The notes beneath the pieces are model-generated. The model saw only the letters and a list, made by a program, of their open reading frames with translations. It ran no database searches and was not told where the DNA came from. From assembly GCF_000013385.1 (NCBI RefSeq), contig NC_007760.1, positions 558,001-622,000 of the forward strand: a stretch of 64,000 nucleotides of DNA, given 5' to 3'. Position numbers and translations under genes: made by a program. The stretch is from Anaeromyxobacter dehalogenans 2CP-C (GTDB lineage Bacteria; Myxococcota; Myxococcia; Myxococcales; Anaeromyxobacteraceae). Below are positions 1-64,000 of the stretch, piece by piece (the first letter of the stretch is position 1; each line of letters opens with the position of its first letter).

Positions 1-40
1 GCGTCGGTGGGGTAGGGCGCCCGCCGGGTGCCTCGACTCC

Positions 41-61
41 GGCCCGCACCGGGTGCGGGCC
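41..61 (-). terminator. hairpin downstream of hypB
   Basis: A perfect inverted repeat has 9-bp arms (41-49 and 53-61) and a 3-nt loop. It lies 27 bp beyond the hypB stop. No T-run follows on the minus strand, so it could stop transcription only with Rho or act as an mRNA 3' stabiliser. It marks the probable end of the long hydrogenase/hyp transcript. Confidence 0.4.
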
Positions 62-87
62 TACGCTCGGCATGAACGGGCCCGGCG

Positions 88-933
88 CTAGTGCCGGTGC
101 CCGTGGTCGTGCCCGTGGCCATGGGCATGGCCGTGGGCGTGATCGCCGGCGTCGTGCGCGTGCGCGTGGGTCGTCCCGTCCGCGTGCGTGTGCTCGTGGC
201 CGTGGTCGTGCCCGTGGGCGTGCGTCCGCGGCTGCGCCGGCTTCACGATGGGCCGCCGCAGCTCCTCCAGCCACGCGATCCACCGGTCCATGCCCTCGCC
301 GGTGCGGGCGGACAGCTCGATCACCTTCGCGGTCGGCATGACGTGGGCGATGGCGTCGCGGAGCTTCGGCAGGTCCACGTCGAGGTGCGGGACGAGGTCC
401 ACCTTGGAGACGAGCACCAGGTCCGCCGCCTTGAACATCACCGGGTACTTGAGCGGCTTGTCCTCGCCCTCGGTGACCGAGAGCACCACCACGTTCGCCG
501 CCTGCCCCAGGTCGTAGATGGCCGGGCACACCAGGTTGCCGACGTTCTCGATGAAGAACACGTCGGTGTCGCGCCAGGGGAAGTCGTGCAGGCTGCGGTG
601 CACCAGCTCGGCGTCGAGGTGGCATGCCTGGCCGGTGGTGATGGCCTTCGACGGGATGCCCGCCTTCTCGAGCCGGCGCGCGTCGTTGTCGGTGGCGAGG
701 TCGGCGGAGACCGCGCCGAGCCGCCAGCCCTTCGAGGCCGCGGCCTTGGCGGTCGCCTCGAGCACGCCCGTCTTGCCGGCGCCGGGGGAGCCCATGATGT
801 TGAGCGCGAGGACGCCGGCCTCGAGGAAGTGCTCGCGGTTGTGGCGGGCGGCGCGGTCGTTGCCGGCCAGGATCTTCTCGTGCAGCTCCACCGGGACGAG
901 CTCGGGGTCACCGCAGCCGCAGGTCGTGCACAT
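88..933 (-). CDS. hypB: hydrogenase nickel incorporation GTPase HypB with C-terminal His tail
   Basis: 281 aa. HypB is the GTPase that, with HypA, loads nickel into the large-subunit precursor in the cytoplasm. The N-terminus has the CxxCGC nickel motif (C2, C5, C7). The G domain has a Walker A GSPGAGKT at 48-55 and the G-domain metal site C104-H105 with C136. The protein ends in a histidine-rich tail (about 237-281, 19 His). In many homologues the His-rich stretch lies near the N-terminus, so its C-terminal position is unusual. The start was chosen because it gives the conserved MCTTCGC N-terminus. Its ATG overlaps the hypA stop by one base (TGATG), which implies translational coupling. It is the last gene of the hyp operon. 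Confidence 0.96.
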   Translation of the reverse strand: MCTTCGCGDPELVPVELHEKILAGNDRAARHNREHFLEAGVLALNIMGSPGAGKTGVLEATAKAAASKGWRLGAVSADLATDNDARRLEKAGIPSKAITTGQACHLDAELVHRSLHDFPWRDTDVFFIENVGNLVCPAIYDLGQAANVVVLSVTEGEDKPLKYPVMFKAADLVLVSKVDLVPHLDVDLPKLRDAIAHVMPTAKVIELSARTGEGMDRWIAWLEELRRPIVKPAQPRTHAHGHDHGHEHTHADGTTHAHAHDAGDHAHGHAHGHGHDHGHRH

Positions 934-1277
934 CAGGGCACCTCCATGTCGATGCTGTCGAGGGTGAGCGCGTCCGAGCCCTCGTCGAGCCGGGCCGGGA
1001 CGTCGCAGGTCGGGCAGCGCAGCACCGCGCCGCGGGCGATGGGGGCGCGGCAGGCCGGGCAGGACCAGCGCGCCTCCAGGCGCTTCAGGGTGAGCGGCGT
1101 CTCGGCGCACAGGCTGCCGGCGCGGAACGTCTCGTAGGCGGTGCGGAACAGCTCGGGGTCCACGCCGGAGAGCTCGCCCACGCTCACGGTGAGGCCGCGG
1201 ATCGCGAGCGCCTGCCGGCGCCGCGCCTCCTGCTCCACGCGCCTGACCAGCGCCTCCACCAGGGAATACTCGTGCAT
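933..1277 (-). CDS. hypA: hydrogenase nickel chaperone HypA
   Basis: 114 aa, the normal size for HypA. HypA delivers nickel to the hydrogenase large subunit together with HypB. The N-terminus is MHEYSLVEA, which carries the nickel ligands of the family (N-terminal amine, His2, Glu3). The zinc site is two CPxC pairs at C73/C76 and C88/C91. It sits between hypE (13-bp gap) and hypB (1-base overlap), the usual context. Confidence 0.96.
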   Translation of the reverse strand: MHEYSLVEALVRRVEQEARRRQALAIRGLTVSVGELSGVDPELFRTAYETFRAGSLCAETPLTLKRLEARWSCPACRAPIARGAVLRCPTCDVPARLDEGSDALTLDSIDMEVP

Positions 1278-1290
1278 GCGGCTCGCCTGC

Positions 1291-2316
1291 CTAGCAGATG
1301 CGCGGCAGGAGCTCCCCCTCGGGCTCGGCCAGCATGCGCTTGCCGAAGCCGGTGTCGAGGATCACCGCGCCGGGCCGCTCGGCGATGGCGCGCGCGAACA
1401 CGGTGGCCCGCGCGCCGAGGGGATGGGCGCGGAGCGCGGCCAGCACCTTGTCGGCCGAGCGGGCCCGCACGCCGATGACGGCCTTGCCCTCGTTCGCCAC
1501 GAGCAGCGGGTCGATGCCGATCATCTCGCCGGCGGCGCGCACCTCGTCGTTGATGGGCAGCGACGGCTCGTCCACCACGATGCCGACGCCGCCCTTGGCG
1601 GCCATCTCGTGCAGCACGCCCGCCACGCCGCCGCGGGTCGGGTCCTTCATCGCGACCACGTCCTCGCCGCCGGCGGCGAGCGCCGCGCGCACCAGGCCGT
1701 TGATGGGCGCGACGTCGGAGCGGAGGTCGCCCTCGAGGCGCAGGTCGTGCCGGCGCGCCATCACGGCCATGCCGTGGTCGCCGATCGAGCCGGTGACGAC
1801 GAGCAGGTCGCCGGCGCGCAGCCCGGCGTCCGAGACCACCCGGTCCGCCAGCGCCACGCCGGTGGTGTTGAGCACGAGGCCGTCCACCTGGCCCTTGCCC
1901 ATCACCTTCGTGTCGCCGGTGACGAACGGCGCGCCGGCCTCCTTCGCCGTCTCGCGCATCGAGGCCACCACCCGCTCCAGGTCGGCGCGCGGGAAGCCCT
2001 CCTCGATGATCACCGCGCAGGTCAGCCCCACCGGCTCGGTGGCGCCCATCATGGCGAGGTCGTTCACCGTGCCCGAGACGCTGATCCGGCCGATGTCGCC
2101 GCCCGGGAAGAAGATGGGGTGCACCACGTGCGAGTCGGTGGTGATCACCAGCCAGCGGTCGCCCACCCGGATCGCGGCGCCGTCGTCCAGCGCCGAGAGC
2201 CCGATGCCGTCCACCGGCGAGGCCAGCGAGAGGAACACGTCCTCGATGAGCTGGCGCATGGCGCGCCCGCCGGAGCCGTGCTTGAGGCCGATCTTCTGCT
2301 GCACCTTCGAGTCCAT
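1291..2316 (-). CDS. hypE: hydrogenase maturation protein HypE
   Basis: 341 aa, a PurM/AIR-synthase-like ATPase. In this family the C-terminal cysteine receives a carbamoyl group from HypF and is dehydrated to thiocyanate, giving the cyanide ligands of the NiFe centre. The protein ends exactly in PRIC, the diagnostic HypE terminus, with Cys341 last. The N-terminal region has the HGSGG glycine-rich motif near residue 13. Spacing to hypD is 16 bp and to hypA 13 bp, so it is part of the same operon. Nothing unusual is seen. Confidence 0.96.
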   Translation of the reverse strand: MDSKVQQKIGLKHGSGGRAMRQLIEDVFLSLASPVDGIGLSALDDGAAIRVGDRWLVITTDSHVVHPIFFPGGDIGRISVSGTVNDLAMMGATEPVGLTCAVIIEEGFPRADLERVVASMRETAKEAGAPFVTGDTKVMGKGQVDGLVLNTTGVALADRVVSDAGLRAGDLLVVTGSIGDHGMAVMARRHDLRLEGDLRSDVAPINGLVRAALAAGGEDVVAMKDPTRGGVAGVLHEMAAKGGVGIVVDEPSLPINDEVRAAGEMIGIDPLLVANEGKAVIGVRARSADKVLAALRAHPLGARATVFARAIAERPGAVILDTGFGKRMLAEPEGELLPRIC

Positions 2317-2332
2317 GGGTCTCCGCGCCTTC

Positions 2333-3469
2333 CTAGCCGACCTTGCGCAGATCGGGCACGCCGCCGTAGGTGTGCCAGATCCGGCACTGCCCCTCCGACG
2401 ACACCATGCACGCGCCCACCGGCGACTCCGGGACGCAGGTGGTGCCGAACAGCGCGCAGTGCTCCGGGGTGGCGAGGCCGAGCATGATCCGCCCGCAGAT
2501 GCACCCCTTCGCCTCCTCCTCCGCGGCCGCGTCGCGCACGCCGGCCGTGTCGATGCGGAAGCGCTTGCGGGCGTCGAGCGCGGCGAGCTCCGGCACCAGC
2601 TCGAGGTTGCCGCCCGGGACGTCGGCGATGCCGCGCCAGCGGCCGGTCACGGTGCGGAACGCGCGCCACAGCGAGCGCTGCGCCGGGAGGTTGCCCTCCT
2701 TCGTCACGCAGCGCGGGTAGACGTTCGCCACCTCCGGCCGGCCCTCGCGGATGAGCTCGGTGAGCTTCACCAGCGCGGCCAGGATGTCGAGCGGCTCGAA
2801 CCCGGCCACCACCACCGGCGCGCCGGTGCGGGCCGCGAACGGCTCGAAGATCGCCCAGCCGGTGATGATCGCGGCGTGGCCGGCGGCCACGTAGCCCTCG
2901 ATGTGCGTCTCCTTCGAGGCGGCCACGATCTCCATCGCCGCCGGGACGTACTTGTGCACCGAGAGGATGGAGAAGTTCGGGGGCGGGGAGGCGAGCGCCA
3001 CCGCCGCGGTCGCGACCGCGGTGGTCTCGAAGCCGCTCGCCAGGAACACCACCTGCTCCTCGGGGTGCGCCTGGGCGAGCTCGACCGCCTGCGAGATCGA
3101 GTAGACCACCTCGACCTTGCCGCCGTCGGCCTGCGCGTCGGCGAGCGAGCGCGCGGTGCCGGGGAGCCGGAGCATGTCACCGTACGTGCACACGCGCACG
3201 CCCTGCATCGCCAGCGCGACCGCCTCGTCCACCTCGGGGCCGTCGGTGACGCACACCGGGCAGCCCGGGCCCATGATGAGCTCCAGGCCGGGCGGGAGCA
3301 CCGCGCGCAGGCCGAAGCGGGCGATGGCCTGCTCGTGGCTGCCGCACACGTGCATCACCGACACCTCGCGGCCGATGGCGTCCATGTTGTGGCGGAGCGC
3401 CTCGGCGAGCGCGCGGGCGCGGGCCGGATCGCGGAACTTGAGCTGCCGGAAGAGATCGTCGTTCGACAT
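2333..3469 (-). CDS. hypD: hydrogenase maturation protein HypD
   Basis: 378 aa. HypD is the iron-sulfur scaffold that, with HypC, assembles the Fe(CN)2CO unit. Visible family motifs include VCGSHEQ near residue 36, GPGCPVC near 66 and the Cys-rich C-terminal region with CICG, the [4Fe-4S] cluster area. The start is the ATG giving MSNDDLFRQL, 11 bp after the hypC stop. Length matches the family (about 370 aa). Confidence 0.96.
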   Translation of the reverse strand: MSNDDLFRQLKFRDPARARALAEALRHNMDAIGREVSVMHVCGSHEQAIARFGLRAVLPPGLELIMGPGCPVCVTDGPEVDEAVALAMQGVRVCTYGDMLRLPGTARSLADAQADGGKVEVVYSISQAVELAQAHPEEQVVFLASGFETTAVATAAVALASPPPNFSILSVHKYVPAAMEIVAASKETHIEGYVAAGHAAIITGWAIFEPFAARTGAPVVVAGFEPLDILAALVKLTELIREGRPEVANVYPRCVTKEGNLPAQRSLWRAFRTVTGRWRGIADVPGGNLELVPELAALDARKRFRIDTAGVRDAAAEEEAKGCICGRIMLGLATPEHCALFGTTCVPESPVGACMVSSEGQCRIWHTYGGVPDLRKVG

Positions 3470-3480
3470 CGCCGGCCCTC

Positions 3481-3768
3481 CTACTTCTGGTCCTTCCCGG
3501 CGGCCATCTCGCCCCGGACGTCGGCGGCCATGAGGTCCTCCTTCGCGCCGGAGACCTCCAGGATCTGGTCGAACAGCGCCAGCGTCTCCTGGACCTCCTC
3601 GGGCGGGATGCGCCGGATGGCGAAGCCCACGTGGTTGAGCACGTAGTCGCCCACCTGCACCGGCTCGTCCACGATGTCGAGGCGGAGCGACTTGCGCACG
3701 CCGAAGAAGTCCACCGTGGCGTCGAGCCCGTCGATGGCGATGACCTTCCCTGGAACCCCGAGGCACAT
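3481..3768 (-). CDS. hypC: hydrogenase chaperone HypC
   Basis: 95 aa. HypC carries the Fe(CN)2CO unit from HypD to the large subunit, using the N-terminal Cys exposed after Met removal. The start was set at MCLGVPGK rather than an in-frame ATG six codons upstream, because Cys2 must be N-terminal to work. The core has the expected beta-barrel pattern (VGDYVLNHVGFAI). The tail past about residue 80 is longer and more charged than in minimal HypC proteins. It is the only hypC/hypG-type gene in the locus, so it probably serves this hydrogenase. Confidence 0.95.
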   Translation of the reverse strand: MCLGVPGKVIAIDGLDATVDFFGVRKSLRLDIVDEPVQVGDYVLNHVGFAIRRIPPEEVQETLALFDQILEVSGAKEDLMAADVRGEMAAGKDQK

Positions 3769-3795
3769 GTCTTCCGTCTCCTTCACCGGCCCGCG

Positions 3796-6117
3796 CTAGG
3801 CGCGGGCCACCGCGTCGGCGACCACCGCCTGGCCGAGCGCGATCCCGCCGTCGCCGGGCGGCACCTCGCCGTGCTGGTATACCGCGAACTCCCCGTCCAG
3901 CCGCGCGCGGATCGCCTCCGCCAGGCGCGCGTTCTGGAAGCAGCCGCCGGTCAGCACCACCGGCAGCCTCCCGGTCCGGCGGGCCGCCCGCCGGACCTGC
4001 TCGGCGCCGGCCGCGGCGAGCGCCGCGTGGAACCGGGCCGAGAGCTCGCCCGCCGGCCGGGCCGCGAGCACGTCCGCCGCGAGCGCGCGCCAGAGCGGGC
4101 GCAGGTCGAGCGCCTCCACCGGGCCGGACGCGTCGAGGTCGAACGGGTAGGGCGGCGCCTCGTGGCCGTGCGCGGCCGCGTCCAGCGCGAGCGCCACCTG
4201 CCCCTCGAAGCGCGCCGACGGCCGGCAGAGCGCGAGCGCCCCGGCGGCGTCGAAGGCGCGCCCGGCGCCGTGGGCGGGCGGCGCGTTCAGCCCGGCGGCG
4301 AGCATGCGGCGGACCACCTCCAGCTCCCGCGCCGGCACCCCCGCGAACAGGGGGAGCCGGTCGAGCGGGGCGTCGTCGCCGAACGCGTCGAGCAGCGCCG
4401 CGAGCGCGATGCGCCACGGATCGCGGATGGCGCGGTCGCCGCCCGCCAGCGCCACCGGCCGGAAGGTGGCGAGCCGCTCGAAGCGCGCCGCCTCGGCGAG
4501 CAGGAGCTCGCCGCCCCAGGACGCGCCGTCGGCGCCGAGCCCGGTGCCGTCCCAGCACAGCGCCAGCACCGGGCCCTCGAGGCCGTGCTCGGCCATGCAG
4601 GCGGCGGCGTGCGCGTGGTGGTGCTGGACCTCGACGAGCGGCAGCGACAGCGCCCCGGCGCGCTCGCGCGCCCAGCGCGTGGAGAGGTAGAGCGGGTGGA
4701 GGTCGCAGGCGAGCAGCTCGGGGCGGAAGGCGAGGAACGCCTCCAGGCGGGCCACCGCCGCCTCGAACGCCTCGTAGGTCTCGAGGCCGTCGAGGTCGCC
4801 CACGTGCGGGCCCAGGGTGGCCTCCTCGCCGCGCGCCAGGCAGCAGGCGTTCTTGAGCTGCGCGCCCGCCGCCAGCACCGGGCGGGCGAAGCGCCGGGCG
4901 GTGCGCACCGGGCGCGGCACGAACCCGCGGCTGCGCCGCATGACCATGGGCCGCCCCGCCACCACCCGCGCCACCGAGTCGTCGCAGCGCGAGGCGATGG
5001 GCCGGTCGTGGACCAGGTACAGGTCGGCGATGCCGCCGAGCCGCGCCAGCGCCTCCTCGTCCTCGAAGGCGATGGGCTCGTCGGAGAGGTTCGCGCTCGT
5101 CATCACCAGCGGCACGCCGGCGTCGGCGAGCAGCAGGTGGTGGAGCGGCGCGTAGGCCAGCATGAGCCCGACGATGGGGCTGCCCGGCGCGAGCTCCGGG
5201 GCGAGCGCCGCGTCCGGGCGGCGGCGGCAGAGCACGATGGGGCGCTCGGGGGCGGCGAGCAGCGCCGCCTCCTCCGGCGAGAGCTCGGCGAGCGCCCGCG
5301 CGGCGTCGAGGTCCGCCACCATCACCGCGAGCGGCTTCTCCTCGCGGCGCTTCCGCTCGCGCAGCGTCCGCACCGCGGCGGGCGCGCTCGCGTCGCAGGC
5401 GAGGTGGTACCCGCCGAGCCCCTTCACCGCGGCGATGCCGCCGGAGCGCAGCGCGGCGGCGCAGTCGCGGATCGGGTCGGCGGAGGGGAGGGGCGCCCCG
5501 GCGGCGTCGCGCAGCGAGACCTTCGGGCCGCACGCGGGGCACGCGTTCGGCTGCGCGTGGAAGCGCCGGTCGAGCGGGTCGCCGTACTCGCGCGCGCAGG
5601 CCGGGCACATCCGGAAGCCGGCCATGGTGGTGGCGGGCCGGTCGTACGGGACGCCCAGCGCGATGGTGAAGCGCGGGCCGCAGGCGGTGCAGTTCGTGAA
5701 CGGGTAGCGGTGGCGGCGGTCGGCGGGGTCGGAGAGCTCGCGGAGGCACTCGGGGCAGGTGGCGAGGTCCGGCGGGATGGCCACCCGCCGCTCGGCCGCC
5801 CCGCCGCTCTCCACGATCTCGAACCGCGCGGCCGGCTCGGCGGGGATGGGCTCGGCGCGCAGCGCGGCGATGGAGGAGGCCGGCGGGCGATCGCTCACCA
5901 GGCGGGCCTGGAACGCGTCCAGCGCGGCGCGGGGGCCGAACGCCTCGATGGTCACGCCGGCGGCGTCGTTGCGGACGCGGCCGGTCACGCCGGTCTGGTG
6001 CGCCAGCCGGTAGACGAACGGCCGGAAGCCGACGCCCTGCACCGTGCCGCTCACGGCGATCCGGCGCCCTTCGCCGGCGCGGTCCGGTCCGCCGTCTGTG
6101 GTCCGCTGCGTGGTCAT
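3796..6117 (-). CDS. hypF: carbamoyltransferase HypF
   Basis: 773 aa. HypF uses carbamoyl phosphate and ATP to carbamoylate the HypE C-terminal cysteine. Domains in order: an acylphosphatase domain at about 19-107 with the signature GTVQGVGFRPFVYRLA, two CxxC...CxxC zinc fingers at about 118-190, a YrdC-like domain at about 215-385, and a Kae1-like carbamoyltransferase domain with HHHAH and a glycine-rich DGTG segment. The ATG giving MTTQRT was preferred over a GTG/ATG-type extension 33 codons upstream, since the acylphosphatase domain then begins at about residue 19. It follows the endopeptidase gene after a 144-bp gap, the largest gap inside the hyp region, so an internal promoter is possible. 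Confidence 0.95.
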   Translation of the reverse strand: MTTQRTTDGGPDRAGEGRRIAVSGTVQGVGFRPFVYRLAHQTGVTGRVRNDAAGVTIEAFGPRAALDAFQARLVSDRPPASSIAALRAEPIPAEPAARFEIVESGGAAERRVAIPPDLATCPECLRELSDPADRRHRYPFTNCTACGPRFTIALGVPYDRPATTMAGFRMCPACAREYGDPLDRRFHAQPNACPACGPKVSLRDAAGAPLPSADPIRDCAAALRSGGIAAVKGLGGYHLACDASAPAAVRTLRERKRREEKPLAVMVADLDAARALAELSPEEAALLAAPERPIVLCRRRPDAALAPELAPGSPIVGLMLAYAPLHHLLLADAGVPLVMTSANLSDEPIAFEDEEALARLGGIADLYLVHDRPIASRCDDSVARVVAGRPMVMRRSRGFVPRPVRTARRFARPVLAAGAQLKNACCLARGEEATLGPHVGDLDGLETYEAFEAAVARLEAFLAFRPELLACDLHPLYLSTRWARERAGALSLPLVEVQHHHAHAAACMAEHGLEGPVLALCWDGTGLGADGASWGGELLLAEAARFERLATFRPVALAGGDRAIRDPWRIALAALLDAFGDDAPLDRLPLFAGVPARELEVVRRMLAAGLNAPPAHGAGRAFDAAGALALCRPSARFEGQVALALDAAAHGHEAPPYPFDLDASGPVEALDLRPLWRALAADVLAARPAGELSARFHAALAAAGAEQVRRAARRTGRLPVVLTGGCFQNARLAEAIRARLDGEFAVYQHGEVPPGDGGIALGQAVVADAVARA

Positions 6118-6261
6118 GCGCGCGGCGCGTGCGCCTGGGCCTTCCGTGCTGGGGCGGCGCGAGCTTACCGCCGCGCGTTTCGCCGCCGCAACGCGCGGCG
6201 GCCACCCGGTGATCAACGTCCGTTTGCCCGGCGCGCATTCCCTGCGGGCGCGCGCCCGGCG

Positions 6262-6789
6262 CTACCCGGCCCGGCCCTTCTCCCACCACAGGTCCGGCTC
6301 GACCGGCGGGTCGCGGGGCCGCGGCGCGACGCCCAGCGCCCGCAGCTCGGACAGCACCTGCTCGACCGCCGCCGGCACCGCGGCCTGCACCGAGGGAGAG
6401 AGCGCGCAGCCGAGGTCGGTCCGCTCGGCCACCACGCCCACCAGGCGCACCGTGGCCGGGCACACGCCCATGAACTCCGCGTTCATCACGGCCTCGCGCA
6501 GCCCGGGCTCGTGCGGGCTCACCGCCAGCACCGGCGAGCGCTTCACCAGGTCCTCGCGCGAGTACGTCCGCAGCTCGCCGGGCGCGGCGCGCGCCTTCAC
6601 CGCGTCCACCAGGATGGCCGCGTCGAGGCCGGCGAAGTAGGCGGTGAGGTCGAGGCCGGGCGTGCCGGCGTCCACCACCTCGACGCCGGGCAGCTCCCAG
6701 CGCGCCTCCAGCACCTTCACCACGTACGGCCCGACGGCGTCGTCGCCGGTGAGCACGTTGCCGATGCCGAAGACCGCGATGCGCGCCAC
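6262..6789 (-). CDS. hydrogenase maturation endopeptidase (HybD/HyaD type)
   Basis: 175 aa. This nickel-checking protease removes the C-terminal peptide of the large-subunit precursor once nickel is in place. The N-terminal motif is GIGNVLTGDDAVG. The three metal ligands known from E. coli HybD (Glu16, Asp62, His93) appear at the same numbering as Asp16, Asp62 and His93 (SPHEPGL). Its probable substrate is the adjacent large subunit, which retains a 15-residue tail. The start is GTG with a strong GGAGG-type Shine-Dalgarno. A hairpin with a short T-run lies between it and the large-subunit gene. Confidence 0.93.
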   Translation of the reverse strand: MARIAVFGIGNVLTGDDAVGPYVVKVLEARWELPGVEVVDAGTPGLDLTAYFAGLDAAILVDAVKARAAPGELRTYSREDLVKRSPVLAVSPHEPGLREAVMNAEFMGVCPATVRLVGVVAERTDLGCALSPSVQAAVPAAVEQVLSELRALGVAPRPRDPPVEPDLWWEKGRAG

Positions 6790-6828
6790 CCGCGCCTCCT
6801 CCCCGCCGCGGCGGGGCTCCCGAAAAGG

Positions 6829-6863
6829 CCGATCCCGTCCCCGGCGGTCGGGGACGGGATCGG
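6829..6863 (-). terminator. terminator or attenuator between hydrogenase structural and maturation genes
   Basis: A perfect 14-bp inverted repeat (6829-6842 with 6850-6863) has a 7-nt loop. On the minus strand it is followed by CCTTTTC. It lies just after the large-subunit stop and before the endopeptidase gene. It fits an intrinsic terminator or partial attenuator that makes more structural than maturation mRNA, or a 3' stabiliser of the structural mRNA. A second palindrome (6801-6816) overlaps the ribosome-binding region of the endopeptidase. Confidence 0.65.
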
Positions 6864-6882
6864 ATGTACCACTCGACGCGGG

Positions 6883-8616
6883 CTACAGCACCTTCACCCG
6901 GGCGATCTCGTCACCCTCCGCGTCCACCGTGTGGATGGCGCAGGCGAGGCACGGGTCGAACGAGTGGATCGTGCGGAGCGCCTCGAGCGGCAGCTTCGGA
7001 TCGGCGATGGGGTTGCCGACGAGCGACTTCTCGTAGGGCCCGAGGGTCCCGCTCGCGTCGCGCGGGCCGGCGTTCCAGGTCGAGGGCACGACGCACTGGT
7101 AGTTCTTCAGCTTCATGCCCTTCTTGTCGGCCTCGATCACGCACCAGTGCGAGAGCGTGCCGCGCGGCGCCTCGTGGAACCCGACGCCCTTGTAGATGCC
7201 GGGCTTCAGGTTCGCCATCGGGTCCACCCAGATGCGCGTGTCGCCCTTGCCGATGTTCTCGACCAGGAGCTTCCACTGCTTCTGGGCCATCTCGGCCATC
7301 ATGGCCGCGCGGATGGCGCGCGCCGCGTGGCGGCCGAGCGTGGAGTGGAGGTGCGCCGGGGTGAGGTCGATCTTGTGGATCGCCTTCACCGCGCCGATGG
7401 CCGCGGTGGCCCACCGGGTGGTGGGCTCGTGGCCGGAGGCGAGGCCCACCAGCACGCAGGCGAGCGGCCCGACCTGCACCGGCTTGCCCTCGAGGCGCGG
7501 CGCCTTCACCCAGGTGTAGCGGTCGGGCGCGGGCGTCTCGTGCTTCCACTCACCGGCGAACTTCGGCTTGTCGTCCTCCTCCCACGGGCCCTTGGCCCAG
7601 GCGCCGTCGTAGTGGGCGTGCGCGATCGACTCCGTCACGTTCTGCTTCAGGTAGTCGTCGTTCCAGCCCGCCAGCTTGTGCGCCAGCTCGAGCTTGCCGT
7701 TCCAGAGCACGCCGCCCGGGATGTCGAACTTCGACATCTTCTCGTCCAGCGGGAGCTCGGGCACCGAGAGGTAGTTCGTCACCCCCGCGCCGTACTTGAA
7801 CCAGTCCGGGTAGAAGCCGCCGATGGCGGCGACGTCGGGCAGGTAGCACTGCTGCACGAAGGTGGCGACCTCGTCGATGAGGGTCTTCACCTGGTACAGC
7901 TTCTCCATGTTCAGCGCGGCCGGGCTGTCCAGGTTGATGGCGTTGGCGACGCCGCCCACCGCCAGGTTCTGGATGTTCGGCGTCTTCGAGCCGAGGATCG
8001 CCACCGCCATGTTGGCCTTGCGCTGGATCTCCAGCGCCTGGAGGTAGTGCGCGACCGCGAGCAGGTTCACCTCCGGCGAGAGCTTCATCGCCGGGTGGCC
8101 CCAGTAGCCGTTGGTGAAGATGCCCATCTGGCCGGCCTTGACGAAGCCCTCGAGGCGCGCCTTCACCGCCGCGAGCTCGTGCTTCGAGTTGCCCGGCCAG
8201 CTGGAGATCGACTCGGCGAGCTGCGCCGCCTTCACCGGGTCGGCCTTCAGGGCGCTGGTCACGTCCACCCAGTCCAGCGCGGACAGCTGGTAGAAGTGGA
8301 CGATGTGATCGTGCAGCGTGTGCGCCGTGACGATCAGGTTGCGGATGAGCTGCGCGTTCAGCGGGATCTCGAGGCCGAGCGCGTTCTCCACGCTGCGCAC
8401 CGAGGCGATCGCGTGCACGGTGGTGCACACGCCGCAGATGCGCTGGGTGAAGATCCAGGCGTCGCGGGGATCGCGGCCCTGGAGGATGGTCTCGATGCCG
8501 CGCCACATGGTGCCCGAGGACCATGCGTTCTTGACCGCGCCCCCGTCTACCTCGACGTCGATGCGGAGGTGACCCTCGATGCGCGTGACCGGGTCGATGG
8601 TGATGAGCTTGCTCAT
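6883..8616 (-). CDS. [NiFe]-hydrogenase large subunit
   Basis: 577 aa. This is the catalytic subunit of a periplasmic membrane-associated uptake hydrogenase, binding the NiFe(CN)2CO centre. The L1 motif RICGVC is at C61/C64. The L2 motif DPCLACAIH has C556/C559 and ends at His562, followed by a 15-residue tail (TVDAEGDEIARVKVL) that the endopeptidase should remove after nickel insertion. The N-terminus (ITIDPVTRIEGHLRI) is typical of group 1 enzymes. It has no signal peptide and would be exported with the Tat-targeted small subunit. Gene order HybO-HybA-HybB-HybC resembles E. coli hydrogenase 2 (group 1c-like); the subgroup call is inference. Confidence 0.97.
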   Translation of the reverse strand: MSKLITIDPVTRIEGHLRIDVEVDGGAVKNAWSSGTMWRGIETILQGRDPRDAWIFTQRICGVCTTVHAIASVRSVENALGLEIPLNAQLIRNLIVTAHTLHDHIVHFYQLSALDWVDVTSALKADPVKAAQLAESISSWPGNSKHELAAVKARLEGFVKAGQMGIFTNGYWGHPAMKLSPEVNLLAVAHYLQALEIQRKANMAVAILGSKTPNIQNLAVGGVANAINLDSPAALNMEKLYQVKTLIDEVATFVQQCYLPDVAAIGGFYPDWFKYGAGVTNYLSVPELPLDEKMSKFDIPGGVLWNGKLELAHKLAGWNDDYLKQNVTESIAHAHYDGAWAKGPWEEDDKPKFAGEWKHETPAPDRYTWVKAPRLEGKPVQVGPLACVLVGLASGHEPTTRWATAAIGAVKAIHKIDLTPAHLHSTLGRHAARAIRAAMMAEMAQKQWKLLVENIGKGDTRIWVDPMANLKPGIYKGVGFHEAPRGTLSHWCVIEADKKGMKLKNYQCVVPSTWNAGPRDASGTLGPYEKSLVGNPIADPKLPLEALRTIHSFDPCLACAIHTVDAEGDEIARVKVL

Positions 8617-8627
8617 TTAGGCACCCC

Positions 8628-9875
8628 TCAGTGGCCGGAAGCGGCCCGGACCTCGCCGCGGCCGATCGTTGACTTCTTCCCCTGGTCTACGACGACGACG
8701 GGGAACAGACGGGAGATGAAGACGAAGATGGCCATGCCGACCGCGGCCATGCCGACGGTGACGATGGTCTCGCCGACGGACGGGAAGTAGTCCCACCCCG
8801 CGGCGATGGACTTGCCGTCGGCGGTCCAGCCGGCCGGGCGGTACATGGTCATGTACGTGTCGGCGCGGTAGACGGCGCCGGCGAGGATGGCCAGCAGCGC
8901 GGCGCCGAACAGCTTGCCGCGGTTCCGCTGGACGCCCGGCATGACGAACATGACGGCCGGCGCGATGAACAGCGCCATCTCCACCACGAACAGGAAGGTG
9001 GCGAAGTCGGCGCCGAGGAACCTGAGCTTGCCGTGCAGCACGATGTCGCCGAGGCGGAGCACCACGTACAGCAGCAGGAAGCCCGCGTTCACCTTCGACA
9101 TGCTGGCGAACAGCGCCTGGTCCTGCTTCGCGTTCCAGTTCAGCCGCAGGATGTTCACCAGCACCACCACCGCGCCGTAGCCCATCGACAGGCAGGAGAC
9201 GAGGAACAGGGTGGGGAGCAGCGCGGTGTGCCAGAGCGGGTGGAGCTTCGGGCCGGCGATGAGGTACAGGCCGCCCAGCGAGCTCTGGTGCATGGTGGGG
9301 AGCAGGATGGCGAGCGCGATGATGTACGGCATCGCCTTCGCCATGCGCGCGCCCCAGCGCTTGCCGATCGCGGACCAGCGCGGCGACTTGCTCTGGGCGG
9401 CGCCGTCGAAGATCGCCGGCAGCACCTCGATCCAGAGGACCATCACGTACATCATCACGCAGACCGCGACCTCGAGGAGCGCGGAGCTGAGGTTCCACCA
9501 CGGCACGATGGGCAGCGTCACGGCGTTCCAGTAGCGGCCCAGCGCGATCATGATCGAGCTGCCGCCCAGCGTGTACGCGATGGCGCCGAGCAGCACCGCC
9601 GGCCGCACCAGGCCGTGGTACTGGCCCTTGTTGAGCAGGTAGCACAGGAGCCCGACGCCGTAGGCGCCGGCGCCGATGCCGGTGAAGACGACGACGTTGA
9701 TCGGCTCCCAGATGCCCCAGGTGAAGCCGTCGGTCATGTTCGAGACCGAGCCGATGCCGGTGACGAAGCGGTACGCCATCACCAGGGCGGAGACGCCGAA
9801 GACGGCGAGCAGGATCTTCATGAGGGGGTCGAGCATCTTCCCCCCGATGGCCTGCGGGTGGTCGTGGCCGCTCAT
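8628..9875 (-). CDS. hybB: HybB/NrfD-family hydrogenase membrane subunit
   Basis: 415 aa, about ten predicted hydrophobic segments. NrfD-family proteins bind quinone and couple it to the periplasmic electron-transfer subunit without haem. Recognisable features are an N-terminal charged segment, the GIWEPINVVVFTGIGAGAYG motif region and multiple long TM helices. The ATG overlaps the hybA stop by four bases (ATGA), and the large subunit starts 11 bp downstream, so this is a tight structural operon. The subunit should pass electrons from the HybA ferredoxin into the quinone pool, or accept them for reverse electron flow. Confidence 0.93.
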   Translation of the reverse strand: MSGHDHPQAIGGKMLDPLMKILLAVFGVSALVMAYRFVTGIGSVSNMTDGFTWGIWEPINVVVFTGIGAGAYGVGLLCYLLNKGQYHGLVRPAVLLGAIAYTLGGSSIMIALGRYWNAVTLPIVPWWNLSSALLEVAVCVMMYVMVLWIEVLPAIFDGAAQSKSPRWSAIGKRWGARMAKAMPYIIALAILLPTMHQSSLGGLYLIAGPKLHPLWHTALLPTLFLVSCLSMGYGAVVVLVNILRLNWNAKQDQALFASMSKVNAGFLLLYVVLRLGDIVLHGKLRFLGADFATFLFVVEMALFIAPAVMFVMPGVQRNRGKLFGAALLAILAGAVYRADTYMTMYRPAGWTADGKSIAAGWDYFPSVGETIVTVGMAAVGMAIFVFISRLFPVVVVDQGKKSTIGRGEVRAASGH

Positions 9876-10825
9876 CGCTTGCCCTCCTCGCCGTGCTCGG
9901 CGGCCTCTTCCTTCTTCTTGTTGCGGTTGATGACGAAGGCCATCGCCGCGTACAGCGCGATCGGCGTCACGCCGTACAGGTACGGTGCGTGCGAGACGCT
10001 CTCCGAGAACTCCGCCTGCGAGCGCTCGGGCAGGTCGGGCAGGCCGAGGTCGTGGAACTGGACGCCCGCGGCGGCGAGGTACAGCACCTGCGTGCCGCCG
10101 CCGTCGTGCTCGCCGTAGACGTGCGGGTTGTAGCGCTGCGGGTCGGCGGCGACGCGCCGCTTCGCCTCCGCGAGCAGGTCCTTGCGGTAGCCGAAGACGA
10201 CCGCCTCGCGCGGGCAGACCTCGCAGCAGGCGGGGTTCGCGACCGCGAGCGGGCCGGACTTCTGCTCGTCGCGGCGGTGCCGGCAGAGCTCGCACTTCAC
10301 GATGGCCGGGAACGCCTCGAACCACTCGAACTTCGGGACGTTGAAGGCGCAGCCGATCTGGCAGTAGCGGCAGCCGACGCAGGTCCACTTGTCCCAGAGG
10401 ACGATGCCGGTGCCCTTCTTCTCGCCCTTGAAGTCGCGCTTCCCCTCGCCCTCCTTGTGCAGCGCGCCCAGCATGCAGACGGACACGCAGGAGGGATCCA
10501 CGCAGTGCATGCACTGCTGCTTCATGTAGTGCTGCGTGTCGCCGGCGGGGAACGCCTTGATGACGTTCTTGGTGGTGCTGTTCAGGTCGTTCGGCGCGTC
10601 GTAGACGCCGCCGTTCGCCTCCACCTTGTCCTCGGGGAGCTTGTTCGCCACCTTGCAGGCGCTCTGGCAGGCGCGGCAGCCCACGCAGAGCGTCGAGTCG
10701 AACAGCATCCCCACCGCGTCGGGGAGCGGCTCGATCTCGTGCCGGGCCTCCGCCGTGGCCGGGATGGCGACGGCGGCTCCCGCGGCGACCGCTCCCTTGA
10801 GCAGGTCTCGTCGAGAGATGGTCAT
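9872..10825 (-). CDS. hybA: HybA-like periplasmic four-cluster ferredoxin subunit
   Basis: 317 aa. It transfers electrons between the small subunit and HybB. The Tat signal SRRDLLK is at residues 4-10 with a hydrophobic stretch ending in ATAEA. Four Cys groups follow (CVGCRACQSAC, CMHCVDPSCVSVC, CVGCRYCQIGC and a CELC...CCEVCP pair), consistent with four [4Fe-4S] clusters. A C-terminal hydrophobic helix (about 281-298) followed by NRNKKK anchors it in the membrane, as in HybA. It starts 5 bp after the small-subunit gene. Confidence 0.94.
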   Translation of the reverse strand: MTISRRDLLKGAVAAGAAVAIPATAEARHEIEPLPDAVGMLFDSTLCVGCRACQSACKVANKLPEDKVEANGGVYDAPNDLNSTTKNVIKAFPAGDTQHYMKQQCMHCVDPSCVSVCMLGALHKEGEGKRDFKGEKKGTGIVLWDKWTCVGCRYCQIGCAFNVPKFEWFEAFPAIVKCELCRHRRDEQKSGPLAVANPACCEVCPREAVVFGYRKDLLAEAKRRVAADPQRYNPHVYGEHDGGGTQVLYLAAAGVQFHDLGLPDLPERSQAEFSESVSHAPYLYGVTPIALYAAMAFVINRNKKKEEAAEHGEEGKR

Positions 10826-10830
10826 CGGGG

Positions 10831-11955
10831 CTACTCCTTCCCGTCTGCGTCGTCGGCGGCCGCCATCTTCCGGGAGGCCACCACACCCGCGCCGACCAGG
10901 GCGCCGATCACCGCGCCGCCCAGACCGACCGCGACCGGGCTGCCGCCCACCACGCCGTGCTCGGGGTGGATGGCCGGGTAGGCCATCGGGGCGGTGGGGT
11001 GCTCGATGGGCAGGTTCTGGTTGATGGGCACGTTGAAGACGATGCCCTGCTCGGTGCAGCCGACGCACGGGTGGCCGATGCCGATGGGCCACGCGCCCGG
11101 CACCTCGCAGAACGAGAGGAGCGAGCAGTTGGCGTGCGTCTGCGGCCCCTTGCAGCCGATCTTGTAGAGGCACCAGCCGTTGCGGTGGCCCTCGTCGCCA
11201 TAGGCCTGCGCGAAGCGGCCGGCGTCGAAGTGCGGGCGCCGCGGGCAGTCCTCGTGGATGACGCGGCCGTAGGCGAACGCGGGGCGGCCCTTCTCGTCCA
11301 GCTTGGGCAGCGTCCCGAACGTCGCGAACTGCAGCACGGTGCCGAGGAGGTTGTACGGGTTCGCCGGGCAGCCGGGGAGCGTCACCACCGGCTTCTTGAT
11401 CCCCTTCTCCCTCAGGATCTCCGGCGCGCCCACCGCCTGCGTCGGGTTCGGCGCCGCCGACGGCACGCCGCCCCAGCTCGAGCAGGAGCCGATGCAGATC
11501 ACCGCCGCCGCCTTCTCGGCGCACTCGACCAGGGAGTCCACCGCGGTCTTGCCGCCGACCATGCAGTAGATGCCGTCGTCCTTCTTCGGGATGGCGCCCT
11601 CGACCACGAGCACGTAGCCGCCCGCCTTCTTCGCGGACTCGAGCGCCTCCTCGATCTGCTTGCCCGCCGCGGCGAACAAGGTCTCGTGGTAGTCCACCGA
11701 GACGAGGTCGAGGATCAGCGCGCCCACGTCCGGGTGGCTCGTCCGCAGGAGCGACTCGGTGCAGCCGGTGCACTCCTGGAAGTGGAGCCAGACGACCGAC
11801 GGCTTCTTCTTGCCGACGTTCTCCGCCATCTTCTCGCCGGCCCAAGCGGGCAGGCCGACCGCGGCGGCAGCGACGCTGCACACCTTGATGAAGTCACGGC
11901 GAGAGACGCCCTTGGTCTCCGGGCCGCTGATCATCTGGGAGCCGATATTGTCCAT
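10831..11955 (-). CDS. hybO: [NiFe]-hydrogenase small subunit, Tat-exported
   Basis: 374 aa. This iron-sulfur subunit carries electrons away from the NiFe site. The Tat motif SRRDFIK is at 18-24, with an AWA-type cleavage region near 37-40. The proximal cluster motif CTGC is at C62/C65, followed by TES with no extra Cys next to it. The supernumerary cysteines of oxygen-tolerant membrane-bound enzymes are therefore not evident there. Other cluster motifs are GSCSSWGG, GCPANPYN, CKGPQTHANC and GHPCVGC. A C-terminal TM helix (about 338-360) anchors it. It is the first gene of the operon and has a GGAGG Shine-Dalgarno. Confidence 0.96.
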   Translation of the reverse strand: MDNIGSQMISGPETKGVSRRDFIKVCSVAAAAVGLPAWAGEKMAENVGKKKPSVVWLHFQECTGCTESLLRTSHPDVGALILDLVSVDYHETLFAAAGKQIEEALESAKKAGGYVLVVEGAIPKKDDGIYCMVGGKTAVDSLVECAEKAAAVICIGSCSSWGGVPSAAPNPTQAVGAPEILREKGIKKPVVTLPGCPANPYNLLGTVLQFATFGTLPKLDEKGRPAFAYGRVIHEDCPRRPHFDAGRFAQAYGDEGHRNGWCLYKIGCKGPQTHANCSLLSFCEVPGAWPIGIGHPCVGCTEQGIVFNVPINQNLPIEHPTAPMAYPAIHPEHGVVGGSPVAVGLGGAVIGALVGAGVVASRKMAAADDADGKE

Positions 11956-12118
11956 TCCGTCCTCCGGGTGCGCGCGAGACTATCGCCCCGGATTGGAATT
12001 GCAACGCGGCAAAATTGCGGAAGGAAACGGGATTCCCGGCGGCGCACGATTTGCGGAGAGGTCGATGGGACGATCCACCGCAGGCGCGCCGGCGCGCACC
12101 GAGCGGACGCGTCCAGAA

Positions 12119-12132
12119 TTGACGGCCATCAA
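12119..12132. promoter_or_regulatory. candidate FNR/CRP-family box
   Basis: TTGAC-GGCC-ATCAA matches the FNR consensus TTGAT-N4-ATCAA at 9 of 10 positions. Its centre is about 170 bp upstream of the small-subunit start codon. An oxygen- or redox-sensing CRP-family activator would make physiological sense for this hydrogenase. I could not place a clear -10 element at a class I or II distance, so the site is only a candidate. Confidence 0.35.
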
Positions 12133-12244
12133 CGCCGACCCGGACAGAACCGCGCGGAGACCCCGAAAAATGGCATTTCTGGACTCCGCGACGCAACATT
12201 GACCAGTCCGGTCGGATACAAAATTTGCGCGCGCTCCGGGATCG

Positions 12245-12284
12245 AAAAAAATCCGGCCTCGCCCCCGCGGTCGAGCGGATCCGG
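12245..12284 (-). terminator. candidate intrinsic terminator of marR
   Basis: On the minus strand an imperfect stem (CCGG and CTCG arms at 12253-12261 pairing with 12272-12284) is followed by seven consecutive T residues (A-run 12245-12251 on the plus strand). It lies about 130-170 nt beyond the marR stop and upstream of the hydrogenase operon. It would insulate the hydrogenase from marR transcription. The stem has an internal bulge. Confidence 0.45.
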
Positions 12285-12416
12285 GGCGCAGGACCGGATC
12301 GTCACGCACCGAGAGTGCGGGACCGTCGGGGGAGACCGGAAGGCGTGAATTGACCATCGGTGAGCGCAGAACGCGGCAATCCCGCGGCGCGGGAAAGGCC
12401 GGGGCGTCGCGCGCGC

Positions 12417-12905
12417 TCAGCCCGCGCGCGCGGCGCGGCCGGTCCGCCGCCCGGCGCCGGCGTCCGCGGGCGCCACGCCCAGCGCGGCCAGGTTCTCGAT
12501 GAGCCTGCGCAGCCCCGAGCGCAGCGCCTCCACCTCGGCCGGCTCCATGCCGCGGAGCGACTCGGCGTGGTAGCGCGCGGCGTCCTCGGCGACCCGGCGG
12601 GCCAGCGGCTCGCCCTTCGCGCTCAGGAACAGCCGTGCGCGGCGGCGGTCCTCGCGATCCGGGCGCGCCTCCACCAGCTTGCGCTTCACCAGCTCGCTCA
12701 CCAGGCGCGAGCCGGCCGGCGGGTCGAGCAGCATCGCCGACGCGAGCGCTCCCGGCGCCAGGCCGGGCTCGTGCAGCAGCCAGTACAGCGCCCAGTACTG
12801 CTGCACGGTCAGCCGCAGCCGGCTCGCGCGCGGGCCGACCACCTCGCGGATGCCTTGCCGCGCCGCGAGGACGAGCAGGCCGATGCTGGGGTCGGGGAGC
12901 GGCAC
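12417..12905 (-). CDS. MarR-family transcriptional regulator
   Basis: 162 aa. The middle part reads as a MarR winged helix: LTVQQYWALYWLLHE, then ALASAMLLDPPAGSRLVSELVKRKLVEARPDREDRRRA, with the conserved DxRxxR-type wing. The GTG start at 12905 gives the usual MarR length. The first in-frame ATG lies inside the helix-turn-helix and would destroy it. The C-terminal 20 residues are Ala/Gly/Arg-rich. The gene is divergent from the M49-like peptidase gene 130 bp away, so that gene is a plausible target. The ligand is unknown. Confidence 0.85.
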   Translation of the reverse strand: MPLPDPSIGLLVLAARQGIREVVGPRASRLRLTVQQYWALYWLLHEPGLAPGALASAMLLDPPAGSRLVSELVKRKLVEARPDREDRRRARLFLSAKGEPLARRVAEDAARYHAESLRGMEPAEVEALRSGLRRLIENLAALGVAPADAGAGRRTGRAARAG

Positions 12906-13035
12906 GCCGCCAGTAGAGTCCGGCCGCCGAGGGCGGGTCAAGGCGAGCGGTCCGCACCTCGCCGGGGCGGCCGCCCGCCTGCCCGCCCCCCGGCGCGGCG
13001 CCGGTGTAGAACTGGGGCCTCCTGGAGGACATCGC

Positions 13036-14733
13036 ATGAACGCCTCGTGCTTCCCGTACGCCTCGCTGCTCGCCTCGATCGCCGTCCTCACCGCCGCCGC
13101 GCCGGGTCCAGCGCGCGCCGCCGAGGCGGCGCCCCCGGGCGTCGCCTCGCTCCGCCGCGCCGAGGCCCGCTTCGCGCCGGTGGACCTGAAGGTGGATCTC
13201 TCGAAGCTGCCCGCGTCGGAGCGCACGGCGCTCGCCCGCCTGGTCGAGGCCGGCCGGATCATGGACGCGCTGTTCCTGCGGCAGGTGTGGGCCGGCAACG
13301 AGGCGCTGCTGCTCCGGCTGGTCGAGGATCGCAGCCCGCTCGGCGAGGCGCGGCTCCGCCTGTTCCTGCGCAACAAGGGCCCGTGGGACCGGCTCGAGGA
13401 GGATCGCGCCTTCCTGCCGGGGATCCCGGAGAAGCCGCAGCAGGCGAGCTTCTACCCGGCGGGCGCCACGAAGGACGAGGTGGAGCGGTGGGCGGCCGGG
13501 CTCGCGCCCGAGGAGAAGGACCGGGCCATGGGCTTCTTCACCACCGTCCGCCGCGACGCGGCCGGCAAGCTCGTGGCGGTGCCGTACAGCCTCGAGTACC
13601 AGGGCGAGCTGGCGCGCGCGGCGGCGCTGCTGCGCGAGGCGGCCGCGGCGACCCAGGACGCGGGGCTGCGGACGTTCCTCGAGGCGCGCGCGGCGGCGTT
13701 CGTCGGCAACGCCTACCGCGACTCCGACGTGGCCTGGATGCGCCTCGACTCGGCGGTGGAGCCGACCATCGGGCCCTACGAGGTCTACGAGGACGGCTGG
13801 TTCAACGCCAAGGCGGCGTTCGAGGCGTTCATCGGCGTGCGGGACGACGCCGAGACCGCGAAGGTGGCCCGCTTCGCCGCCGAGCTGCAGGGCATCGAGG
13901 ACGCGCTGCCCATCGACGCGGCCTTCAAGAACCCGAAGATCGGCGCGCTCGCGCCCATCCGCGTGATCAACGAGGTCTACGCAGGCGGCGACGCCGCCAA
14001 GGGCGTGCAGACCGCGGCCTACAACCTCCCGAACGACGAGTGGGTCACGAGGACCATGGGGTCGAAGCGGGTGATGCTGAAGAACGTGCAGGAGGCGAAG
14101 TTCCAGAAGGTGCTGCAGCCGGTGGCGCGCCGCCTGCTCTCGCCGGCGGACCGGGCCCACGTCGCGTTCGACCCGTTCTTCACGCACATCCTCATGCACG
14201 AGCTGGTGCACGGGCTCGGCCCGCACCACGCCACCGTGAACGGCCAGGAGGTCACGGTGCGCGCCGCGCTGGCGGAGACCTACAGCGCGCTCGAGGAGGC
14301 GAAGGCCGACGTGGCGGGGCTGTTCGCGCTGGAGAAGCTGCTCGACGACGGCAAGCTCGACCGGCGGATGCGCGACACGCTCTACCCCACCTTCCTCTGC
14401 GGCGCGTTCCGCTCGATCCGCTTCGGGCTGAACGAGGCCCACGGCAAGGGCATGGCCATCCAGATCAACTGGCTGCTCGACCACGGGGCGATCGTGGCGC
14501 GCAAGGACGGGACGTTCGCGGTGGACGGCGCGAAGATGCGCGACGCCGTCGCCGGGCTCACCCGCGAGATCATGACCATCCAGGCGAAGGGCGACCGCGC
14601 CGCCGCGAAGGCCATGCTGGAGAAGCTGGGCGTGGTCCGGCCCGAGGTGGCCCGCGCGCTCGCGCGGATCGAGGACCTGCCGGTGGACATCGCGCCCCGG
14701 TTCGTCACCGCCGACGCGCTCACCGCGCGGTAG
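13036..14733 (+). CDS. secreted M49-like (dipeptidyl-peptidase III family) metallohydrolase
   Basis: 565 aa. The N-terminus is a signal peptide ending near AARAAEA (about residue 30). The zinc motif is HELVHGLGPHH at H388-E389...H392. A second motif EEAKAD (E420-D425) lies 32 residues later and resembles the EExxAD element supplying the third ligand in M49 enzymes. Classical DPP III has a six-residue HExxGH; here the motif is the five-residue HExxH, as in the DPP3-like part of plant Nudix-3-type proteins. A role in peptide cleavage in the periplasm or outside the cell is inferred. A GGAGGA Shine-Dalgarno precedes the ATG. The divergent marR gene may control it. Confidence 0.8.
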   Translation: MNASCFPYASLLASIAVLTAAAPGPARAAEAAPPGVASLRRAEARFAPVDLKVDLSKLPASERTALARLVEAGRIMDALFLRQVWAGNEALLLRLVEDRSPLGEARLRLFLRNKGPWDRLEEDRAFLPGIPEKPQQASFYPAGATKDEVERWAAGLAPEEKDRAMGFFTTVRRDAAGKLVAVPYSLEYQGELARAAALLREAAAATQDAGLRTFLEARAAAFVGNAYRDSDVAWMRLDSAVEPTIGPYEVYEDGWFNAKAAFEAFIGVRDDAETAKVARFAAELQGIEDALPIDAAFKNPKIGALAPIRVINEVYAGGDAAKGVQTAAYNLPNDEWVTRTMGSKRVMLKNVQEAKFQKVLQPVARRLLSPADRAHVAFDPFFTHILMHELVHGLGPHHATVNGQEVTVRAALAETYSALEEAKADVAGLFALEKLLDDGKLDRRMRDTLYPTFLCGAFRSIRFGLNEAHGKGMAIQINWLLDHGAIVARKDGTFAVDGAKMRDAVAGLTREIMTIQAKGDRAAAKAMLEKLGVVRPEVARALARIEDLPVDIAPRFVTADALTAR

Positions 14734-14740
14734 GCCGGGA

Positions 14741-14776
14741 CGGGCCGCTCCCGCCCCGGAGGGCGAGAGCGGCCCG
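14741..14776. terminator. bidirectional terminator hairpin between convergent genes
   Basis: Perfect 10-bp arms (14741-14750 and 14767-14776) enclose a further 5-bp stem (14752-14756 with 14761-14765) with a 4-nt loop. It fills the 54-bp gap between the M49-like gene and the oppositely oriented TonB receptor gene. No T-run is seen on either side. Confidence 0.6.
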
Positions 14777-14787
14777 GTGGCGCCGGC

Positions 14788-16896
14788 CTAGAACGCGTAC
14801 TGGACGTTGGCGTACAGCGTCCGCCCCGGCTCCGGCACCTTCACGCCGGCCGCGAACGGATCCCGCAGGTAGGACAGGTGCTCGGCATAGGTCTTGTCGA
14901 GCAGGTTGCGCACGCCCACGAACGCCTTCAGGCCGCGCCACTCGGCGCCCGCGCGCAGGTTCGTGATGAACCACGCGGCGGTGGGCCGCTCGCCGAGCGC
15001 CGGGTCCACCCGGTCCTGCCGCGCCGCCCACTGCTCCTCCGCCTCGGCGAAGAAGCGGCCGTCGTCCCACCGCAGCGACGCGCTCGCGCGCAGCGGCGGG
15101 ATCTCGGCGAGCGGCGTCCCGGCGGTCTCGTTGCGGGCCCACACGTACGCGACCGCCGCGCCGGCGTAGAGCCGCAGCGGCAGCGCCAGCCGCGCCGAGG
15201 CCTCGCCGCCCACCCGGCGCGCGCTGACGCCGGCGTAGGTCTTGGCGGTCGCGCCGCCCGGCAGCGCCAGCGGCACCAGCGTGATCTCGTCGGCGAGCCA
15301 GGCGTGGAACACCTGCGCCTTCGCGAGCAGCCGGTCGGCGGTGAAGCGCAGCCCCGCGTCCAGCTCGTCGCTGCGCGTCGGGCGGAGCGACGGATCGCCC
15401 ACCCAGGCCGGCTTCCCCATCAGCCCCGCCAGCGCCATGTAGCGCTCCTGCGGGTCCGGCAGGCGCGTGCCGTGGCCGTACCCCGCGAACAGGGTCAGGC
15501 CGCGCGCCGCCTCCCAGTCGAGCTGGACGTTGCCGGCGAGGAGCAGGTCGGTGCGGGAGCGCTCCGGCGACGAGCCCGGCCGCCAGGTGGCGTAGAAGTC
15601 TCGCCGGTCCACGCCGGCGTACGACTCGGCCACGTCGAGGCGCGCGCCGGCGGTGGCGCGCAGCGACGGCGCGAGCGCGCGGCGCAGCTCGGCGTAGACG
15701 CCGCCGGTGGTCTGGGTGACGTCGGGGATCGACGCCTCCCCGACGTACGGCTGGCCGGGCATGGCGCGCCGCACGCGGATGGTCTCGTTGTCCCAGTTGC
15801 GGACGACGAGGTCGGCCCCGAGCCTCGCGTCGAGGGCCGCGTCACCGCCGCCGAGGCTCGCCTCCAGCTTCGCGCCGAGCGTGCGGGTGCGCGCCTCGGT
15901 GCGCATCGACCAGGCCTCGGCCAGCCCGCCGGCGCAGGCGGCTGGGTCCGCCGCGGAGCTGCAGCGGTCGCGGTCGTCCATGTCGTGCGCGACCCGCGTC
16001 CAGTAGAGCTGCGCCCGCGCCGAGGCGAGCGGCCCGATCGCGCCGGCGCGCCAGGTCGCGTTCACCCGGTCGGTGTCGTCCCGGATGCCGTCCATGAGCA
16101 GGTACGGGTACAGGACGTCGTCCGCCTCCTGGCGCGTGTAGGCGAGCTCGAGCTGCTGCCCCTCCGCCGGCACCAGACCCACCTTGGCCCAGCCGCTCCG
16201 GACGTCGTACGCGGTCTGGTGGTCCGAGGTGTCCCGGTAGCGGCCGGTGCTGGTCGCCGGGATGATCTCGGTGATGTTCCGCCCGTCGCCGGCCAGGTAG
16301 GGGTCGCTCCGCTTGAACGCGCCGCCCAGCAGCAGCGAGGCGCGCCCGCCGCCGTAGGACGCGACGGCGCTGCTCTCCGCGGCGCCGAACGAGCCCGCGC
16401 CCACGTTCACCTCCGCGCCCGGCCCCGGGCGCGCGCCGCGGGTGCGCACGTCCACCACGCCGCCGAGCCCGCCCGGCTGGCTCACGTCGAACGGCCCGCG
16501 CCGCACCTCCACGCCGTCCACCTCGGCCCAGTCGAGGTGGAACGCGGGCGGGTCCATGCGCGACGGGCAGGCGCCGTGCGTGCGCGTGCCGTCCACCAGC
16601 ACGTTCACGTCGTCGCGCTTCAGGCCGCGCAGCACCACGTCGCTCGCGATGCCGGCCTTGCGCACCTTGCCGACGCCGAGCGCCTGCTCCAGCGCCTCGC
16701 CCAGGTCCCGGGCCGGCGTCTCGCGCACCTCGCGTACCTCCAGCCCGTCGGCGCGCGGCTCGCGCCGCGACTTGACCACGATCTCCTCCAGCAGCACCTC
16801 GGTGCGCGGCTCCGCCGCGGGCTCCTCCGCCGCGCCGGGCGCGGGCAGGAGCGTCAGCGCGGCCACGAGCCGCGCGAGCTTCCAGTTCAGGGACAT
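14788..16896 (-). CDS. TonB-dependent outer-membrane receptor, OprC-like
   Basis: 702 aa. It has a signal peptide (to about AAEEP), a TonB box-like segment (VLLEEIVVKS), a plug domain and a 22-strand-type barrel ending in ...YANVQYAF with terminal Phe. The plug contains HGACPSRMDPPAFHLDWAEV. This Cys-containing (C)P.RMDPP loop is typical of OprC-type copper receptors, so copper is the likely substrate; that is inference. The ATG giving MSLNWK was chosen because it has a well-spaced GGAGG, unlike an in-frame GTG five codons upstream. The preceding gene encodes a Cys/His-rich secreted protein, supporting a metal role. Confidence 0.85.
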   Translation of the reverse strand: MSLNWKLARLVAALTLLPAPGAAEEPAAEPRTEVLLEEIVVKSRREPRADGLEVREVRETPARDLGEALEQALGVGKVRKAGIASDVVLRGLKRDDVNVLVDGTRTHGACPSRMDPPAFHLDWAEVDGVEVRRGPFDVSQPGGLGGVVDVRTRGARPGPGAEVNVGAGSFGAAESSAVASYGGGRASLLLGGAFKRSDPYLAGDGRNITEIIPATSTGRYRDTSDHQTAYDVRSGWAKVGLVPAEGQQLELAYTRQEADDVLYPYLLMDGIRDDTDRVNATWRAGAIGPLASARAQLYWTRVAHDMDDRDRCSSAADPAACAGGLAEAWSMRTEARTRTLGAKLEASLGGGDAALDARLGADLVVRNWDNETIRVRRAMPGQPYVGEASIPDVTQTTGGVYAELRRALAPSLRATAGARLDVAESYAGVDRRDFYATWRPGSSPERSRTDLLLAGNVQLDWEAARGLTLFAGYGHGTRLPDPQERYMALAGLMGKPAWVGDPSLRPTRSDELDAGLRFTADRLLAKAQVFHAWLADEITLVPLALPGGATAKTYAGVSARRVGGEASARLALPLRLYAGAAVAYVWARNETAGTPLAEIPPLRASASLRWDDGRFFAEAEEQWAARQDRVDPALGERPTAAWFITNLRAGAEWRGLKAFVGVRNLLDKTYAEHLSYLRDPFAAGVKVPEPGRTLYANVQYAF

Positions 16897-17000
16897 CGGT
16901 CCTCCGGACACACGGGTACACGTCCGCCGCGCGCACGCCGGCTCGCGCCGGCGGCCGCGGCCGCAGGTTCACGGTTCGTGATGGTGCGGGGCGCGCCCGG

Positions 17001-17492
17001 TCAGAGGGCGCGCGCGGCGGGCGGCCTCGGCGGCGGGACGGCGGGGCGGGGCGCCCGCTCCGGCGCCACGGCGGCCGGGGTCGGGCAGGGGGTGCGCCAC
17101 TCCGCCAGCGCGAGCGCCGGCCGGGCGGGCACCGAGAACGGATCGAGGGCGCCGGGGGCGGCCAGCCCGCCCTCCGGATCGCCGCAGGTCGGCAGGAGCC
17201 CCGGCAGCGCCGCGCGCCGCGCCCGCTCCTCCTCCTGCGCCGCCGCGCGGCGGGCCGCGTCGCGGTGGCAGGGGGGCAGGTCCTCGGGCCGCGCCGCCTT
17301 CCGCGCGCGCCGCGCCTGGGCGTTGCAGATCGCGCAGGCGCACAGGTGATCCTCGCCGTGGGCGCGGCACGAGCACCGGTGCGGCCCGGAGACCGGCCGG
17401 GCCGGCAGCAGGCGCACGCCGCCCGACAGCGCCAGCGCGAGGAGCGCGGCGGCGACGCGGGCGGCGGGGCGGCCGGCGGCGGCGGCGAGCAT
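17001..17492 (-). CDS. small secreted Cys/His-rich protein, candidate metal binder
   Basis: 163 aa, not recognised as a known family. An N-terminal hydrophobic signal (about 12-27) is followed by a compact cluster of Cys and His: His38, Cys40, Cys42, His45, His49, Cys51, Cys53 and Cys56, then a second PPCHRD (Cys75, His76). The middle is Arg/Ala-rich and charged (about 60-95), and the C-terminal third is Pro/Ala-rich. It lies about 100 bp upstream of the OprC-like receptor on the same strand and is probably co-transcribed. A periplasmic or secreted copper-binding partner of the receptor is a reasonable guess, without direct evidence. Confidence 0.7.
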   Translation of the reverse strand: MLAAAAGRPAARVAAALLALALSGGVRLLPARPVSGPHRCSCRAHGEDHLCACAICNAQARRARKAARPEDLPPCHRDAARRAAAQEEERARRAALPGLLPTCGDPEGGLAAPGALDPFSVPARPALALAEWRTPCPTPAAVAPERAPRPAVPPPRPPAARAL

Positions 17493-17597
17493 GGCCCCGC
17501 CACTGTCGCGGCCGCGGCGGCCGGACGCAAGGTCCGTGGTTGCCGCGCGACGATGCGCCCCCGCCGTGACGGGTTCACGGACCGTGCGGCGGGCCGC

Positions 17598-20500
17598 CTA
17601 CGCGGGCCGCGCGCCGGCGGCGGGCGCCTTCGGCGCCGGGGGCGCGGGCTTCCTCCGCGCCGGCGCCTTCTTCCCGGGCTGGCCGCCCTCGGGCCTCGCG
17701 GGCGCGGCCGGCGTCGCCGGCGGTGCCGCGGCCGGCGCGGGCGCCGCCGCGGGCAGGGGTCGGGCGGGGGGCACCGCGGGCGCGTCGCCCGGCGCGGGCT
17801 TCGCGCCGCCGGGCGAGGCCGGGGCGGGCGCCGGGCCCAGCAGCGCCAGCCGGCGCTGCGCGAGCGTGTGCGGCGCGGTGGGATCGAGCGGATCCGGCGC
17901 CACCCGCGCGTAGGCGGCGCGCGCCGCCTCGGGCACGCCCCAGGCCTCGGCGATGCGGCCGAAGACGAACCAGTCCGCCGGCTCGAGCGCGTCGCCGCTC
18001 ACGTCCAGCGAGCGCAGGAACACCTCGCGGGCCTCCGCGGGCTGGCCGCTCGCGGCGTAGATGGCCGCGAGCGTGTTGAGCGAGGGGTGGTTCTGGCCGC
18101 GCTCGCCCTCCACCGCGCGGCGCGCCCAGTCCAGCGCGTCCTTGCCGGGCGTGGCGCGGAACAGCTCGAGCCAGGCGGCGTTGTTGAGCACGAGCGGGCT
18201 CGCCTTGCCGCCGTCGATGAGCCGCCGGAACGCCTTCGCCGCCTCGTCCACGTTGCCGGCCCCGAGCCGCAGGTTCCCGAGCAGCCCGAGCACCTCGGGA
18301 TCGTCGGGCAGGCGCTGCAGCACGCCGGCGGCGAGCGCCTCCAGCTCGGCGGGGCGCTTCAGGTCGGCGAGCGCCACCGCCCCGAGCGCGAACGCCTCGC
18401 GCGAGGCCGGGTCGTCCTGGAGCAGCTCGCGCGCGACGCGGAGCTGGTCCTCGCGCTTGCCCGCGGCGCGGTACGCCTGCGCCAGCGCGAACCCGAGCGC
18501 CCGGCGCTCGGCGGGATCGGTCGCCCGCGCGCGCGCCTCCGAGAGGGTGGGGATGGACCGGCCGGCCTCGTCGGCCCAGGCCAGCACCGCCGCGGCCGCG
18601 CGCCGCACCTCGGGCGCGCCGGCCTCGGCGCCCGGGCGCCACAGCCGCGCCAGCACGCCGGCCGGGGTGGACGGGTCCGACTCCGCCCCCGGGAGCGTCT
18701 CGCGCGCCCAGTCGAGCCAGCGGCGGGCGCCGGCGAGGTCGCCCGCGCCGGCCAGCCGGAGGGCCTCGGCGCCGAGGATGGGCCAGGCCGTGTCGGTGGC
18801 GAGCACCTTCGGCTCCTTGCCCTCGCGCACCACGAACACGGCCGAGCGGCCGTCACCCGGGGTGAACGGGAACTGGACCCGGACCCGGACCGCGGCGCGG
18901 GGATCGCCGTCCTCCAGCATCTCCACCCGCGAGAGCACCAGGTCGAGCAGCACGTCCGGCGGGATCCCCTGCTCGTGCAGGGTGCGGCGCGCGCCGGCGA
19001 TCGGCCCGCCCAGGCCCTGGTCGGCGATCCGCACCAGCTCCGGCCCGAGCCGGTCGCGGGCCACCATGCCCGGCAGCTCGCGCGCCGGCGCCGGCGAGCG
19101 GATCGCCGCCACGAACAGGCGCTTCACCAGCCGCGCCGCCTCGGTGCCCTGGGGCGCGAGCGTCTCCCACGGCTTCAGCCCCTGGAACAGGTCGGCCTGC
19201 TGGCGGATCTCGGCCGCGTTGGGCGCGCCCTGCGCCGCCGCGCTCGCGAGCGCCGCGGCGGCCGCGTAGCTGCGGCGCCCCACCATCAGGCGGGCGGCGT
19301 CGCGGAGCGCGTCGCGACGCCCGTCGCCCATGCCGCGCGACTCCTCCTCGGCCGCCGGCGCGCCCCGCTGCATCGCCACCGCGGCGAGCAGGAGCCCGTC
19401 GCGCTCGCGCCCGCGCGGCATGTCGCGCGCGAGCTTCTCGGCGCCGGCGTCGCGGCCGGCGTCGAACAGCGTGCGCAGGTAGGGGCCGTCGAAGGCCTGC
19501 TCGTGGAGGTCGGCGCGGATGGCCTCGAACTCCTCGACGGCCTCGCCGATGGTCGCGGCGGGCGCGCCGTTCGCCTCCCGCGCGAGCAGCTCGGCGAGCG
19601 CGGCCCGGCCGCCGGCGTGGTCCGGGTCGAGGTCCTTCGCCTTCCGGTACGCGGCGAGCGCGCCGGCGCGGTCGTGCCCCGGCCCCTGGTAGCGGCCCAC
19701 CGCGTCGTGCTGCAGGATCCACCCCAGGATGCGGTGCGCCCAGGCGCTGTCCGGCTCGAGGGCGATGGCCTGCCGGACCTCGGTCGCGGCCTGCTCGGAG
19801 AACCCGAGCCGGACCAGCGCGGCCGCGAGCTGGACGTGGTGGAGCGCCTCCTTGGGATGGAGCGCCGCGAGCCGGCGCATCTCCCCGAGCGCCTCCGGCA
19901 CCTTGCCGGCCGCGAGGAGGGCGGCGGCGGTCCGGTCGAGCGCGACGACGGGCGAGCTGCCGCGCACCACCTCGCGCGCGCGCTTGCCGAGCGCGGCCGC
20001 GTCCGCGGCGGAGAGGCGGCGGCCGCCGGTGTCGAACCGGAAGGTGGCCGTCACGGTGCCGTCCGGCGCGCGCGCGTACGTCTGCGCGTAGGTGGCCGGG
20101 CCGAAGCGCTCGGTGGTGCTCGCCGGCAGCGGGCGCGGCTCGAAGCCGTCCGGCACGTGGATCCGGTAGGTCACCTCCCACTGGTACGGCACGACCAGGA
20201 GCAGGTCGGCGGTGCGCTTCGCCGGCGGCGCCGCGCCGTGGCCCTCGGGATCGCCGGTGAGGAAGCCCGGCAGCGCGTCGAACACCTGGTCGGGCGTGAC
20301 CGGCAGCTCCGCCTCGTCGTCGGCGGTGCGGACCGCGTCGGTCTCCTTCGCGTCCACCACCAGGCGCAGCGGCGCCGAGGGATCGTCCAGCCCCTCGGTG
20401 CTGGCGGAGAGGACCTCCGCGGCGCGGAGCACCTCCTTCGCGTAGTGCTCGGCCACCTCGTCGCGCCGCTCCGGCGGGATCCGCTCGCGGAACGCGCGCT

Positions 20501-21899
20501 CGGTCGCGGCGAGCGCGCCCACCAGCTCGCGCGTCTCGCGGATCCGCCCGCGCCCGCTCTCGGCCATGAACAGCTCGCGCACGATGCGCACCCGGTTGTC
20601 GGCCGCGCCGCGCTCCGGGGTGCGGACCAGCTCGCGCCCGCCGGGCGTCACCAGCGCCAGCCGCCCCTCCACCGCGGGCGGCAGCACGCCGGGCGGCGTG
20701 TACGGGTCGGTCGCGTCCACCCAGATGGCCGGCGAGCCCTCCACCCGCACCACCACGTGGTCGAACTGCGAGATGCCCGGCAGCTCCGGGTTCACCTCGT
20801 GCCAGTCGGTGCGCACCAGCGCCAGGCGCGCGTCGTGGCCGGCCGCGCGCAGCATGCCCGCGACGAGCAGCGACAGGTCCTTGCAGTCGCCGTAGCGCCG
20901 CTTCAGCACCTCGTCCGGCGCGGCCGGCACCAGCGCCGCCTCGCCCAGCTCGAGCCCGGTGTAGCGCACGTTGCGGTGGACCCAGGCCACCACGCGGCGC
21001 ACCGCCTCGGCGCGGTCCGGCGCCTGGCCCTCGCCGAGCGCCTCCCGCGCGGCCGCGGCGAGGCCGCTGCCCGCGAGCTGGCGCTCCCACGACGCCGCGT
21101 AGCGCGCGGAGACGTCCGCCCAGGAGCGCCCCCAGCCGAAGGCCAGGTAGGGCGCGGGCGGCGTGTCGCGGGGCGCGCCCGGCTCCACCGCGGTCCAGCC
21201 CGGCACGTCGCGGCGGTCGATCACCAGGCGGCGCTCGCCGCGCTCCTTCGTCTCCTTCGGCGCGGCGTCGGTCCCGCGCACCACCCAGCGCAGCGGGAGC
21301 TCGGCGGGCGCGGCCACCTCCACGCGGATGCGCCGCGCCGGCAGCGCCTGCGCCAGGAAGAAGCGCGCGCTCGTGCCGCCGTCGAAGCTGGGCGCGGTGT
21401 CGCGGACGACGATCAGCTCCTCGACCAGCGAGCCGACGCGCACCGCCGGCAGCGGGCCGGCCACCACCCGCCGGTCGGAGTACATGAGGTCGGCGCGGTC
21501 GGCGACGCCCTGCTCGGTGAGCGTGGCCGGGTCGAGCTCGTGCACCTCGCCCTGGGCGGTGATCACGCGCGCCCGCAGCTCCGGGCGCGCCTGCTGCCAG
21601 GGCGCGTAGGACCGCTCCACCCGCGACCAGCTCCGGGCCGCCTCGGCGGTCAGGAGCCGGAAGACCAGGCGGTGCTCGAGCGTGAGCGCGCCGCGCGCGT
21701 CGTAGCGGAACCGGCCCTCCTCCAGCAGCACGTCCACCCCGGCGGCCCGGGGCGGCGCGAGCGCCTGCGCGGCGGCGAGCATCGCCTTCGGGTCGGCGGA
21801 GAACGGCGCGCCCTCCCACGGCGCGCCGGCGGCGCCGGCGCGAGCGGCGAGGAGGGACAGGCTCGCGGCGGCGAGCGCGGGGAGGAGACGGAGGGTCAT
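17598..21899 (-). CDS. giant secreted DUF3857/transglutaminase-like TPR protein
   Basis: 1433 aa. It has a signal peptide (ends near AGA, residue 23), an N-terminal DUF3857-type domain (about 50-230) and a transglutaminase-like core with the triad Cys339 (RYGDCKD), His381 (FDHVVVRV) and Asp395 (WVDATD). A long helical region with TPR-like repeats runs from about 640 to 1340. The last 80 residues are low-complexity Ala/Pro/Lys (PARRKPAPPAPK). Intact triads of this kind are found in envelope peptide-crosslinking or protease-like enzymes of unknown substrate. It is much longer than the usual 600-700 aa DUF3857 proteins because of the TPR section. It probably stands alone. Confidence 0.85.
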   Translation of the reverse strand: MTLRLLPALAAASLSLLAARAGAAGAPWEGAPFSADPKAMLAAAQALAPPRAAGVDVLLEEGRFRYDARGALTLEHRLVFRLLTAEAARSWSRVERSYAPWQQARPELRARVITAQGEVHELDPATLTEQGVADRADLMYSDRRVVAGPLPAVRVGSLVEELIVVRDTAPSFDGGTSARFFLAQALPARRIRVEVAAPAELPLRWVVRGTDAAPKETKERGERRLVIDRRDVPGWTAVEPGAPRDTPPAPYLAFGWGRSWADVSARYAASWERQLAGSGLAAAAREALGEGQAPDRAEAVRRVVAWVHRNVRYTGLELGEAALVPAAPDEVLKRRYGDCKDLSLLVAGMLRAAGHDARLALVRTDWHEVNPELPGISQFDHVVVRVEGSPAIWVDATDPYTPPGVLPPAVEGRLALVTPGGRELVRTPERGAADNRVRIVRELFMAESGRGRIRETRELVGALAATERAFRERIPPERRDEVAEHYAKEVLRAAEVLSASTEGLDDPSAPLRLVVDAKETDAVRTADDEAELPVTPDQVFDALPGFLTGDPEGHGAAPPAKRTADLLLVVPYQWEVTYRIHVPDGFEPRPLPASTTERFGPATYAQTYARAPDGTVTATFRFDTGGRRLSAADAAALGKRAREVVRGSSPVVALDRTAAALLAAGKVPEALGEMRRLAALHPKEALHHVQLAAALVRLGFSEQAATEVRQAIALEPDSAWAHRILGWILQHDAVGRYQGPGHDRAGALAAYRKAKDLDPDHAGGRAALAELLAREANGAPAATIGEAVEEFEAIRADLHEQAFDGPYLRTLFDAGRDAGAEKLARDMPRGRERDGLLLAAVAMQRGAPAAEEESRGMGDGRRDALRDAARLMVGRRSYAAAAALASAAAQGAPNAAEIRQQADLFQGLKPWETLAPQGTEAARLVKRLFVAAIRSPAPARELPGMVARDRLGPELVRIADQGLGGPIAGARRTLHEQGIPPDVLLDLVLSRVEMLEDGDPRAAVRVRVQFPFTPGDGRSAVFVVREGKEPKVLATDTAWPILGAEALRLAGAGDLAGARRWLDWARETLPGAESDPSTPAGVLARLWRPGAEAGAPEVRRAAAAVLAWADEAGRSIPTLSEARARATDPAERRALGFALAQAYRAAGKREDQLRVARELLQDDPASREAFALGAVALADLKRPAELEALAAGVLQRLPDDPEVLGLLGNLRLGAGNVDEAAKAFRRLIDGGKASPLVLNNAAWLELFRATPGKDALDWARRAVEGERGQNHPSLNTLAAIYAASGQPAEAREVFLRSLDVSGDALEPADWFVFGRIAEAWGVPEAARAAYARVAPDPLDPTAPHTLAQRRLALLGPAPAPASPGGAKPAPGDAPAVPPARPLPAAAPAPAAAPPATPAAPARPEGGQPGKKAPARRKPAPPAPKAPAAGARPA

Positions 21900-21996
21900 G
21901 TGGGACGCACCGGAGCTGGGGATCCCTCATTGTGGAGGAGAGCCGCCCCGCGCGCCAGCGTGGGCCGCGGCAGGGCGCCTCGAGGGATGGGCGCCG

Positions 21997-22695
21997 TCAG
22001 TCGCCGGCGGGCGAGAGCACGAACTCGCGCACCACCGGCAGGTCCTGGAGCGTCGCCGCCAGCCGGGAGAAGTTGCGCGCGTCGGAGGTGCGGACGGTCA
22101 TCCGGTACTCCACGCAGCGCCCCTCGTCGGTGAGCCGCCACGACATCGAGCTCAGCTTGCAGCCGTGGCGCGCGAGCAGCGCCCGCACCGCCTCCTCGCC
22201 GAGCGCCTCGCCGCGGTCGAACCGCAGGCGGTGCGCGGCGTACTGGTGGGCCGGCAGCCGCGCCTCGATCAGCCGGAACCCGGAGAGCACGCCCAGCGTC
22301 AGCACGGTCGCGGCGAGCGCGGGGAAGTACATGCCGCTGCCCACCATCACGCCGATGGCGGAGGTGATCCAGATGGACGCGGCCGTGGTGAGGCCGCGGA
22401 CGGTGATCCCCTCCTTGAAGATCACGCCCGCGCCGAGGAAGCCGATGCCGGTCATGATCCCCTGCGCCATGCGCGTGGGGTCGAGCCGCACCGTCTCGGC
22501 GGAGGGGAACCACCGCTGCTGGTAGAGCGTCAGCAGCATGAGCAGGCTCGAGGCGAGGCACACGAGCGCGTGCGTCCGGAACCCCGCCGGGCGCCCGTGG
22601 TACGAGCGCTCGATGCCGATCGCGCCGCCCACCACCAGGGCGACGCACAGGTGGCCCAGGATGCGGAGGTTCTCGGCGTCGAACGCGGGCGTCAC
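21997..22695 (-). CDS. MgtC/SapB-family membrane protein
   Basis: 232 aa. Five hydrophobic segments fill the first 140 residues with the family motifs GGAIGIERS, FRTHALVCLASS and MTGIGFLGAGVIFKEG. A soluble C-terminal domain of about 85 residues follows, possibly ACT-like. MgtC-type proteins affect growth at low Mg2+ and modulate membrane ATPase activity in some pathogens; the role here is unknown. The start is GTG. The next gene downstream on this strand is the large DUF3857 protein. Confidence 0.88.
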   Translation of the reverse strand: MTPAFDAENLRILGHLCVALVVGGAIGIERSYHGRPAGFRTHALVCLASSLLMLLTLYQQRWFPSAETVRLDPTRMAQGIMTGIGFLGAGVIFKEGITVRGLTTAASIWITSAIGVMVGSGMYFPALAATVLTLGVLSGFRLIEARLPAHQYAAHRLRFDRGEALGEEAVRALLARHGCKLSSMSWRLTDEGRCVEYRMTVRTSDARNFSRLAATLQDLPVVREFVLSPAGD

Positions 22696-22776
22696 GCCCG
22701 AAGGTTCGCCCCTCGGGCGGCCGGGCGCAAGCTCGCGGCCCGCCCGCCTCGCGGCCGGGGCCGTCCCGGGCGCCGC

Positions 22777-23340
22777 TCAGCCGAAGATCGCCGCCCAGGC
22801 CGAGATGAGCCCGAACAGGAAGAACAGGCCGGCCGCCGCCCAGCGGATGCGCGCCGAGGAGACGCGCGCGGCGAGCTTCTCGCCCAGGAACACCGCCAGC
22901 CCGTCGGCCGCGAGCATCCCGAGCGTCGTGCCCGCGGTGACCCGGATCACGTCGCCGTAGCGGGCGGCGAGCGCCACGGTGGCGAGCTGCGTCTTGTCCC
23001 CCATCTCGGCGAGGAAGAACAGGACGGTGGTGGTGAGGAACGCGCCGAAGCGCTCCGGCCCCTTCGACGCCTCGAGCGAGTCCGGGCGCAGCGTCCACAG
23101 GCCGAACATCAGGAACGTGAGCGCGAGCACGCCGGCCAGCATGCGCGCCGGCACGTTCGCCGAGATCCAGGCGCCGAGCGACGACGCGAGGCCGTGGTTC
23201 GCGAGCGTCGCCACCAGGATGCCGGCCATGATGGGCCAGGGCTTCCGGAAGCGCGTGGCGAGCGAGAACGCGAGGAGCTGGGTCTTGTCGCCCATCTCGC
23301 TCGCGGCGACGAGCAGGAACGATCCGAGGATGGATTCCAT
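22777..23340 (-). CDS. GDT1/TMEM165-family Mn2+ or Ca2+ transporter
   Basis: 187 aa with six hydrophobic segments in two homologous halves. Each half carries the family motif ExGDKT: SEMGDKTQL near residue 14 and AEMGDKTQL near residue 110. Members exchange Mn2+ or Ca2+ for protons. The ATG at 23340 was chosen because the extra 18 upstream codons are Arg/Pro-rich and not part of the family. I looked for a manganese (yybP-ykoY) riboswitch upstream and saw none. Confidence 0.9.
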   Translation of the reverse strand: MESILGSFLLVAASEMGDKTQLLAFSLATRFRKPWPIMAGILVATLANHGLASSLGAWISANVPARMLAGVLALTFLMFGLWTLRPDSLEASKGPERFGAFLTTTVLFFLAEMGDKTQLATVALAARYGDVIRVTAGTTLGMLAADGLAVFLGEKLAARVSSARIRWAAAGLFFLFGLISAWAAIFG

Positions 23341-23437
23341 GGTGGGCCCGCGGGCGGGGAGCGCACGGATACCGGACCGGCGCGGGAGGGTCAAAGCCTA
23401 TCGCCGGCCGCTGGCGCCGCGCGCGCGGGGATGCTAG

Positions 23438-24970
23438 ATGCGGGGCTCCGCCGTGCCCGCACGCCGTGTCCTGATCGCCGCCTGCCTGGCGCTCGCCTGG
23501 CCGCAGCCCGACGCCGCTGCGGAGCGCGGGCCGGCTCCGCCCGCCGCCGGGGGCCAGGCCGCGACCGCGGCGCCGGTGCCCGCGCTGGCCGACGCGCCCG
23601 CCGCGACGGCGGCGACGCTCCCGGCCTCGGTGCTGCCGCCCCGCCCGCCACCCTCGCTCTCGCCGCGCCCGCTCCCGCCTGGCGCGAACGTGTTCATCCC
23701 CGCGGCGGAGTCGGCGGCGGTCACGCTGGTGATGATGGGCTGGAACCGCTGGGTCGGCGAGGCGCCCTGGGCCGACATCTCCGGCGAGTCCATCGGCCGC
23801 AACCTCCGCAGCCCCTGGGTGCTCGACGACGACCAGTTCTGGATCAACCAGTTCGGCCACCCGTACCAGGGCATGTGGTCGATGACCGCGGCGCGCAGCG
23901 CCGGCCTCGGCTTCTGGCGCTCCACGCCGTACACCTTCGCCTCCAGCCTGGTGTGGGAGATCGCCGGCGAGACCGAGCCGCCCTCGATCAACGACCAGAT
24001 CACGACGCCCATCGGCGGCATCGTGCTCGGCGAGGTGCTGTTCCGCCTCGCGGGCATCCTGCGCGGCGACGGCCGCAACCCGTGGCGCGAGCTCGGGGCC
24101 GGGCTGCTCTCGCCGATGGACGCGCTCAACCACGGGCTGCTCCACGACGGCCACGACGAGCTGGACGAGCCGCGCGCGTGGACGCTCTCGGCCGGGCCGG
24201 TGGCCGCGCGCCTGGCGTGGGACGCGGCGGGACCGTCGCCGGGCTGGGAGACCTCGCCCGAGGTGGCGTTCCGGATGGTGCACGGGCTCGCGTGGCACCC
24301 GGCGTTCCGCTTCGAGCGGCCGTTCGACCACTTCGAGCTGCAGGCGGCCTACGCCGGCCGCTCCAACCCCGACGCGACCCTGATCCTGCGCGGCCTGCTG
24401 GCGGGGGCGACCTACGGCGACGCGGGCGGCTGGCGCGGCGTCTACGGGCTGTACGGGAGCTTCGACCTGGACACGCCGGGCGTGTTCCGCGTGTCCACCA
24501 GCGCGCTCGGCCTCGGCACCTCCGGCGGCCGCCTCCTCGCGCACGACCTGCTGGTCGAGGGCACCGCGATCGTCTCCGGGATCCTCATGGGCGGCGGCGG
24601 GCAGGTGGCGCGCGACGCCGAGGGGAAGGGGCGCGACTACCGCCTCGGCCCGGGCGGCCAGTCGGTGCTGGAGCTGCAGCTCACCGCCGCGGAGCGCGCC
24701 GCGGTGCGCCTGGGCCTGCGCCAGTACCTGCTCTTCGGCGCCGGGACCATCGGCGGCGACGAGCTCATCGGCGCCGGGGACGCCGCGCTGGTGGTGCGCA
24801 TCGCCGGCGAGCACGGGGTGGGCATCGAGGGCACGCTCCACACCCGCACGCTCTGGCCCGAGGTCGGGGGCCGCGAGGCGTTCACCGGGCGCAGCGTGCG
24901 CGTGTTCTGGGAGATGAACGGCTTCCACGCCCCCGCCACCCCGCTCGACCCGGCGCTGCTCGGCCCGTGA
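23438..24970 (+). CDS. DUF3943-containing outer-envelope protein
   Basis: 510 aa. A signal peptide (ends near DAAAE, residue 29) is followed by a long Ala/Pro-rich linker (to about 85) and a DUF3943-type segment with NQFGHPYQG, the pattern around FASSLVWEI and NDQITTPIGG (about 130-215). The rest shows alternating hydrophobic residues and many Gly/aromatic positions, consistent with an outer-membrane beta-barrel. Function is unknown. It is transcribed divergently from the GDT1 gene. Confidence 0.75.
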   Translation: MRGSAVPARRVLIAACLALAWPQPDAAAERGPAPPAAGGQAATAAPVPALADAPAATAATLPASVLPPRPPPSLSPRPLPPGANVFIPAAESAAVTLVMMGWNRWVGEAPWADISGESIGRNLRSPWVLDDDQFWINQFGHPYQGMWSMTAARSAGLGFWRSTPYTFASSLVWEIAGETEPPSINDQITTPIGGIVLGEVLFRLAGILRGDGRNPWRELGAGLLSPMDALNHGLLHDGHDELDEPRAWTLSAGPVAARLAWDAAGPSPGWETSPEVAFRMVHGLAWHPAFRFERPFDHFELQAAYAGRSNPDATLILRGLLAGATYGDAGGWRGVYGLYGSFDLDTPGVFRVSTSALGLGTSGGRLLAHDLLVEGTAIVSGILMGGGGQVARDAEGKGRDYRLGPGGQSVLELQLTAAERAAVRLGLRQYLLFGAGTIGGDELIGAGDAALVVRIAGEHGVGIEGTLHTRTLWPEVGGREAFTGRSVRVFWEMNGFHAPATPLDPALLGP

Positions 24971-25047
24971 CCCGGGGCGCCTGGGAGGATCCCGCGGCCG
25001 CCGCGACCGTCGGGAATCCGTGAGGGCCGCACCGACGGGCGGGTGCG

Positions 25048-25063
25048 CGGTGCCGGAGCACCG
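25048..25063. promoter_or_regulatory. 16-bp dyad upstream of the ywiC-like sigma-54-type promoter
   Basis: Arms CGGTGC and GCACCG flank a 4-nt spacer, ending 31 bp before the -24 element at 25095. It could be an activator binding site or simply the 3' hairpin of the preceding gene. Only one copy is seen. Confidence 0.25.
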
Positions 25064-25094
25064 GGAAACCGGCCGATCACCGGAGGGTTGCGGC

Positions 25095-25110
25095 TGGCAG
25101 CCCCCTTGCT
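25095..25110 (+). promoter_or_regulatory. sigma-54-type -24/-12 promoter for the ywiC-like gene
   Basis: TGGCAG-CCCCC-TTGCT matches the consensus TGGCACG-N4-TTGCW in the invariant GG and GC with the exact 10-nt spacing, and in TGGCA and TTGCT. The expected transcription start is about 25121, leaving a 29-nt leader before the GTG at 25150. This is a pattern match without functional proof. Confidence 0.5.
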
Positions 25111-25149
25111 ACATGGACCGGTGAACCCCACCTCTGCGGAGTAACCGCC

Positions 25150-25986
25150 GTGCCGAGCCAGCCCATCATTGCCCAGGCCCGCCAGGGTCCCCAGGCCCCC
25201 GCCGCCGCGCCGGCGAAGCGCCGCTCGATGCTGCCGCACGAGCACGGCGCCTGGGGCCAGCTCGCCATGCCGCTCCTCACCGCGCTCGCCATCGCCCGGC
25301 CCGGCGCCGCCGCCTGGCTGCTCACCGCCGCGGTGGTGCTCGCGTTCGTGGCGCACGAGCCGCTGCTGGTCGTGCTCGGGCAGCGCGGCCGCCGCGCCGT
25401 CGCCGAGGACGGGGCGCGCGCCCGCCGCTGGCTCGCCGCGCTGGGCGGGCTGGCCGCCGCCACCGGGATCGCCGGCATCGCGCTCGCGCCGCCCGTGGCG
25501 CGCCTCGCGCTGCTGCTCCCGGCCGCGCTCGCGGCGCTGGTGGGCGTGCTGGTGTGGCGCCGGCTCGAGAAGACCGTCGCCGGCGAGATCACCGTGGCCG
25601 CCGCCCTCGCCTCCGCCGGCTACGCGGTGGCGCTCGCCGCCGGCGCCGAGCACCCCGCCGCGCTCGCCGCGCTGCTCGCCTGGATCCTCGCGTTCGGGGC
25701 CGCCACGCTCGCGGTGCAGGTGATCCTCGTCCGCGTCCGCTCGAAGGGCGCCGCCGATCCGGGCCGCCGCCACGCGGTGCTGGCGGGCCTGCTCGCGGTC
25801 GCGGCCGTGGCGCTCAGCGCCGCGGGCCTGCCCGGCGCGCTCGCGCTCGCCACGCTCCCCACCGCGCTCTTCTCCATCGTGGTGTGCCTGGTGCGCGTCT
25901 CGCCGAAGCGGCTGCGCGAGCTGGGCTGGGCGCTGGTGGGCTCGTCCGCGGTGACGCTCGTCATCCTGGTGGTCGGGCTCCGTTGA
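25150..25986 (+). CDS. YwiC-like integral membrane protein
   Basis: 278 aa. The motif LPHEHGAWGQL at about 28-38 is the hallmark of the YwiC-like family. About seven to eight hydrophobic segments follow. The biochemical role is not established; B. subtilis ywiC lies near anaerobic nitrate/FNR genes. The start is GTG with CGGAG upstream. A sigma-54-type promoter sits directly upstream, which suggests activation by an enhancer-binding protein. Confidence 0.8.
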   Translation: MPSQPIIAQARQGPQAPAAAPAKRRSMLPHEHGAWGQLAMPLLTALAIARPGAAAWLLTAAVVLAFVAHEPLLVVLGQRGRRAVAEDGARARRWLAALGGLAAATGIAGIALAPPVARLALLLPAALAALVGVLVWRRLEKTVAGEITVAAALASAGYAVALAAGAEHPAALAALLAWILAFGAATLAVQVILVRVRSKGAADPGRRHAVLAGLLAVAAVALSAAGLPGALALATLPTALFSIVVCLVRVSPKRLRELGWALVGSSAVTLVILVVGLR

Positions 25987-26026
25987 TCGGCGCGCGCGTG
26001 TCCGCCCGCCGTGCGATCCTGGCGGC

Positions 26027-26791
26027 GTGATCCCGCCGCGCCCGCCGCTCCTCGCGCTCTGCTGCCTCGCCCTGGCGCTCGCCGCGCCCTCCGACGCGCG
26101 CGCCCGTCGCGGCCGGTCCGCCCGCGCCGCCGCCGAGGGGCGGGTGGTGCTCGACGGCGAGGCCGCCGCGGTGCGCTGGACCGACGGCGACACCTTCCGG
26201 CTCCTCTCCGGCCCTCGCGCCGGCCAGCGCGCGCGCCTCGCCGGCGTGAACACGCTCGAGACCTACGGCCCGGTGCACCGCTGGGGCGGCTGGCGGCCGG
26301 AGGCGCTGCTCGCGGTGGCGCGCGCCGCCGGCCCACGCGCCGCGGCCGGGAGCTGGGACTGCCGCAGCGTGCGCGGGCGCGGCGGGCGCGACCGCTACGG
26401 CCGGCTGCTGGTGGAGTGCCCCGAGCTGTCGCGCGCGCTGGTGCGCGAGGGGCTCGCGACCGTGTTCGCGATGGACGGGCCCGCCGAGCCCGCGCTGCTC
26501 GCGGCGCAGCGCGAGGCGCAGCGCGCCGGCGCCGGCATGTGGGCCGAGGGCGTGCCGGACGTGATCGTCTCGAGCGCGCACTCGGCGGGCGAGGCCGGGC
26601 TGGGGCGGCGCGGCGCATACGACCGGCTGGTGGACGCGCACACCGGCGCGGCCACGGCGCGGCCGCACGCGCGGACGTACCGGGCCTGCGAGGAGGTGTG
26701 CGCGGGGGAGGGCCGCGGGCGCTCGTGCCTCGTCTACGTCCCGTACGAGCGCCGCTTCCGCGATCGCCCGCCCTGCCTCGTCCGCCGGTGA
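26027..26791 (+). CDS. secreted staphylococcal-nuclease-like protein
   Basis: 254 aa, GTG start. A signal peptide (to about residue 24) precedes a domain with TNase/SNase features: VRWTDGDTFRLL, RARLAGVNTLETYGP, then GRDRYGRLLVE, LVREGLATVF and an AQREAQRAGAGMWAE helix. The Arg/Glu catalytic positions are partly recognisable (DRYGR), but the LxGVxxPE core is LAGVNTLETY, so catalytic competence is uncertain. The C-terminal 70 residues contain four Cys (ACEEVC, SCLVY, PCLV) that may form disulfides. It follows the ywiC-like gene by 40 bp and may be co-transcribed. Confidence 0.75.
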   Translation: MIPPRPPLLALCCLALALAAPSDARARRGRSARAAAEGRVVLDGEAAAVRWTDGDTFRLLSGPRAGQRARLAGVNTLETYGPVHRWGGWRPEALLAVARAAGPRAAAGSWDCRSVRGRGGRDRYGRLLVECPELSRALVREGLATVFAMDGPAEPALLAAQREAQRAGAGMWAEGVPDVIVSSAHSAGEAGLGRRGAYDRLVDAHTGAATARPHARTYRACEEVCAGEGRGRSCLVYVPYERRFRDRPPCLVRR

Positions 26792-26960
26792 ACTCCCGCT
26801 GGCTTCGCCCTGCCGGACACCGTGGCGCACCCATCACCCACCGTGTAGCCGCCCAGCCCTCGGATCGCTCCTTCGGGCCTACCCGGATAGGCCTTGCCTC
26901 GGCCGGGTACGGATGGAAGGACTGTGGCGAGGCGCCCGACCGGGCGCCGGGAGCCCGGAC

Positions 26961-27395
26961 ATGATCGAAGCGCACGCCTGGAACGAGAAGCTCGACCTCG
27001 GCCACGAGGCGATGGACCACGAGCACCACCTGCAGATCGCGCTCGTGACCGCGCTCACCGAGGCCATCGAGCAGGCGCGCCCCTGGATGGCCCGGCAGCT
27101 CTCGGCCCAGCTCCTCTCGTACAGCGGCGTCCACTTCGGCAGCGAGGAGATGCTCATGCAGGCGAGCGCGTTCGACGGGCTCGCCGATCACGCCTCGGAG
27201 CACCGCACGCTGCTCGAGGCCATGCGCGAGATCCAGGCGGCGCTGGAGCGCGGTGAGGACGACCTCGCGCTCGCGTTCGCCGTCGAGCTCCGCGCCGGCC
27301 TGGCCGGCCACATGGCGGGCTCCGACCGCCGCCTCGCCGATCACGTCCGCCCCGCGCATCCGGCGGGCGCCGTGGTCATCCCGATCCGCTCGTAG
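26961..27395 (+). CDS. bacteriohemerythrin
   Basis: 144 aa. The conserved hemerythrin four-helix pattern is visible: WNEKLDLGHEAMDHEHH, HFGSEEMLM, HASEHRTLL and HMAGSDRRLADH. Together these supply the His and acidic ligands of a di-iron O2 site. A cytoplasmic O2 carrier or sensor is expected, fitting a microaerophilic or anaerobic host with an oxygen-sensitive hydrogenase. The ATG giving MIEAHAWNEKL was chosen over one 16 codons upstream. A hairpin with 7-bp arms (26931-26937 and 26942-26948) precedes the start. Confidence 0.9.
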   Translation: MIEAHAWNEKLDLGHEAMDHEHHLQIALVTALTEAIEQARPWMARQLSAQLLSYSGVHFGSEEMLMQASAFDGLADHASEHRTLLEAMREIQAALERGEDDLALAFAVELRAGLAGHMAGSDRRLADHVRPAHPAGAVVIPIRS

Positions 27396-27412
27396 CGCGC
27401 GGGCGCGGCCCG

Positions 27413-28201
27413 CTACTCCGTGTCGTGCACGTGGAAGTGCGCGTGCACCTCGGCCCCGTGCGCGTGCACGTGCCGGTGCGCGAGCCCGCTCTCCACCAGG
27501 GCCCGCTCGTCGCGGACCAGCGCGCCGGTCGGCCCGTCGTGCAGCACGCCGGGGCGATCCGGCCCGAGCAGCACCGCCCGCGTGCCCAGCTCCTCCGCCA
27601 GCGTGAGGTGGTGCGTGGAGGTGACGACGGTCGTCCCCTCCAGCCCGGCCAGGAAGTCCACCAGCCGCCCGGCGCTGGCGGGATCGAGGCCGGCGGTGGG
27701 CTCGTCGAGCAAGAGCACCTTCGGCCCGACGGCCATGAGCGCCGCCATCGCCACCCGCTTCTTCTCGCCGCCGGAGAGCTCGAACGGCGGCCGCTCCTGC
27801 AGCGCCGTGAGGCCGAACGCGCCGGCCCAGCGCGCCACGCGCGCCTCGACCTCGGCCTCGGGGACGCCGAGCTGCCGCGGGCCGAACGCGATCTCGTCGG
27901 CGACCGACGGGTTGAACAGCATCGCGTCCACGTTCTGGAACAGGAGCCCCACCTCGCCGCGGAACGCGCGCCGGAACGCCGCCCCGGCGAGCGCCGCCGG
28001 CTCGAGCGGGCGTCCGCGCCAGCGCACCGCGCCCTCCTGCGGGAACGCGAGCCCGTCCATGAGCTTGAGGAGCGTGGTCTTCCCGCAGCCGTTCACGCCC
28101 AGCAGCACCACCCGCTCGCCCGCGGCCACCGAGAACCGGACGTCGCGCAGCACCGGCCGGCCGCGCAGCTCCATCCGCCGGACGTCCACCTCGAATTCCA
28201 C
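27413..28201 (-). CDS. nickel/cobalt ECF transporter ATPase (CbiO/NikO) with His-rich tail
   Basis: 262 aa. ABC ATPase with Walker A (LGVNGCGKTTL, about 34-44), signature LSGGEKKRVAMA and Walker B VLLLDEPTAGLD. It energises metal uptake by the M and Q components. The last 25 residues are His-rich (HRHVHAHGAEVHAHFHVH), unlike minimal CbiO proteins, and could hold or sense nickel. The start is GTG. Only 2 bp separate it from cbiQ. Nickel specificity is inferred from NikR at the head of the operon. Confidence 0.9.
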   Translation of the reverse strand: MEFEVDVRRMELRGRPVLRDVRFSVAAGERVVLLGVNGCGKTTLLKLMDGLAFPQEGAVRWRGRPLEPAALAGAAFRRAFRGEVGLLFQNVDAMLFNPSVADEIAFGPRQLGVPEAEVEARVARWAGAFGLTALQERPPFELSGGEKKRVAMAALMAVGPKVLLLDEPTAGLDPASAGRLVDFLAGLEGTTVVTSTHHLTLAEELGTRAVLLGPDRPGVLHDGPTGALVRDERALVESGLAHRHVHAHGAEVHAHFHVHDTE

Positions 28202-28203
28202 GG

Positions 28204-28770
28204 CTAGAACCCCCGGGAGCGCATGGCGTCGGACACCTCGCGCGCGTTCCGCACGGCCAGCACCAGCAGCGCGGCGGTGATGCCGCTCGCGTTCCGCACC
28301 ACGTCGAGCGGCCCGGGCCGGCGCGGCAGGCGGCTGCGCAGGCCGTCGGCGGACTCGGTGGCGAGCAGGCGGAGCGCGTGGATCTGCGCGAGCGCGACGA
28401 CCACCAGCCGCGTGGCCGCCGGCCAGGGCGCGAGCGCGCGGAGCAGGTTCACGCGGGCGAGCACCGAGAACGCCAGGAACGCGAGCAGCAGCGTCCGGGC
28501 GGCGAGCGCCAGGAACGGCTGGAGCGGCGGCGCGGCCGGCGCGCCGAGGCGGAGGAAGGCCCAGGACAGCGCGGACATCGCGAGCGTGACCGGCAGCACC
28601 AGGCGGGCCACCCGCGCCAGCGCGCGCGCCATGCCGCGCCGGAACGCGACCGCGGCCGCCAGCGCCGCGAGGCCGAGCGCGCGCAGGTCGGTCACCGCCG
28701 AGAGCGCGAACGCGGCCGCGAGCCAGCCGGCCAGCAGGAGCCGCTCGCGGCGCGGGTCAGGCGACGCCAC
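28204..28770 (-). CDS. nickel/cobalt ECF transporter T component (CbiQ/NikQ)
   Basis: 188 aa with about five hydrophobic segments and the coupling-helix pattern of CbiQ proteins (ESADGLRSRLPRR, then AREVSDAMRSRGF at the C-terminus). It links the ATPase to the substrate-binding M subunit. It is shorter than typical CbiQ (about 220-260 aa), mainly in the N-terminal TM part. The GTG start lies 14 bp inside the cbiM gene, so translation is coupled. Confidence 0.85.
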   Translation of the reverse strand: MASPDPRRERLLLAGWLAAAFALSAVTDLRALGLAALAAAVAFRRGMARALARVARLVLPVTLAMSALSWAFLRLGAPAAPPLQPFLALAARTLLLAFLAFSVLARVNLLRALAPWPAATRLVVVALAQIHALRLLATESADGLRSRLPRRPGPLDVVRNASGITAALLVLAVRNAREVSDAMRSRGF

Positions 28771-29389
28771 GGAGATCCGCCTTCCGCAGGAGCGCCAGCG
28801 CGAGCACGGTGTAGAGCCCCTCCACCAGGCCGGTCACCGCCAGGCTGGGCACGAGCAGCGCCGTCGCGGACACCGCGAACGGCACCGGGAAGTACTCCGG
28901 CGCGATCCGGTGCTGGAGCCCGAGCACGAGCGCCACCGCCCCGGCCGCCACCTGCATCGAGATCCAGGCGCCCAGGAACGCCGCGGCGCGCTGGGCGCGG
29001 CGGCGCAGCAGCCGGTGCACGGCCCAGCCGGCGAGCGGGCCGAGGAGGCCCATGGCGAGCGCGTTCACCGCGAGCACCGTGACGCCGCCCGCCCCGAAGA
29101 ACAGCGCCTGGAGCAGCAGCACCAGCGACTCGCACAGGAACGCGAGCAGCGGGCCGTGGAGGAGCGCGAGCAGCGTCACGCCCACGAGGTGCGTGGACGT
29201 GCCGCCCGGCACCGGGATGGCGATGGTCTGCACCACGAACGCGAGCGCGGTGAGCGCGCCCACCACCGGCAGCGCGTCGGCGGCGTCGCGCCCGAGGTGG
29301 CGCCGCGCGGCGAGCGCCCAGAGCGGCGCCGCGGCCGCGTAGGCCGGCAGGGTGATGGCGGGCGAGAGGAAGCCGTCCGGGACGTGCAT
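28757..29389 (-). CDS. nickel/cobalt ECF transporter S component (CbiM/NikM)
   Basis: 210 aa with seven hydrophobic segments. The N-terminus MHVPDG carries the invariant His2 that helps coordinate the metal in CbiM/NikM proteins, which supports this start. A second conserved segment is GGTSTHLVGV near residue 63. No separate cbiN gene is seen. Instead a NikL-like membrane protein lies directly upstream, an arrangement described for nickel rather than cobalt systems. Confidence 0.92.
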   Translation of the reverse strand: MHVPDGFLSPAITLPAYAAAAPLWALAARRHLGRDAADALPVVGALTALAFVVQTIAIPVPGGTSTHLVGVTLLALLHGPLLAFLCESLVLLLQALFFGAGGVTVLAVNALAMGLLGPLAGWAVHRLLRRRAQRAAAFLGAWISMQVAAGAVALVLGLQHRIAPEYFPVPFAVSATALLVPSLAVTGLVEGLYTVLALALLRKADLRGVA

Positions 29390-29424
29390 CGGCTAGCCCC
29401 CGCGGCCGCGGCCGCCGCGCCGGG

Positions 29425-29865
29425 TCACGGGCGGGCGCCCCTGCGGCGCTGGTAGACGAACAGCGCCGCGAAGATCGCGGCGATCACCGCCGCCCCGACG
29501 AGCGGCCGGAGCGCGAAGCCGGCGCCGGCGGGCGGCGGGCCGGCGGGGACGGCCTGCGCGCCCGCGACCTGTACCGTGGTGTCGAGCCCGTGCCCGCCCG
29601 GGTCCACCACCTTCACGCGCCAGGCGCCGGGCGCGTCGGGCACGAACGCGATCCAGCCGGCGCGATCGGTGCGCCCGCTCTGCCAGGGGGTGCGCGCGTC
29701 GGACGGAGACCAGAGCTCGTAGGCGCGGTCCGCGAGCGGCTCGCCGTCGGACTCGTACACCCGCAGCCCTGCGGCGTGCCCGGGCACGAGCTCGTGCAGG
29801 ACCTCGTGGCCGCGGGCGGCGGCGGGGACGAGCAGCAGCGGGAGGAGGGCGAGGACGGCGCGCAT
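29425..29865 (-). CDS. NikL-like accessory component of the nickel transporter
   Basis: 146 aa. A signal peptide (MRAVLALLPLLLVPAAARG) is followed by a predicted mature N-terminus HEVLHEL, a periplasmic beta-rich domain of about 80 residues (YESDGEPLADRAYELWSP, DRAGWIAFVPDAPGAWRVKVVDPGGHG) and one C-terminal TM helix (about 118-138) with a basic end. Topology and position match the NikL/NikN-type extra subunits of nickel ECF systems. The family assignment rests on layout, not a unique motif. The ATG at 29865 was chosen to expose the signal peptide. Confidence 0.65.
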   Translation of the reverse strand: MRAVLALLPLLLVPAAARGHEVLHELVPGHAAGLRVYESDGEPLADRAYELWSPSDARTPWQSGRTDRAGWIAFVPDAPGAWRVKVVDPGGHGLDTTVQVAGAQAVPAGPPPAGAGFALRPLVGAAVIAAIFAALFVYQRRRGARP

Positions 29866-29893
29866 CGGACGGGCTCCTGTCAGGCGTGCGCCT

Positions 29894-29914
29894 CGCCGGC
29901 GCGAAGCGCCGGCG
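29894..29914. repeat. GC-rich hairpin in the nikL leader
   Basis: Perfect 9-bp arms (29894-29902 and 29906-29914) flank a GAA loop. It lies between the candidate NikR operator and the nikL start, so it would be in the 5' leader if transcription begins near the operator. No T-run follows. Confidence 0.5.
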
Positions 29915-29915
29915 C

Positions 29916-29942
29916 GTAGCACGATTCCGAGGAGCGTGATAC
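29916..29942. promoter_or_regulatory. candidate NikR operator
   Basis: GTAGCAC-N13-GTGATAC is an inverted repeat with one mismatch between half-sites (GTAKCAC). NikR sites are widely spaced inverted repeats, for example GTATGA-N16-TCATAC in E. coli and GTGTTAC-N13/14-GTAACAC in Desulfovibrio, and this matches in spacing and style. It lies 50 bp upstream of nikL and 48 bp downstream of the nikR stop. Nickel-loaded NikR would repress the transporter genes. Confidence 0.5.
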
Positions 29943-29959
29943 TGGAGTCCCGCCGCGGG

Positions 29960-29978
29960 GTCAACCGGACGGGTTGAC
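29960..29978 (-). terminator. hairpin immediately downstream of nikR
   Basis: Perfect 7-bp arms GTCAACC and GGTTGAC enclose a 5-nt loop, starting 12 nt after the nikR stop on the minus strand. No T-run follows. It may end the nikR mRNA so that the transporter genes rely on the promoter near the candidate operator. Confidence 0.4.
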
Positions 29979-29989
29979 GCAACCGCCGC

Positions 29990-30409
29990 TCAGCGCAGGT
30001 CGTGCCCGGCGGTGGCGGGCACGAGCTTGCCGTACTTCACGCCCTTGGTCGCGACCAGGCTCTCGCCCATCGCGACCACGTCCTTGCCGCGCCCGCGCAG
30101 CACCAGCACCTCGAGGCAGTTGTGCGCGTCCATGTGGACGTGCAGCGCCGAGACCACCGCGCGGTGGTTCTCGTGCTGGATGTGGGCGAGCTTCTGCGCC
30201 AGGCTGGAGGAGTCGTGGTCGTAGACCAGCGTCACCACGGCCACGCGCTCCTCGCGACCGGACGACTCGGTGAACGCGCGCTGCACCAGCGCGTCGCGGA
30301 TGAGGTCGCGGACCGCCTCCGAGCGGTTGACGTAGCCCTTCTCGGCGATGAGCTTGTCGAACTGCTCGAGCAGCCCGTCCTCGAGCGAGATCCCGATGCG
30401 CTCCAGCAT
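29990..30409 (-). CDS. nikR: nickel-responsive transcriptional regulator NikR
   Basis: 139 aa. The N-terminal ribbon-helix-helix is at about 1-50 (ERIGISLEDGLLEQFDKLI, YVNRSEAVRDLIRDAL). The C-terminal ACT-like domain has the nickel ligands in HENHRAVVSALHVHMDAHNC, a His...His-x-His...Cys pattern matching the square-planar site of NikR. The ATG giving MLERIG has a GGAGG 5 nt upstream. The transporter operon on the same strand is its obvious target. Confidence 0.95.
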   Translation of the reverse strand: MLERIGISLEDGLLEQFDKLIAEKGYVNRSEAVRDLIRDALVQRAFTESSGREERVAVVTLVYDHDSSSLAQKLAHIQHENHRAVVSALHVHMDAHNCLEVLVLRGRGKDVVAMGESLVATKGVKYGKLVPATAGHDLR

Positions 30410-30516
30410 GTGGCCTCCGCCTCCGTGCGCGCCGACGCTACCGGAGGGCGGCCCGGCCCACAACTGCGCCGCGCCGGGGCGGGCCGCGGGCGCGGCGCCG
30501 TGTTACGTCCCAGGCC

Positions 30517-31374
30517 ATGACGCCGCCCGCCCGTCCCCCGCTCCGGCTCGCCGTGGTCGGCCACGTCGAGCACGTCACCATCGGCCGCGTGCCGGCGCTG
30601 CCGCGCGCCGGCGAGATCGCGCACCTCCAGGCGCCGCGGTGGTTCCCCGGCGGCGGGGGCGGGGTGGCGTTCTGGCAGCTCGCCCGCTCGCCGGCCGAGG
30701 TCCTGCTGTTCACCGCGCTCGGCGGCGACGAGGCCGGCGCGCAGGTGGAGCGGGCGCTCGCCGCGAGCGGACCGCGGGTGCGCGTGCACGCCGCTCGCCG
30801 GGCCGGGCCGCACACCCGCGACCTCGTCCTGCTCACCCCGGACGGCGAGCGCACCATCGTGGTGGTCGGCGAGCCGCTCCACCCGCGCGCGGACGACGCG
30901 CTGCCCTGGGGCGCGCTGGCCGGCTGCGACGCCGCGTACTTCACCGCGCAGGACCCCGCCGCGCTCCGCGCCGCCCGCGCGGCGCGCCTGCTCGTGGTGA
31001 CCGCCCGCCGGCGCGAGGCGCTGGCCCGGTCGGGCGTCGCCGCCGACGTGGTGGTGGGGAGCCGCCTCGACGCGCGCGAGGTGAGCGCGCGCGCCGACTA
31101 CCCGGTGCCGCCCGGCGCGCTGGTGCTGACCGAGGGCGCCGCTGGCGGGACGATCGAGACAGCCGCCGGGGTGGAGCGCTTCCCGGCGCCGCCCTCGCCC
31201 GACGGGATCGGCGGCGCGTACGGCGCGGGCGACAGCTTCGCCGGCGCGCTCGTGTACCTCCTCGCGGCCGGGCTGCCGCTCCGCGACGCCTGCGCGGCGG
31301 CGGGCCGCCACGGGGCGGCGGTGCTGCGCGCGGTGGACCCGCGCGACGGCCAGCTTCCGCTGGAGGCGCCGTGA
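30517..31374 (+). CDS. PfkB-family carbohydrate kinase
   Basis: 285 aa. Ribokinase-like fold with a glycine-rich N-terminal substrate region (PRWFPGGGGGVAFWQLA) and the C-terminal signature GGAYGAGDSFAGAL containing the catalytic Asp of the GAGD anion hole. Substrate (sugar or nucleoside) cannot be read from the sequence. It overlaps the following hydrolase gene by four bases (GTGA). Confidence 0.85.
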   Translation: MTPPARPPLRLAVVGHVEHVTIGRVPALPRAGEIAHLQAPRWFPGGGGGVAFWQLARSPAEVLLFTALGGDEAGAQVERALAASGPRVRVHAARRAGPHTRDLVLLTPDGERTIVVVGEPLHPRADDALPWGALAGCDAAYFTAQDPAALRAARAARLLVVTARRREALARSGVAADVVVGSRLDAREVSARADYPVPPGALVLTEGAAGGTIETAAGVERFPAPPSPDGIGGAYGAGDSFAGALVYLLAAGLPLRDACAAAGRHGAAVLRAVDPRDGQLPLEAP

Positions 31375-31979
31375 GCCGCGCGCGCCGCGCCCGCCCGCGG
31401 GTGCTGCTCGCGCCGGGCGCCGGCGCGGCCTCCACGTCGGCGTGGATGGAGCGCTGGGCCGGGCACCTCTCGGCGATCGGCGAGGTGGGCCGCTTCGACT
31501 ACCCGTACCGGCTCGCCGGGCGCCGCTCCCCGGACCGCCTGCCGGTGCTGCTCGAGGCGCACCGCGCCGCGCTCCGGGCCCTGCGCGGCCGCTCGCGGCA
31601 GCCGGTGGTGCTGGCGGGGAAGTCGATGGGCTCGCGCGTCGGGTGCCACCTGGCGCTGGAGGAGGACGTCGCGGCGCTGGTGTGCCTCGGGTACCCGCTG
31701 CGCGGCGCCTCGGGCGCGCTCCGCGACGAGGTGCTGCTCGCGCTGCGCACGCCCGTCCTGTTCGTGCAGGGGACGCGCGATCCGCTGTGCCCGCTCGACG
31801 CGCTCGAGGCCGTGCGCCGCCGCATGCGCGCGCCGAGCGCGCTCCACGTGGTGGAGGACGGGAACCACTCGCTCGAGGCCGGGGTGCGCGCGCTCGCGGC
31901 GCGCGGCACCACGCAGGCCGAGGTCGAGGCCCGCGCGCTGGAGGCGGTGCGCGCGTTTCTCGCCGGGCACCTCCGCTGA
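31371..31979 (+). CDS. alpha/beta-hydrolase of the KANL3/Tex30 type
   Basis: 202 aa. The N-terminal APGAGAASTSAWM segment, nucleophile elbow GKSMGS, acid in QGTRDPLCP and EDGNHSLE histidine form a Ser-Asp-His triad in the order of KANL3/Tex30-like hydrolases. The substrate is unknown. The GTG start at 31371 was chosen because the oxyanion-side APGAGA strand lies before the first ATG. Four-base overlap with the PfkB kinase gene indicates coupled translation. Confidence 0.82.
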   Translation: MSRARRARPRVLLAPGAGAASTSAWMERWAGHLSAIGEVGRFDYPYRLAGRRSPDRLPVLLEAHRAALRALRGRSRQPVVLAGKSMGSRVGCHLALEEDVAALVCLGYPLRGASGALRDEVLLALRTPVLFVQGTRDPLCPLDALEAVRRRMRAPSALHVVEDGNHSLEAGVRALAARGTTQAEVEARALEAVRAFLAGHLR

Positions 31980-31987
31980 ACGGGCGC

Positions 31988-32025
31988 TGTACCGGCCCGT
32001 ACGCGCGGGCGTACCATCCGGTACA
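31988..32025. promoter_or_regulatory. symmetric GTAC array, candidate enhancer (UAS)
   Basis: Four GTAC cores lie at 31989, 31999, 32011 and 32021, spaced 10, 12 and 10 bp and symmetric about 32006.5. The outer pair extends to a perfect 8-bp inverted repeat, TGTACCGG and CCGGTACA. The centre is about 88 bp upstream of the start predicted from the -24/-12 promoter, the usual distance for an NtrC-type activator site. The likely binder is the NtrC-type protein encoded at the end of the operon. Confidence 0.6.
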
Positions 32026-32067
32026 CCCGGCGGCGCTCCGGGCGGCGCAAGTCCGCGAGATCCGGTG

Positions 32068-32083
32068 CGGCACGCGGGTTGCT
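32068..32083 (+). promoter_or_regulatory. sigma-54-type -24/-12 promoter of the secreted-protein/TPR-barrel operon
   Basis: CGGCACG-CGGG-TTGCT matches the consensus TGGCACG-N4-TTGCW at every specified base but the first. The expected start is about 32094. The first gene begins at 32128 with an AGAGAGGA Shine-Dalgarno. It is the best -24/-12 match noticed in the window. Confidence 0.7.
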
Positions 32084-32127
32084 CTGGCATCGGGTCGAGC
32101 CGCATGTCGCGGCGCAGAGAGGACACC

Positions 32128-32853
32128 ATGAAGCGATGGATCATCGGAGCCGCAGCGGCGCTGCTCGCCTCCGGCGCCGCCCGCGCGCAGACCACCCCGA
32201 CCACCGACCCGGTCCAGCAGCAGGACCGCGACCGCCTCCACGACGGCAGCGGCGCCGGGGACCAGGTCCGCCAGCACGACCGCCTCCACGACGGCAGCGG
32301 GATCGGGGACCAGGTCCGCGAGATGGCGAAGGACCCGGCGCACCGGGCCGACCCCACCGCCATGGGCGACCAGGTCCGCCAGATGGCGCAGGACCGCGAC
32401 CGGCTGAACGATCGCACCGGCACCGGCACCGGCGACCAGACCCACGCGCGGATGCACGACCAGGTCCGCGCCGAGATGCACGAGGCGATGATGCAGCACG
32501 CGCCCACCGGCGCCGGCCACCCCGAGCTGCCCGGCCAGGCGATGCAGGGCATGGCCCAGCGCAGCGCGGCCGAGGCGCGCGAGGCGCAGGCGACCCGCGC
32601 GGCCGAGCGGCACGCGCTCCGCCACCAGGCCGGCCAGGCCGCGACGCAGCGGCCGGAGGGCCCGCAGGGCCAGCACGGCGCCGGACACGGCGCGGGCATG
32701 AACGGCGCGGGCGAGTGCGGCGAGGCCGCCGGCGCGCATCACCTGATGGAGATGCACGGCGGCACCATGGGCGGCCACGGCGGGACCGGCGGCATGGACG
32801 GCGGCTCCGGCACCGGCGGCGGCATGGGCGGCGGCTCCGGCGGGATGCACTGA
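32128..32853 (+). CDS. secreted repeat protein rich in His, Met and Gly
   Basis: 241 aa; no known family recognised. A signal peptide ends at ARAQ (about residue 20). The N-terminal half has four imperfect repeats of the form DRLHDGSGxGDQVRxM (about 32-110, the last two diverged). The middle is Ala/Glu/Arg/Gln-rich and probably helical (ARMHDQVRAEMHEAMMQ, then an alanine-rich stretch). The last 70 residues are Gly/His/Met-rich (GAHHLMEMHGGTMGGHGG) with one Cys near 210, ending in GGMH. The composition suggests a disordered metal-binding or surface-coating protein. It is the first gene behind a sigma-54-type promoter and precedes two TPR envelope proteins. Confidence 0.8.
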   Translation: MKRWIIGAAAALLASGAARAQTTPTTDPVQQQDRDRLHDGSGAGDQVRQHDRLHDGSGIGDQVREMAKDPAHRADPTAMGDQVRQMAQDRDRLNDRTGTGTGDQTHARMHDQVRAEMHEAMMQHAPTGAGHPELPGQAMQGMAQRSAAEAREAQATRAAERHALRHQAGQAATQRPEGPQGQHGAGHGAGMNGAGECGEAAGAHHLMEMHGGTMGGHGGTGGMDGGSGTGGGMGGGSGGMH

Positions 32854-32864
32854 GCGGTGCGGCC

Positions 32865-33473
32865 GTGAGCACGCACGCCCTGATCCTCCTCGGACTCGCG
32901 CTCGCGGCCGGCGCGGACGCCGGCGAGCACCTGCTCGCCGGCGCACGCCATTTCCGCGAGGGCCGGTACACCGAGGCGCTGGTGGAGTTCCGGGTCGCCG
33001 AGCGGATGGGCGATCCGGACGCGCGGCCTTACGCCGGCGCGACCCTGGTGAAGCTGGGCCGCCCCGAGGAGGCGCTCGAGGCCTTCGGCACCGGCGCCGC
33101 CGCGGGCGGCGACGCGCTCATCGCCTACTACCGCGCGCTGGCCTGCTACGACGCGCGCCTGTACCTCTGCGCCGACGCGCAGCTCGCGGGCGTCGGCGGG
33201 CGCTCCGGGCCGCGGGTGGCCGGGGAGGCGGCGCGGCTCCGCGCCGAGATCGCCCGGGCGCTGCGCGGGGAGCCCTCCACCGCGGCGGTGGACTTCTACC
33301 TGGCGCGCTGCGAGGCGCTGGGCCGGGAGCGCCGCCCCGCGGCGGCGGCCGCGTTCTGCCGCGAGGCGGAGGGGCTCGCCGGCCGGCGCCGCGACGGCTA
33401 CCGCCGCGACGAGGCCCGGAAGCTGCTCGCCGGGCTGACCGCCCGCGCCGACGCGGCGGAGGCGCGCCCGTGA
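32865..33473 (+). CDS. secreted TPR-like protein
   Basis: 202 aa, GTG start. A short signal (LILLGLALAAGADA) is followed by TPR-like helices (HLLAGARHFREGRYTEALVEFRVAERMGDPDARPYAG, then KLGRPEEALEAF). Four Cys lie in the second half. It has no catalytic motif. Its stop overlaps the start of the TPR-barrel gene by four bases (GTGA), so the two products are probably made together and could form a periplasmic scaffold with the barrel. Confidence 0.78.
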   Translation: MSTHALILLGLALAAGADAGEHLLAGARHFREGRYTEALVEFRVAERMGDPDARPYAGATLVKLGRPEEALEAFGTGAAAGGDALIAYYRALACYDARLYLCADAQLAGVGGRSGPRVAGEAARLRAEIARALRGEPSTAAVDFYLARCEALGRERRPAAAAAFCREAEGLAGRRRDGYRRDEARKLLAGLTARADAAEARP

Positions 33474-34873
33474 TCGCCGCCCTGCTGCTCGCCGCGGCCG
33501 CCGCGGCCACCTCGCCCTGCGCGCCGGTCTCCCCGGCCGGCGCGGCCGATCCCTCCGCCGCGGCCGAGTACCGGGCCGTCGCGGAGGCGGCGCTCCGGTC
33601 CGGCGACCGCGACACGGCCGCCGCCGCGTTCCGCGCCGCCGCCGAGCGGGATCCTGCCGACGCGCGCTCGCGCGCCGAGTTGACGAAGCTGTGCGCGGCC
33701 GGGCCGGCCGCCGCGGATCCGTTCGAGGAGGGGCTGCGGCTCCTCGACGCCGGCGAGACCCGCCGGGCCGCCGAGGCGTTCGCGGCCGCGCGCGCCGCCG
33801 GCGCCGGCGAGTCCGCCGCGCTGCTGGAGGGCATCTGCCGCTACGACCTCGGCGAGGACGACGCGGCGCGGCCGCTGCTCCGCGAGGCGGAGCGGGTGCC
33901 GGCGCACCGCGAGCTGGCGCGGCTCTACCTGGGCCTGGTGGCGCTCCGCGCCGGGGAGGGCTCGCAGGCGGCGTCGCTGTTCGAGGCCGCCACCGCGAAC
34001 CCGGCGCTGGCCCGCATGGCGACCGACCTCTCGCGGCTCGCCAGCCGCGACGGCCGGCTGGTGCTCTCGGCCTGGGCCGAGAGCGGCTGGGACTCCAACG
34101 TGACGCTCGCGCCGCCGGGCTCGGCGGGCAGCGGCGACGCCGACGGGATCTGGGCGGTGGGCGCGGCGGGGCTGTGGCGGCCGCGCGGCGCGGTGGGGCC
34201 GTACCTGCGCGCCGGCGGCGCAGCGAACGAGCAGTTCCAGCTCGGCGGCTACGACCTGGCGGCGCTCGACGGCGCGGCCGGCTGGCAGGCCCGCGCCGGC
34301 GCGGTGTCGCTCCTCGCGGAGTACGCGTACGGCTACCGCACGCTCGCGGGCGATCCCTACCTCTCCGCGCACCGGCTGCTCGCCTCCGCGGGCGTGCCGC
34401 TGGGGCGGGCGGTGCTGTCCGCGACCGCGTTCGTCCGGCTCGAGTCGTACTCGGGCGCGTACGACCCGTTCTCGGGCGTGCTCGCCCGCGGCGAGGCGAA
34501 GCTGGCGTTCCCGGTGGGCCTGGCCTGGCTCGGCCTCGCCTACGGGGCGGGCCGCGACGCGGCCGACGTCGGCTACCTGTCCTGGGTGGAGCACGGCCCC
34601 CGCGCCGAGCTGCGCCTGCCGCTCGGCGCGCGCGCGCGCCTCGCCGCCGAGGCGGGCGTGTCCTTCCGCGCCTACGACGCGCAGGATCCGGTGCTGCTCG
34701 ACACGCGCCGCGACACCTACCTCGACGCCGCGCTGCTCGGCGAGCTGGACCTGGGCCGCCGCCTCACCGCGCGCCTCGGCCTGCAGGCCCGCCGCGCGCT
34801 GTCCAGCATCCCGTCGCTCGAGTACGACAAGCTGGTGCCGACCGTCGGGCTGCAGTGGACGGCGGGGTACTGA
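33470..34873 (+). CDS. TPR plus beta-barrel outer-membrane protein
   Basis: 467 aa, GTG start. A signal peptide is followed by periplasmic TPR-like helices (about 30-195: repeats around AEAALRSGDRDTAAAAFRAAAERDP and GLRLLDAGETRRAAEAF). From about residue 200 the sequence alternates polar and hydrophobic residues with aromatic girdles, beginning at AWAESGWDSNVTL and ending at TVGLQWTAGY, as in a beta-barrel with a terminal aromatic. Layout resembles Slam proteins or polysaccharide-export TPR barrels (PgaA/BcsC-like). The WDSNV segment recurs in many TPR-barrel proteins. The substrate is unknown, and the repeat protein two genes upstream is a candidate. Overlaps by 1 bp with the kinase gene. 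Confidence 0.78.
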   Translation: MIAALLLAAAAAATSPCAPVSPAGAADPSAAAEYRAVAEAALRSGDRDTAAAAFRAAAERDPADARSRAELTKLCAAGPAAADPFEEGLRLLDAGETRRAAEAFAAARAAGAGESAALLEGICRYDLGEDDAARPLLREAERVPAHRELARLYLGLVALRAGEGSQAASLFEAATANPALARMATDLSRLASRDGRLVLSAWAESGWDSNVTLAPPGSAGSGDADGIWAVGAAGLWRPRGAVGPYLRAGGAANEQFQLGGYDLAALDGAAGWQARAGAVSLLAEYAYGYRTLAGDPYLSAHRLLASAGVPLGRAVLSATAFVRLESYSGAYDPFSGVLARGEAKLAFPVGLAWLGLAYGAGRDAADVGYLSWVEHGPRAELRLPLGARARLAAEAGVSFRAYDAQDPVLLDTRRDTYLDAALLGELDLGRRLTARLGLQARRALSSIPSLEYDKLVPTVGLQWTAGY

Positions 34874-36117
34874 TGGCCCGCGCGCTCGCGCCGCTGCTCG
34901 CCGGCCTGCTGGGCCTGGCCGGCGCGCTCGGCGCGACGCTCGCGCTCCACCGCGCCGCCTCCGCCGCGCTGGACCGCGTGCTGGAGGAGCGGCTCGCCGG
35001 CGCGGGCGCCACCGCCGCCGAGCTGCTCGGGCGCGCCGGCGCCGATCCGGCCGCGCTGCGCGCGGTCATGGCGGCGAACGGCCTGGAGGGCGCCTACGTG
35101 GTGGATCGCGACCTCCGCGTGCTGGCCGACGCCACCGGCGCGGCCGGCGGGCGGGCCGACCTGCTCCGGGTGGACCCGGCGCGGGTGGCGCGCGCGCTCC
35201 GGGGCGAGCCGTCGGTCGCGTTCGCCTACGCGGTCGGGAACCTCCCGGTGGCCACCGGCTACTTCCCGGTGCGCGGGCCGGACGGCGCGCCGGCCGCCGC
35301 GCTGGCGCTCGAGGCCGGGCAGGGCTTCGCCGCCGCGCGCGCCGGGCTGCGCCGGGCGCTGTGGCTCGGGGTGGCGCTCTCGGCGCTCGCCGCCGTGGCG
35401 CTGGCGCTGGCCGCGGCCGGCTTCGCGCGGGCGGAGCGCCGCTCGGCGGCGGCGGCGGCGCGGGCCGCGCGCGGCGAGGCGCTCGCGACCATGGCCGCCA
35501 TGGTGGCGCACGAGATCCGCAACCCGCTCGGCGTCATCCGCGGCGCGGCCGAGCTGGTGCGGGCCCGCTCCGGCGCCGCGCTCGCCCCGCGCGACGTGGA
35601 GGCGCTGGGGGACGTGCTCGGCGAGGTGGAGCGGCTGCGGCGGCTCACCGACGACTTCCTGGACCTGGCGCGCGATCCCGCCATCGCGGCCGAGCCGGCC
35701 GACCTCGCCGAGCTCGCCGCCGAGGCGGCGCGCGCGCTGGGCCGCGCCCACCCGGCGGTCGAGGTGGCGCTCTCGGTGCCGCCGCTCCGGGTGCGCGCCG
35801 ACGCGGCGCGCGTGCGCCAGGTGCTCGCGAACCTGCTCGAGAACGCGGCGCTGGCCGGGGCGCGCCGGGTGGCGGTCACCGCCGGCCCCGCCGGACCCAT
35901 GGCGCGGGTCGAGGTGCGCGACGACGGGCCGGGGGTGGACGCGGACCTGCGCGCGCGCCTGTTCGAGCCGTTCGCGAGCGGGCGGGCCCGCGGCGCCGGC
36001 CTGGGGCTGGCCATCTCCCGGCGCATCGCCGAGCGGCACGGCGGCGCGCTCGAGCTCGCCGACCCGGGCCCACCCGGCGCGGCCTTCGCGCTCACCCTGC
36101 CGCTCGAGCCCGGATAG
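34873..36117 (+). CDS. membrane sensor histidine kinase
   Basis: 414 aa. TM1 is at about 5-27, a periplasmic sensor of about 135 residues follows (AYVVDRDLRVLADATG, then ATGYFPVRGPDGAP, PAS/dCache-like), and TM2 is at about 163-184. The HisKA H-box is VAHEIRNPLG with His213. N, G1 and G2 boxes follow (NLLENAAL, DDGPGVD, GAGLGLAI). This is the NtrB/AtoS-like class that partners with NtrC-type regulators. The ATG overlaps the barrel gene (TGATG), and the response-regulator gene starts 10 bp after its stop. It could sense an envelope cue linked to the exported proteins. Confidence 0.92.
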   Translation: MARALAPLLAGLLGLAGALGATLALHRAASAALDRVLEERLAGAGATAAELLGRAGADPAALRAVMAANGLEGAYVVDRDLRVLADATGAAGGRADLLRVDPARVARALRGEPSVAFAYAVGNLPVATGYFPVRGPDGAPAAALALEAGQGFAAARAGLRRALWLGVALSALAAVALALAAAGFARAERRSAAAAARAARGEALATMAAMVAHEIRNPLGVIRGAAELVRARSGAALAPRDVEALGDVLGEVERLRRLTDDFLDLARDPAIAAEPADLAELAAEAARALGRAHPAVEVALSVPPLRVRADAARVRQVLANLLENAALAGARRVAVTAGPAGPMARVEVRDDGPGVDADLRARLFEPFASGRARGAGLGLAISRRIAERHGGALELADPGPPGAAFALTLPLEPG

Positions 36118-36126
36118 GATCGCCGC

Positions 36127-37458
36127 ATGTCCCGCGTGCTGGTGGTGGACGACGAGCCCAAGCTCGGCCGCTTCGTGCAGGAGATGCTGGAGCTGGACGG
36201 GCACGAGGTGGTGCGCGCCGGCGGCGGGGCCGAGGCGCTGGCGCGGCTCGGCGAGGGCGCCTTCGACGTGGTTGTGACCGACCTGCGCATGCCGCAGGTG
36301 GACGGGCTGGCGGTGCTCCGCGCGGCCCGCGCGCGCACGCCGCCGCCCGAGGTGGTGATGATGACCGCGCACGGCTCGGCCGAGAGCGCGGTCGAGGCCA
36401 TGAAGGCGGGCGCGGCCGACTACGTGACGAAGCCGTTCCCGATGGACGAGCTGCGGCTCCGGGTGCGCCGCCTCGCCGAGCAGCGCGCCGCCGCGGCCCG
36501 GAGCGCCGGCCTGGTGGCGCGGCTCGCCCCGGACCTGGTGGCGGAGAGCGCGGGCATGCGCGCGGCGGTGGCGGCGGCCGAGCAGGTGGCGGCCACCGAC
36601 GCGACCGTGCTGCTGCTGGGCGAGAGCGGCACCGGGAAGAGCCAGCTCGCGCGGCTCGTCCACTGGCGGAGCCGGCGCGCCGCCGGGCCGCTGGTCGAGG
36701 TGCACTGCGCGGCGCTGCCCGACACGCTGCTCGAGGGCGAGCTGTTCGGCCACGAGCGCGGCGCGTTCACCGGCGCCGCGCAGCGCCGCCCCGGCCACCT
36801 CGCCGCCGCCGACGGCGGGACGCTGTTCCTCGACGAGATCGGCGAGATCCCCCCCTCCACCCAGGTGAAGCTGCTCCGCTTCCTGCAGGACCGCAGCTTC
36901 GTGCCGCTCGGCGCGACCGCGCCCCGCACGGTGGACGCGCGGGTGGTGGCCGCGACGAACCGCGACCTGGCCGCGGCGGTCGGCGAGGGCGCGTTCCGCG
37001 AGGACCTCTACTACCGCCTGGACGTGTTCGCGATCCGCGTGCCGCCGCTGCGCGAGCGCCGCGAGGACGTGCTGCCCATCGCCGAGCGCCACCTGGCCGG
37101 CCACGGCGTGCCGCCGGAGCGGCTCGGCCCGGCGGCCCGCGCGAGGCTGCTGGAGCGTCCGTGGCCCGGCAACGTCCGCGAGCTGGAGAACGCGCTCGAG
37201 CGCGCGCTCATCCTGGCGGGCGAGGGCGAGATCCGCGCCGAGCACGTCGCCCCCGGCGCGGCGCCGCGGGCCGGCGGGCGCGCCGCCGAGCTGCTGGTGG
37301 AGGGCTTCGGCCTCGACGCGTTCGAGCGCGAGGTGATCGAGGCGGCGCTGGAGCGCGCCGGCGGGAACAAGACGCGCGCCGCGAGGCTGCTCGGGGTGAC
37401 CCGGCGCCGGCTGTACTCGCTGCTCGCGAGCCACGGGCTCGCGGTGGAGGGCGAGTAG
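36127..37458 (+). CDS. NtrC-family sigma-54-dependent response regulator
   Basis: 443 aa. Receiver (1-115) with phospho-acceptor Asp52 and acidic pocket DDE (8-10), AAA+ domain (about 138-370) with Walker A GESGTGKS (165-172), the sigma-54 contact loop GAFTGA (212-217) and Walker [10 protein letters not shown] (231-239). A C-terminal Fis-type helix-turn-helix ends in [14 protein letters not shown]. All elements needed to activate sigma-54 RNA polymerase are intact. It is the last gene of an operon whose own upstream region has a -24/-12 promoter and a GTAC array, so positive autoregulation is likely. Confidence 0.95.
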
Positions 37459-37460
37459 GG

Positions 37461-37620
37461 CCCTTCGACTGCGCCCCGCTCATCCCGACCCTTCGACTCC
37501 GCCCCGCTCATCCCGACCCTTCGACTCCGCCCCGCTCATCCCGAGCGTAGCGCCGCGCCAGCGGCGCGGAGTCGAGGGACGCTCAGGGTGAGCGGGCGCG
37601 CCAGCGGCGCGGACCCCAGG
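37461..37620. repeat. 28-bp tandem repeats and hairpin repeats between convergent genes
   Basis: Three head-to-tail 28-bp units lie at 37461-37488, 37489-37516 and 37517-37544; units two and three are identical and unit one differs at one base. They are followed by a partly inverted version of the same sequence (GCGGAGTCGAGGG, then CAGGGTGAGCGGG). Two copies of a 17-bp element (37554-37570 and 37597-37613) can each fold into a 7-bp hairpin. The block fills the whole gap between the NtrC-type gene and the convergent VKOR-DsbA gene, and may end transcription in both directions. Confidence 0.85.
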
Positions 37621-37622
37621 GA

Positions 37623-38804
37623 CTACCCGCCGCTCGTGGTCGCCGGCTTTGCGCCGAGCAGCGTGGCGAGATCGCCGGGGTAGACCTTGCCCCCGTACAC
37701 GTAGCTCGGGGTCCCGCGCACGCCGGCCTGGATGGCGCTCTCGATGTCGTCGGCGAGGCGGCGCTCGGTGTCGGGCGACGAGAGGCACGCGTCGAAGCGC
37801 GGGAGGTCGAGGCCGACTCGCCGGGCCAGCTCCCGCACCGGCGCCTTCTCCGCCTGGTTCCGGAACAAGGCGTCGTCCATCTGCTCGAAGCGGCCCTGCG
37901 CCTCGGCGCAGATGGCGGCGCGGGCGAGATCGCAGGCGCCGACGTGGAACGGCCGGGTGAGCTTCGGGTTGCAGGTGTCGTCGAGGGGGAAGTGGCGCCG
38001 CACCACCTTCACGTCGGGCCGGGACGCCAGGATCGGCTTGTTGGCCTCGTGGCTCTTGGCGCAGAACGGGCACTCGTAGTCGCTGTACTCGTACAGCACG
38101 ATCGAGCCGGGGGGGCCGAGCTTCGCGGCCGGCGCGGCGGCCGCCGGCGCGCCCGTGCCCGTGCCCGCGGGCGGCGGGCCGGCGTAGAACGCGAACAGGC
38201 CGCCGGAGGCGGCGAGGAGCACGAGCGCCGCGGACGCGGACGCGAGCGGGCGCGCCCGCAGCGCGGCCAGGTCCGCCCGGATCGCGGCCGCGGGGCCGCC
38301 GGCGCGCCGCGCCAGGACGAACGCGCAGCCGGCGAGCGCGAACGAGACCAGCCAGGAGCCCGCGCACACGATGCACAGGGAGCCGATCACCAGCTCGGAG
38401 ATGGCCGCCAGGAACACCGCCCCCGCCGCCATGAAGCCCGACGCGGCGAGCAGGAGCCCGGCCGGCCAGCCCGCCTCCGCGCGCGGCCGGCGCAGCGCCG
38501 ACGCCGCGAGCGCGGCGATGACGAGGTACGCCAGGAGGCCCCAGGCCGCGAGGGGCACCCCGAGCAGCGACGACCATGCGCTCAGGGCCACCTTGTCGCA
38601 GTTTACGCGCTCGGAGATGGCGCAGAAGCTGGAGGCGCCGCCGGCGTGGGCGCGGCCGTGCAGGAGCGTCAGCTCCGCGGCGAGGCCGGCGCCTGCCAGC
38701 GCCAGGAGGAGGATGGCGAGCTCGAGCGCGCGCGAGCGGGCGGAGGTCCCCCCGCGATCGGGCTGCTTGCCCCTGGAGGTGTCGGGTACGTGGGGTGCGG
38801 GCAC
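37623..38804 (-). CDS. VKOR-DsbA fusion, disulfide-bond formation enzyme
   Basis: 393 aa. The N-terminal half is a VKOR-type membrane domain with Cys61/Cys69 in the loop and the redox pair CIVC (Cys144/Cys147), plus about five TM helices. The C-terminal half is a periplasmic DsbA-like thioredoxin domain with CPFC at 245-248 and the cis-Pro segment GTPSY. The fusion can oxidise substrate thiols and pass electrons to quinone by itself. The GTG at 38804 was chosen as the nearest start before TM1; no strong Shine-Dalgarno is visible. It may supply disulfides to the Cys-rich secreted proteins of the window. Confidence 0.9.
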   Translation of the reverse strand: MPAPHVPDTSRGKQPDRGGTSARSRALELAILLLALAGAGLAAELTLLHGRAHAGGASSFCAISERVNCDKVALSAWSSLLGVPLAAWGLLAYLVIAALAASALRRPRAEAGWPAGLLLAASGFMAAGAVFLAAISELVIGSLCIVCAGSWLVSFALAGCAFVLARRAGGPAAAIRADLAALRARPLASASAALVLLAASGGLFAFYAGPPPAGTGTGAPAAAAPAAKLGPPGSIVLYEYSDYECPFCAKSHEANKPILASRPDVKVVRRHFPLDDTCNPKLTRPFHVGACDLARAAICAEAQGRFEQMDDALFRNQAEKAPVRELARRVGLDLPRFDACLSSPDTERRLADDIESAIQAGVRGTPSYVYGGKVYPGDLATLLGAKPATTSGG

Positions 38805-38860
38805 GGGGGGATGGTAACCGGAAGTCGCCCGGCCGTCCTGCCTACCGGCGTGCCCCACCG

Positions 38861-40012
38861 TCAGGCGGGGTACTCGAGCGGAAGCCGGAGCGAGAACCGG
38901 GCGCCCTTGCCCGCGGCGCTCTCGACCGCGATGTCTCCGCCGTGCGCGTTCAGGATCTGCCGGGCCGTCCACAGGCCCACGCCGAGCCCTGGGTAGTGCG
39001 CCACCGGCGCCGCCCGCTCGAAGCGCTCGAACACGCGCGACTGGTCCTCGAGCGCGATGCCCGGCCCCCGGTCCTCGATGACCACGACCGCCCGCCGGTC
39101 GTCGCGGCTGGCCGTGACCTCGATGGGCGAGCGCCCGCCGTACTTCACCGCGTTGCCGAGCACCGCCGCGATCGCGTCGCCCACCCGGCGGCGGTCCCAC
39201 CGGCCGGGGATCGGCCCGGGCGCGTGCACGCTCAGCGCCGTCCCCCTGCGCCGGACGTCCGGCTCGAAGCGCGCCGCCACCTCGTGCACCAGCTCGGCGA
39301 GGTCGAACGGGGCCGGCTCGAGCTGCAGCGCGCCGCGCGACATCTCGGCGAGGTCGAGCAGCCCGCTCACCAGCTCGCCCAGCCGCGCCACGTGGCGCTG
39401 CAGCTGCTCGAGGCGCTCCACCTGCTGGCCCGTGACCGCCTGCCCCTCGTGCGTCTGCCGGGCGAGCGACTGGGTCACGAGCTGCACGCAGGTGAGCGGG
39501 GTGCGCAGCTCGTGGGACGCGACCGCCAGGAAGTCGTCGCGCGAGCGCACCGCCTCGCGCGCCTCGGCCAGGTTCCGCCGCGCCTCCTCGCCGCGCCGGC
39601 GCTCGGTGAGGTCGCGGGTGATCTTCGCGAACCCGCGGAGCGCGCCGTCCGGGCCGCGCAGGGCGGTGACCACCACGCTCGCGAAGAAGCGCGTGCCGTC
39701 GCGCCGTACGCGCCAGCCCTCGTCCTCGCTCGAGCCCTGCTCGGCCGCCTCGCGCAGCTCCGCGTCCGGCTTGCCGCGGCGGACGTCCTCGGGCGTGAAG
39801 AACACCGCGAAGTGCCGCCCCACGATCTCGTGCGCCGGGTACCCCTTGATCCGCTCCGCGCCCGGGTTCCAGGTGAGCACGTGGCCCGCCGGATCCAGCA
39901 TGAAGATCGCGTACTCCTTCACGCTGTCCACGAGGAGGCGGAGGAGCTGCCCCTGCTCCTGCAGGTGCCCCGGGCCGCCCGGGGGCGGGCGATGGTCGTT
40001 GGGGTCGCTCAT
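38861..40012 (-). CDS. PAS-domain sensor histidine kinase (soluble)
   Basis: 383 aa. One PAS domain (about 24-137: DSVKEYAIFMLDPAGHVLTWNPGAERIKGYPAHEIVGRHF) with a PAC segment, a HisKA domain with H-box ASHELRTPLT (His167) and an HATPase domain (DRGPGI, GLGVGLW). There are no TM segments, so it senses a cytoplasmic cue. No response regulator is adjacent, so it is an orphan kinase. It is divergent from the renalase-like gene across 255 bp in which I see no clear promoter element. Confidence 0.92.
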   Translation of the reverse strand: MSDPNDHRPPPGGPGHLQEQGQLLRLLVDSVKEYAIFMLDPAGHVLTWNPGAERIKGYPAHEIVGRHFAVFFTPEDVRRGKPDAELREAAEQGSSEDEGWRVRRDGTRFFASVVVTALRGPDGALRGFAKITRDLTERRRGEEARRNLAEAREAVRSRDDFLAVASHELRTPLTCVQLVTQSLARQTHEGQAVTGQQVERLEQLQRHVARLGELVSGLLDLAEMSRGALQLEPAPFDLAELVHEVAARFEPDVRRRGTALSVHAPGPIPGRWDRRRVGDAIAAVLGNAVKYGGRSPIEVTASRDDRRAVVVIEDRGPGIALEDQSRVFERFERAAPVAHYPGLGVGLWTARQILNAHGGDIAVESAAGKGARFSLRLPLEYPA

Positions 40013-40267
40013 CGTCTCGAAGCAGGACGTCCGCCGTCGAAACGCGCGAGCACGCGCGCGCACCCGGCGGGGGGAATCTTGCCTCGATCCGCGGTCCGCG
40101 CCGCGGCAGTTCGGCGCGCGCCCCAACAGGTTCCGCCGCGCGGGACGCCCCGCGACGTGCGGGCGCCCGGCCGGCTCTCCGTGCGGCACCGCGCGACCCG
40201 CCCGGCGAAACGCCGCGCCCGATCCGTGGTGCGAACCGCGGCCCGCGCGCGGTCTACACTCCCACCC

Positions 40268-41296
40268 ATGGCGGGGACCGAGGGATCGCCGGTGGTGATC
40301 GTCGGGGCCGGGGTGGCCGGGCTCTCCTGCGCGAGGGCGCTCGCGGAGGGCGGCCGGCGCACCCTGGTGCTGGACCGGGCGCGGGGCGTGGGCGGCCGGT
40401 GCGCCACGCGCGCGCTGGAGGGCCAGCCGGTGGACTACGGCGCGGTGTTCCTGCACGGGCGCGACCCGGGGTTCCTGGCCGCGCTCGACGCGGTGCCCGC
40501 GACGCGGCTCGACTGGCCGGCCGACGTGCACGGCAGCGGCCCGCCGTGCCAGCCGGAGGCGTTCTCTCCCGGTGAAGTGCGCCGCGCCTTCGCGGAGGGC
40601 GTGAACGCGTTCCCGCGCCACCTGGCGGAGGGGCTGGAGCTGCGGCTGCAGCGCAAGGTGGTCGGGCTCGTGCCCGGCGACGGCACCGTCGCGCTCCGGC
40701 TCGACGACGGCTCCTTCCTGGAGACCGAGGTCGCGGTGCTGGCGCTCGCCGCCGAGCAGGCCGACGAGCTGCTCGCCACGGTGCTGCCGGCGCCGCCCGC
40801 CGTGGCCGCGGCCCGGGCGCTGCTCGCGACCGCCTCCAGCCACTGCGCGCTCGCGCTGCTGGCCGCGTACGCGCCCGGCGCGCCGCGCCCGCCGTGGCAC
40901 GTGAGCTACCCGGAGACCTCGCGCATCGTCCAGCTCGTCTCGCACGAGTCGAGCAAGCGCCCGGGCTCGCCGCTGCTCGTCTTCACCTACCAGGCCCACC
41001 CGGCCTGGTCGCGCCAGCACCTCGACGATCCGGACTGGCCGCGCCACGTGCTCGACGAGGCCGCGCGCCTCCTCGGCGCGTGGGCCGCGGACCCGCGCAC
41101 CGCGCACCCGCACCGCTGGCGCTGGGCCCGCACCGACCTCGCCGCGGAGCTGGCGCGCCCGCTGCTGCTGGCGCTGCCGGGCGGGGCGCGGCTGGGCGTG
41201 GCGGGCGATCGCTTCGCGCCGGGCGGCGGGGTCGAGGCGGCGTGGCGCTCGGGCCGCGCGCTGGCGGGGCGGATCCTCGCGGGGGAGGGGGCATGA
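40268..41296 (+). CDS. renalase-like FAD-dependent oxidoreductase
   Basis: 342 aa. An N-terminal Rossmann motif (VVIVGAGVAGLSCARALAEGG, with GAGVAG at 13-18) leads into the GGRCATR segment typical of renalase/amine-oxidase-like proteins. A C-terminal FAD-contact motif is GVAGDRFAPGGGVEAAWRSGRALA. Bacterial renalase-like enzymes oxidise off-isomers of dihydro-NAD(P); that role is possible here, not shown. Its stop overlaps the ribA start by four bases (ATGA). Confidence 0.82.
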   Translation: MAGTEGSPVVIVGAGVAGLSCARALAEGGRRTLVLDRARGVGGRCATRALEGQPVDYGAVFLHGRDPGFLAALDAVPATRLDWPADVHGSGPPCQPEAFSPGEVRRAFAEGVNAFPRHLAEGLELRLQRKVVGLVPGDGTVALRLDDGSFLETEVAVLALAAEQADELLATVLPAPPAVAAARALLATASSHCALALLAAYAPGAPRPPWHVSYPETSRIVQLVSHESSKRPGSPLLVFTYQAHPAWSRQHLDDPDWPRHVLDEAARLLGAWAADPRTAHPHRWRWARTDLAAELARPLLLALPGGARLGVAGDRFAPGGGVEAAWRSGRALAGRILAGEGA

Positions 41297-42039
41297 CCGG
41301 GGGCGGCGACGCGCTGGCGCAGCTCGTGCTGCGCGATCGGGACCACGAGTGCGAGGGCTTCGGGCCGGGCCGCGTCTGCGTGCGGGTGGTGGCGGTGGCC
41401 GGGCTGCCGACGCGCGCGGGCCCGTTCCGGATCGTGGCGTTCTGGAACAACCGCGACGCGAAGGAGCACGTGGCGCTGGTGCACGGGGACGTGGTGGGCG
41501 CGTCGGACGTCCCGGTCCGGCTCCACTCCGAGTGCCTGACCGGCGACGTGATGGGCTCGCTCCGCTGCGACTGCCGGGACCAGCTCACCGAGGGCCTCGC
41601 CGCCATCCAGCGCGAGGGGCGCGGGGTGCTGCTGTACCTGCGCCAGGAGGGGCGCGGGATCGGGCTCATCAACAAGATCCGCGCGTACGCGCTCCAGGAG
41701 CAGGGGCTCGACACGGTGGAGGCGAACCTCGCGCTCGGCTTCCGCGACGACGAGCGCGACTACGCGGTGGCCGCGCACATGATCCACGGCCTCGAGCTCC
41801 GCTCCATCCGGCTCATCACCAACAACCCGGAGAAGATCCGGCAGCTCACCGCCTACCGGGTCGAGGTGAGCGGGCGCATCCCGCACGTCATCCCGCCGGG
41901 CGAGCACAACCGCTTCTACCTGGAGACGAAGGCGCGGCGGTCCGGGCACCTCATCGACCTCGACGCGCTCGCCCCGCGCTCCGAGCAGGCCGACCCGGTG
42001 GTGGTCGCGCCGGCTCCGCAGGAGCCCGGCGCGGAGTGA
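41293..42039 (+). CDS. ribA: GTP cyclohydrolase II
   Basis: 248 aa. It catalyses the first step of riboflavin synthesis, opening GTP to the diaminopyrimidinone phosphate. Zinc ligands are Cys81, Cys92 and Cys94 (CLTGDVMGSLRCDC). The GTP-binding segment RQEGRGIGLINKIRAY and the active-site ITNNPEKI follow. Compared with the E. coli enzyme it has about 25 extra N-terminal residues and a Pro/Ala-rich C-terminal end. It is a single-domain enzyme, not fused to RibB. Translational coupling to a flavoprotein gene is noteworthy. Confidence 0.95.
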   Translation: MTGGGDALAQLVLRDRDHECEGFGPGRVCVRVVAVAGLPTRAGPFRIVAFWNNRDAKEHVALVHGDVVGASDVPVRLHSECLTGDVMGSLRCDCRDQLTEGLAAIQREGRGVLLYLRQEGRGIGLINKIRAYALQEQGLDTVEANLALGFRDDERDYAVAAHMIHGLELRSIRLITNNPEKIRQLTAYRVEVSGRIPHVIPPGEHNRFYLETKARRSGHLIDLDALAPRSEQADPVVVAPAPQEPGAE

Positions 42040-42061
42040 CGCGCGCCCGTAGATCCCCGGG

Positions 42062-43219
42062 ATGCGCTCCGCCCTCGCAGCCCTCGGCCCGCTCGCGCTC
42101 CTGCTCGCCTGCGGCGCCGCCCCCGCCCGCCCGCGGGCGCCCGGCTGCACGATGGTGGAGCAGGGCTTCGGCGCGGCCGGCGCGGTCCGGATCCGGGTCG
42201 AGCGGGTGGCGAGCGGCCTCGAGGTGCCCTGGGGGCTGGCCTTCCTCCCCGGCGGCGACGTGCTGGTCACCGAGCGGCCCGGGCGCGTGCGGCTCGTCCG
42301 CGGCGGCCGCCTCCAGCCGGAGCCGGTGGCCACCGTGGAGATCGCGCCGGGCGGCGAGGGCGGCCTGCTCGGGATCGCCGCGGATCCGCGCTTCGACGAG
42401 AACCGGTGCTTCTACCTGTACGCGACGGTGGAGGCGAACGGGGCGCCGGTGAACCAGGTGTCGCGCTGGCGGCTCTCGGCCGACGGCCGCGCCGCGACGC
42501 GCGAGAAGGTGCTCCTCGACGGCATCCCCGCGGCCCGGTACCACGACGGCGGGCGGATCCGGTTCGGCCCGGACGGCATGCTGTACGTCGGCACCGGCGA
42601 CGGCGGCCAGCCCGACCGCGCCCGCGACCCGGCGAGCCCGAGCGGAAAGCTCCTGCGCATCACCGCCGACGGCGCGCCCGCGCCGGGCAACCCGCGGCCG
42701 GACAGCGCGGTGCTCCTCTCCGGCATCCGCAACCTGGAGGCCTTCGACTGGCTCGACGACCGCACGCTGATCCTGGCGGATCACGGGCCCAGCGGGGAGC
42801 GCTCCCGCACCGGCCAGGACGAGGTGACGGTGGCGCGCGCCGGCGACGACCTGGGCTGGCCGGCGGTGTCCGGGTGCGACGCCGAGCCGGGGACGGTCGC
42901 GCCCATCCTCTCGTTCCGCGCGGCCGCGCCGCCGGGCGGCGGGAGCGTGTACCGGGGGTCGGCGGTGCCGCAGTGGAAGGGCAGCTTCCTGTTCGGGACG
43001 CTCCGGTCGCGCCACCTGCACCGGGTGGCGCTGGACGGCCGCGGCGGCCTCGGCGCCCACGAGGTCTACCTCGAGGGCGAGCCACCGTCGGGGCTGGGGC
43101 GCATCCGCGAGGTGGTCGAGGGGCCGGACGGCGCGCTCTGGCTCACCACCAGCAACTGCGACGGCCGCGGCACCTGCCCGGCGGAGCGGGACGTGGTGGT
43201 CCGGCTGGTGGGCGGTTGA
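42062..43219 (+). CDS. PQQ-dependent sugar (aldose) dehydrogenase, lipoprotein
   Basis: 385 aa. The N-terminus ends in a lipobox (ALLLACG, Cys about 18), so it is probably an outer-membrane or periplasmic lipoprotein. The body is a six-bladed propeller of the soluble glucose dehydrogenase/YliI family: GLEVPWGLAFLPGGDVLVTERPGRV, GGEGGLLGIAADPRF, YHDGGRIRFGPDGMLYVGTGDGG and SGKLLRI. It should oxidise aldoses with PQQ. No PQQ synthesis genes are in the window. It starts 22 bp after ribA. Confidence 0.88.
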   Translation: MRSALAALGPLALLLACGAAPARPRAPGCTMVEQGFGAAGAVRIRVERVASGLEVPWGLAFLPGGDVLVTERPGRVRLVRGGRLQPEPVATVEIAPGGEGGLLGIAADPRFDENRCFYLYATVEANGAPVNQVSRWRLSADGRAATREKVLLDGIPAARYHDGGRIRFGPDGMLYVGTGDGGQPDRARDPASPSGKLLRITADGAPAPGNPRPDSAVLLSGIRNLEAFDWLDDRTLILADHGPSGERSRTGQDEVTVARAGDDLGWPAVSGCDAEPGTVAPILSFRAAAPPGGGSVYRGSAVPQWKGSFLFGTLRSRHLHRVALDGRGGLGAHEVYLEGEPPSGLGRIREVVEGPDGALWLTTSNCDGRGTCPAERDVVVRLVGG

Positions 43220-43519
43220 TCTTCTCGGCGCGCGCGGCTACATCAGAGGTACCGTGCACGCGCCCATCCACACCTCCCGGCGCCCCTGCCTCGCCCCGCC
43301 CCGGCGGATCGCGAGCGGGCGCCCGTGCGCCCACGGCACGGCCTTCCTCGGCCAGGGCGCCTCGATCCCCTCGCGCTAGAGCGCAGGACCGAGGCGCGTT
43401 CCACCCGCACCGCAGCACCGCCGCATCGCCCGCTCGCCGCGCCGCCGCTCGAGGCCGCGCGCGGGCATTCACCGCTGGACACACCCGGGCCCGGCCCGGG
43501 CCGAGCGACTGGAGGATCC
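43220..43519. other. intergenic region upstream of rnk-like gene
   Basis: 300 bp without a convincing gene; frames on both strands here are short and Arg/Pro-rich. A GC-only symmetric stretch at about 43487-43503 could form a hairpin in the leader of the following gene. No promoter stands out. Confidence 0.5.
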
Positions 43520-43933
43520 ATGAGCCGCGACCGCATCTACGTCAGCGAGACCGATCACGAGCGCCTGCGCGCGCTGGTGGAGCAGCACCAGGAGGGCCGC
43601 GACGCCGCCGCGGCGGAGCGGCTCGACGCCGAGCTCGACCGCGCCGTGCGCGTGCCGGACGGCCAGGTGCCGGCCGACGTCGTCACCATGAACTCGCGGG
43701 TCGTCTACGAGGACGGCGCGACCGGCCGGCTCCGCGAGATCACGCTGGTCTACCCGACCGCGGCCGACCTGCGGGAGGGCCGGCTCTCGGTGCTGGCCCC
43801 GGTGGGCGCGGCGCTGCTCGGGCTGTCCACCGGCCAGTCCATCTCCTGGACGCTGCCGGACGGGCGCGAGGTGGAGCTCAAGGTGCGCTCGGTGCAGCCG
43901 CCCGCCGCCGCGGCGGCGAGCGCGGCGGTGTGA
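43520..43933 (+). CDS. Rnk-like nucleoside diphosphate kinase regulator (GreA/GreB C-terminal fold)
   Basis: 137 aa. A short N-terminal helical hairpin (ERLRALVEQHQEGRDAAAAERLDAELDRAV) precedes a GreA/GreB-type C-terminal domain (DVVTMNSRVVYEDGATGRLREITLVYP, then LSVLAPVGAALLGLSTGQSISWTLPDGREVELKVRSV). Such proteins bind RNA polymerase near the secondary channel without transcript-cleavage activity. The ATG has a GGAGGA Shine-Dalgarno. The longer upstream frame is rejected. Confidence 0.88.
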   Translation: MSRDRIYVSETDHERLRALVEQHQEGRDAAAAERLDAELDRAVRVPDGQVPADVVTMNSRVVYEDGATGRLREITLVYPTAADLREGRLSVLAPVGAALLGLSTGQSISWTLPDGREVELKVRSVQPPAAAAASAAV

Positions 43934-43949
43934 GCGCCGCCGCGTCCGC

Positions 43950-45182
43950 TCACCCCGCCTGGCGCGGGCCGGCGGGGGGCGCGGCGGCCATCGTCGCGTC
44001 GGGCTGGGGCTCGGGCTCGACCACCGTCACGTCGAGGTGGACCTCCTCGAAGCTGGCGGTCGCGCCCAGCGTCAGCGCCGGGATCATGGTGTTGAGGAGC
44101 GCGTACGGGATGATCCCGCCCACCAGCCAGGGCGGGACGCCCTCGAAGCGCTCGATCACGATCTCGGCCAGCACCAGCGAGAACACGAGCGTGGGCACGA
44201 GCGCCGTCGCGACGCGCCGCGCCTGGCCCAGGCGCTCGCGGAGCGCGAGCCTCCGGTGCACCGCCACCAGGCCCACCCGCAGCGGGATCATGGCCGCGAG
44301 GTAGACCAGTCCGGCCGCGAGCGAGGACAGGGTGAGCAGCTCCGGGTGCAGGTGCGCGCCGGCGCTGAAGAAGTAGAACGGCGCGAAGAACGACGCGAAC
44401 ACCTCGACGGCGTGCAGCAGGCGGTCGGAGGAGAACGCCGGGAGCCGCTCTCGGAAGCGGCGCGCCGCCACGCCCACCAGGAACGCGCCCACCAGGTAGT
44501 ACACGCCCAGCTTGCGGGTGGCGAACGCCGCCATCACCGCCAGCATCACCAGGAACGCGAACTCGGAGCGCGGCGCCCACGGCGCGATCGCGACCGCGAA
44601 CGCCTTCATCACCAGCGGGATGAGCACCACCACCGCGAGCAGCGCCGCGGTGGCGCCGGCGAAGCGCGCCGCCGAGGTGGACTGGAGCACCGCGAACAGC
44701 ACCGCCAGGGCGAGCAGCTCGGTGGCGACCGCCTTGGTGCGGGTCCAGAAGCGCTGGTCGGCGTCCAGGCCGAAGGACTGGAGCGAGTCGAGGATGAAGC
44801 CGGTGGAGGGCGTCACCAGCGCGAGCGCCACCAGCGTGGCCGGTCGCCAGGCCACCCCGGTGGCGGCCGCGATGGCCCAGGCGACGCCCGCGAGCAGGAG
44901 GGCCTGGATGACGAGGTGCTGGGCGACGAGCGCGGCGCCGCGGCGGAGGTCCTTCGCGTCCACGTCCAGGCCGGCGAACAGGAACAGGCCGGTGATGCCC
45001 AGCGTGGCGAGCAGCGCCAGCGTGGGGTCGCCGGTGAACAGGCCGGCGCGGGCGGCCGCCAGCCCGAGCAGGAGGCTGGTGATGGCGCCGGGGATGCGGA
45101 AGCGCTGCAGCGCCTTCGGGATGACGAAGAGCGCGAACAGCAGGGCGATGTAGGCGAGCTCGGAGGACACGGCCCGCACCAT
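43950..45182 (-). CDS. CPA2-family cation:proton antiporter
   Basis: 410 aa, about 12 hydrophobic segments. Features include GITGLFLFAGLDVDAKDLRRG, ALVTPSTGFILDSL, and the paired region AFLVMLAVMAAFATRKLGVYYLVGAFLVGV. It probably exchanges Na+ or K+ for protons. The C-terminal 40 residues are a short soluble tail without an NAD-binding domain. The ATG at 45182 was preferred over an in-frame TTG eight codons upstream. It lies convergent to the rnk-like gene. Confidence 0.88.
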   Translation of the reverse strand: MVRAVSSELAYIALLFALFVIPKALQRFRIPGAITSLLLGLAAARAGLFTGDPTLALLATLGITGLFLFAGLDVDAKDLRRGAALVAQHLVIQALLLAGVAWAIAAATGVAWRPATLVALALVTPSTGFILDSLQSFGLDADQRFWTRTKAVATELLALAVLFAVLQSTSAARFAGATAALLAVVVLIPLVMKAFAVAIAPWAPRSEFAFLVMLAVMAAFATRKLGVYYLVGAFLVGVAARRFRERLPAFSSDRLLHAVEVFASFFAPFYFFSAGAHLHPELLTLSSLAAGLVYLAAMIPLRVGLVAVHRRLALRERLGQARRVATALVPTLVFSLVLAEIVIERFEGVPPWLVGGIIPYALLNTMIPALTLGATASFEEVHLDVTVVEPEPQPDATMAAAPPAGPRQAG

Positions 45183-45219
45183 CGCAGCCGGCCGCCCCGC
45201 GGGCAACCCGCGATCGCCG

Positions 45220-45567
45220 CTACCCTGCGTGCTCGGTGAGGAGCCCGTCGAGGCGCTGCACGAACTGGCCGCGCGAGATCACCTCGTCCACCCCCGCCGC
45301 TCGGGCGGCGCCGGCCAGCTCGACCTCCACGTGGCCGAGGAAGCCGATGACCCGCACCGGCAGCCCGGCCTGCCGGGCGGCCCGCACCTCGTCGAGCACG
45401 CCGGGCTCTGAGAGGTCGGCGATGACGGTGCCCTGGCCCAGCTCGCGGGCGGCGTCGGACAGGCGGGCGCCGCGCGGGGCGAAGCGGACGGTGACGCCGA
45501 GCCGCTCGGCGGCGGCGTGGATCTTGGAGCGGAACACGAGGTCGCGGACGGAGACGAGCAGGGGCAT
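45220..45567 (-). CDS. small receiver-like protein with degenerate active site
   Basis: 115 aa, no confident family. The alternating beta/alpha pattern resembles a CheY-like receiver: MPLLVSVRDLVF, then TVIADLSEP with Asp51 near the phospho-acceptor position, LPVRVIGFLGHV and AAGVDEVISRGQFVQRL. The usual acidic pair near the N-terminus, the Thr/Ser and the Lys of active receivers are not in place (Lys replaced by Arg-Gly). It may be a pseudo-receiver or unrelated. It starts 37 bp before the antiporter gene on the same strand. Confidence 0.7.
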   Translation of the reverse strand: MPLLVSVRDLVFRSKIHAAAERLGVTVRFAPRGARLSDAARELGQGTVIADLSEPGVLDEVRAARQAGLPVRVIGFLGHVEVELAGAARAAGVDEVISRGQFVQRLDGLLTEHAG

Positions 45568-45623
45568 GGCTCGGATGTACCGGGGTGGGGGCGGCGGCGC
45601 CGCGCCCGACGGGGCGCCGGGCG

Positions 45624-46130
45624 CTAGCGAGGCTTCGGGATCCCGGCCTCGATGCGCGCGGCCTCCTGGGGCGCGAGCAGCCGGGCCAGCTCCAGCTCCA
45701 GGTCCACGTCGCGGTAGGGCTTCCCGTGGCCGTGCTCGGTCTGGTCCTCGACCAGCCGGGTCAGCCGGACCTGCACGCCGCCCTCGCCCGGCGCGGCCTC
45801 GGCGTGCACGCGGGTCTGGTCCTTCCGCCAGCCGGTGTCGAGCTTGCGCCGCCCGGCCTTGTCGATCTCGGTGGGGCGGGCGGGGGTGAACAGGTTCACC
45901 ACCATGCCCTGGATCCCCTCGCGCGGATCCTCCTCGTCGGCGAGCGGGAACTCCCTCTGCATGAGCAGCCGGCGCACGTCGCCCCAGATCTCCTCCGCCG
46001 GCTGCGGGTACCGGACCTTGTCGAGCTCGGCCTCCAGGTACCGGGTGCGCGCGCGCTGGGCGGCGACGGAGGCGCAGCCGGAGAGCGTGAGCGCGAGCGC
46101 GGCGGCGGCGATCCAGGGGGTGCGGGTCAT
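45624..46130 (-). CDS. conserved lipoprotein coupled to TerC
   Basis: 168 aa. The signal ends in a lipobox LTLSGCAS (Cys about 19). The mature part has a helix (RARTRYLEAELDKVRYPQPAEEIWGDVRRLLMQREFPLADE), then a beta-rich part (TGWRKDQTRVHAEA, GVQVRLTRLVEDQTEH) and a C-terminal helix. The pattern is like other small outer-membrane lipoproteins of unknown function. The start overlaps the terC stop by four bases (ATGA), so it is co-translated with TerC. Confidence 0.82.
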   Translation of the reverse strand: MTRTPWIAAAALALTLSGCASVAAQRARTRYLEAELDKVRYPQPAEEIWGDVRRLLMQREFPLADEEDPREGIQGMVVNLFTPARPTEIDKAGRRKLDTGWRKDQTRVHAEAAPGEGGVQVRLTRLVEDQTEHGHGKPYRDVDLELELARLLAPQEAARIEAGIPKPR

Positions 46131-47113
46131 CGGCTCTCCTCGGGGCGGGACGGCCCGAGGACTGTACCCGATGCCGGGGCGGCGCGGTGACCGCGCGCGC
46201 GGTCGCGCCAGGCGCCGAGCAGGACCGGCGCGACGAGCAGCGCGGCGACGATCGCGAGCGAGAGGGCGGCCGGGACCTTCACCCAGTCCATCGCCAGCAT
46301 CTTCAGGCCCACGTACACCAGCACCGCGGAGAGGCCGGTCTTCAGCCCGGAGAAGCGCTCCACCATGCCGGCCAGCAGGAAGAACATCGAGCGCAGGCCC
46401 AGGATGGCGAAGATGTTCGAGGTGAAGACGATGAACGGGTCGAGCGTCACCGCGAAGATCGCGGGGATGGAGTCCACCGCGAAGATGACGTCGGAGATCT
46501 CGACCAGCACCAGCGCGAGCAGCAGCGGGGTGGCGACGCGGCGGCCGTTCTCGACCGTGAGGAAGTGCGCCCCGCGCAGCTCGTGGGTGGAGGGGATGAC
46601 CCGCCGGACCAGCCGCATGAGCCGGCCGCCGGTGGGATCCGGCGCCTCGTGGCGCCCGAGGAACAGCTTCACGCCGGTCGCGACCAGCAGCGCGCCGAAC
46701 ACGTAGATGGTCCAGTGGAACCGGGCCAGGAGCGCGGTGCCGGCGAAGATCATCCCGGCGCGCAGGACGAGCGCGGAGAGGATGCCCCAGAACAGCACCC
46801 GGTGCTGGTAGAGCGGCGGCACGCCCAGCGCCGAGAAGATGATCACGAAGACGAAGATGTTGTCGACCGCGAGCGACTTCTCGATGAGGTAGCCGGTGAG
46901 GAACTCGAGGCCGCGGTCGGCCCCGAACTGCCACCACACCAGCGCGTTGAACGCGAGCGCCAGCGTCACCCACACCACGCTCCAGCCCAGCGCCTCGCGC
47001 ACGCGGATGACGTGGGCCTTCCGATGGAACACGCCCAGGTCGAGCGCCAGCATCAGCGCGACGAAGGCCAGGAAGCCGATCCACAGGGCGGGTGAGCCGA
47101 TCGATTCGACCAA
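46127..47113 (-). CDS. TerC-family membrane protein
   Basis: 328 aa with about nine TM helices. Family motifs are FHRKAHVIRVREALGWSVVWV, EKSLAVDNIFVFVIIF and EISDVIFAVDSIPAIFAVT, with the conserved Asp residues of the LysE-superfamily core. TerC proteins are linked to tellurite resistance and metal (Mn2+) export during metalation of secreted proteins. The apparent start is TTG at 47113, supported by a GGAGG 5-6 nt upstream and no later ATG before TM1. No manganese riboswitch was seen upstream. Confidence 0.9.
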   Translation of the reverse strand: MVESIGSPALWIGFLAFVALMLALDLGVFHRKAHVIRVREALGWSVVWVTLALAFNALVWWQFGADRGLEFLTGYLIEKSLAVDNIFVFVIIFSALGVPPLYQHRVLFWGILSALVLRAGMIFAGTALLARFHWTIYVFGALLVATGVKLFLGRHEAPDPTGGRLMRLVRRVIPSTHELRGAHFLTVENGRRVATPLLLALVLVEISDVIFAVDSIPAIFAVTLDPFIVFTSNIFAILGLRSMFFLLAGMVERFSGLKTGLSAVLVYVGLKMLAMDWVKVPAALSLAIVAALLVAPVLLGAWRDRARGHRAAPASGTVLGPSRPEESR

Positions 47114-47276
47114 GACATCCTCCGGAAGCGTTTCCGGCGGATCTAGGGCCCCGGCCGTGTCTTAGACCATGACAAAATGATGGACCGGAACATTCAGAAA
47201 AGCTGTGCATCCAGCGGACCCGGCCCGACCGCGCGCGGGCACGCCGCCGGCGCCGCGATTGCGCTATGACCGGGGC

Positions 47277-47639
47277 ATGACCGCGCTCCGCCGTGCCGCC
47301 CGCTGGTGCCTGACCGCCCTCGCGCTCGCCGCCGCGCCGGCCGCGCGCGCGCAGGGCGAGCCGGCCGCCGACGCGCCGTTCCCGCTCACGCTGGAGGTGG
47401 GCGAGGTGAAGCCGCTCTGCCCTACCGGCACCGTGCAGTGCCCGCCGCGCGCGATCCTCTGCGACGATCCGAAGGTGGCCGTGGGCGCGGACTCGCCGGA
47501 GGGCGGCGCGCTCCGCGGCGTCGGCCCGGGCACCACCACCTGCTCGGCCGCGGGCGGCTCGCCGCTCGGCGCGCGCCGCGTGTACCGGGTGACGGTGGTC
47601 GCCCCCGGCGACGCGGCGCGCGACGCCGGCGCCCGCTAG
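47277..47639 (+). CDS. small secreted protein, Ig-like or pilus-type beta domain
   Basis: 120 aa, not assigned to a family. The signal peptide ends at AARAQ (about 26). The mature part has four Cys (LCPTG, QCPPR, LCDDP, TCSAA) and the pattern LEVGEVKPL...ILCDDPKVAVG...GVGPGTTTCSA...RVYRVTVVAP, similar to bacterial Ig-like or secretin N-terminal beta modules that bind short peptides or pack at surfaces. Its stop shares the CTAG tetranucleotide with the stop of the convergent outer-membrane factor gene. Confidence 0.72.
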   Translation: MTALRRAARWCLTALALAAAPAARAQGEPAADAPFPLTLEVGEVKPLCPTGTVQCPPRAILCDDPKVAVGADSPEGGALRGVGPGTTTCSAAGGSPLGARRVYRVTVVAPGDAARDAGAR

Positions 47640-49138
47640 CCCTGCTGCGGCGGCGCGGCCTGGGCCGGCTCCGCGGGCGCGGGCGCCGCGGGGGAGGCCG
47701 GCGTCGCCGGGGCGGGCGCGGCGGCCGCGGCGGTGCCTCGCTCCAGCCAGCCGCCGCCCAGCGCGCGGTACAGGCCGATCGAGTTCTGGTACCGGGCCAG
47801 CCGCGTCTGGATGAGCTGCTGCTGGGCGCCGTACAGGTCGCGCTGCGCGGTCAGCACGTTCAGGTAGCTGTCCACGCCCTTGCGGTAGCGCAGCTCCGAG
47901 ATGTCGTAGCGCCGCTGCTCCGCCTGGACGCGCCGGGTCTGCGCCTCGAGCTGCTCGTCGAGGCGCCCGCGCGCCACCAGCGCGTCGGCCACCTCGCGGA
48001 ACGCCACCTGGATCGCCTTCTCGTAGCTCGCGATCTGGATCGACTTGCGGACGTTGGCCGCGTCGAGGTTCGCCTTGTTCCGCCCGCCGGTGAAGATGGG
48101 CAGGTCGATGCGCGGCGAGAACGCCCAGGTGCCCGAGCCGGCGGTGAACAGGTTGGACAGCTCGGTGGAGGCCGTGCCCACCGAGGCGGTGAGCGAGATG
48201 GACGGGAAGAACGCCGCGCGCGCCGCGCCGATGCTGGCGTTGGCCGCCTTGAGCTGGTGCTCGGCGGAGAGGATGTCGGGCCGGCGCTGGAGCAGGTCGG
48301 AGGGGAGCCCGGCGGGCAGCTCCGCCACGGGCGGCTGCGACTCGAGCGGCGCCGTCGGCAGGTCCTTCGGCAGCGGTCCGCCGGCGAGCAGCACCAGCGC
48401 GTTCTCCGCCTGCGCGAGCGCCTGCTGGTAGGCGGACAGGTTCACGCGGGCGGTCTCCACCTGCGCCTCGGCGGTGCGGAAGTCGAGCTCGGAGGTGCGG
48501 CCGGCCTCGAACGTGCGCTTCGCGAGGTCGTAGGACTGCTGCACGGTCTGCAGCGTCTGCTCGGCGAGCGCCACCTGCGACTGCAGCGCGCGCGAGGCGA
48601 GGTACTGGACCGCGACCTCGGAGACCAGCGCCAGGTGCGCGCTGCGGTGGGCCTCCTCGGTCGAGAGGTACTGCTCCAGCGCCTGGTTTCGCAGGCTGCG
48701 CACGCGGCCGAACAGGTCGATCTCGAACGAGGTGAGGCCCACGCCGGCCGAGAAGACGTTCCCGACGGAGGGCTCGCCGGTGAAGCTGAGGTCCTTCGCC
48801 GTGCGCGAGCGGCTGCCGCTCCCGGTCGCGCCCACCGTGGGCAGCAGGTACGAGCGCTGGATGCCGTACTGCGCGCGGGCCAGCTCCACGTTGAGCGCGG
48901 CGACGCGGAGGTCGCGGTTCTCGCGCAGCGCCTGGTCGATCACGGCCTGGAGGCCGGGATCCTGGAACACGTCGCGCCAGCCGAGGTCGGCCGCGGCGGG
49001 GCCGGTCGGCGCGCCGCCGCCGGCGGGGAACTCGGCGGCCACGGGCGCGGCGGGGCGCTGGTACCGGGGCGCGAGCGTGCACCCCGAGACGGCGAGGGCG
49101 GAGGCGGCGGCGAGCGCCGCGAGGCCGGGGCTACGCAT
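47636..49138 (-). CDS. RND efflux outer-membrane factor (NodT/OprM family)
   Basis: 500 aa. A lipobox (ALAVSGC, Cys20) precedes two outer-membrane efflux repeats with long helices and the barrel-forming strands ([50 protein letters not shown]). It forms the trimeric exit duct of the pump. The last 35 residues are Ala/Pro-rich. It overlaps the RND pump gene by 8 bp. Confidence 0.94.
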
Positions 49139-52100
49139 GGGCGATCTCCTTCGGCGCGGCCTCGTCCTCGTCGCGCGGCCCGGCCACCAGGTCGGGCGGC
49201 GGCGTCTTCCGCTTGCCGGCGATCTTCACGAAGAACACCGGCACGAGCAGGATGGCGAGGAAGGTGGCCGAGACCATGCCGCCGATCACCGCCATGCCGA
49301 TGGCGTTCTGCCCGGCCGCGCCCGCCCCGTTCGCGATGGCGAGCGGGAGCACGCCGAGGATGAACGCGAGCGAGGTCATGATGATGGGGCGGAGGCGCAT
49401 GCGGGCCGCCTCCACGGCGGCGTCGAACAGGCTCATGCCCTGCTCGTACAGGGCCCTCGCGAACTCGACGATGAGGATGGCGTTCTTGGCCGAGAGGCCG
49501 ATGGTGGTGAGCAGGCCGACCTGGAAGTAGACGCCCGCGTCCATGCTCGCGAGCTCGGTGAACAGCACCGCGCCGAGCACGCCGAGCGGCACCACCAGCA
49601 TCACCGAGAACGGGATGGACCAGCTCTCGTAGAGGGCCGCCAGCGCGAGGAACACCACCAGCAGCGAGATGGCGTAGAGCGCCGGGGCGTTCGCGCCGGA
49701 GAGCCGCTCCTCGTACGAGAGCCCCGACCACTCCAGGCCGATGCCGTCCGGGAGCGCCTTGACGTGCTCCTCCATGGCCGCCATGGCCTCGCCCGAGCTG
49801 TGGCCCGGGGACGGCTCGCCCTGGATCACCATGGCCGGGGACCCGTTGAAGCGCTCCAGCTTGGTCGGTCCGTACACCCAGGTGCCGGTGGAGAACGCCG
49901 AGAACGGGACCATCTGGCCGCCGCGGTTGCGCACGTACCAGCGGTTCAGGTCGTCGGGCTTCATGCGGAACGGCGCGGCCGCCTGCACGTACACGCGCTT
50001 GGTGCGCCCCTTGTCCACGAAGTCGTCCACGTAGTTGATGCCCCAGGTGCTGGAGAGCGTGGCGTTGATGTCGGAGAGCGAGAGCCCGAGGGCGGCGGCC
50101 TTCTGCTGGTCCACGTCGATGCGGTACTGCGGCGTGTCCTCCAGGCCGAGCGGCCGGACCTTGGCGAGCCGGGGATCCTTCGCGGCCATGCCGAGCAGCT
50201 GGTTGCGGGCCGCCATGAGCGCCTCGTGCCCGAGGTTGCCGCGGTCCTGGAGCTGCAGCTCGAAGCCGGTGGCGTTGCCGAGCTCCGGCACCGCCGGCGG
50301 CACGAACGCGAACGCGAGGCCGTCCTTGATCTGCGAGAACGCCCGCATGGCGCGCCCGGCGACGGCGGGCGCGTGCTGCTCCTTCTTCGGGCGCTCGCTC
50401 CAGTCCTTGAGGCGCACGAACGCGAGGCCGGCGTTCTGGCCGCGGCCGGAGAAGCTGAAGCCGGTGATCGCCATCACCGCCTCGACGTTGTCCTTCTCGT
50501 CCTCGAGGTAGTGGCGCGTCACCTCCTGCATCACCGTGCGGGTGCGGTCCATGGTGGCGCCCGCGGGCAGCTGCACCATGTTGATGATCGACCCCTGGTC
50601 CTCCTCGGGGAGGAAGCCGGTGGGCAGGTGCAGGAACAGCCCGCCCAGCGCCGCGAGCAGCACCGCGTAGACGATCAGGGCGCGCCCGGCGCGGCGCAGG
50701 ATCCAGCCCACCGACTTCTCGTACAGGCCACTGCCCTGCCCGTAGAGCCGGTTGAACCAGCCGAAGAACCCCTTCTCCGAGGCGTGGTGCCCCTTCTCGA
50801 CCGGCTTCAGGATCGTGGCGCACAGCGCCGGCGTGAGCGTCAGCGCGACCACCACCGACAGCGCCATGGCCGAGACCACGGTGATGGAGAACTGCCGGTA
50901 GATGACGCCCACCGAGCCGCCGAAGAACGCCATGGGGACGAACACCGCGGCGAGCACCAGCGCGATGCCGACGAGCGCGCCGGTGATCTGGCCCATCGAC
51001 TTGCGGGTGGCCTCGCGCGGAGAGAGCCCCTCCTCGCTCATCACGCGCTCGACGTTCTCGACCACGACGATGGCGTCGTCCACCAGCAGGCCGATGGCGA
51101 GTACCAGGCCGAGCATGGTGAGCGTGTTGATGGTGAAGCCGGCCGCCGCCAGCACGCCGAACGTGCCGAGCAGCACCACCGGCACGGCGATGGTCGGGAT
51201 GAGCGTCGCGCGGAAGTTCTGGAGGAACAGGAACATCACCAGGAACACGAGGATGATGGCCTCGGCGAGGGTCTTCACCACCTCCTCGATCGAGATCCGC
51301 ACGAACGGGGTGGAGTCCACCGGGTAGACGACCTTCATCCCCGGCGGGAAGAACTGCGACAGCTCGGCGAGCTTGGCGCGCACCAGCTCCGCGGTCTTGA
51401 GCGCGTTCGCGCCGGAGGCGAGCCGGATGCCCATGCCGCCGGCGGGCTTGCCGTTGTAGTAGCTCTCCAGCTCGTAGGTCTCGCCGCCCAGGTTCGCGGT
51501 GCCGACGTCGCGCAGCCGCACCTGCGAGCCGTCCGGGTTCACGCGCAGCAGGATGTTCAGGAACTGCTCGGGCGTCTGGAGCCGGGTCTGCGAGGTGACC
51601 GTGGCGTTGAGCTGCTGGCCGGGCACGGCCGGGGCCGCGCCGAGGGAGCCGGTGGACACCTGCGCGTTCTGCGCCCGGAGGGCGGCGCTCACGTCGAGCG
51701 GGGTGAGCTTGAAGCTGGCGAGCTTGTCGGCGTCGAGCCAGATGCGCATGGCGTACTGCGTGCCGAACGCGGTCACCTCGCCCACGCCGGTCACGCGGCT
51801 GATCTGGTCCACGATGTTCGAGAACGCGTAGTCGTTCAGGTCGTCGCGCGTCATGCTGCCGTCCTCGGAGATGAGGCCGGCGATGAGCAGGTAGTTGTTG
51901 ACGGTCTTCAGGACGCGCACGCCTTGCTGCTGCACCTGCTGCGGCAGCAGCGGCATGGCGTTCTGCAGCTTGTTCTGCACCTGCATCTGCGCGATGTCCG
52001 GGTCGGCCTCGGCCTCGAACGTGAGCGTGACGCTGGCGTTGCCGGAGCTGTCGCTCGCGGCCGACATGTACCGGAGGTGGTCGATGCCGGTCATCTTCTG

Positions 52101-52298
52101 CTCGATGACCTGGGTGACCGAGTTCTCCAGCGTCTGCGCGTTCGCGCCCGGGTAGGTCGCGTACACCGTGACGACCGGCGGCGCGATGGCGGGGTACTGC
52201 GAGACCGGCAGGCCCAGGATGGCGAGCCCACCGGCCAGCATGATCATGATCGAGATCACCCACGCGAAGATGGGCCTATCGATGAAGAACCTGGCCAC
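49131..52298 (-). CDS. RND multidrug efflux pump (HAE1/AcrB family)
   Basis: 1055 aa, the normal AcrB length, GTG start. N-terminus [23 protein letters not shown] is typical of HAE1 pumps. TM4 has the proton-relay Asp pair in [22 protein letters not shown], and two large periplasmic loops each follow a TM. It expels hydrophobic drugs or solvents from the inner membrane and periplasm. A hairpin (52337-52359) lies in the 86-bp gap from the membrane-fusion gene. Confidence 0.96.
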
Positions 52299-52336
52299 GA
52301 CGACTCCTCGACTGAAGAATGGGAAGGGGTGCGCGG

Positions 52337-52359
52337 GCGGCCGGCTCGGGTCCGGCCGC
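52337..52359. repeat. intercistronic hairpin in the RND operon
   Basis: Arms GCGGCCGG and CCGGCCGC (8 bp) flank a 7-nt loop. It lies between the membrane-fusion and pump genes and may adjust mRNA stability or relative expression. No T-run follows on the minus strand. Confidence 0.4.
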
Positions 52360-52384
52360 GCGCGCGGTCACGCTGTCGGGCGCC

Positions 52385-53623
52385 TCAGCGGGCCGCGCCC
52401 GCCGGGGCCGGCTGGCCCGGGGTCGCGGCGTTCGCCTGCTTCGCGCCGCCGGCCGGGACCGGGTTGACGGGGGCGCCGGGGCGCACTTTCTGGAGGCCCT
52501 CGACGATCACCTGCTCGCCGGGCTTCACGCCGGAGGTCACGAGCCACGCGTCGCCGATCACGCGCTCGGTGACCAGGTTGCGCAGCTCGACCTTGCCGCC
52601 GGCGACCACCAGCGCGGTGGGCTCACCCTTGTTGTTGCGGGCCACGGCGCGCTGCGGGACGAGCAGCGCCTGCGGGTTCACGCCCTCGGCGAGGCGGGCC
52701 CGCACGTAGGTGCCGGGGAGCAGCTCGGCGCGGGGGTTGGGGAAGATCGCGCGCAGCGCCACCGAGCCGGTGCCAGGATCCACGGTGACGTCGGCGAACT
52801 GCAGCGTGCCGGGGAGGCCGTACTCGCGGCCGTCCTCGGTGGTGAGCGCGACCTTCGCCTTGCCGGCGCCGGCGGACTGGAGCTTGCCGGCCTCGAGATC
52901 GCGGCGCATCCGGAGCAGCTCGGCGCTGGACTGCGTCACGTCCACGTAGACCGGGTCGAGCTGCTGCACGGTGGCGAGCAGCGTGGCCTGCGCCGCCTGC
53001 ACGTAGGCGCCCTCGGTCACCTCGGAGCGGCCGATGCGGCCGCCCACCGGGGAGGTGACGGTGGTGTAGCCGAGGTTGATGCGGGCGGCGTCCACCGCGG
53101 CCCGGCCGGCGGCGACGTCGGCCTCGGCCTTCTTCAGCGCGGCCACGGCGTCCTCGTGCTCCTGCCGGCTCACCGCGTTCGCGGCCACGAGCTCGGTGTA
53201 GCGCTCGGCGGTGAGCCTGGCCGACGAGAGCGTCGCCTCGGCGCGGGCGAGCTGCGCCCGGGCGCTGTCGAGCGCGGCCTGGTAGGGCGCCGGGTCGATC
53301 TTGAACAGCGGCTGCCCCTGCTTCACGTCGCTGCCCTCGGTGAACAGGCGCTTCAGCACGATGCCGTTCACGCGGGCGCGGACCTCGGCGACCTTGAACG
53401 CGGAGACGCGACCGGGCAGCTCGGTGGTGAGCGTCACCGCCTGCGGGGAGAGGGTGATCACGCCGACCTCGACCGGGCCGGGGGCGCGCGCCTCCTGCTT
53501 CTTGCCGCACCCGGCGGCGACGAGCGCGAGCGCGAGCGCGGCGGGCGCGAGCGCGCGGTTGCCGAAAAGGAGGCCGGGAGCGCGCCGCGTGGCGGCGCGA
53601 GGGGAGCGGAGGGAGGGGTTCAT
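52385..53623 (-). CDS. RND efflux membrane-fusion lipoprotein (AcrA family)
   Basis: 412 aa. A lipobox is at VAAGC (Cys39). Then come a beta-barrel/lipoyl half (VEVGVITLSPQAVTLTTELPGRVSAFKVAEVRARVNGIVLKRLF), an alpha-hairpin (about 105-190) and the second lipoyl half (YTTVTSPVGGRIGRSEVTEGAYV). It links the pump to the outer-membrane factor. The ATG at 53623 has an AAGGA 8 nt upstream. A promoter with two TetR-type operators precedes it. The C-terminus is Ala/Pro/Gly-rich. Confidence 0.94.
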   Translation of the reverse strand: MNPSLRSPRAATRRAPGLLFGNRALAPAALALALVAAGCGKKQEARAPGPVEVGVITLSPQAVTLTTELPGRVSAFKVAEVRARVNGIVLKRLFTEGSDVKQGQPLFKIDPAPYQAALDSARAQLARAEATLSSARLTAERYTELVAANAVSRQEHEDAVAALKKAEADVAAGRAAVDAARINLGYTTVTSPVGGRIGRSEVTEGAYVQAAQATLLATVQQLDPVYVDVTQSSAELLRMRRDLEAGKLQSAGAGKAKVALTTEDGREYGLPGTLQFADVTVDPGTGSVALRAIFPNPRAELLPGTYVRARLAEGVNPQALLVPQRAVARNNKGEPTALVVAGGKVELRNLVTERVIGDAWLVTSGVKPGEQVIVEGLQKVRPGAPVNPVPAGGAKQANAATPGQPAPAGAAR

Positions 53624-53675
53624 CTCGATTCCTTTGAGGCCCGGGGAACGGATCCGTGAGCCCGGGAGGGCGGTA

Positions 53676-53704
53676 CTGATAGCCGTACGCTCCGACGCGG
53701 TCAA
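53676..53704 (-). promoter_or_regulatory. promoter of the RND efflux operon
   Basis: On the minus strand TTGACC (53699-53704) and TATCAG (53676-53681) are separated by 17 nt, a good sigma-70-type match. The start would lie about 45 nt upstream of the membrane-fusion ATG. Operator 1 lies four bases upstream of the -35. Confidence 0.6.
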
Positions 53705-53707
53705 CAC

Positions 53708-53723
53708 TAAACCGTTCAGTTCA
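53708..53723. promoter_or_regulatory. TetR-type operator 1 (efflux side)
   Basis: TAAAC-CGTTCA-GTTCA is a 16-bp imperfect palindrome next to the -35 of the efflux promoter. It is a near copy of operator 2 located exactly 60 bp away in the same orientation. It is likely bound by the divergent TetR protein. Confidence 0.65.
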
Positions 53724-53753
53724 ACGAGCGGCCGAAACCTAGACGGATGAGGG

Positions 53754-53782
53754 TTGACAGTCAAGACTGAACCGTTTAGTTC
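53754..53782 (+). promoter_or_regulatory. possible promoter of the tetR gene
   Basis: TTGACA (53754-53759) is a consensus -35. A 17-nt spacer leads to a weak TAGTTC (53777-53782). This would place the start at or beyond the ATG (53790), implying a nearly leaderless message. Operator 2 overlaps the -10, as expected for autorepression. Confidence 0.35.
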
Positions 53783-53783
53783 A
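53768..53783. promoter_or_regulatory. TetR-type operator 2 (regulator side)
   Basis: TGAAC-CGTTTA-GTTCA is a 16-bp inverted repeat with perfect 5-bp arms, ending 6 bp before the tetR ATG. It shares its pattern with operator 1 and would allow the regulator to repress both its own gene and the efflux operon. Confidence 0.65.
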
Positions 53784-53789
53784 TTTCGC

Positions 53790-54416
53790 ATGGCTGAAAA
53801 CCAGGCACAGAGACCCCCCGATTGGTGCGTGGGCAAGCGCCAGCAGATCCTGGATGGGGCGCGCAAGGCGTTCCAGGAGCTCGGGTACGAGCGGGCGAGC
53901 GTGGACGTGATCGCCTCCCGTACCGGCGTCTCCAAGGCCACCCTCTACAACCATTTCCACGACAAGAGCGCGCTGTTCGTCGCCTGCTTCGAGCAGGGCT
54001 CGAACCAGATGCAGGCCGACCTCGAGGCGCTCTTCGCCGAGACGAGCGACGATCTCGAGACCGCGCTGCAGGCGGCGGGGGAGCGCATGCTCGCGAAGTT
54101 CCTCTCCCGCGAGGCGGTGGCGCTGTACCGGAGCGCGCTCGACGGGTTCCGCCTGCCCGAGATCGGGAAGATGCTGTACGAGCGCGGCCCGCGGGTCACG
54201 CACGAGCTCATCGCCGCCGCGCTCTCGCGCTGGGCGGCGCGGGGCCTGCTCCGCGTGGACGACCCGTACTACGCGGCGGTGCAGTTCGTGAACCTGTGCC
54301 ACGGCGACGTGATGATGCGGCTGCACCTGGGCGTGCTGCAGGAGGCGTCGCCGGAGGACGTCCGCGCCACCGTCCGCCGCGCGGTGCAGACGTTCCTGCG
54401 CGCGTTCCGGCCCTGA
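53790..54416 (+). CDS. TetR/AcrR-family repressor of the RND efflux operon
   Basis: 208 aa. N-terminal helix-turn-helix at about 16-62 (ILDGARKAFQELGYERASVDVIASRTGVSKATLYNHFHDKSALF) is classical TetR/AcrR. The C-terminal ligand domain resembles the AefR-like type (ALYRSALDGFRLPEIGKMLYERGP). The gene is divergent from the efflux operon, and two operators occupy the shared region. The ATG giving MAENQA was chosen over a TTG 12 codons upstream that lies within the -35. Confidence 0.92.
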   Translation: MAENQAQRPPDWCVGKRQQILDGARKAFQELGYERASVDVIASRTGVSKATLYNHFHDKSALFVACFEQGSNQMQADLEALFAETSDDLETALQAAGERMLAKFLSREAVALYRSALDGFRLPEIGKMLYERGPRVTHELIAAALSRWAARGLLRVDDPYYAAVQFVNLCHGDVMMRLHLGVLQEASPEDVRATVRRAVQTFLRAFRP

Positions 54417-54544
54417 GCCGGAACCCGGGCCCGCGCGCCGCGCGACCTCCGGGACGTTGACGCCCCGCGGCGTCCACACGTACAGAGCAGGGCAGCCGCC
54501 GGACGGACGCGCTCCCGCGCCCGGCCCGGTCGCCGGAGGCGCCC

Positions 54545-56158
54545 ATGACGCCCGCGCGAACGCCCCGCCGCACCTCGCTCGCCCTCCTCGCCGCGGCCGC
54601 CCTGACCGCGCTCGCCTGCGGCGGCGGCTCGACCCCGCCGCCGGCGGTGGACGTCTCCCCGGTGCCCGCCGCGGACCCCGGCAGCGCGCTCCCCGACGGC
54701 TGGGAGCGAGGGCCCTTCGCCGAGATCTACGTCCGCGGCTACCAGGACTCGGACGGCGACGGGGTGGGGGACCTGCGCGGCCTGGCGAGCCGGCTCGACT
54801 ACCTGGCGGAGCTGGGCGTGCGCGGGATCTGGCTCATGCCGGTCACCGCCAGCCAGGACCACGACCACGGCTACGCCGTCGCCGACTACCGCGGCGTCGA
54901 GCCCGGCTACGGCACGCTCGAGGACCTCGACGCGCTCGTCGCGGCGGCCCACGCCCGCGGCATCGGCGTGATCCTCGACTACGTCATGAACCACAGCGCG
55001 GCCACCAACCCGCTGTTCGTCAACTCCGCCGACGGCAAGTCGAACCCGTACCGCGGCTGGTACCTGTGGAAGTCGTCGCAGCCGTCCGGCTGGTCGGTGT
55101 ACGGGGGCAACCCGTGGCGGCAGTCCGGCACCGGCTGGTACTACGCGCCGTTCGCGACGAACATGCCGGACTTCGATCTCGCGAACCCGGCGGTGGCCGC
55201 GTACCACGCCGACAGCCAGCGCTTCTGGCTGAACCGCGGGGTGGACGGCTTCCGCTTCGACGCGGTGGGGATGCTGTTCGAGAACGGGCCCGGCGCCTGG
55301 AACGACCAGCCGCAGAACTACGTCCGGATGGCGGAGGTGCGGGCGCTGCTCGACGGGTACGAGCGGCGCTTCATGGTGTGCGAGGGGCCGGACGACCCGG
55401 CCGGCTTCACCGCCGCCTGCGGCAGCGCGTTCGCGTTCGGGCACCAGTACGACGTGATGGGCGCGGCGCGCGGAGACCCGGCGGCGGTCGCGCGGGTGGC
55501 CGCGTACTTCGAGGACCCGGCCCGCCACGCCGCCGCCACCATGCTCTCGAACCACGACGCCTTCGCCGGCCAGCGCCCCTGGGACCAGCTCGGCGGCGAC
55601 GAGGCGCGCTACCGGCTCGCGGCCGCGACGTACCTGCTGCAGCCCGGCATCCCGTTCATCTACTACGGCGAGGAGCTCGGGCTGGGCGGCGCCGGCTCGC
55701 TCTCCGGCGACTGGCGGCTGCGCACGCCCATGAGCTGGACCGGCGACGCGCGCACCGCCGGCTTCACCACCGGCAAGCCGTTCCGGGCGCTCCCCTCCAA
55801 CGTGGCCACGCACAACGTGGAGGCGGAGCGGGGCCGCGCGGGATCGCTGCTCGAGTTCTACCGCGAGGTGATCGCGCTCCGCCGCGCGGTGCCGGCGCTC
55901 CAGCGCGGCGGCTACGAGGGCGCGCGCGCCTCCGAGGCGACGCTCTCCTTCCGCCGCTCGCTCGGGACCTCGCACGCGCTCGTGCTCCTCAACTACGACG
56001 TCGTCCCCCTCACGCTGCAGGTGACGGGCCTCGCGCCCGGCGCCGCGCTCGCGCCGCGCCTGCCCACCACGGCGCCCGCGGCCACCGCCGACGCGGCGGG
56101 CGCGGCCTCGTTCGACCTGCCCGCGCTCACGGTCCGCGTCTACACCTGGGACGGCTGA
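54545..56158 (+). CDS. GH13 alpha-amylase-family lipoprotein
   Basis: 537 aa. A lipobox is at TALACGG (Cys about 25). The (beta/alpha)8 regions include DYVMNHS, GFRFDAV with nucleophile Asp239, CEGP with general acid Glu280 and SNHD with Asp338. A DSDGDGVGDLRG calcium-type loop near the N-terminus suggests alpha-glucan or oligosaccharide-active subfamilies. It acts at the cell surface or in the periplasm. A weak promoter (TTGACG at 54457, TACAGA at 54481) lies upstream. It ends 1 bp from the convergent PAP2 gene. Confidence 0.92.
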   Translation: MTPARTPRRTSLALLAAAALTALACGGGSTPPPAVDVSPVPAADPGSALPDGWERGPFAEIYVRGYQDSDGDGVGDLRGLASRLDYLAELGVRGIWLMPVTASQDHDHGYAVADYRGVEPGYGTLEDLDALVAAAHARGIGVILDYVMNHSAATNPLFVNSADGKSNPYRGWYLWKSSQPSGWSVYGGNPWRQSGTGWYYAPFATNMPDFDLANPAVAAYHADSQRFWLNRGVDGFRFDAVGMLFENGPGAWNDQPQNYVRMAEVRALLDGYERRFMVCEGPDDPAGFTAACGSAFAFGHQYDVMGAARGDPAAVARVAAYFEDPARHAAATMLSNHDAFAGQRPWDQLGGDEARYRLAAATYLLQPGIPFIYYGEELGLGGAGSLSGDWRLRTPMSWTGDARTAGFTTGKPFRALPSNVATHNVEAERGRAGSLLEFYREVIALRRAVPALQRGGYEGARASEATLSFRRSLGTSHALVLLNYDVVPLTLQVTGLAPGAALAPRLPTTAPAATADAAGAASFDLPALTVRVYTWDG

Positions 56159-56159
56159 C

Positions 56160-56933
56160 CTAGAACACCCCGGCGATCCCGCCCGGCGCCGGCACCAGGC
56201 GCACGTGCGCGATCGGGTGCCAGTGGAGCAGGGGCACCAGGATCCCCACCGCCGTGCCCCACCCGGCGCCGGCGAGCACGTCGGTCGCCCAGTGGCGATC
56301 CGCGGCCAGCCGCAGGTAGCCCACGACGCTCGCCGCCGCCGCGCCGCCGCCGACGATCCACGGCGCGCCCGGCGCCTCGCGCAGCGTGGCGATCGTGCCC
56401 GCCGCGGACGCCGCGGCGAACGCCGTCGCGGTGTGGCCCGACCAGAAGGAGACGCGCGAGTCGAGCGCGTGCGCGGGCCCGCTCCCGTCCCAGGCGTCCG
56501 GCCGGATCCGGTCGGTGCCCACCTTCACCAGCTCGGTGCCGAGCGTCGCGATCCCGATCGCCTCGGCGACGAGCAGCACATCCTCTGCCGCCCGCCGGGG
56601 CGCGCCCCCCGCGAGGTCGGGGACCGCCAGCGCCGCCGCCGCGCCGAGGGGCACGCCCACGCCGAGCAGGTCGGAGGCGGTCGCCGCGCGCGAGGGGTGC
56701 TTCCAGGCCAGCGTCTCGTGCGCCCAGGCGTCGAGGCGGCCCGGGCTGCACCAGCGGCAGCTGGCGGGGAGCAGGTCGCGCTCGAACCGGCGCAGGCCCA
56801 GCGCGGCCGCGAGCGCGCCCGCGGTGATCGCGCCGTCGGCCGCAGGGCTCACCTGGAGGTCCGCCGGCGCGGCGCGCGCCGGGGCGGGGGTGACCGCGAG
56901 CGCGAGCGAGAGGAGCAGCGGGTGGGCGTTCAC
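56160..56933 (-). CDS. secreted PAP2-family phosphatase
   Basis: 257 aa. GTG start and signal peptide (to about PARA). The three PAP2 motifs are KVGTDRIRPD, SFWSGHTA and DRHWATD. Several hydrophobic helices suggest a membrane-linked lipid phosphatase (phosphatidate or undecaprenyl-PP type). Its start overlaps the stop of the epoxide-hydrolase-like gene by four bases (GTGA). Confidence 0.85.
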   Translation of the reverse strand: MNAHPLLLSLALAVTPAPARAAPADLQVSPAADGAITAGALAAALGLRRFERDLLPASCRWCSPGRLDAWAHETLAWKHPSRAATASDLLGVGVPLGAAAALAVPDLAGGAPRRAAEDVLLVAEAIGIATLGTELVKVGTDRIRPDAWDGSGPAHALDSRVSFWSGHTATAFAAASAAGTIATLREAPGAPWIVGGGAAAASVVGYLRLAADRHWATDVLAGAGWGTAVGILVPLLHWHPIAHVRLVPAPGGIAGVF

Positions 56934-57814
56934 GTTCCGGACCTCCCGGCCGCTGGGCCGAGCCACTGGAGCAGCGCCGCGTTCACCTGCTCCGGCGCCT
57001 CGTTCTGCACGAAGTGGCCCGCGCCCTCGATCGGCACGATCTCCGGCGCGTTGCCGGGCGCGAGGTACGGCGCGAGCTTCGCCCGCGCGATCGTCTCCAC
57101 GCCGAGGAAGCGATCCTCGACGCCCCACAGGATCAGCGTGGGCGCGGAGACCGGCCGCGGGCGCGGCCCCGGCGAGCGGCGGCCGCGGAACGCCGCCCGG
57201 TACCAGCCGAGCGCGGCGCGCGCGGCGCCGGGCTGCAGGAACGCGCGGCGGTAGGGCTCCAGCTCCTCGGCAGGCCAGGCGCTGCGCACGTACGAGCCGC
57301 CGCGGATCGCGCGGGCCACGCCCGCGGCCCGGTCGCGCGTGAGCAGCCACTCCGGGAGGAACGGCACCTGGAACAGGAGCATGTACGACGAGCGGAGGAG
57401 CTGGCGGCGGTTGCGGCGCAGCTCGCGCGCGAACGCGCCCGGGTGCGGCGCGTTCAGGATCACGAGCCGCGAGACCACCTCCGGATGGCGGGCCGCGACC
57501 GCCCACGCCATCGCGCCGCCCCAGTCGTGCCCGATCACCACCGCGCGCTCGCGCCCGAGCGCCCGCACCAGCCCGGCCGCGTCCGCCGCCAGCGTGGCGA
57601 GGTCGAACGGCCCGCGCTTCTCGGTCGCGCCGTAGCCGCGGAGGTCGGGCGCCACCGCGCGCCAGCCGGCGGCGGCGAGCGCGGGGAGCTGGTGCCTCCA
57701 GGAGCGGGCCAGCTCCGGGAAGCCGTGCAGGAGCAGCGCGAGCGGGCCGTCGCCGGGGCCGTCGGCGAGCGCGGCGAAGCGGAGGCCGTTGGCCTGGAGC
57801 GCGAGCGTGTCCAC
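56930..57814 (-). CDS. alpha/beta-hydrolase, epoxide-hydrolase-like
   Basis: 294 aa. Motifs are HGFPE (oxyanion side), PDLRGYG, nucleophile Asp in GHDWGG, a cap with a Tyr-rich helix (SAWPAEELEPYRRAFLQPG), an acid in WGVEDRFLG and His in EGAGHFVQNEAP. The Asp nucleophile favours epoxide hydrolase or haloalkane dehalogenase over esterase; cap Tyr residues favour epoxide hydrolase. The GTG start at 57814 was chosen as the first start giving the conserved N-terminal strand. Confidence 0.86.
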   Translation of the reverse strand: MDTLALQANGLRFAALADGPGDGPLALLLHGFPELARSWRHQLPALAAAGWRAVAPDLRGYGATEKRGPFDLATLAADAAGLVRALGRERAVVIGHDWGGAMAWAVAARHPEVVSRLVILNAPHPGAFARELRRNRRQLLRSSYMLLFQVPFLPEWLLTRDRAAGVARAIRGGSYVRSAWPAEELEPYRRAFLQPGAARAALGWYRAAFRGRRSPGPRPRPVSAPTLILWGVEDRFLGVETIARAKLAPYLAPGNAPEIVPIEGAGHFVQNEAPEQVNAALLQWLGPAAGRSGT

Positions 57815-58007
57815 CGACCCAGCGTAGCGTCCGCGCGCGCACGCCGCCCGCGACTCGTGGCGAACCTCCCCGACGCGGGTATGCCCCGTCGGTGGCGCTG
57901 GCGACGCGGTGATGCGGGACTGCCGCACGCGCACGGGGGCGGTGACACTTCCGCGCATGCCGGCCTCGCCTCCAGGCGCACGGGCCGCGCTCAAGGGGGA
58001 AGACCAG

Positions 58008-58763
58008 ATGAGAACGCTCACGTGCCTCGCGGCGCTGTTGCCCGCGCTCGCCGCCGCCGACACCAGCCCGCTGCTCCTCGCGGGCGCCCAGATCGACGCC
58101 ACCGGCACCACCGCCGTCCAGACGCAGCCGATGCCGAAGGGCTGGTTCAGCACGCGCAACGTGCTCGACCGGACCAAGACGTCGCTCGTCACCCGCCTCG
58201 CGGCGGGCGCCACCACCTGCTCCGCCGACCAGGGCGTGGTGGCGACGCTGAGCAGCGTCACCGCCGGCAACTTCACGGAGGTGCTGAACCCTCAGGACCG
58301 GACGGTGCGGTACGTCTGGGACACCGTCACCGACCTGTCGCCCTTCCAGAACCGCTGGCACCACTACACCGGGTGTGACGGCGTGCAGGTGGTGCTCGGG
58401 TGCCCGGAGGCCATCCCGGTCACCTTCACCATCGAGGCGTTCGCGAAGTCGGGCACCTGCCAGACGTACGTGAACGACCTCGGCCAGACGGTGTGCGCCG
58501 CGGACCAGGCCGTCGCGATGCTCCCCGCGGTGCAGGAGGCGGATCAGGTCGCCACCGGCTGCGTGGAGGAGGGCGGGGACCCGAGCTGCGGGATCGGCCC
58601 GTGCGAGAGCGCCTGCACGCAGTCCTGCGACGCCGCGTTCCCGGTGGGCCGCGGCGCCGACAAGGGCAACGTGGCCCTGCTGAAGGCGTGCAAGGAGGCC
58701 TGCCCCTGCACGTGCAAGTACGAGCGGCCGGCGCGGTGCCCGCAGCCGCAGAACTGCGAGTGA
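58008..58763 (+). CDS. secreted cysteine-rich protein of unknown function
   Basis: 251 aa; no known family. The signal peptide ends near LAAADT (about 18). The mature chain has 16 Cys, sparse in a beta-rich N-terminal part (TRLAAGATTCSADQ, RWHHYTGCDGVQVVLGCPEA) and dense at the C-terminus (CGIGPCESACTQSC, then KACKEACPCTC and PARCPQPQNCE). The even number suggests disulfides, formed outside the cytoplasm. A strong AGGGGGA Shine-Dalgarno precedes the ATG. It is divergent from the epoxide-hydrolase-like gene. Confidence 0.75.
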   Translation: MRTLTCLAALLPALAAADTSPLLLAGAQIDATGTTAVQTQPMPKGWFSTRNVLDRTKTSLVTRLAAGATTCSADQGVVATLSSVTAGNFTEVLNPQDRTVRYVWDTVTDLSPFQNRWHHYTGCDGVQVVLGCPEAIPVTFTIEAFAKSGTCQTYVNDLGQTVCAADQAVAMLPAVQEADQVATGCVEEGGDPSCGIGPCESACTQSCDAAFPVGRGADKGNVALLKACKEACPCTCKYERPARCPQPQNCE

Positions 58764-58889
58764 GCGAGGTCGCGAGGTGGACGGGGTCGCCGGCGGCCTC
58801 CGACGCGGGCGACCCCGCCGGGCGGCCGTCCGCGAGCCGCCGCGCGGGCCGGCTTGCGGCCGGTGCGCGATCCGCCCTACACCTCTCCC

Positions 58890-59321
58890 GTGCCGCCCGA
58901 CCCCGAGCCGACGACCGCCGCGACCCGCGCCGCCCCGGCCCGCCGGCTGCTGCTCCTCGCGCTCGGCTGGACGGCGTTCGCCCTGGGCGCGATCGGGCTG
59001 CTGCTCCCCATCGTGCCCACCACGCCGTTCATGCTGGTGGCGCTCTGGGCGTTCTCGGCCAGCTCCGAGCGCTTCCACCGCTGGCTGTACACGCACCGGC
59101 TCTTCGGGCCGCCGCTGCAGAAGTGGCAGCGGGATCGCGCCATCCCGGTCTGGGTGAAGGCGATCGCGCTCGGGAGCATGGCGGTGAGCCTCGCCTGGCT
59201 GGCGTTCGTGGTGCGGCCGCCGCGCTACGCGCTCCTCGCCGCCGCGGCCCTCGTCGCCTGCGGCGCCGCGTTCGTCCTGCGCATCCCGAGCCGCCCCCGG
59301 CAGCCGGTGCGGGAGCCGTGA
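58890..59321 (+). CDS. DUF454 (YbaN-like) membrane protein
   Basis: 143 aa. The sequence LGWTAFALGAIGLLLPIVPTTPFMLVALWAFSASSERFHRWLYTHR is the DUF454 signature, followed by KWQRDRAIPVWVKA and two further TM helices. Function is unknown. The GTG at 58890 was chosen; TTG and GTG starts up to 12 codons upstream are possible. Its stop overlaps the next gene (TGATG). Confidence 0.82.
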   Translation: MPPDPEPTTAATRAAPARRLLLLALGWTAFALGAIGLLLPIVPTTPFMLVALWAFSASSERFHRWLYTHRLFGPPLQKWQRDRAIPVWVKAIALGSMAVSLAWLAFVVRPPRYALLAAAALVACGAAFVLRIPSRPRQPVREP

Positions 59322-59683
59322 TGGCGCGCCGGCGGCGCGCGCCGCTCGCGCTCCTCGGCGCCGCGGCCCTGCTGGCCGCCTGCGGCGGCGATCGCGGGCA
59401 CCGCGGGGACGGCGCGCGCCCGCCGGCCGTCACCGGGGGATGCGGCGCCGGCTGCCCCGAGGGCCAGGCCTGCGTGGACGTGCCCGGCGACGCCTGCACC
59501 TGGCCGTCCGACGCGGGCTGCCCGGGTGCCTGCGTCGTGCCGGTGTCCTGCGGCGGCTTCGCGGCGATCCGGTGCCCGGACGGCCGGGCCTGCGTGGACG
59601 ACCCGCGCGACGACTGCGCCCCGCCGCGCGGCGCGGACTGCGGCGGCCTGTGCGCGCCCGCACCCGCCGCGGGCGCGCGCTGA
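59321..59683 (+). CDS. small lipoprotein with duplicated Cys module
   Basis: 120 aa. Lipobox LLAACGG (Cys21). Two similar Cys-rich modules of about 30 residues (about 41-71 and 77-111) share C..G.CP.G.ACVD.P.D.C.P...C.G.C. Each may fold around disulfides like small knottin-type or Kazal-like domains. Lipid-anchored Cys modules of this kind are typical of myxobacteria; a protease-inhibitor or surface-binding role is possible but unproven. Confidence 0.75.
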   Translation: MARRRRAPLALLGAAALLAACGGDRGHRGDGARPPAVTGGCGAGCPEGQACVDVPGDACTWPSDAGCPGACVVPVSCGGFAAIRCPDGRACVDDPRDDCAPPRGADCGGLCAPAPAAGAR

Positions 59684-59710
59684 GCGGGGCTTCGGTCTAT
59701 CCTCCCGACC

Positions 59711-60625
59711 GTGAAGGACCTCCCCCTGAACGCGCTCCGCGCCTTCGCGCTCGTGTTCGCGCACCGCGGCGTGCGCCCCGCCGCGCGCGAGCTCGGCGTG
59801 GCCCACTCGTCGCTGAGCCGGCACCTGGCCGAGCTGGAGGCCTGGGCCGGCACCCCGCTGACCCGCGGCCCCGGCGGGCGGGCCGGGCTCTCGTTCACGC
59901 CGCAGGGCGAGGCGCTCGGCCAGGCGGCGCTCGCCGCGCTCCGCGAGCTGGAGCGGGCCGCTGCCGCGGTGCGGGAGGCGCGCTCGGAGCGCTCGGTGGT
60001 GATCTCGACCACCGCCTCCTTCGCGAGCCGCTGGCTCCTGCCGCGGCTCCCGGCGCTGGAGGCGCGCCACCCGGACCTGGAGGTCTCGGTGCTGGTGGAC
60101 CCGCGGCCGGTGGACCTCGGGACCGCGGGCGCCGGGGAGGTGGACCTCGCGATCCGGCTGGGGCGCGGCCCCTGGCGCGACCTGGACTGCCAGCCGCTGC
60201 TCGACGAGGTGCTGTACCCGGTGATGAGCCCGGCCGCCTGGCGCGCGGCGGGCTCGCCGCGCCGGCCGCCGGCGCTGGCGCGGCTGCGGCTCCTGCACGA
60301 CCGCGATCCGGGCGCGACCTGGGAGCTGTGGCGGCGCGCCCATGGGCCCGCCTCGCTGGACGTCCGGCGCGGCCCGCGCCTCGCCTCGACCGACCTCGTG
60401 CTCCGCGCCGCGGCGCAGGGGCAGGGGGTGGCGCTGGCGCGGCACCGGCTCGCCGCGGACGACGTGGCGGCCGGCCTGCTGGTCCGGCCCTTCGAGCGGT
60501 CGGTGGCGCTCGGCCCCGCCTACTGGCTGGTGCTCCCGCCGCACGCGCGCGGCCGCGCCGCCACCGCGGGGGTGGTGGCCTGGCTGGAGCAGGAGGCCCG
60601 CGCCTGCGGGCCGCTCCCGGCCTGA
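59711..60625 (+). CDS. LysR-family transcriptional regulator
   Basis: 304 aa, GTG start. N-terminal helix-turn-helix (about 5-60: LNALRAFALVFAHRGVRPAARELGVAHSSLSRHLAELEA) and a type 2 periplasmic-binding effector domain, GcvA/AmpR-like (WLLPRLPALEARHPDLEVSV, then DLAIRLGRGPWRDLDCQPL). It probably controls the following LysE-type exporter and racemase-like genes on the same strand. A hairpin dyad lies directly after its stop. Confidence 0.9.
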   Translation: MKDLPLNALRAFALVFAHRGVRPAARELGVAHSSLSRHLAELEAWAGTPLTRGPGGRAGLSFTPQGEALGQAALAALRELERAAAAVREARSERSVVISTTASFASRWLLPRLPALEARHPDLEVSVLVDPRPVDLGTAGAGEVDLAIRLGRGPWRDLDCQPLLDEVLYPVMSPAAWRAAGSPRRPPALARLRLLHDRDPGATWELWRRAHGPASLDVRRGPRLASTDLVLRAAAQGQGVALARHRLAADDVAAGLLVRPFERSVALGPAYWLVLPPHARGRAATAGVVAWLEQEARACGPLPA

Positions 60626-60626
60626 A

Positions 60627-60645
60627 CGGTCTCGTCCCGAGACCG
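60627..60645. promoter_or_regulatory. 8-bp dyad between lysR and lysE-type genes
   Basis: CGGTCTCG-TCC-CGAGACCG is a perfect inverted repeat starting 2 bp after the lysR stop and 59 bp upstream of the exporter start. It may be a terminator hairpin for the lysR message or a LysR binding site; no T-run follows. Confidence 0.45.
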
Positions 60646-60703
60646 AACCTCGCGCCCGTCCGACCGGCCCGCGCCGCAGATCCCCGGCATGGAGGGCGCC
60701 GGC

Positions 60704-61309
60704 ATGGAGACGTGGATCGCGACCGCAGGGCTGGTGGCCGTCGGGGTGTTCACCCCCGGGCCGAGCAACTTCGTGGTGATGCACCGGGCCGCCGCGGCCG
60801 GGCTCCGGGGCGCCGCCCCGGCCATCGCGGCGGTACTGCTCGGGCTCGTCGCCCTGCTCGGGCTCGCGGCCGCGGGCGGAGGCGCGCTGCTCGCGGCGGC
60901 CCCGGCGCTGGGGCGCGTGCTGCAGGCGGGCGGCGCGGTCTACCTGGCGTGGGGCGGCGTGGCGCTCGTGGTGGAGAGCTTCCGGCGCGGGCCGGCCGAG
61001 GGCGGCGCGGCCGGCGGCGCGCTGCCGCAGCGGCCGGCGGCGGTGTTCCTGTTCCAGTTCACGAACCCGAAGGCCTGGGCCATGGTGCTCACCGCGGCGT
61101 CGGCCTGCGGCGGCGGCGGCGCGGGCGCGGCGTTCCTCCGGCTCGTGCCGCTGTTCACCGCGCTGTCGCTCGCCGGGCTCCTCACCTGGGCGATGCTCGG
61201 GTCGGCGCTGGAGCGCGCCATGCGCGTGCCGCGCTGGCGGCGCCGGATCGACCGCGCCATGGGCGCGCTGCTCGCCGCCTCGGCCGCCCTGCTGCTCGCG
61301 GGCGCCTGA
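60704..61309 (+). CDS. LysE/RhtB-family amino-acid exporter
   Basis: 201 aa, about six TM helices. Motifs are GVFTPGPSNFVVMHRA near the N-terminus and QFTNPKAWAMVLTA in the middle, both typical of LysE/RhtB efflux proteins. The ATG at 60704 has a GGAGGG 7 nt upstream, better than one five codons earlier. It lies between a LysR regulator and a racemase-like gene, so an amino acid or derivative is the probable substrate. Confidence 0.88.
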   Translation: METWIATAGLVAVGVFTPGPSNFVVMHRAAAAGLRGAAPAIAAVLLGLVALLGLAAAGGGALLAAAPALGRVLQAGGAVYLAWGGVALVVESFRRGPAEGGAAGGALPQRPAAVFLFQFTNPKAWAMVLTAASACGGGGAGAAFLRLVPLFTALSLAGLLTWAMLGSALERAMRVPRWRRRIDRAMGALLAASAALLLAGA

Positions 61310-61356
61310 GCGAGAGCAGCCTCCGCCTCTTACACCCCAGCACGAGGTTCCATCGC

Positions 61357-62061
61357 ATGCAGCCGATCGTCGGAATCGTGGGCGGGCTCGGTCCCGAGGG
61401 GACCGTCCACTACTACCGGAAGCTCACCGCCCTGCTCGCCGGGCTGCCCCTCGACCTGGGCCGGCCCGGCATCGTCGTGGACCACGTCTGGATCGACCGG
61501 TTCTCGGGGCTGCTCCGCGCGGGAGCGGACCCGGAGGCGCTGGAGCTGTTGCTGGGCTCGCTCCGGCGGCTCGAGCGCGCCGGCGCCACCCTGGCGCTCT
61601 TCGCGGCGGTGACGCCGCACCGGTTCCTGGCGGCGCTCCGGCCCCGCTCTCCCCTGCCCATCGCCGACCTGGTGGGCGCGACCTGCGACGACGTGCGCGC
61701 CGCCGGCCACCGGGTGGTCGGGCTCGTCGGCACGCGCTTCACCGTCTCGGAGCCGTTCTTCCGCGAGGCGCTCGAGGCGGCCGGCGTGCGGGTGGTGGTC
61801 CCGGACGAGGCCGGGACGGACTACCTGGACGCGCTGATCTTCGGGCCGCTCGCGCGCGGCGAGAAGACGCCCGAGATGAAGGGCGAGCTCGCCGCGATCG
61901 TGGGCCGCATGGCGGGGCGCGCGCCGCTCGACGCGCTGGTGGTCGCCTGCACCGACCTCATGGACCTGATGGGAACCGAGGTCCGGCTCCTCGATCCCAT
62001 CGACAGCCACCTGCGCCTGGCGCTCCGGATGCTCGGGTCATCCGGAGCGCGGGCGCAGTGA
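61357..62061 (+). CDS. aspartate/glutamate racemase-family protein lacking the first catalytic Cys
   Basis: 234 aa. GIVGGLGPEGTVHYYRKL and the duplicated alpha/beta halves identify the Asp/Glu racemase family. Two-base racemases use one Cys in each half. Here the second is present (VVACTDL, Cys198), but the first half has AAVTPH (residues 83-88) where ACNTAH is expected. It may be a one-Cys family member, such as a broad-specificity racemase with Thr in place, a lyase or an isomerase. It is encoded 47 bp after the LysE-type exporter. Confidence 0.82.
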   Translation: MQPIVGIVGGLGPEGTVHYYRKLTALLAGLPLDLGRPGIVVDHVWIDRFSGLLRAGADPEALELLLGSLRRLERAGATLALFAAVTPHRFLAALRPRSPLPIADLVGATCDDVRAAGHRVVGLVGTRFTVSEPFFREALEAAGVRVVVPDEAGTDYLDALIFGPLARGEKTPEMKGELAAIVGRMAGRAPLDALVVACTDLMDLMGTEVRLLDPIDSHLRLALRMLGSSGARAQ

Positions 62062-62065
62062 CCGC

Positions 62066-62530
62066 TCACATGGACGGCAGCGCCGCCATGCGCCGCTGCA
62101 TCTCCTCCGGCGAGACGTCCTCCTTGTGCGTGCCGACGTGCCAGAGGTGGCCGAAGGGATCGACGATCGAGCCCATCCGGTCGCCGTAGAACTTGTCCTC
62201 CACGGCGCCCTTCACGGTGGCGCCCGCGGCGACGGCGCGGGCGACCGTGGCGTCCACGTCGGGCACGTACACGACCAGCCCGACCGCGGTGCCGCCGATG
62301 GACTTCGGGCCGAGCGCCCCCATCTCCGGGTGCTCGTCCGCCAGCATGAGGCGCGCGTCGCCGATCTTCAGCTCGGCATGGCCGACGCGGCCCTCCGGCC
62401 CGGGCATGCGCATGAGCTCCACCGCGCCGAAGACCTGCCGGTAGAAGTCGATGGCGCGGGCGGCGTCCTTCATGACGAGGTACGGCGTGAGGGCCTGGTA
62501 GCCGTCGGGGATGTGCTTCACTGCGGGCAT
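62066..62530 (-). CDS. VOC-family (PhnB/glyoxalase-like) protein
   Basis: 154 aa. The vicinal-oxygen-chelate pattern is clear: LTPYLVMKDAARAIDFYRQVFGA, GHAELKIGDARLMLADEHPEMG, VYVPDVDATVARAVAAGA and GDRMGSIVDPFGHLWHVGTHKED. This type is close to PhnB/YdeM proteins. Metal ligands may be in HAELKIG and the C-terminal HLWHVGTH region. The function is not defined. It ends 4 bp from the convergent racemase-like gene. Confidence 0.88.
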   Translation of the reverse strand: MPAVKHIPDGYQALTPYLVMKDAARAIDFYRQVFGAVELMRMPGPEGRVGHAELKIGDARLMLADEHPEMGALGPKSIGGTAVGLVVYVPDVDATVARAVAAGATVKGAVEDKFYGDRMGSIVDPFGHLWHVGTHKEDVSPEEMQRRMAALPSM

Positions 62531-62613
62531 CGGGTGCTCCTCGGCTTCGGGTTCTCACGAGGAGTGTCACGGCGCGGCCCCGGGATCGAGGCCCCGCGTG
62601 GGTGAACGTCCGT

Positions 62614-63213
62614 TCAGGGCGCCGGCGGCGCCGGCCGACGCCGCTGCCACGCGGCCCAGAGCCGGGTGGCGAGCAGCCGCGCCAGCATCCCGCACAGCAC
62701 GCCCCAGACCGCGCCCGCGAGCACGTCGGTGGGCCAGTGCACGCCCACGTACACGCGGCTGAGCGCCACGAGCACCGCCACGCCGAGCGCGGCGAGCCCG
62801 AGGCGCGGGCCGGCGGCGGCCGCCACGGTGGCCATGGCGAAGAAGTTCGCCGCGTGGAGGCTCGGGAGCGAGCCCACGTCGGCGGCGGGCGCCAGCCAGC
62901 GGAACGTGCCGGGCGGCAGCGCGTAGCAGGGGCGGCGGCGCGCGAGCAGCGGCCGCAGCAGCTGCGAGCCGAGGCCGTCGCTCATCGCGATGGCGGCGCC
63001 GAGCGCGGCCACCAGGCGGAGCCGGGCGGCGAGCGGGCCGCGCGCCGCGCGCGCGACGAGGATCGCGAGCAGGATCGCCCAGGCCGCGCCGAAGGGCTTC
63101 GACGACACGAGCACCATCAGCCCGTCGAGGATCGGGCCGCCGTCCGCGTTCAGCGCGCGGAACAGCCAGGCCTCGCCGGCGGTGTGGAGGTCGTGGGTGA
63201 TCGCTGCGAGCAC
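62614..63213 (-). CDS. PAP2-family membrane phosphatase
   Basis: 199 aa, about six TM helices. The motifs are RPLLARRRPCYALP, SLPSLHAANFF (PSGH-type, with Gly replaced by Leu) and SRVYVGVHWPTDVLAG with the catalytic His. It probably removes phosphate from a lipid such as undecaprenyl pyrophosphate. The start is GTG at 63213. It is the second PAP2 gene in the window; the two are not close copies. Confidence 0.85.
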   Translation of the reverse strand: MLAAITHDLHTAGEAWLFRALNADGGPILDGLMVLVSSKPFGAAWAILLAILVARAARGPLAARLRLVAALGAAIAMSDGLGSQLLRPLLARRRPCYALPPGTFRWLAPAADVGSLPSLHAANFFAMATVAAAAGPRLGLAALGVAVLVALSRVYVGVHWPTDVLAGAVWGVLCGMLARLLATRLWAAWQRRRPAPPAP

Positions 63214-63284
63214 GGGGCCCCCGGGGCGTGTGGCTGCGGCCCTCTCTTACCTCGTTTCGCGCCGCGCCGGGGACCCGCGCGCCG

Positions 63285-64000
63285 CTACACCCGCGGGCGC
63301 GCCCGCAGCTCCGGCGCGGGCCGGGGGGCCCGCTCGCGCAGGTCGCCGCCGGTGGCCGCGGCCGCCTCCGCCAGCCGGTCCACGCCCTCCAGCGCCGCCC
63401 GCGCGCACTCCGCCTGCGGGCCGGTGACCGGGTAGCTGCCGCGCCCGCCCCGGTGCGCCTCGAGCAGCGCGAGCAGCGCGGCCCGCCCTGGCGTGCCGGG
63501 CGCGTGCGCCGCCCAGGCCGGCGCGACGTACCGCTGCATGACGTCGAGCAGCGAGCGGAAGCGGATCCAGCGGTGGTCGTCCCAGCGGAACCGGTCGCGC
63601 AGCCGGACGCCGGCGTCGGCGCCGCGCGCGGCGAGCCGCGCGATCACGTCCGGCGGCATCTCGAGGTTGAGGCCGCCCTCGTCGGCGGCGTGCGAGACGT
63701 GCACGATGCGGTCGCGGTAGCCCGGCGCGGCGAGCTGCATCTCGTCCACCCAGGTCTGCATGGTGGCCACCACCGCGGCGAGGAACCGGAGCGGCGCGGC
63801 GCGCCCCTCGCCGAGCCGGCGCCAGCGCTGCGCGATGCCCGACGCGTTGTTCGCCGGCAGCCAGGCGCCGAGCGGGTGATCGGGGTGCTGCTCGCGGAGA
63901 TCGATCGCGAACGTGGGCCGGGTGGGCAGCGCGGCGTCGAAGAAGTGGATGGGGATGTTCGAGCAGATCCCGCCGTCGGAGAACCAGGCCCGCTCGAGCT
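63285..64000 (-). CDS. patatin-like phospholipase, 3' part (runs off the window)
   Basis: At least 238 codons remain; the 5' end lies beyond position 64000. Reading from the edge, ERAWFSDGGICSNIPIHFFDAALPTRPTFAIDLRE contains the patatin DGG motif, whose Asp forms the catalytic dyad with the upstream GxSxG Ser that is out of view. The rest is helical, ending in Arg/Pro-rich residues. The family call rests on the DGGxxxNIP context. Confidence 0.7.
   Translation of the reverse strand, partial: LERAWFSDGGICSNIPIHFFDAALPTRPTFAIDLREQHPDHPLGAWLPANNASGIAQRWRRLGEGRAAPLRFLAAVVATMQTWVDEMQLAAPGYRDRIVHVSHAADEGGLNLEMPPDVIARLAARGADAGVRLRDRFRWDDHRWIRFRSLLDVMQRYVAPAWAAHAPGTPGRAALLALLEAHRGGRGSYPVTGPQAECARAALEGVDRLAEAAAATGGDLRERAPRPAPELRARPRV

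Follow-up and report, generated by a model that had tools for sequence, protein, structure and literature searches.

A five-gene myxobacterial operon with a Slam-like TPR-barrel as a candidate sigma-54-controlled export module for a secreted repeat protein

Introduction

What does a small secreted protein, built of repeats and a His/Met/Gly-rich tail, do beside a gene for an outer-membrane barrel? A locus of the soil bacterium Anaeromyxobacter dehalogenans 2CP-C, whose genome is a single contig of 5.01 Mb, raises this question. All coordinates, unless another locus is named, refer to the window, the whole stretch of 64,000 nucleotides that was analysed (NC_007760.1, positions 558,001 to 622,000). 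A sequence-only reading of the locus had proposed that the repeat protein is displayed or released by a Slam-like TPR-barrel, and that it may bind a metal such as copper or nickel. Our analysis suggests that the operon probably serves export across the outer membrane by a relative of the type 11 secretion system (T11SS), that the cargo is disordered, and that the operon is switched by a sigma-54 promoter of its own.

Results

Organization of the operon

The operon consists of five genes, all on the plus strand:

32128-32853, plus strand: gene A, secreted low-complexity repeat protein of 241 aa, the proposed cargo
32865-33473, plus strand: gene B, TPR protein of the periplasm, carrying a signal peptide, with orthologues in nearly all loci
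33470-34873, plus strand: gene C, TPR domain followed by a predicted 14-strand outer-membrane barrel
34873-36117, plus strand: gene D, membrane histidine kinase (HisKA and HATPase_c), with an orthologue after C in most loci
36127-37458, plus strand: gene E, NtrC-family sigma-54 response regulator with receiver, AAA+ and Fis HTH domains

By coordinates, A and B are separated by 11 bp, and both B/C and C/D overlap. Third-position GC is 0.98-0.99 in A, B and C and 0.98-1.00 over all five genes, which supports their coding status. Domain searches returned weak TPR matches for B and stronger ones for C, and no sensor domain was found in D using Pfam. The TPR protein and TPR-barrel protein described downstream of A by the sequence-only reading are present as B and C; that reading had overlooked D and E, the promoter elements upstream of A, and a conserved core of A that is independent of the repeats. 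Downstream of the operon, on the minus strand, positions 37623-39200 encode an apparent VKOR-thioredoxin fusion, named by eye.

Protein A and its family

The following features were assigned to A:

32128-32187, plus strand: signal peptide of about 20 aa, with cleavage between ARA and Q, read by eye and by hydropathy score
32227-32436, plus strand: DRLHDGSGxGDQVR repeats, present in the closest relatives only, inserted ahead of the core that the family conserves
32467-32532, plus strand: core motif, RAEMHEAMMQHAPTGAGHPELP, with the family pattern [HR]xxMxEAMxxxATLPxxPxLP
32719-32757, plus strand: second motif, GEAAGAHHLMEMH, with the family pattern xAAGxxRxxxxR/H
32758-32850, plus strand: Gly/Met/His tail, clade-specific by comparison of composition across the family

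Reading the sequence by eye bears out a signal peptide (MKRWIIGAAAALLASGAARA, followed by QTT), a His/Met/Gly tail and the absence of a lipobox. All four of the repeats reported earlier could be located, of which two are nearly identical (DRLHDGSGAGDQVR and DRLHDGSGIGDQVR) and two are degenerate (ADPTAMGDQVR and DRLNDRTGTGTGDQT). The A protein of a sister genome (L155, a contig that ends before C) holds more DRLHDGSG copies than that of the window. Across the family alignment, the core motif lies near the mature N-terminus and the second motif near the tail.

An HMM of the A family, built with the window A and its near-identical twin excluded, recovered the window A at E 1.9e-12, with the next unrelated ORF at E 2.1, whereas 500 shuffled sequences of equal composition yielded no match at E<=10. 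Judged from these sequence comparisons, the A family is real, and neither Pfam nor NCBIfam holds a model for it. A search of 60 relatives found a single A in the window's own genome, while the other matches were mostly the known loci, with one further match outside them (G003:C90). At another locus (L044, genome G035), a second A-family gene lies beyond E on the plus strand (255-674), facing the operon, and its product is possibly an extra cargo of the same locus.

Conservation of the A-C pairing

In 34 of the 34 related loci whose contig extends far enough, three of them without the kinase and regulator, the gene immediately before B, or before C if B is missing or joined to it, encodes an A-type protein, each time small, low-complexity and with a signal peptide. 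The gene order B-C-D-E holds throughout the family and also in remote members of the taxonomic order, although in genomes of 12-13 Mb a few genes intervene between D and E. Two of the loci that lack D and E (L045 and L046) have B fused to C, with A adjoining C, and a third (L101, 5562-7513) consists of A and the barrel gene alone, with B, D and E all absent. Since A stays beside C in all three of these loci, A tracks the barrel and not the kinase; the proposal that a candidate cargo sits beside the barrel gene is well supported by this. Another barrel gene without kinase or regulator (L103, 152-1417) has its upstream stretch beyond the contig end, and at L062 (6551-9158) a GFDSNV TPR-barrel gene is directly followed by a gene whose secreted product looks FecR-like by eye.

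The natural fusion of B to C, found in two genomes, was aligned from L059 and L060, which are the same genes taken from Anaeromyxobacter records. It was modelled as a continuous TPR solenoid running into 14 strands, with a pLDDT of 88.8. Using a single protein as the query, a first scan of genome contigs gave no match. At E<=1e-8, 38 of the 145 genomes searched in the order gave a match to C, some few of which covered the TPRs alone; at E<=1e-20, C was detected in 33 of 195 genomes of the phylum, all from the same order.

Predicted fold and barrel homology of C

The sequence-only reading proposed modelling the barrel and comparing it with Slam, PgaA and BcsC. AlphaFold2, supplied with an alignment of 16 sequences, predicted C with a pLDDT of 90.2, with TPR helices at residues 28-192 and 14 strands at residues 197-466. 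The first barrel strand carries a motif common to Slam-family proteins:

34085-34102, plus strand: GWDSNV motif of C

Using Foldseek, the whole TPR-barrel layout retrieved BcsC as its top solved structure. The barrel alone best matched CymA and OmpG (Z about 22, 8-10% identity), which are passive monomeric 14-strand porins. No solved Slam structure was among the structure matches of C, which carries no weight either way. The BcsC barrel has 16 strands. T11SS barrels are 14-stranded and that of PgaA is 16-stranded (PMC8406197).

No curated barrel family matched C or 20 of its relatives, and PF04575 was absent at E<=1 using an alignment of these 21 sequences. Two members of the C family matched PF24575 (Slam TPR) at E 0.06. 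A search of the window's own genome with PF04575 came back empty, as did its controls, so that it carries no information. Because the Pfam PF04575 model did not match the C family, we collected members of PF04575 from Gammaproteobacteria and aligned them for profile comparison. Full-length profiles of C and of these members matched at 99.1%. The barrel-only comparison, chosen to exclude similarity between the TPRs, yielded 98.8% (E 1.4e-16 over 255 columns), and was still at 97.6-98.0% with the Slam profiles reduced to four rows. In contrast, control profiles that were reversed or had their columns shuffled did not exceed 1.2%, and the barrel profile of C matched neither BcsC barrels (0.7%) nor PgaA barrels (0.5%). 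Membership of C in the BcsC or PgaA families was ruled out, with no profile match to BCSC_C or PgaA_barrel.

With barrels that match PF04575 members and a Pfam model that is silent, C is on profile grounds a remote homologue of T11SS outer-membrane proteins, below the reach of the PF04575 model, and not a catalogued member. The barrel homology and 14-strand layout of a T11SS outer-membrane protein were thus found, and a curated PF04575 match was not. Both the model and the profile comparison agree with the earlier description of C as Slam-like.

Promoter and upstream array

Two candidate regulatory elements lie upstream of A:

31988-32025, plus strand: candidate upstream activating sequence, an inverted repeat with four GTAC half-sites at spacings of 10/12/10 (two 16-bp dyads)
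32067-32083, plus strand: sigma-54 -24/-12 element, GCGGCACGCGGGTTGCT, with a weighted score of 20/21

In the window, the sigma-54 consensus alone performs no better than chance, and the site is convincing only because it is conserved. A site at empirical p<=0.05 was found in 27 of 31 regions upstream of A genes, in most cases 59-67 bp ahead of the start assigned to A; no recognisable site was found at L038, L039 and L047. Most relatives also carry GTAC-N6-GTAC(-N8-GTAC) at a matching distance upstream of A, and at most loci this array is found about another 50-80 bp upstream of the sigma-54 site. Within the 5-Mb genome, the triple GTAC pattern has a single location. The conserved promoter and upstream dyads that would mark a sigma-54 regulon with its own NtrC-type activator were both found, and the domain make-up and position of E suggest that it binds the GTAC array.

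Metal binding and nickel genes

His and Met together make up about 15% of the window A, and most A proteins of the window's family reach comparable levels. One sub-group within it (L040, L043, L045 and L046) has only about 1% Met, and in A-family proteins from outside the window's family Met does not exceed about 3% and His mostly stays at or below 3%. On the minus strand at 27413-30463, the window holds genes of a nickel/cobalt-type ECF transporter, including an ATPase with a His-rich tail and a CbiM-like component, together with a NikR regulator that scored above its cut-off. Apart from the window, only the nearest sister has NikR and the ECF transporter adjoining the operon. Since the family does not conserve a high His/Met content and the nickel genes are local, metal binding is at most a clade-specific addition, and we dropped it as the core role of A. 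The His/Met tail itself is, judging by composition, a clade-specific decoration.

A parallel pairing in Gammaproteobacteria

A scan with the profile also returned Gammaproteobacteria that carry the same kind of TPR-GYDSNV barrel; in the family of one of them it is present in 23 of 24 genomes. The gammaproteobacterial TPR-barrel genes are those of L063 and L111-L124. Most of the gammaproteobacterial loci read have, preceding the barrel gene, a gene for an acidic repeat protein (DDRDDAMDD-type) with a signal peptide and a conserved start, DLDDLDxTIRVIxSDD...NELSLPD. The profile of the gammaproteobacterial barrel matches C at 96.6% and the Slam profile at 98.8%. The A HMM found no match in the acidic repeat protein, which was therefore ruled out as a member of the A family; by this test the pairing is a parallel case, and homology to A is not demonstrated.

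Discussion

A proposed export module and its alternatives

We propose that A is exported across the outer membrane through C. Made with a Sec-type signal peptide, A would enter the periplasm unfolded or disordered, where the TPR grooves of B and C may hold it by its EAMxxxATLPxxPxLP core, and the 14-strand barrel of C would pass it through or display it. D would sense an envelope or extracellular signal and phosphorylate E, and E, on binding the GTAC array, would turn on the operon's own sigma-54 promoter. Of these steps, export of A, TPR recognition of the core motif and binding of the array by E are inferred. For this model we count several computed results: the gene order and its conservation, the TPR and 14-strand fold of C with its barrel match to PF04575 members, the A family with its motif and its invariant place, kept even where D and E are absent, the B-C fusion, the parallel pairing in Gammaproteobacteria, and the conserved promoter and array. 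Against it we count that A has no eight-strand barrel domain, that the PF04575 model is silent on the C family, that co-function alone, without transport, could explain why A lies beside C, and that the top structure matches of the barrel, CymA and OmpG, are passive porins.

This last point, along with the first place of BcsC for the whole layout, would suit a C that is a porin or polysaccharide exporter, with A and B as structural or lubricating accessories. We consider this unlikely, as the barrel profile separates PF04575 members from BcsC and PgaA by the scores given above, and as inspection found no polysaccharide synthesis gene in the operon or kept beside it in relatives. A different role for A, that of a periplasmic accessory sensor like ZraP, which would bind metal or unfolded protein and damp D while C serves as a separate co-induced channel, draws on the sigma-54 promoter, on the His/Met-rich A of this clade, and on D and E, for which ZraS/ZraR and AtoS/AtoC are closer matches than most families. 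Nevertheless, D and E fall far under the cut-offs for ZraS (121 vs 479 bits) and ZraR (365 vs 760 bits), A matches no Pfam metal-resistance domain, its His/Met content is unconserved, and A stays paired with C at loci that lack D and E. On this last ground the ZraP-type role was rejected, and we hold the reading as a whole to be improbable.

C may also display A rather than release it, making A a length-variable coat or adhesin and leaving the transport step unchanged. The number of repeats in A differs between close relatives (the window and L155), as is often the case for surface proteins, and features of the bacterial exterior are commonly under sigma-54 control (PMC3162934). A has, however, no lipobox, sortase-like or other recognised anchor, and we give display only a slim chance.

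Returning to export of A through C, we tentatively suggest, as a possibility that we do not favour strongly, that Slam-related TPR-barrels of at least two phyla form a separate export class which carries short disordered repeat proteins by means of an N-terminal LP-type motif, this motif replacing the eight-strand barrel domain of known T11SS cargo.

Comparison with known systems

Similar to this operon, ZraP-ZraS-ZraR combines a small secreted protein, an NtrC-type regulator and a sigma-54 promoter, but D and E lie under the ZraS and ZraR NCBIfam cut-offs and A tracks the barrel, not the kinase. BcsC and PgaA share with C a periplasmic TPR region followed by a barrel; they differ in having 16-strand barrels, in giving no profile match to C, and in their polysaccharide genes, which are absent from this module. 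TPR chaperones of the SycD/PcrH type suggested the analogy of a TPR groove that binds a Pro-rich peptide: B has a weak match to SycD (E 0.012, 15 bits vs a cut-off of 105), and PcrH is one of the many structures that tie as matches to the TPR region of C. In contrast to these chaperones, no type III genes lie near the operon, and B has a signal peptide.

The closest comparison is with Slam/T11SS proteins (PF04575, DUF560, SlipAM), which, like C, have an N-terminal TPR region and a 14-strand C-terminal barrel, a GYDSNV-type motif in strand 1, C-terminal strand motifs and a cargo gene next door. They differ from the present case in that C lies under PF04575 detection, part of the TPR region is here encoded by a separate gene (B), the proposed cargo has no eight-strand barrel, and fixed sigma-54 two-component genes belong to this operon. 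An eight-strand beta-barrel domain is the hallmark of verified T11SS cargo, and a cargo without one would require a new targeting signal (PMC12282271). Pfam found no match to the cargo barrels of T11SS cluster 1 (TbpBBD or lipoprotein C) in the short, low-complexity A. Two surveys of the T11SS treat Proteobacteria and name myxobacteria only for other proteins, and in the 2025 survey most clusters of outer-membrane proteins have no known cargo (PMC12282271). With one candidate cargo family, a short motif, a natural fusion and a dedicated switch, this operon is a small, culturable and self-contained case in which cargo recognition by TPR-barrel exporters is directly testable, and the export that we infer here would extend the Slam-like type to myxobacteria.
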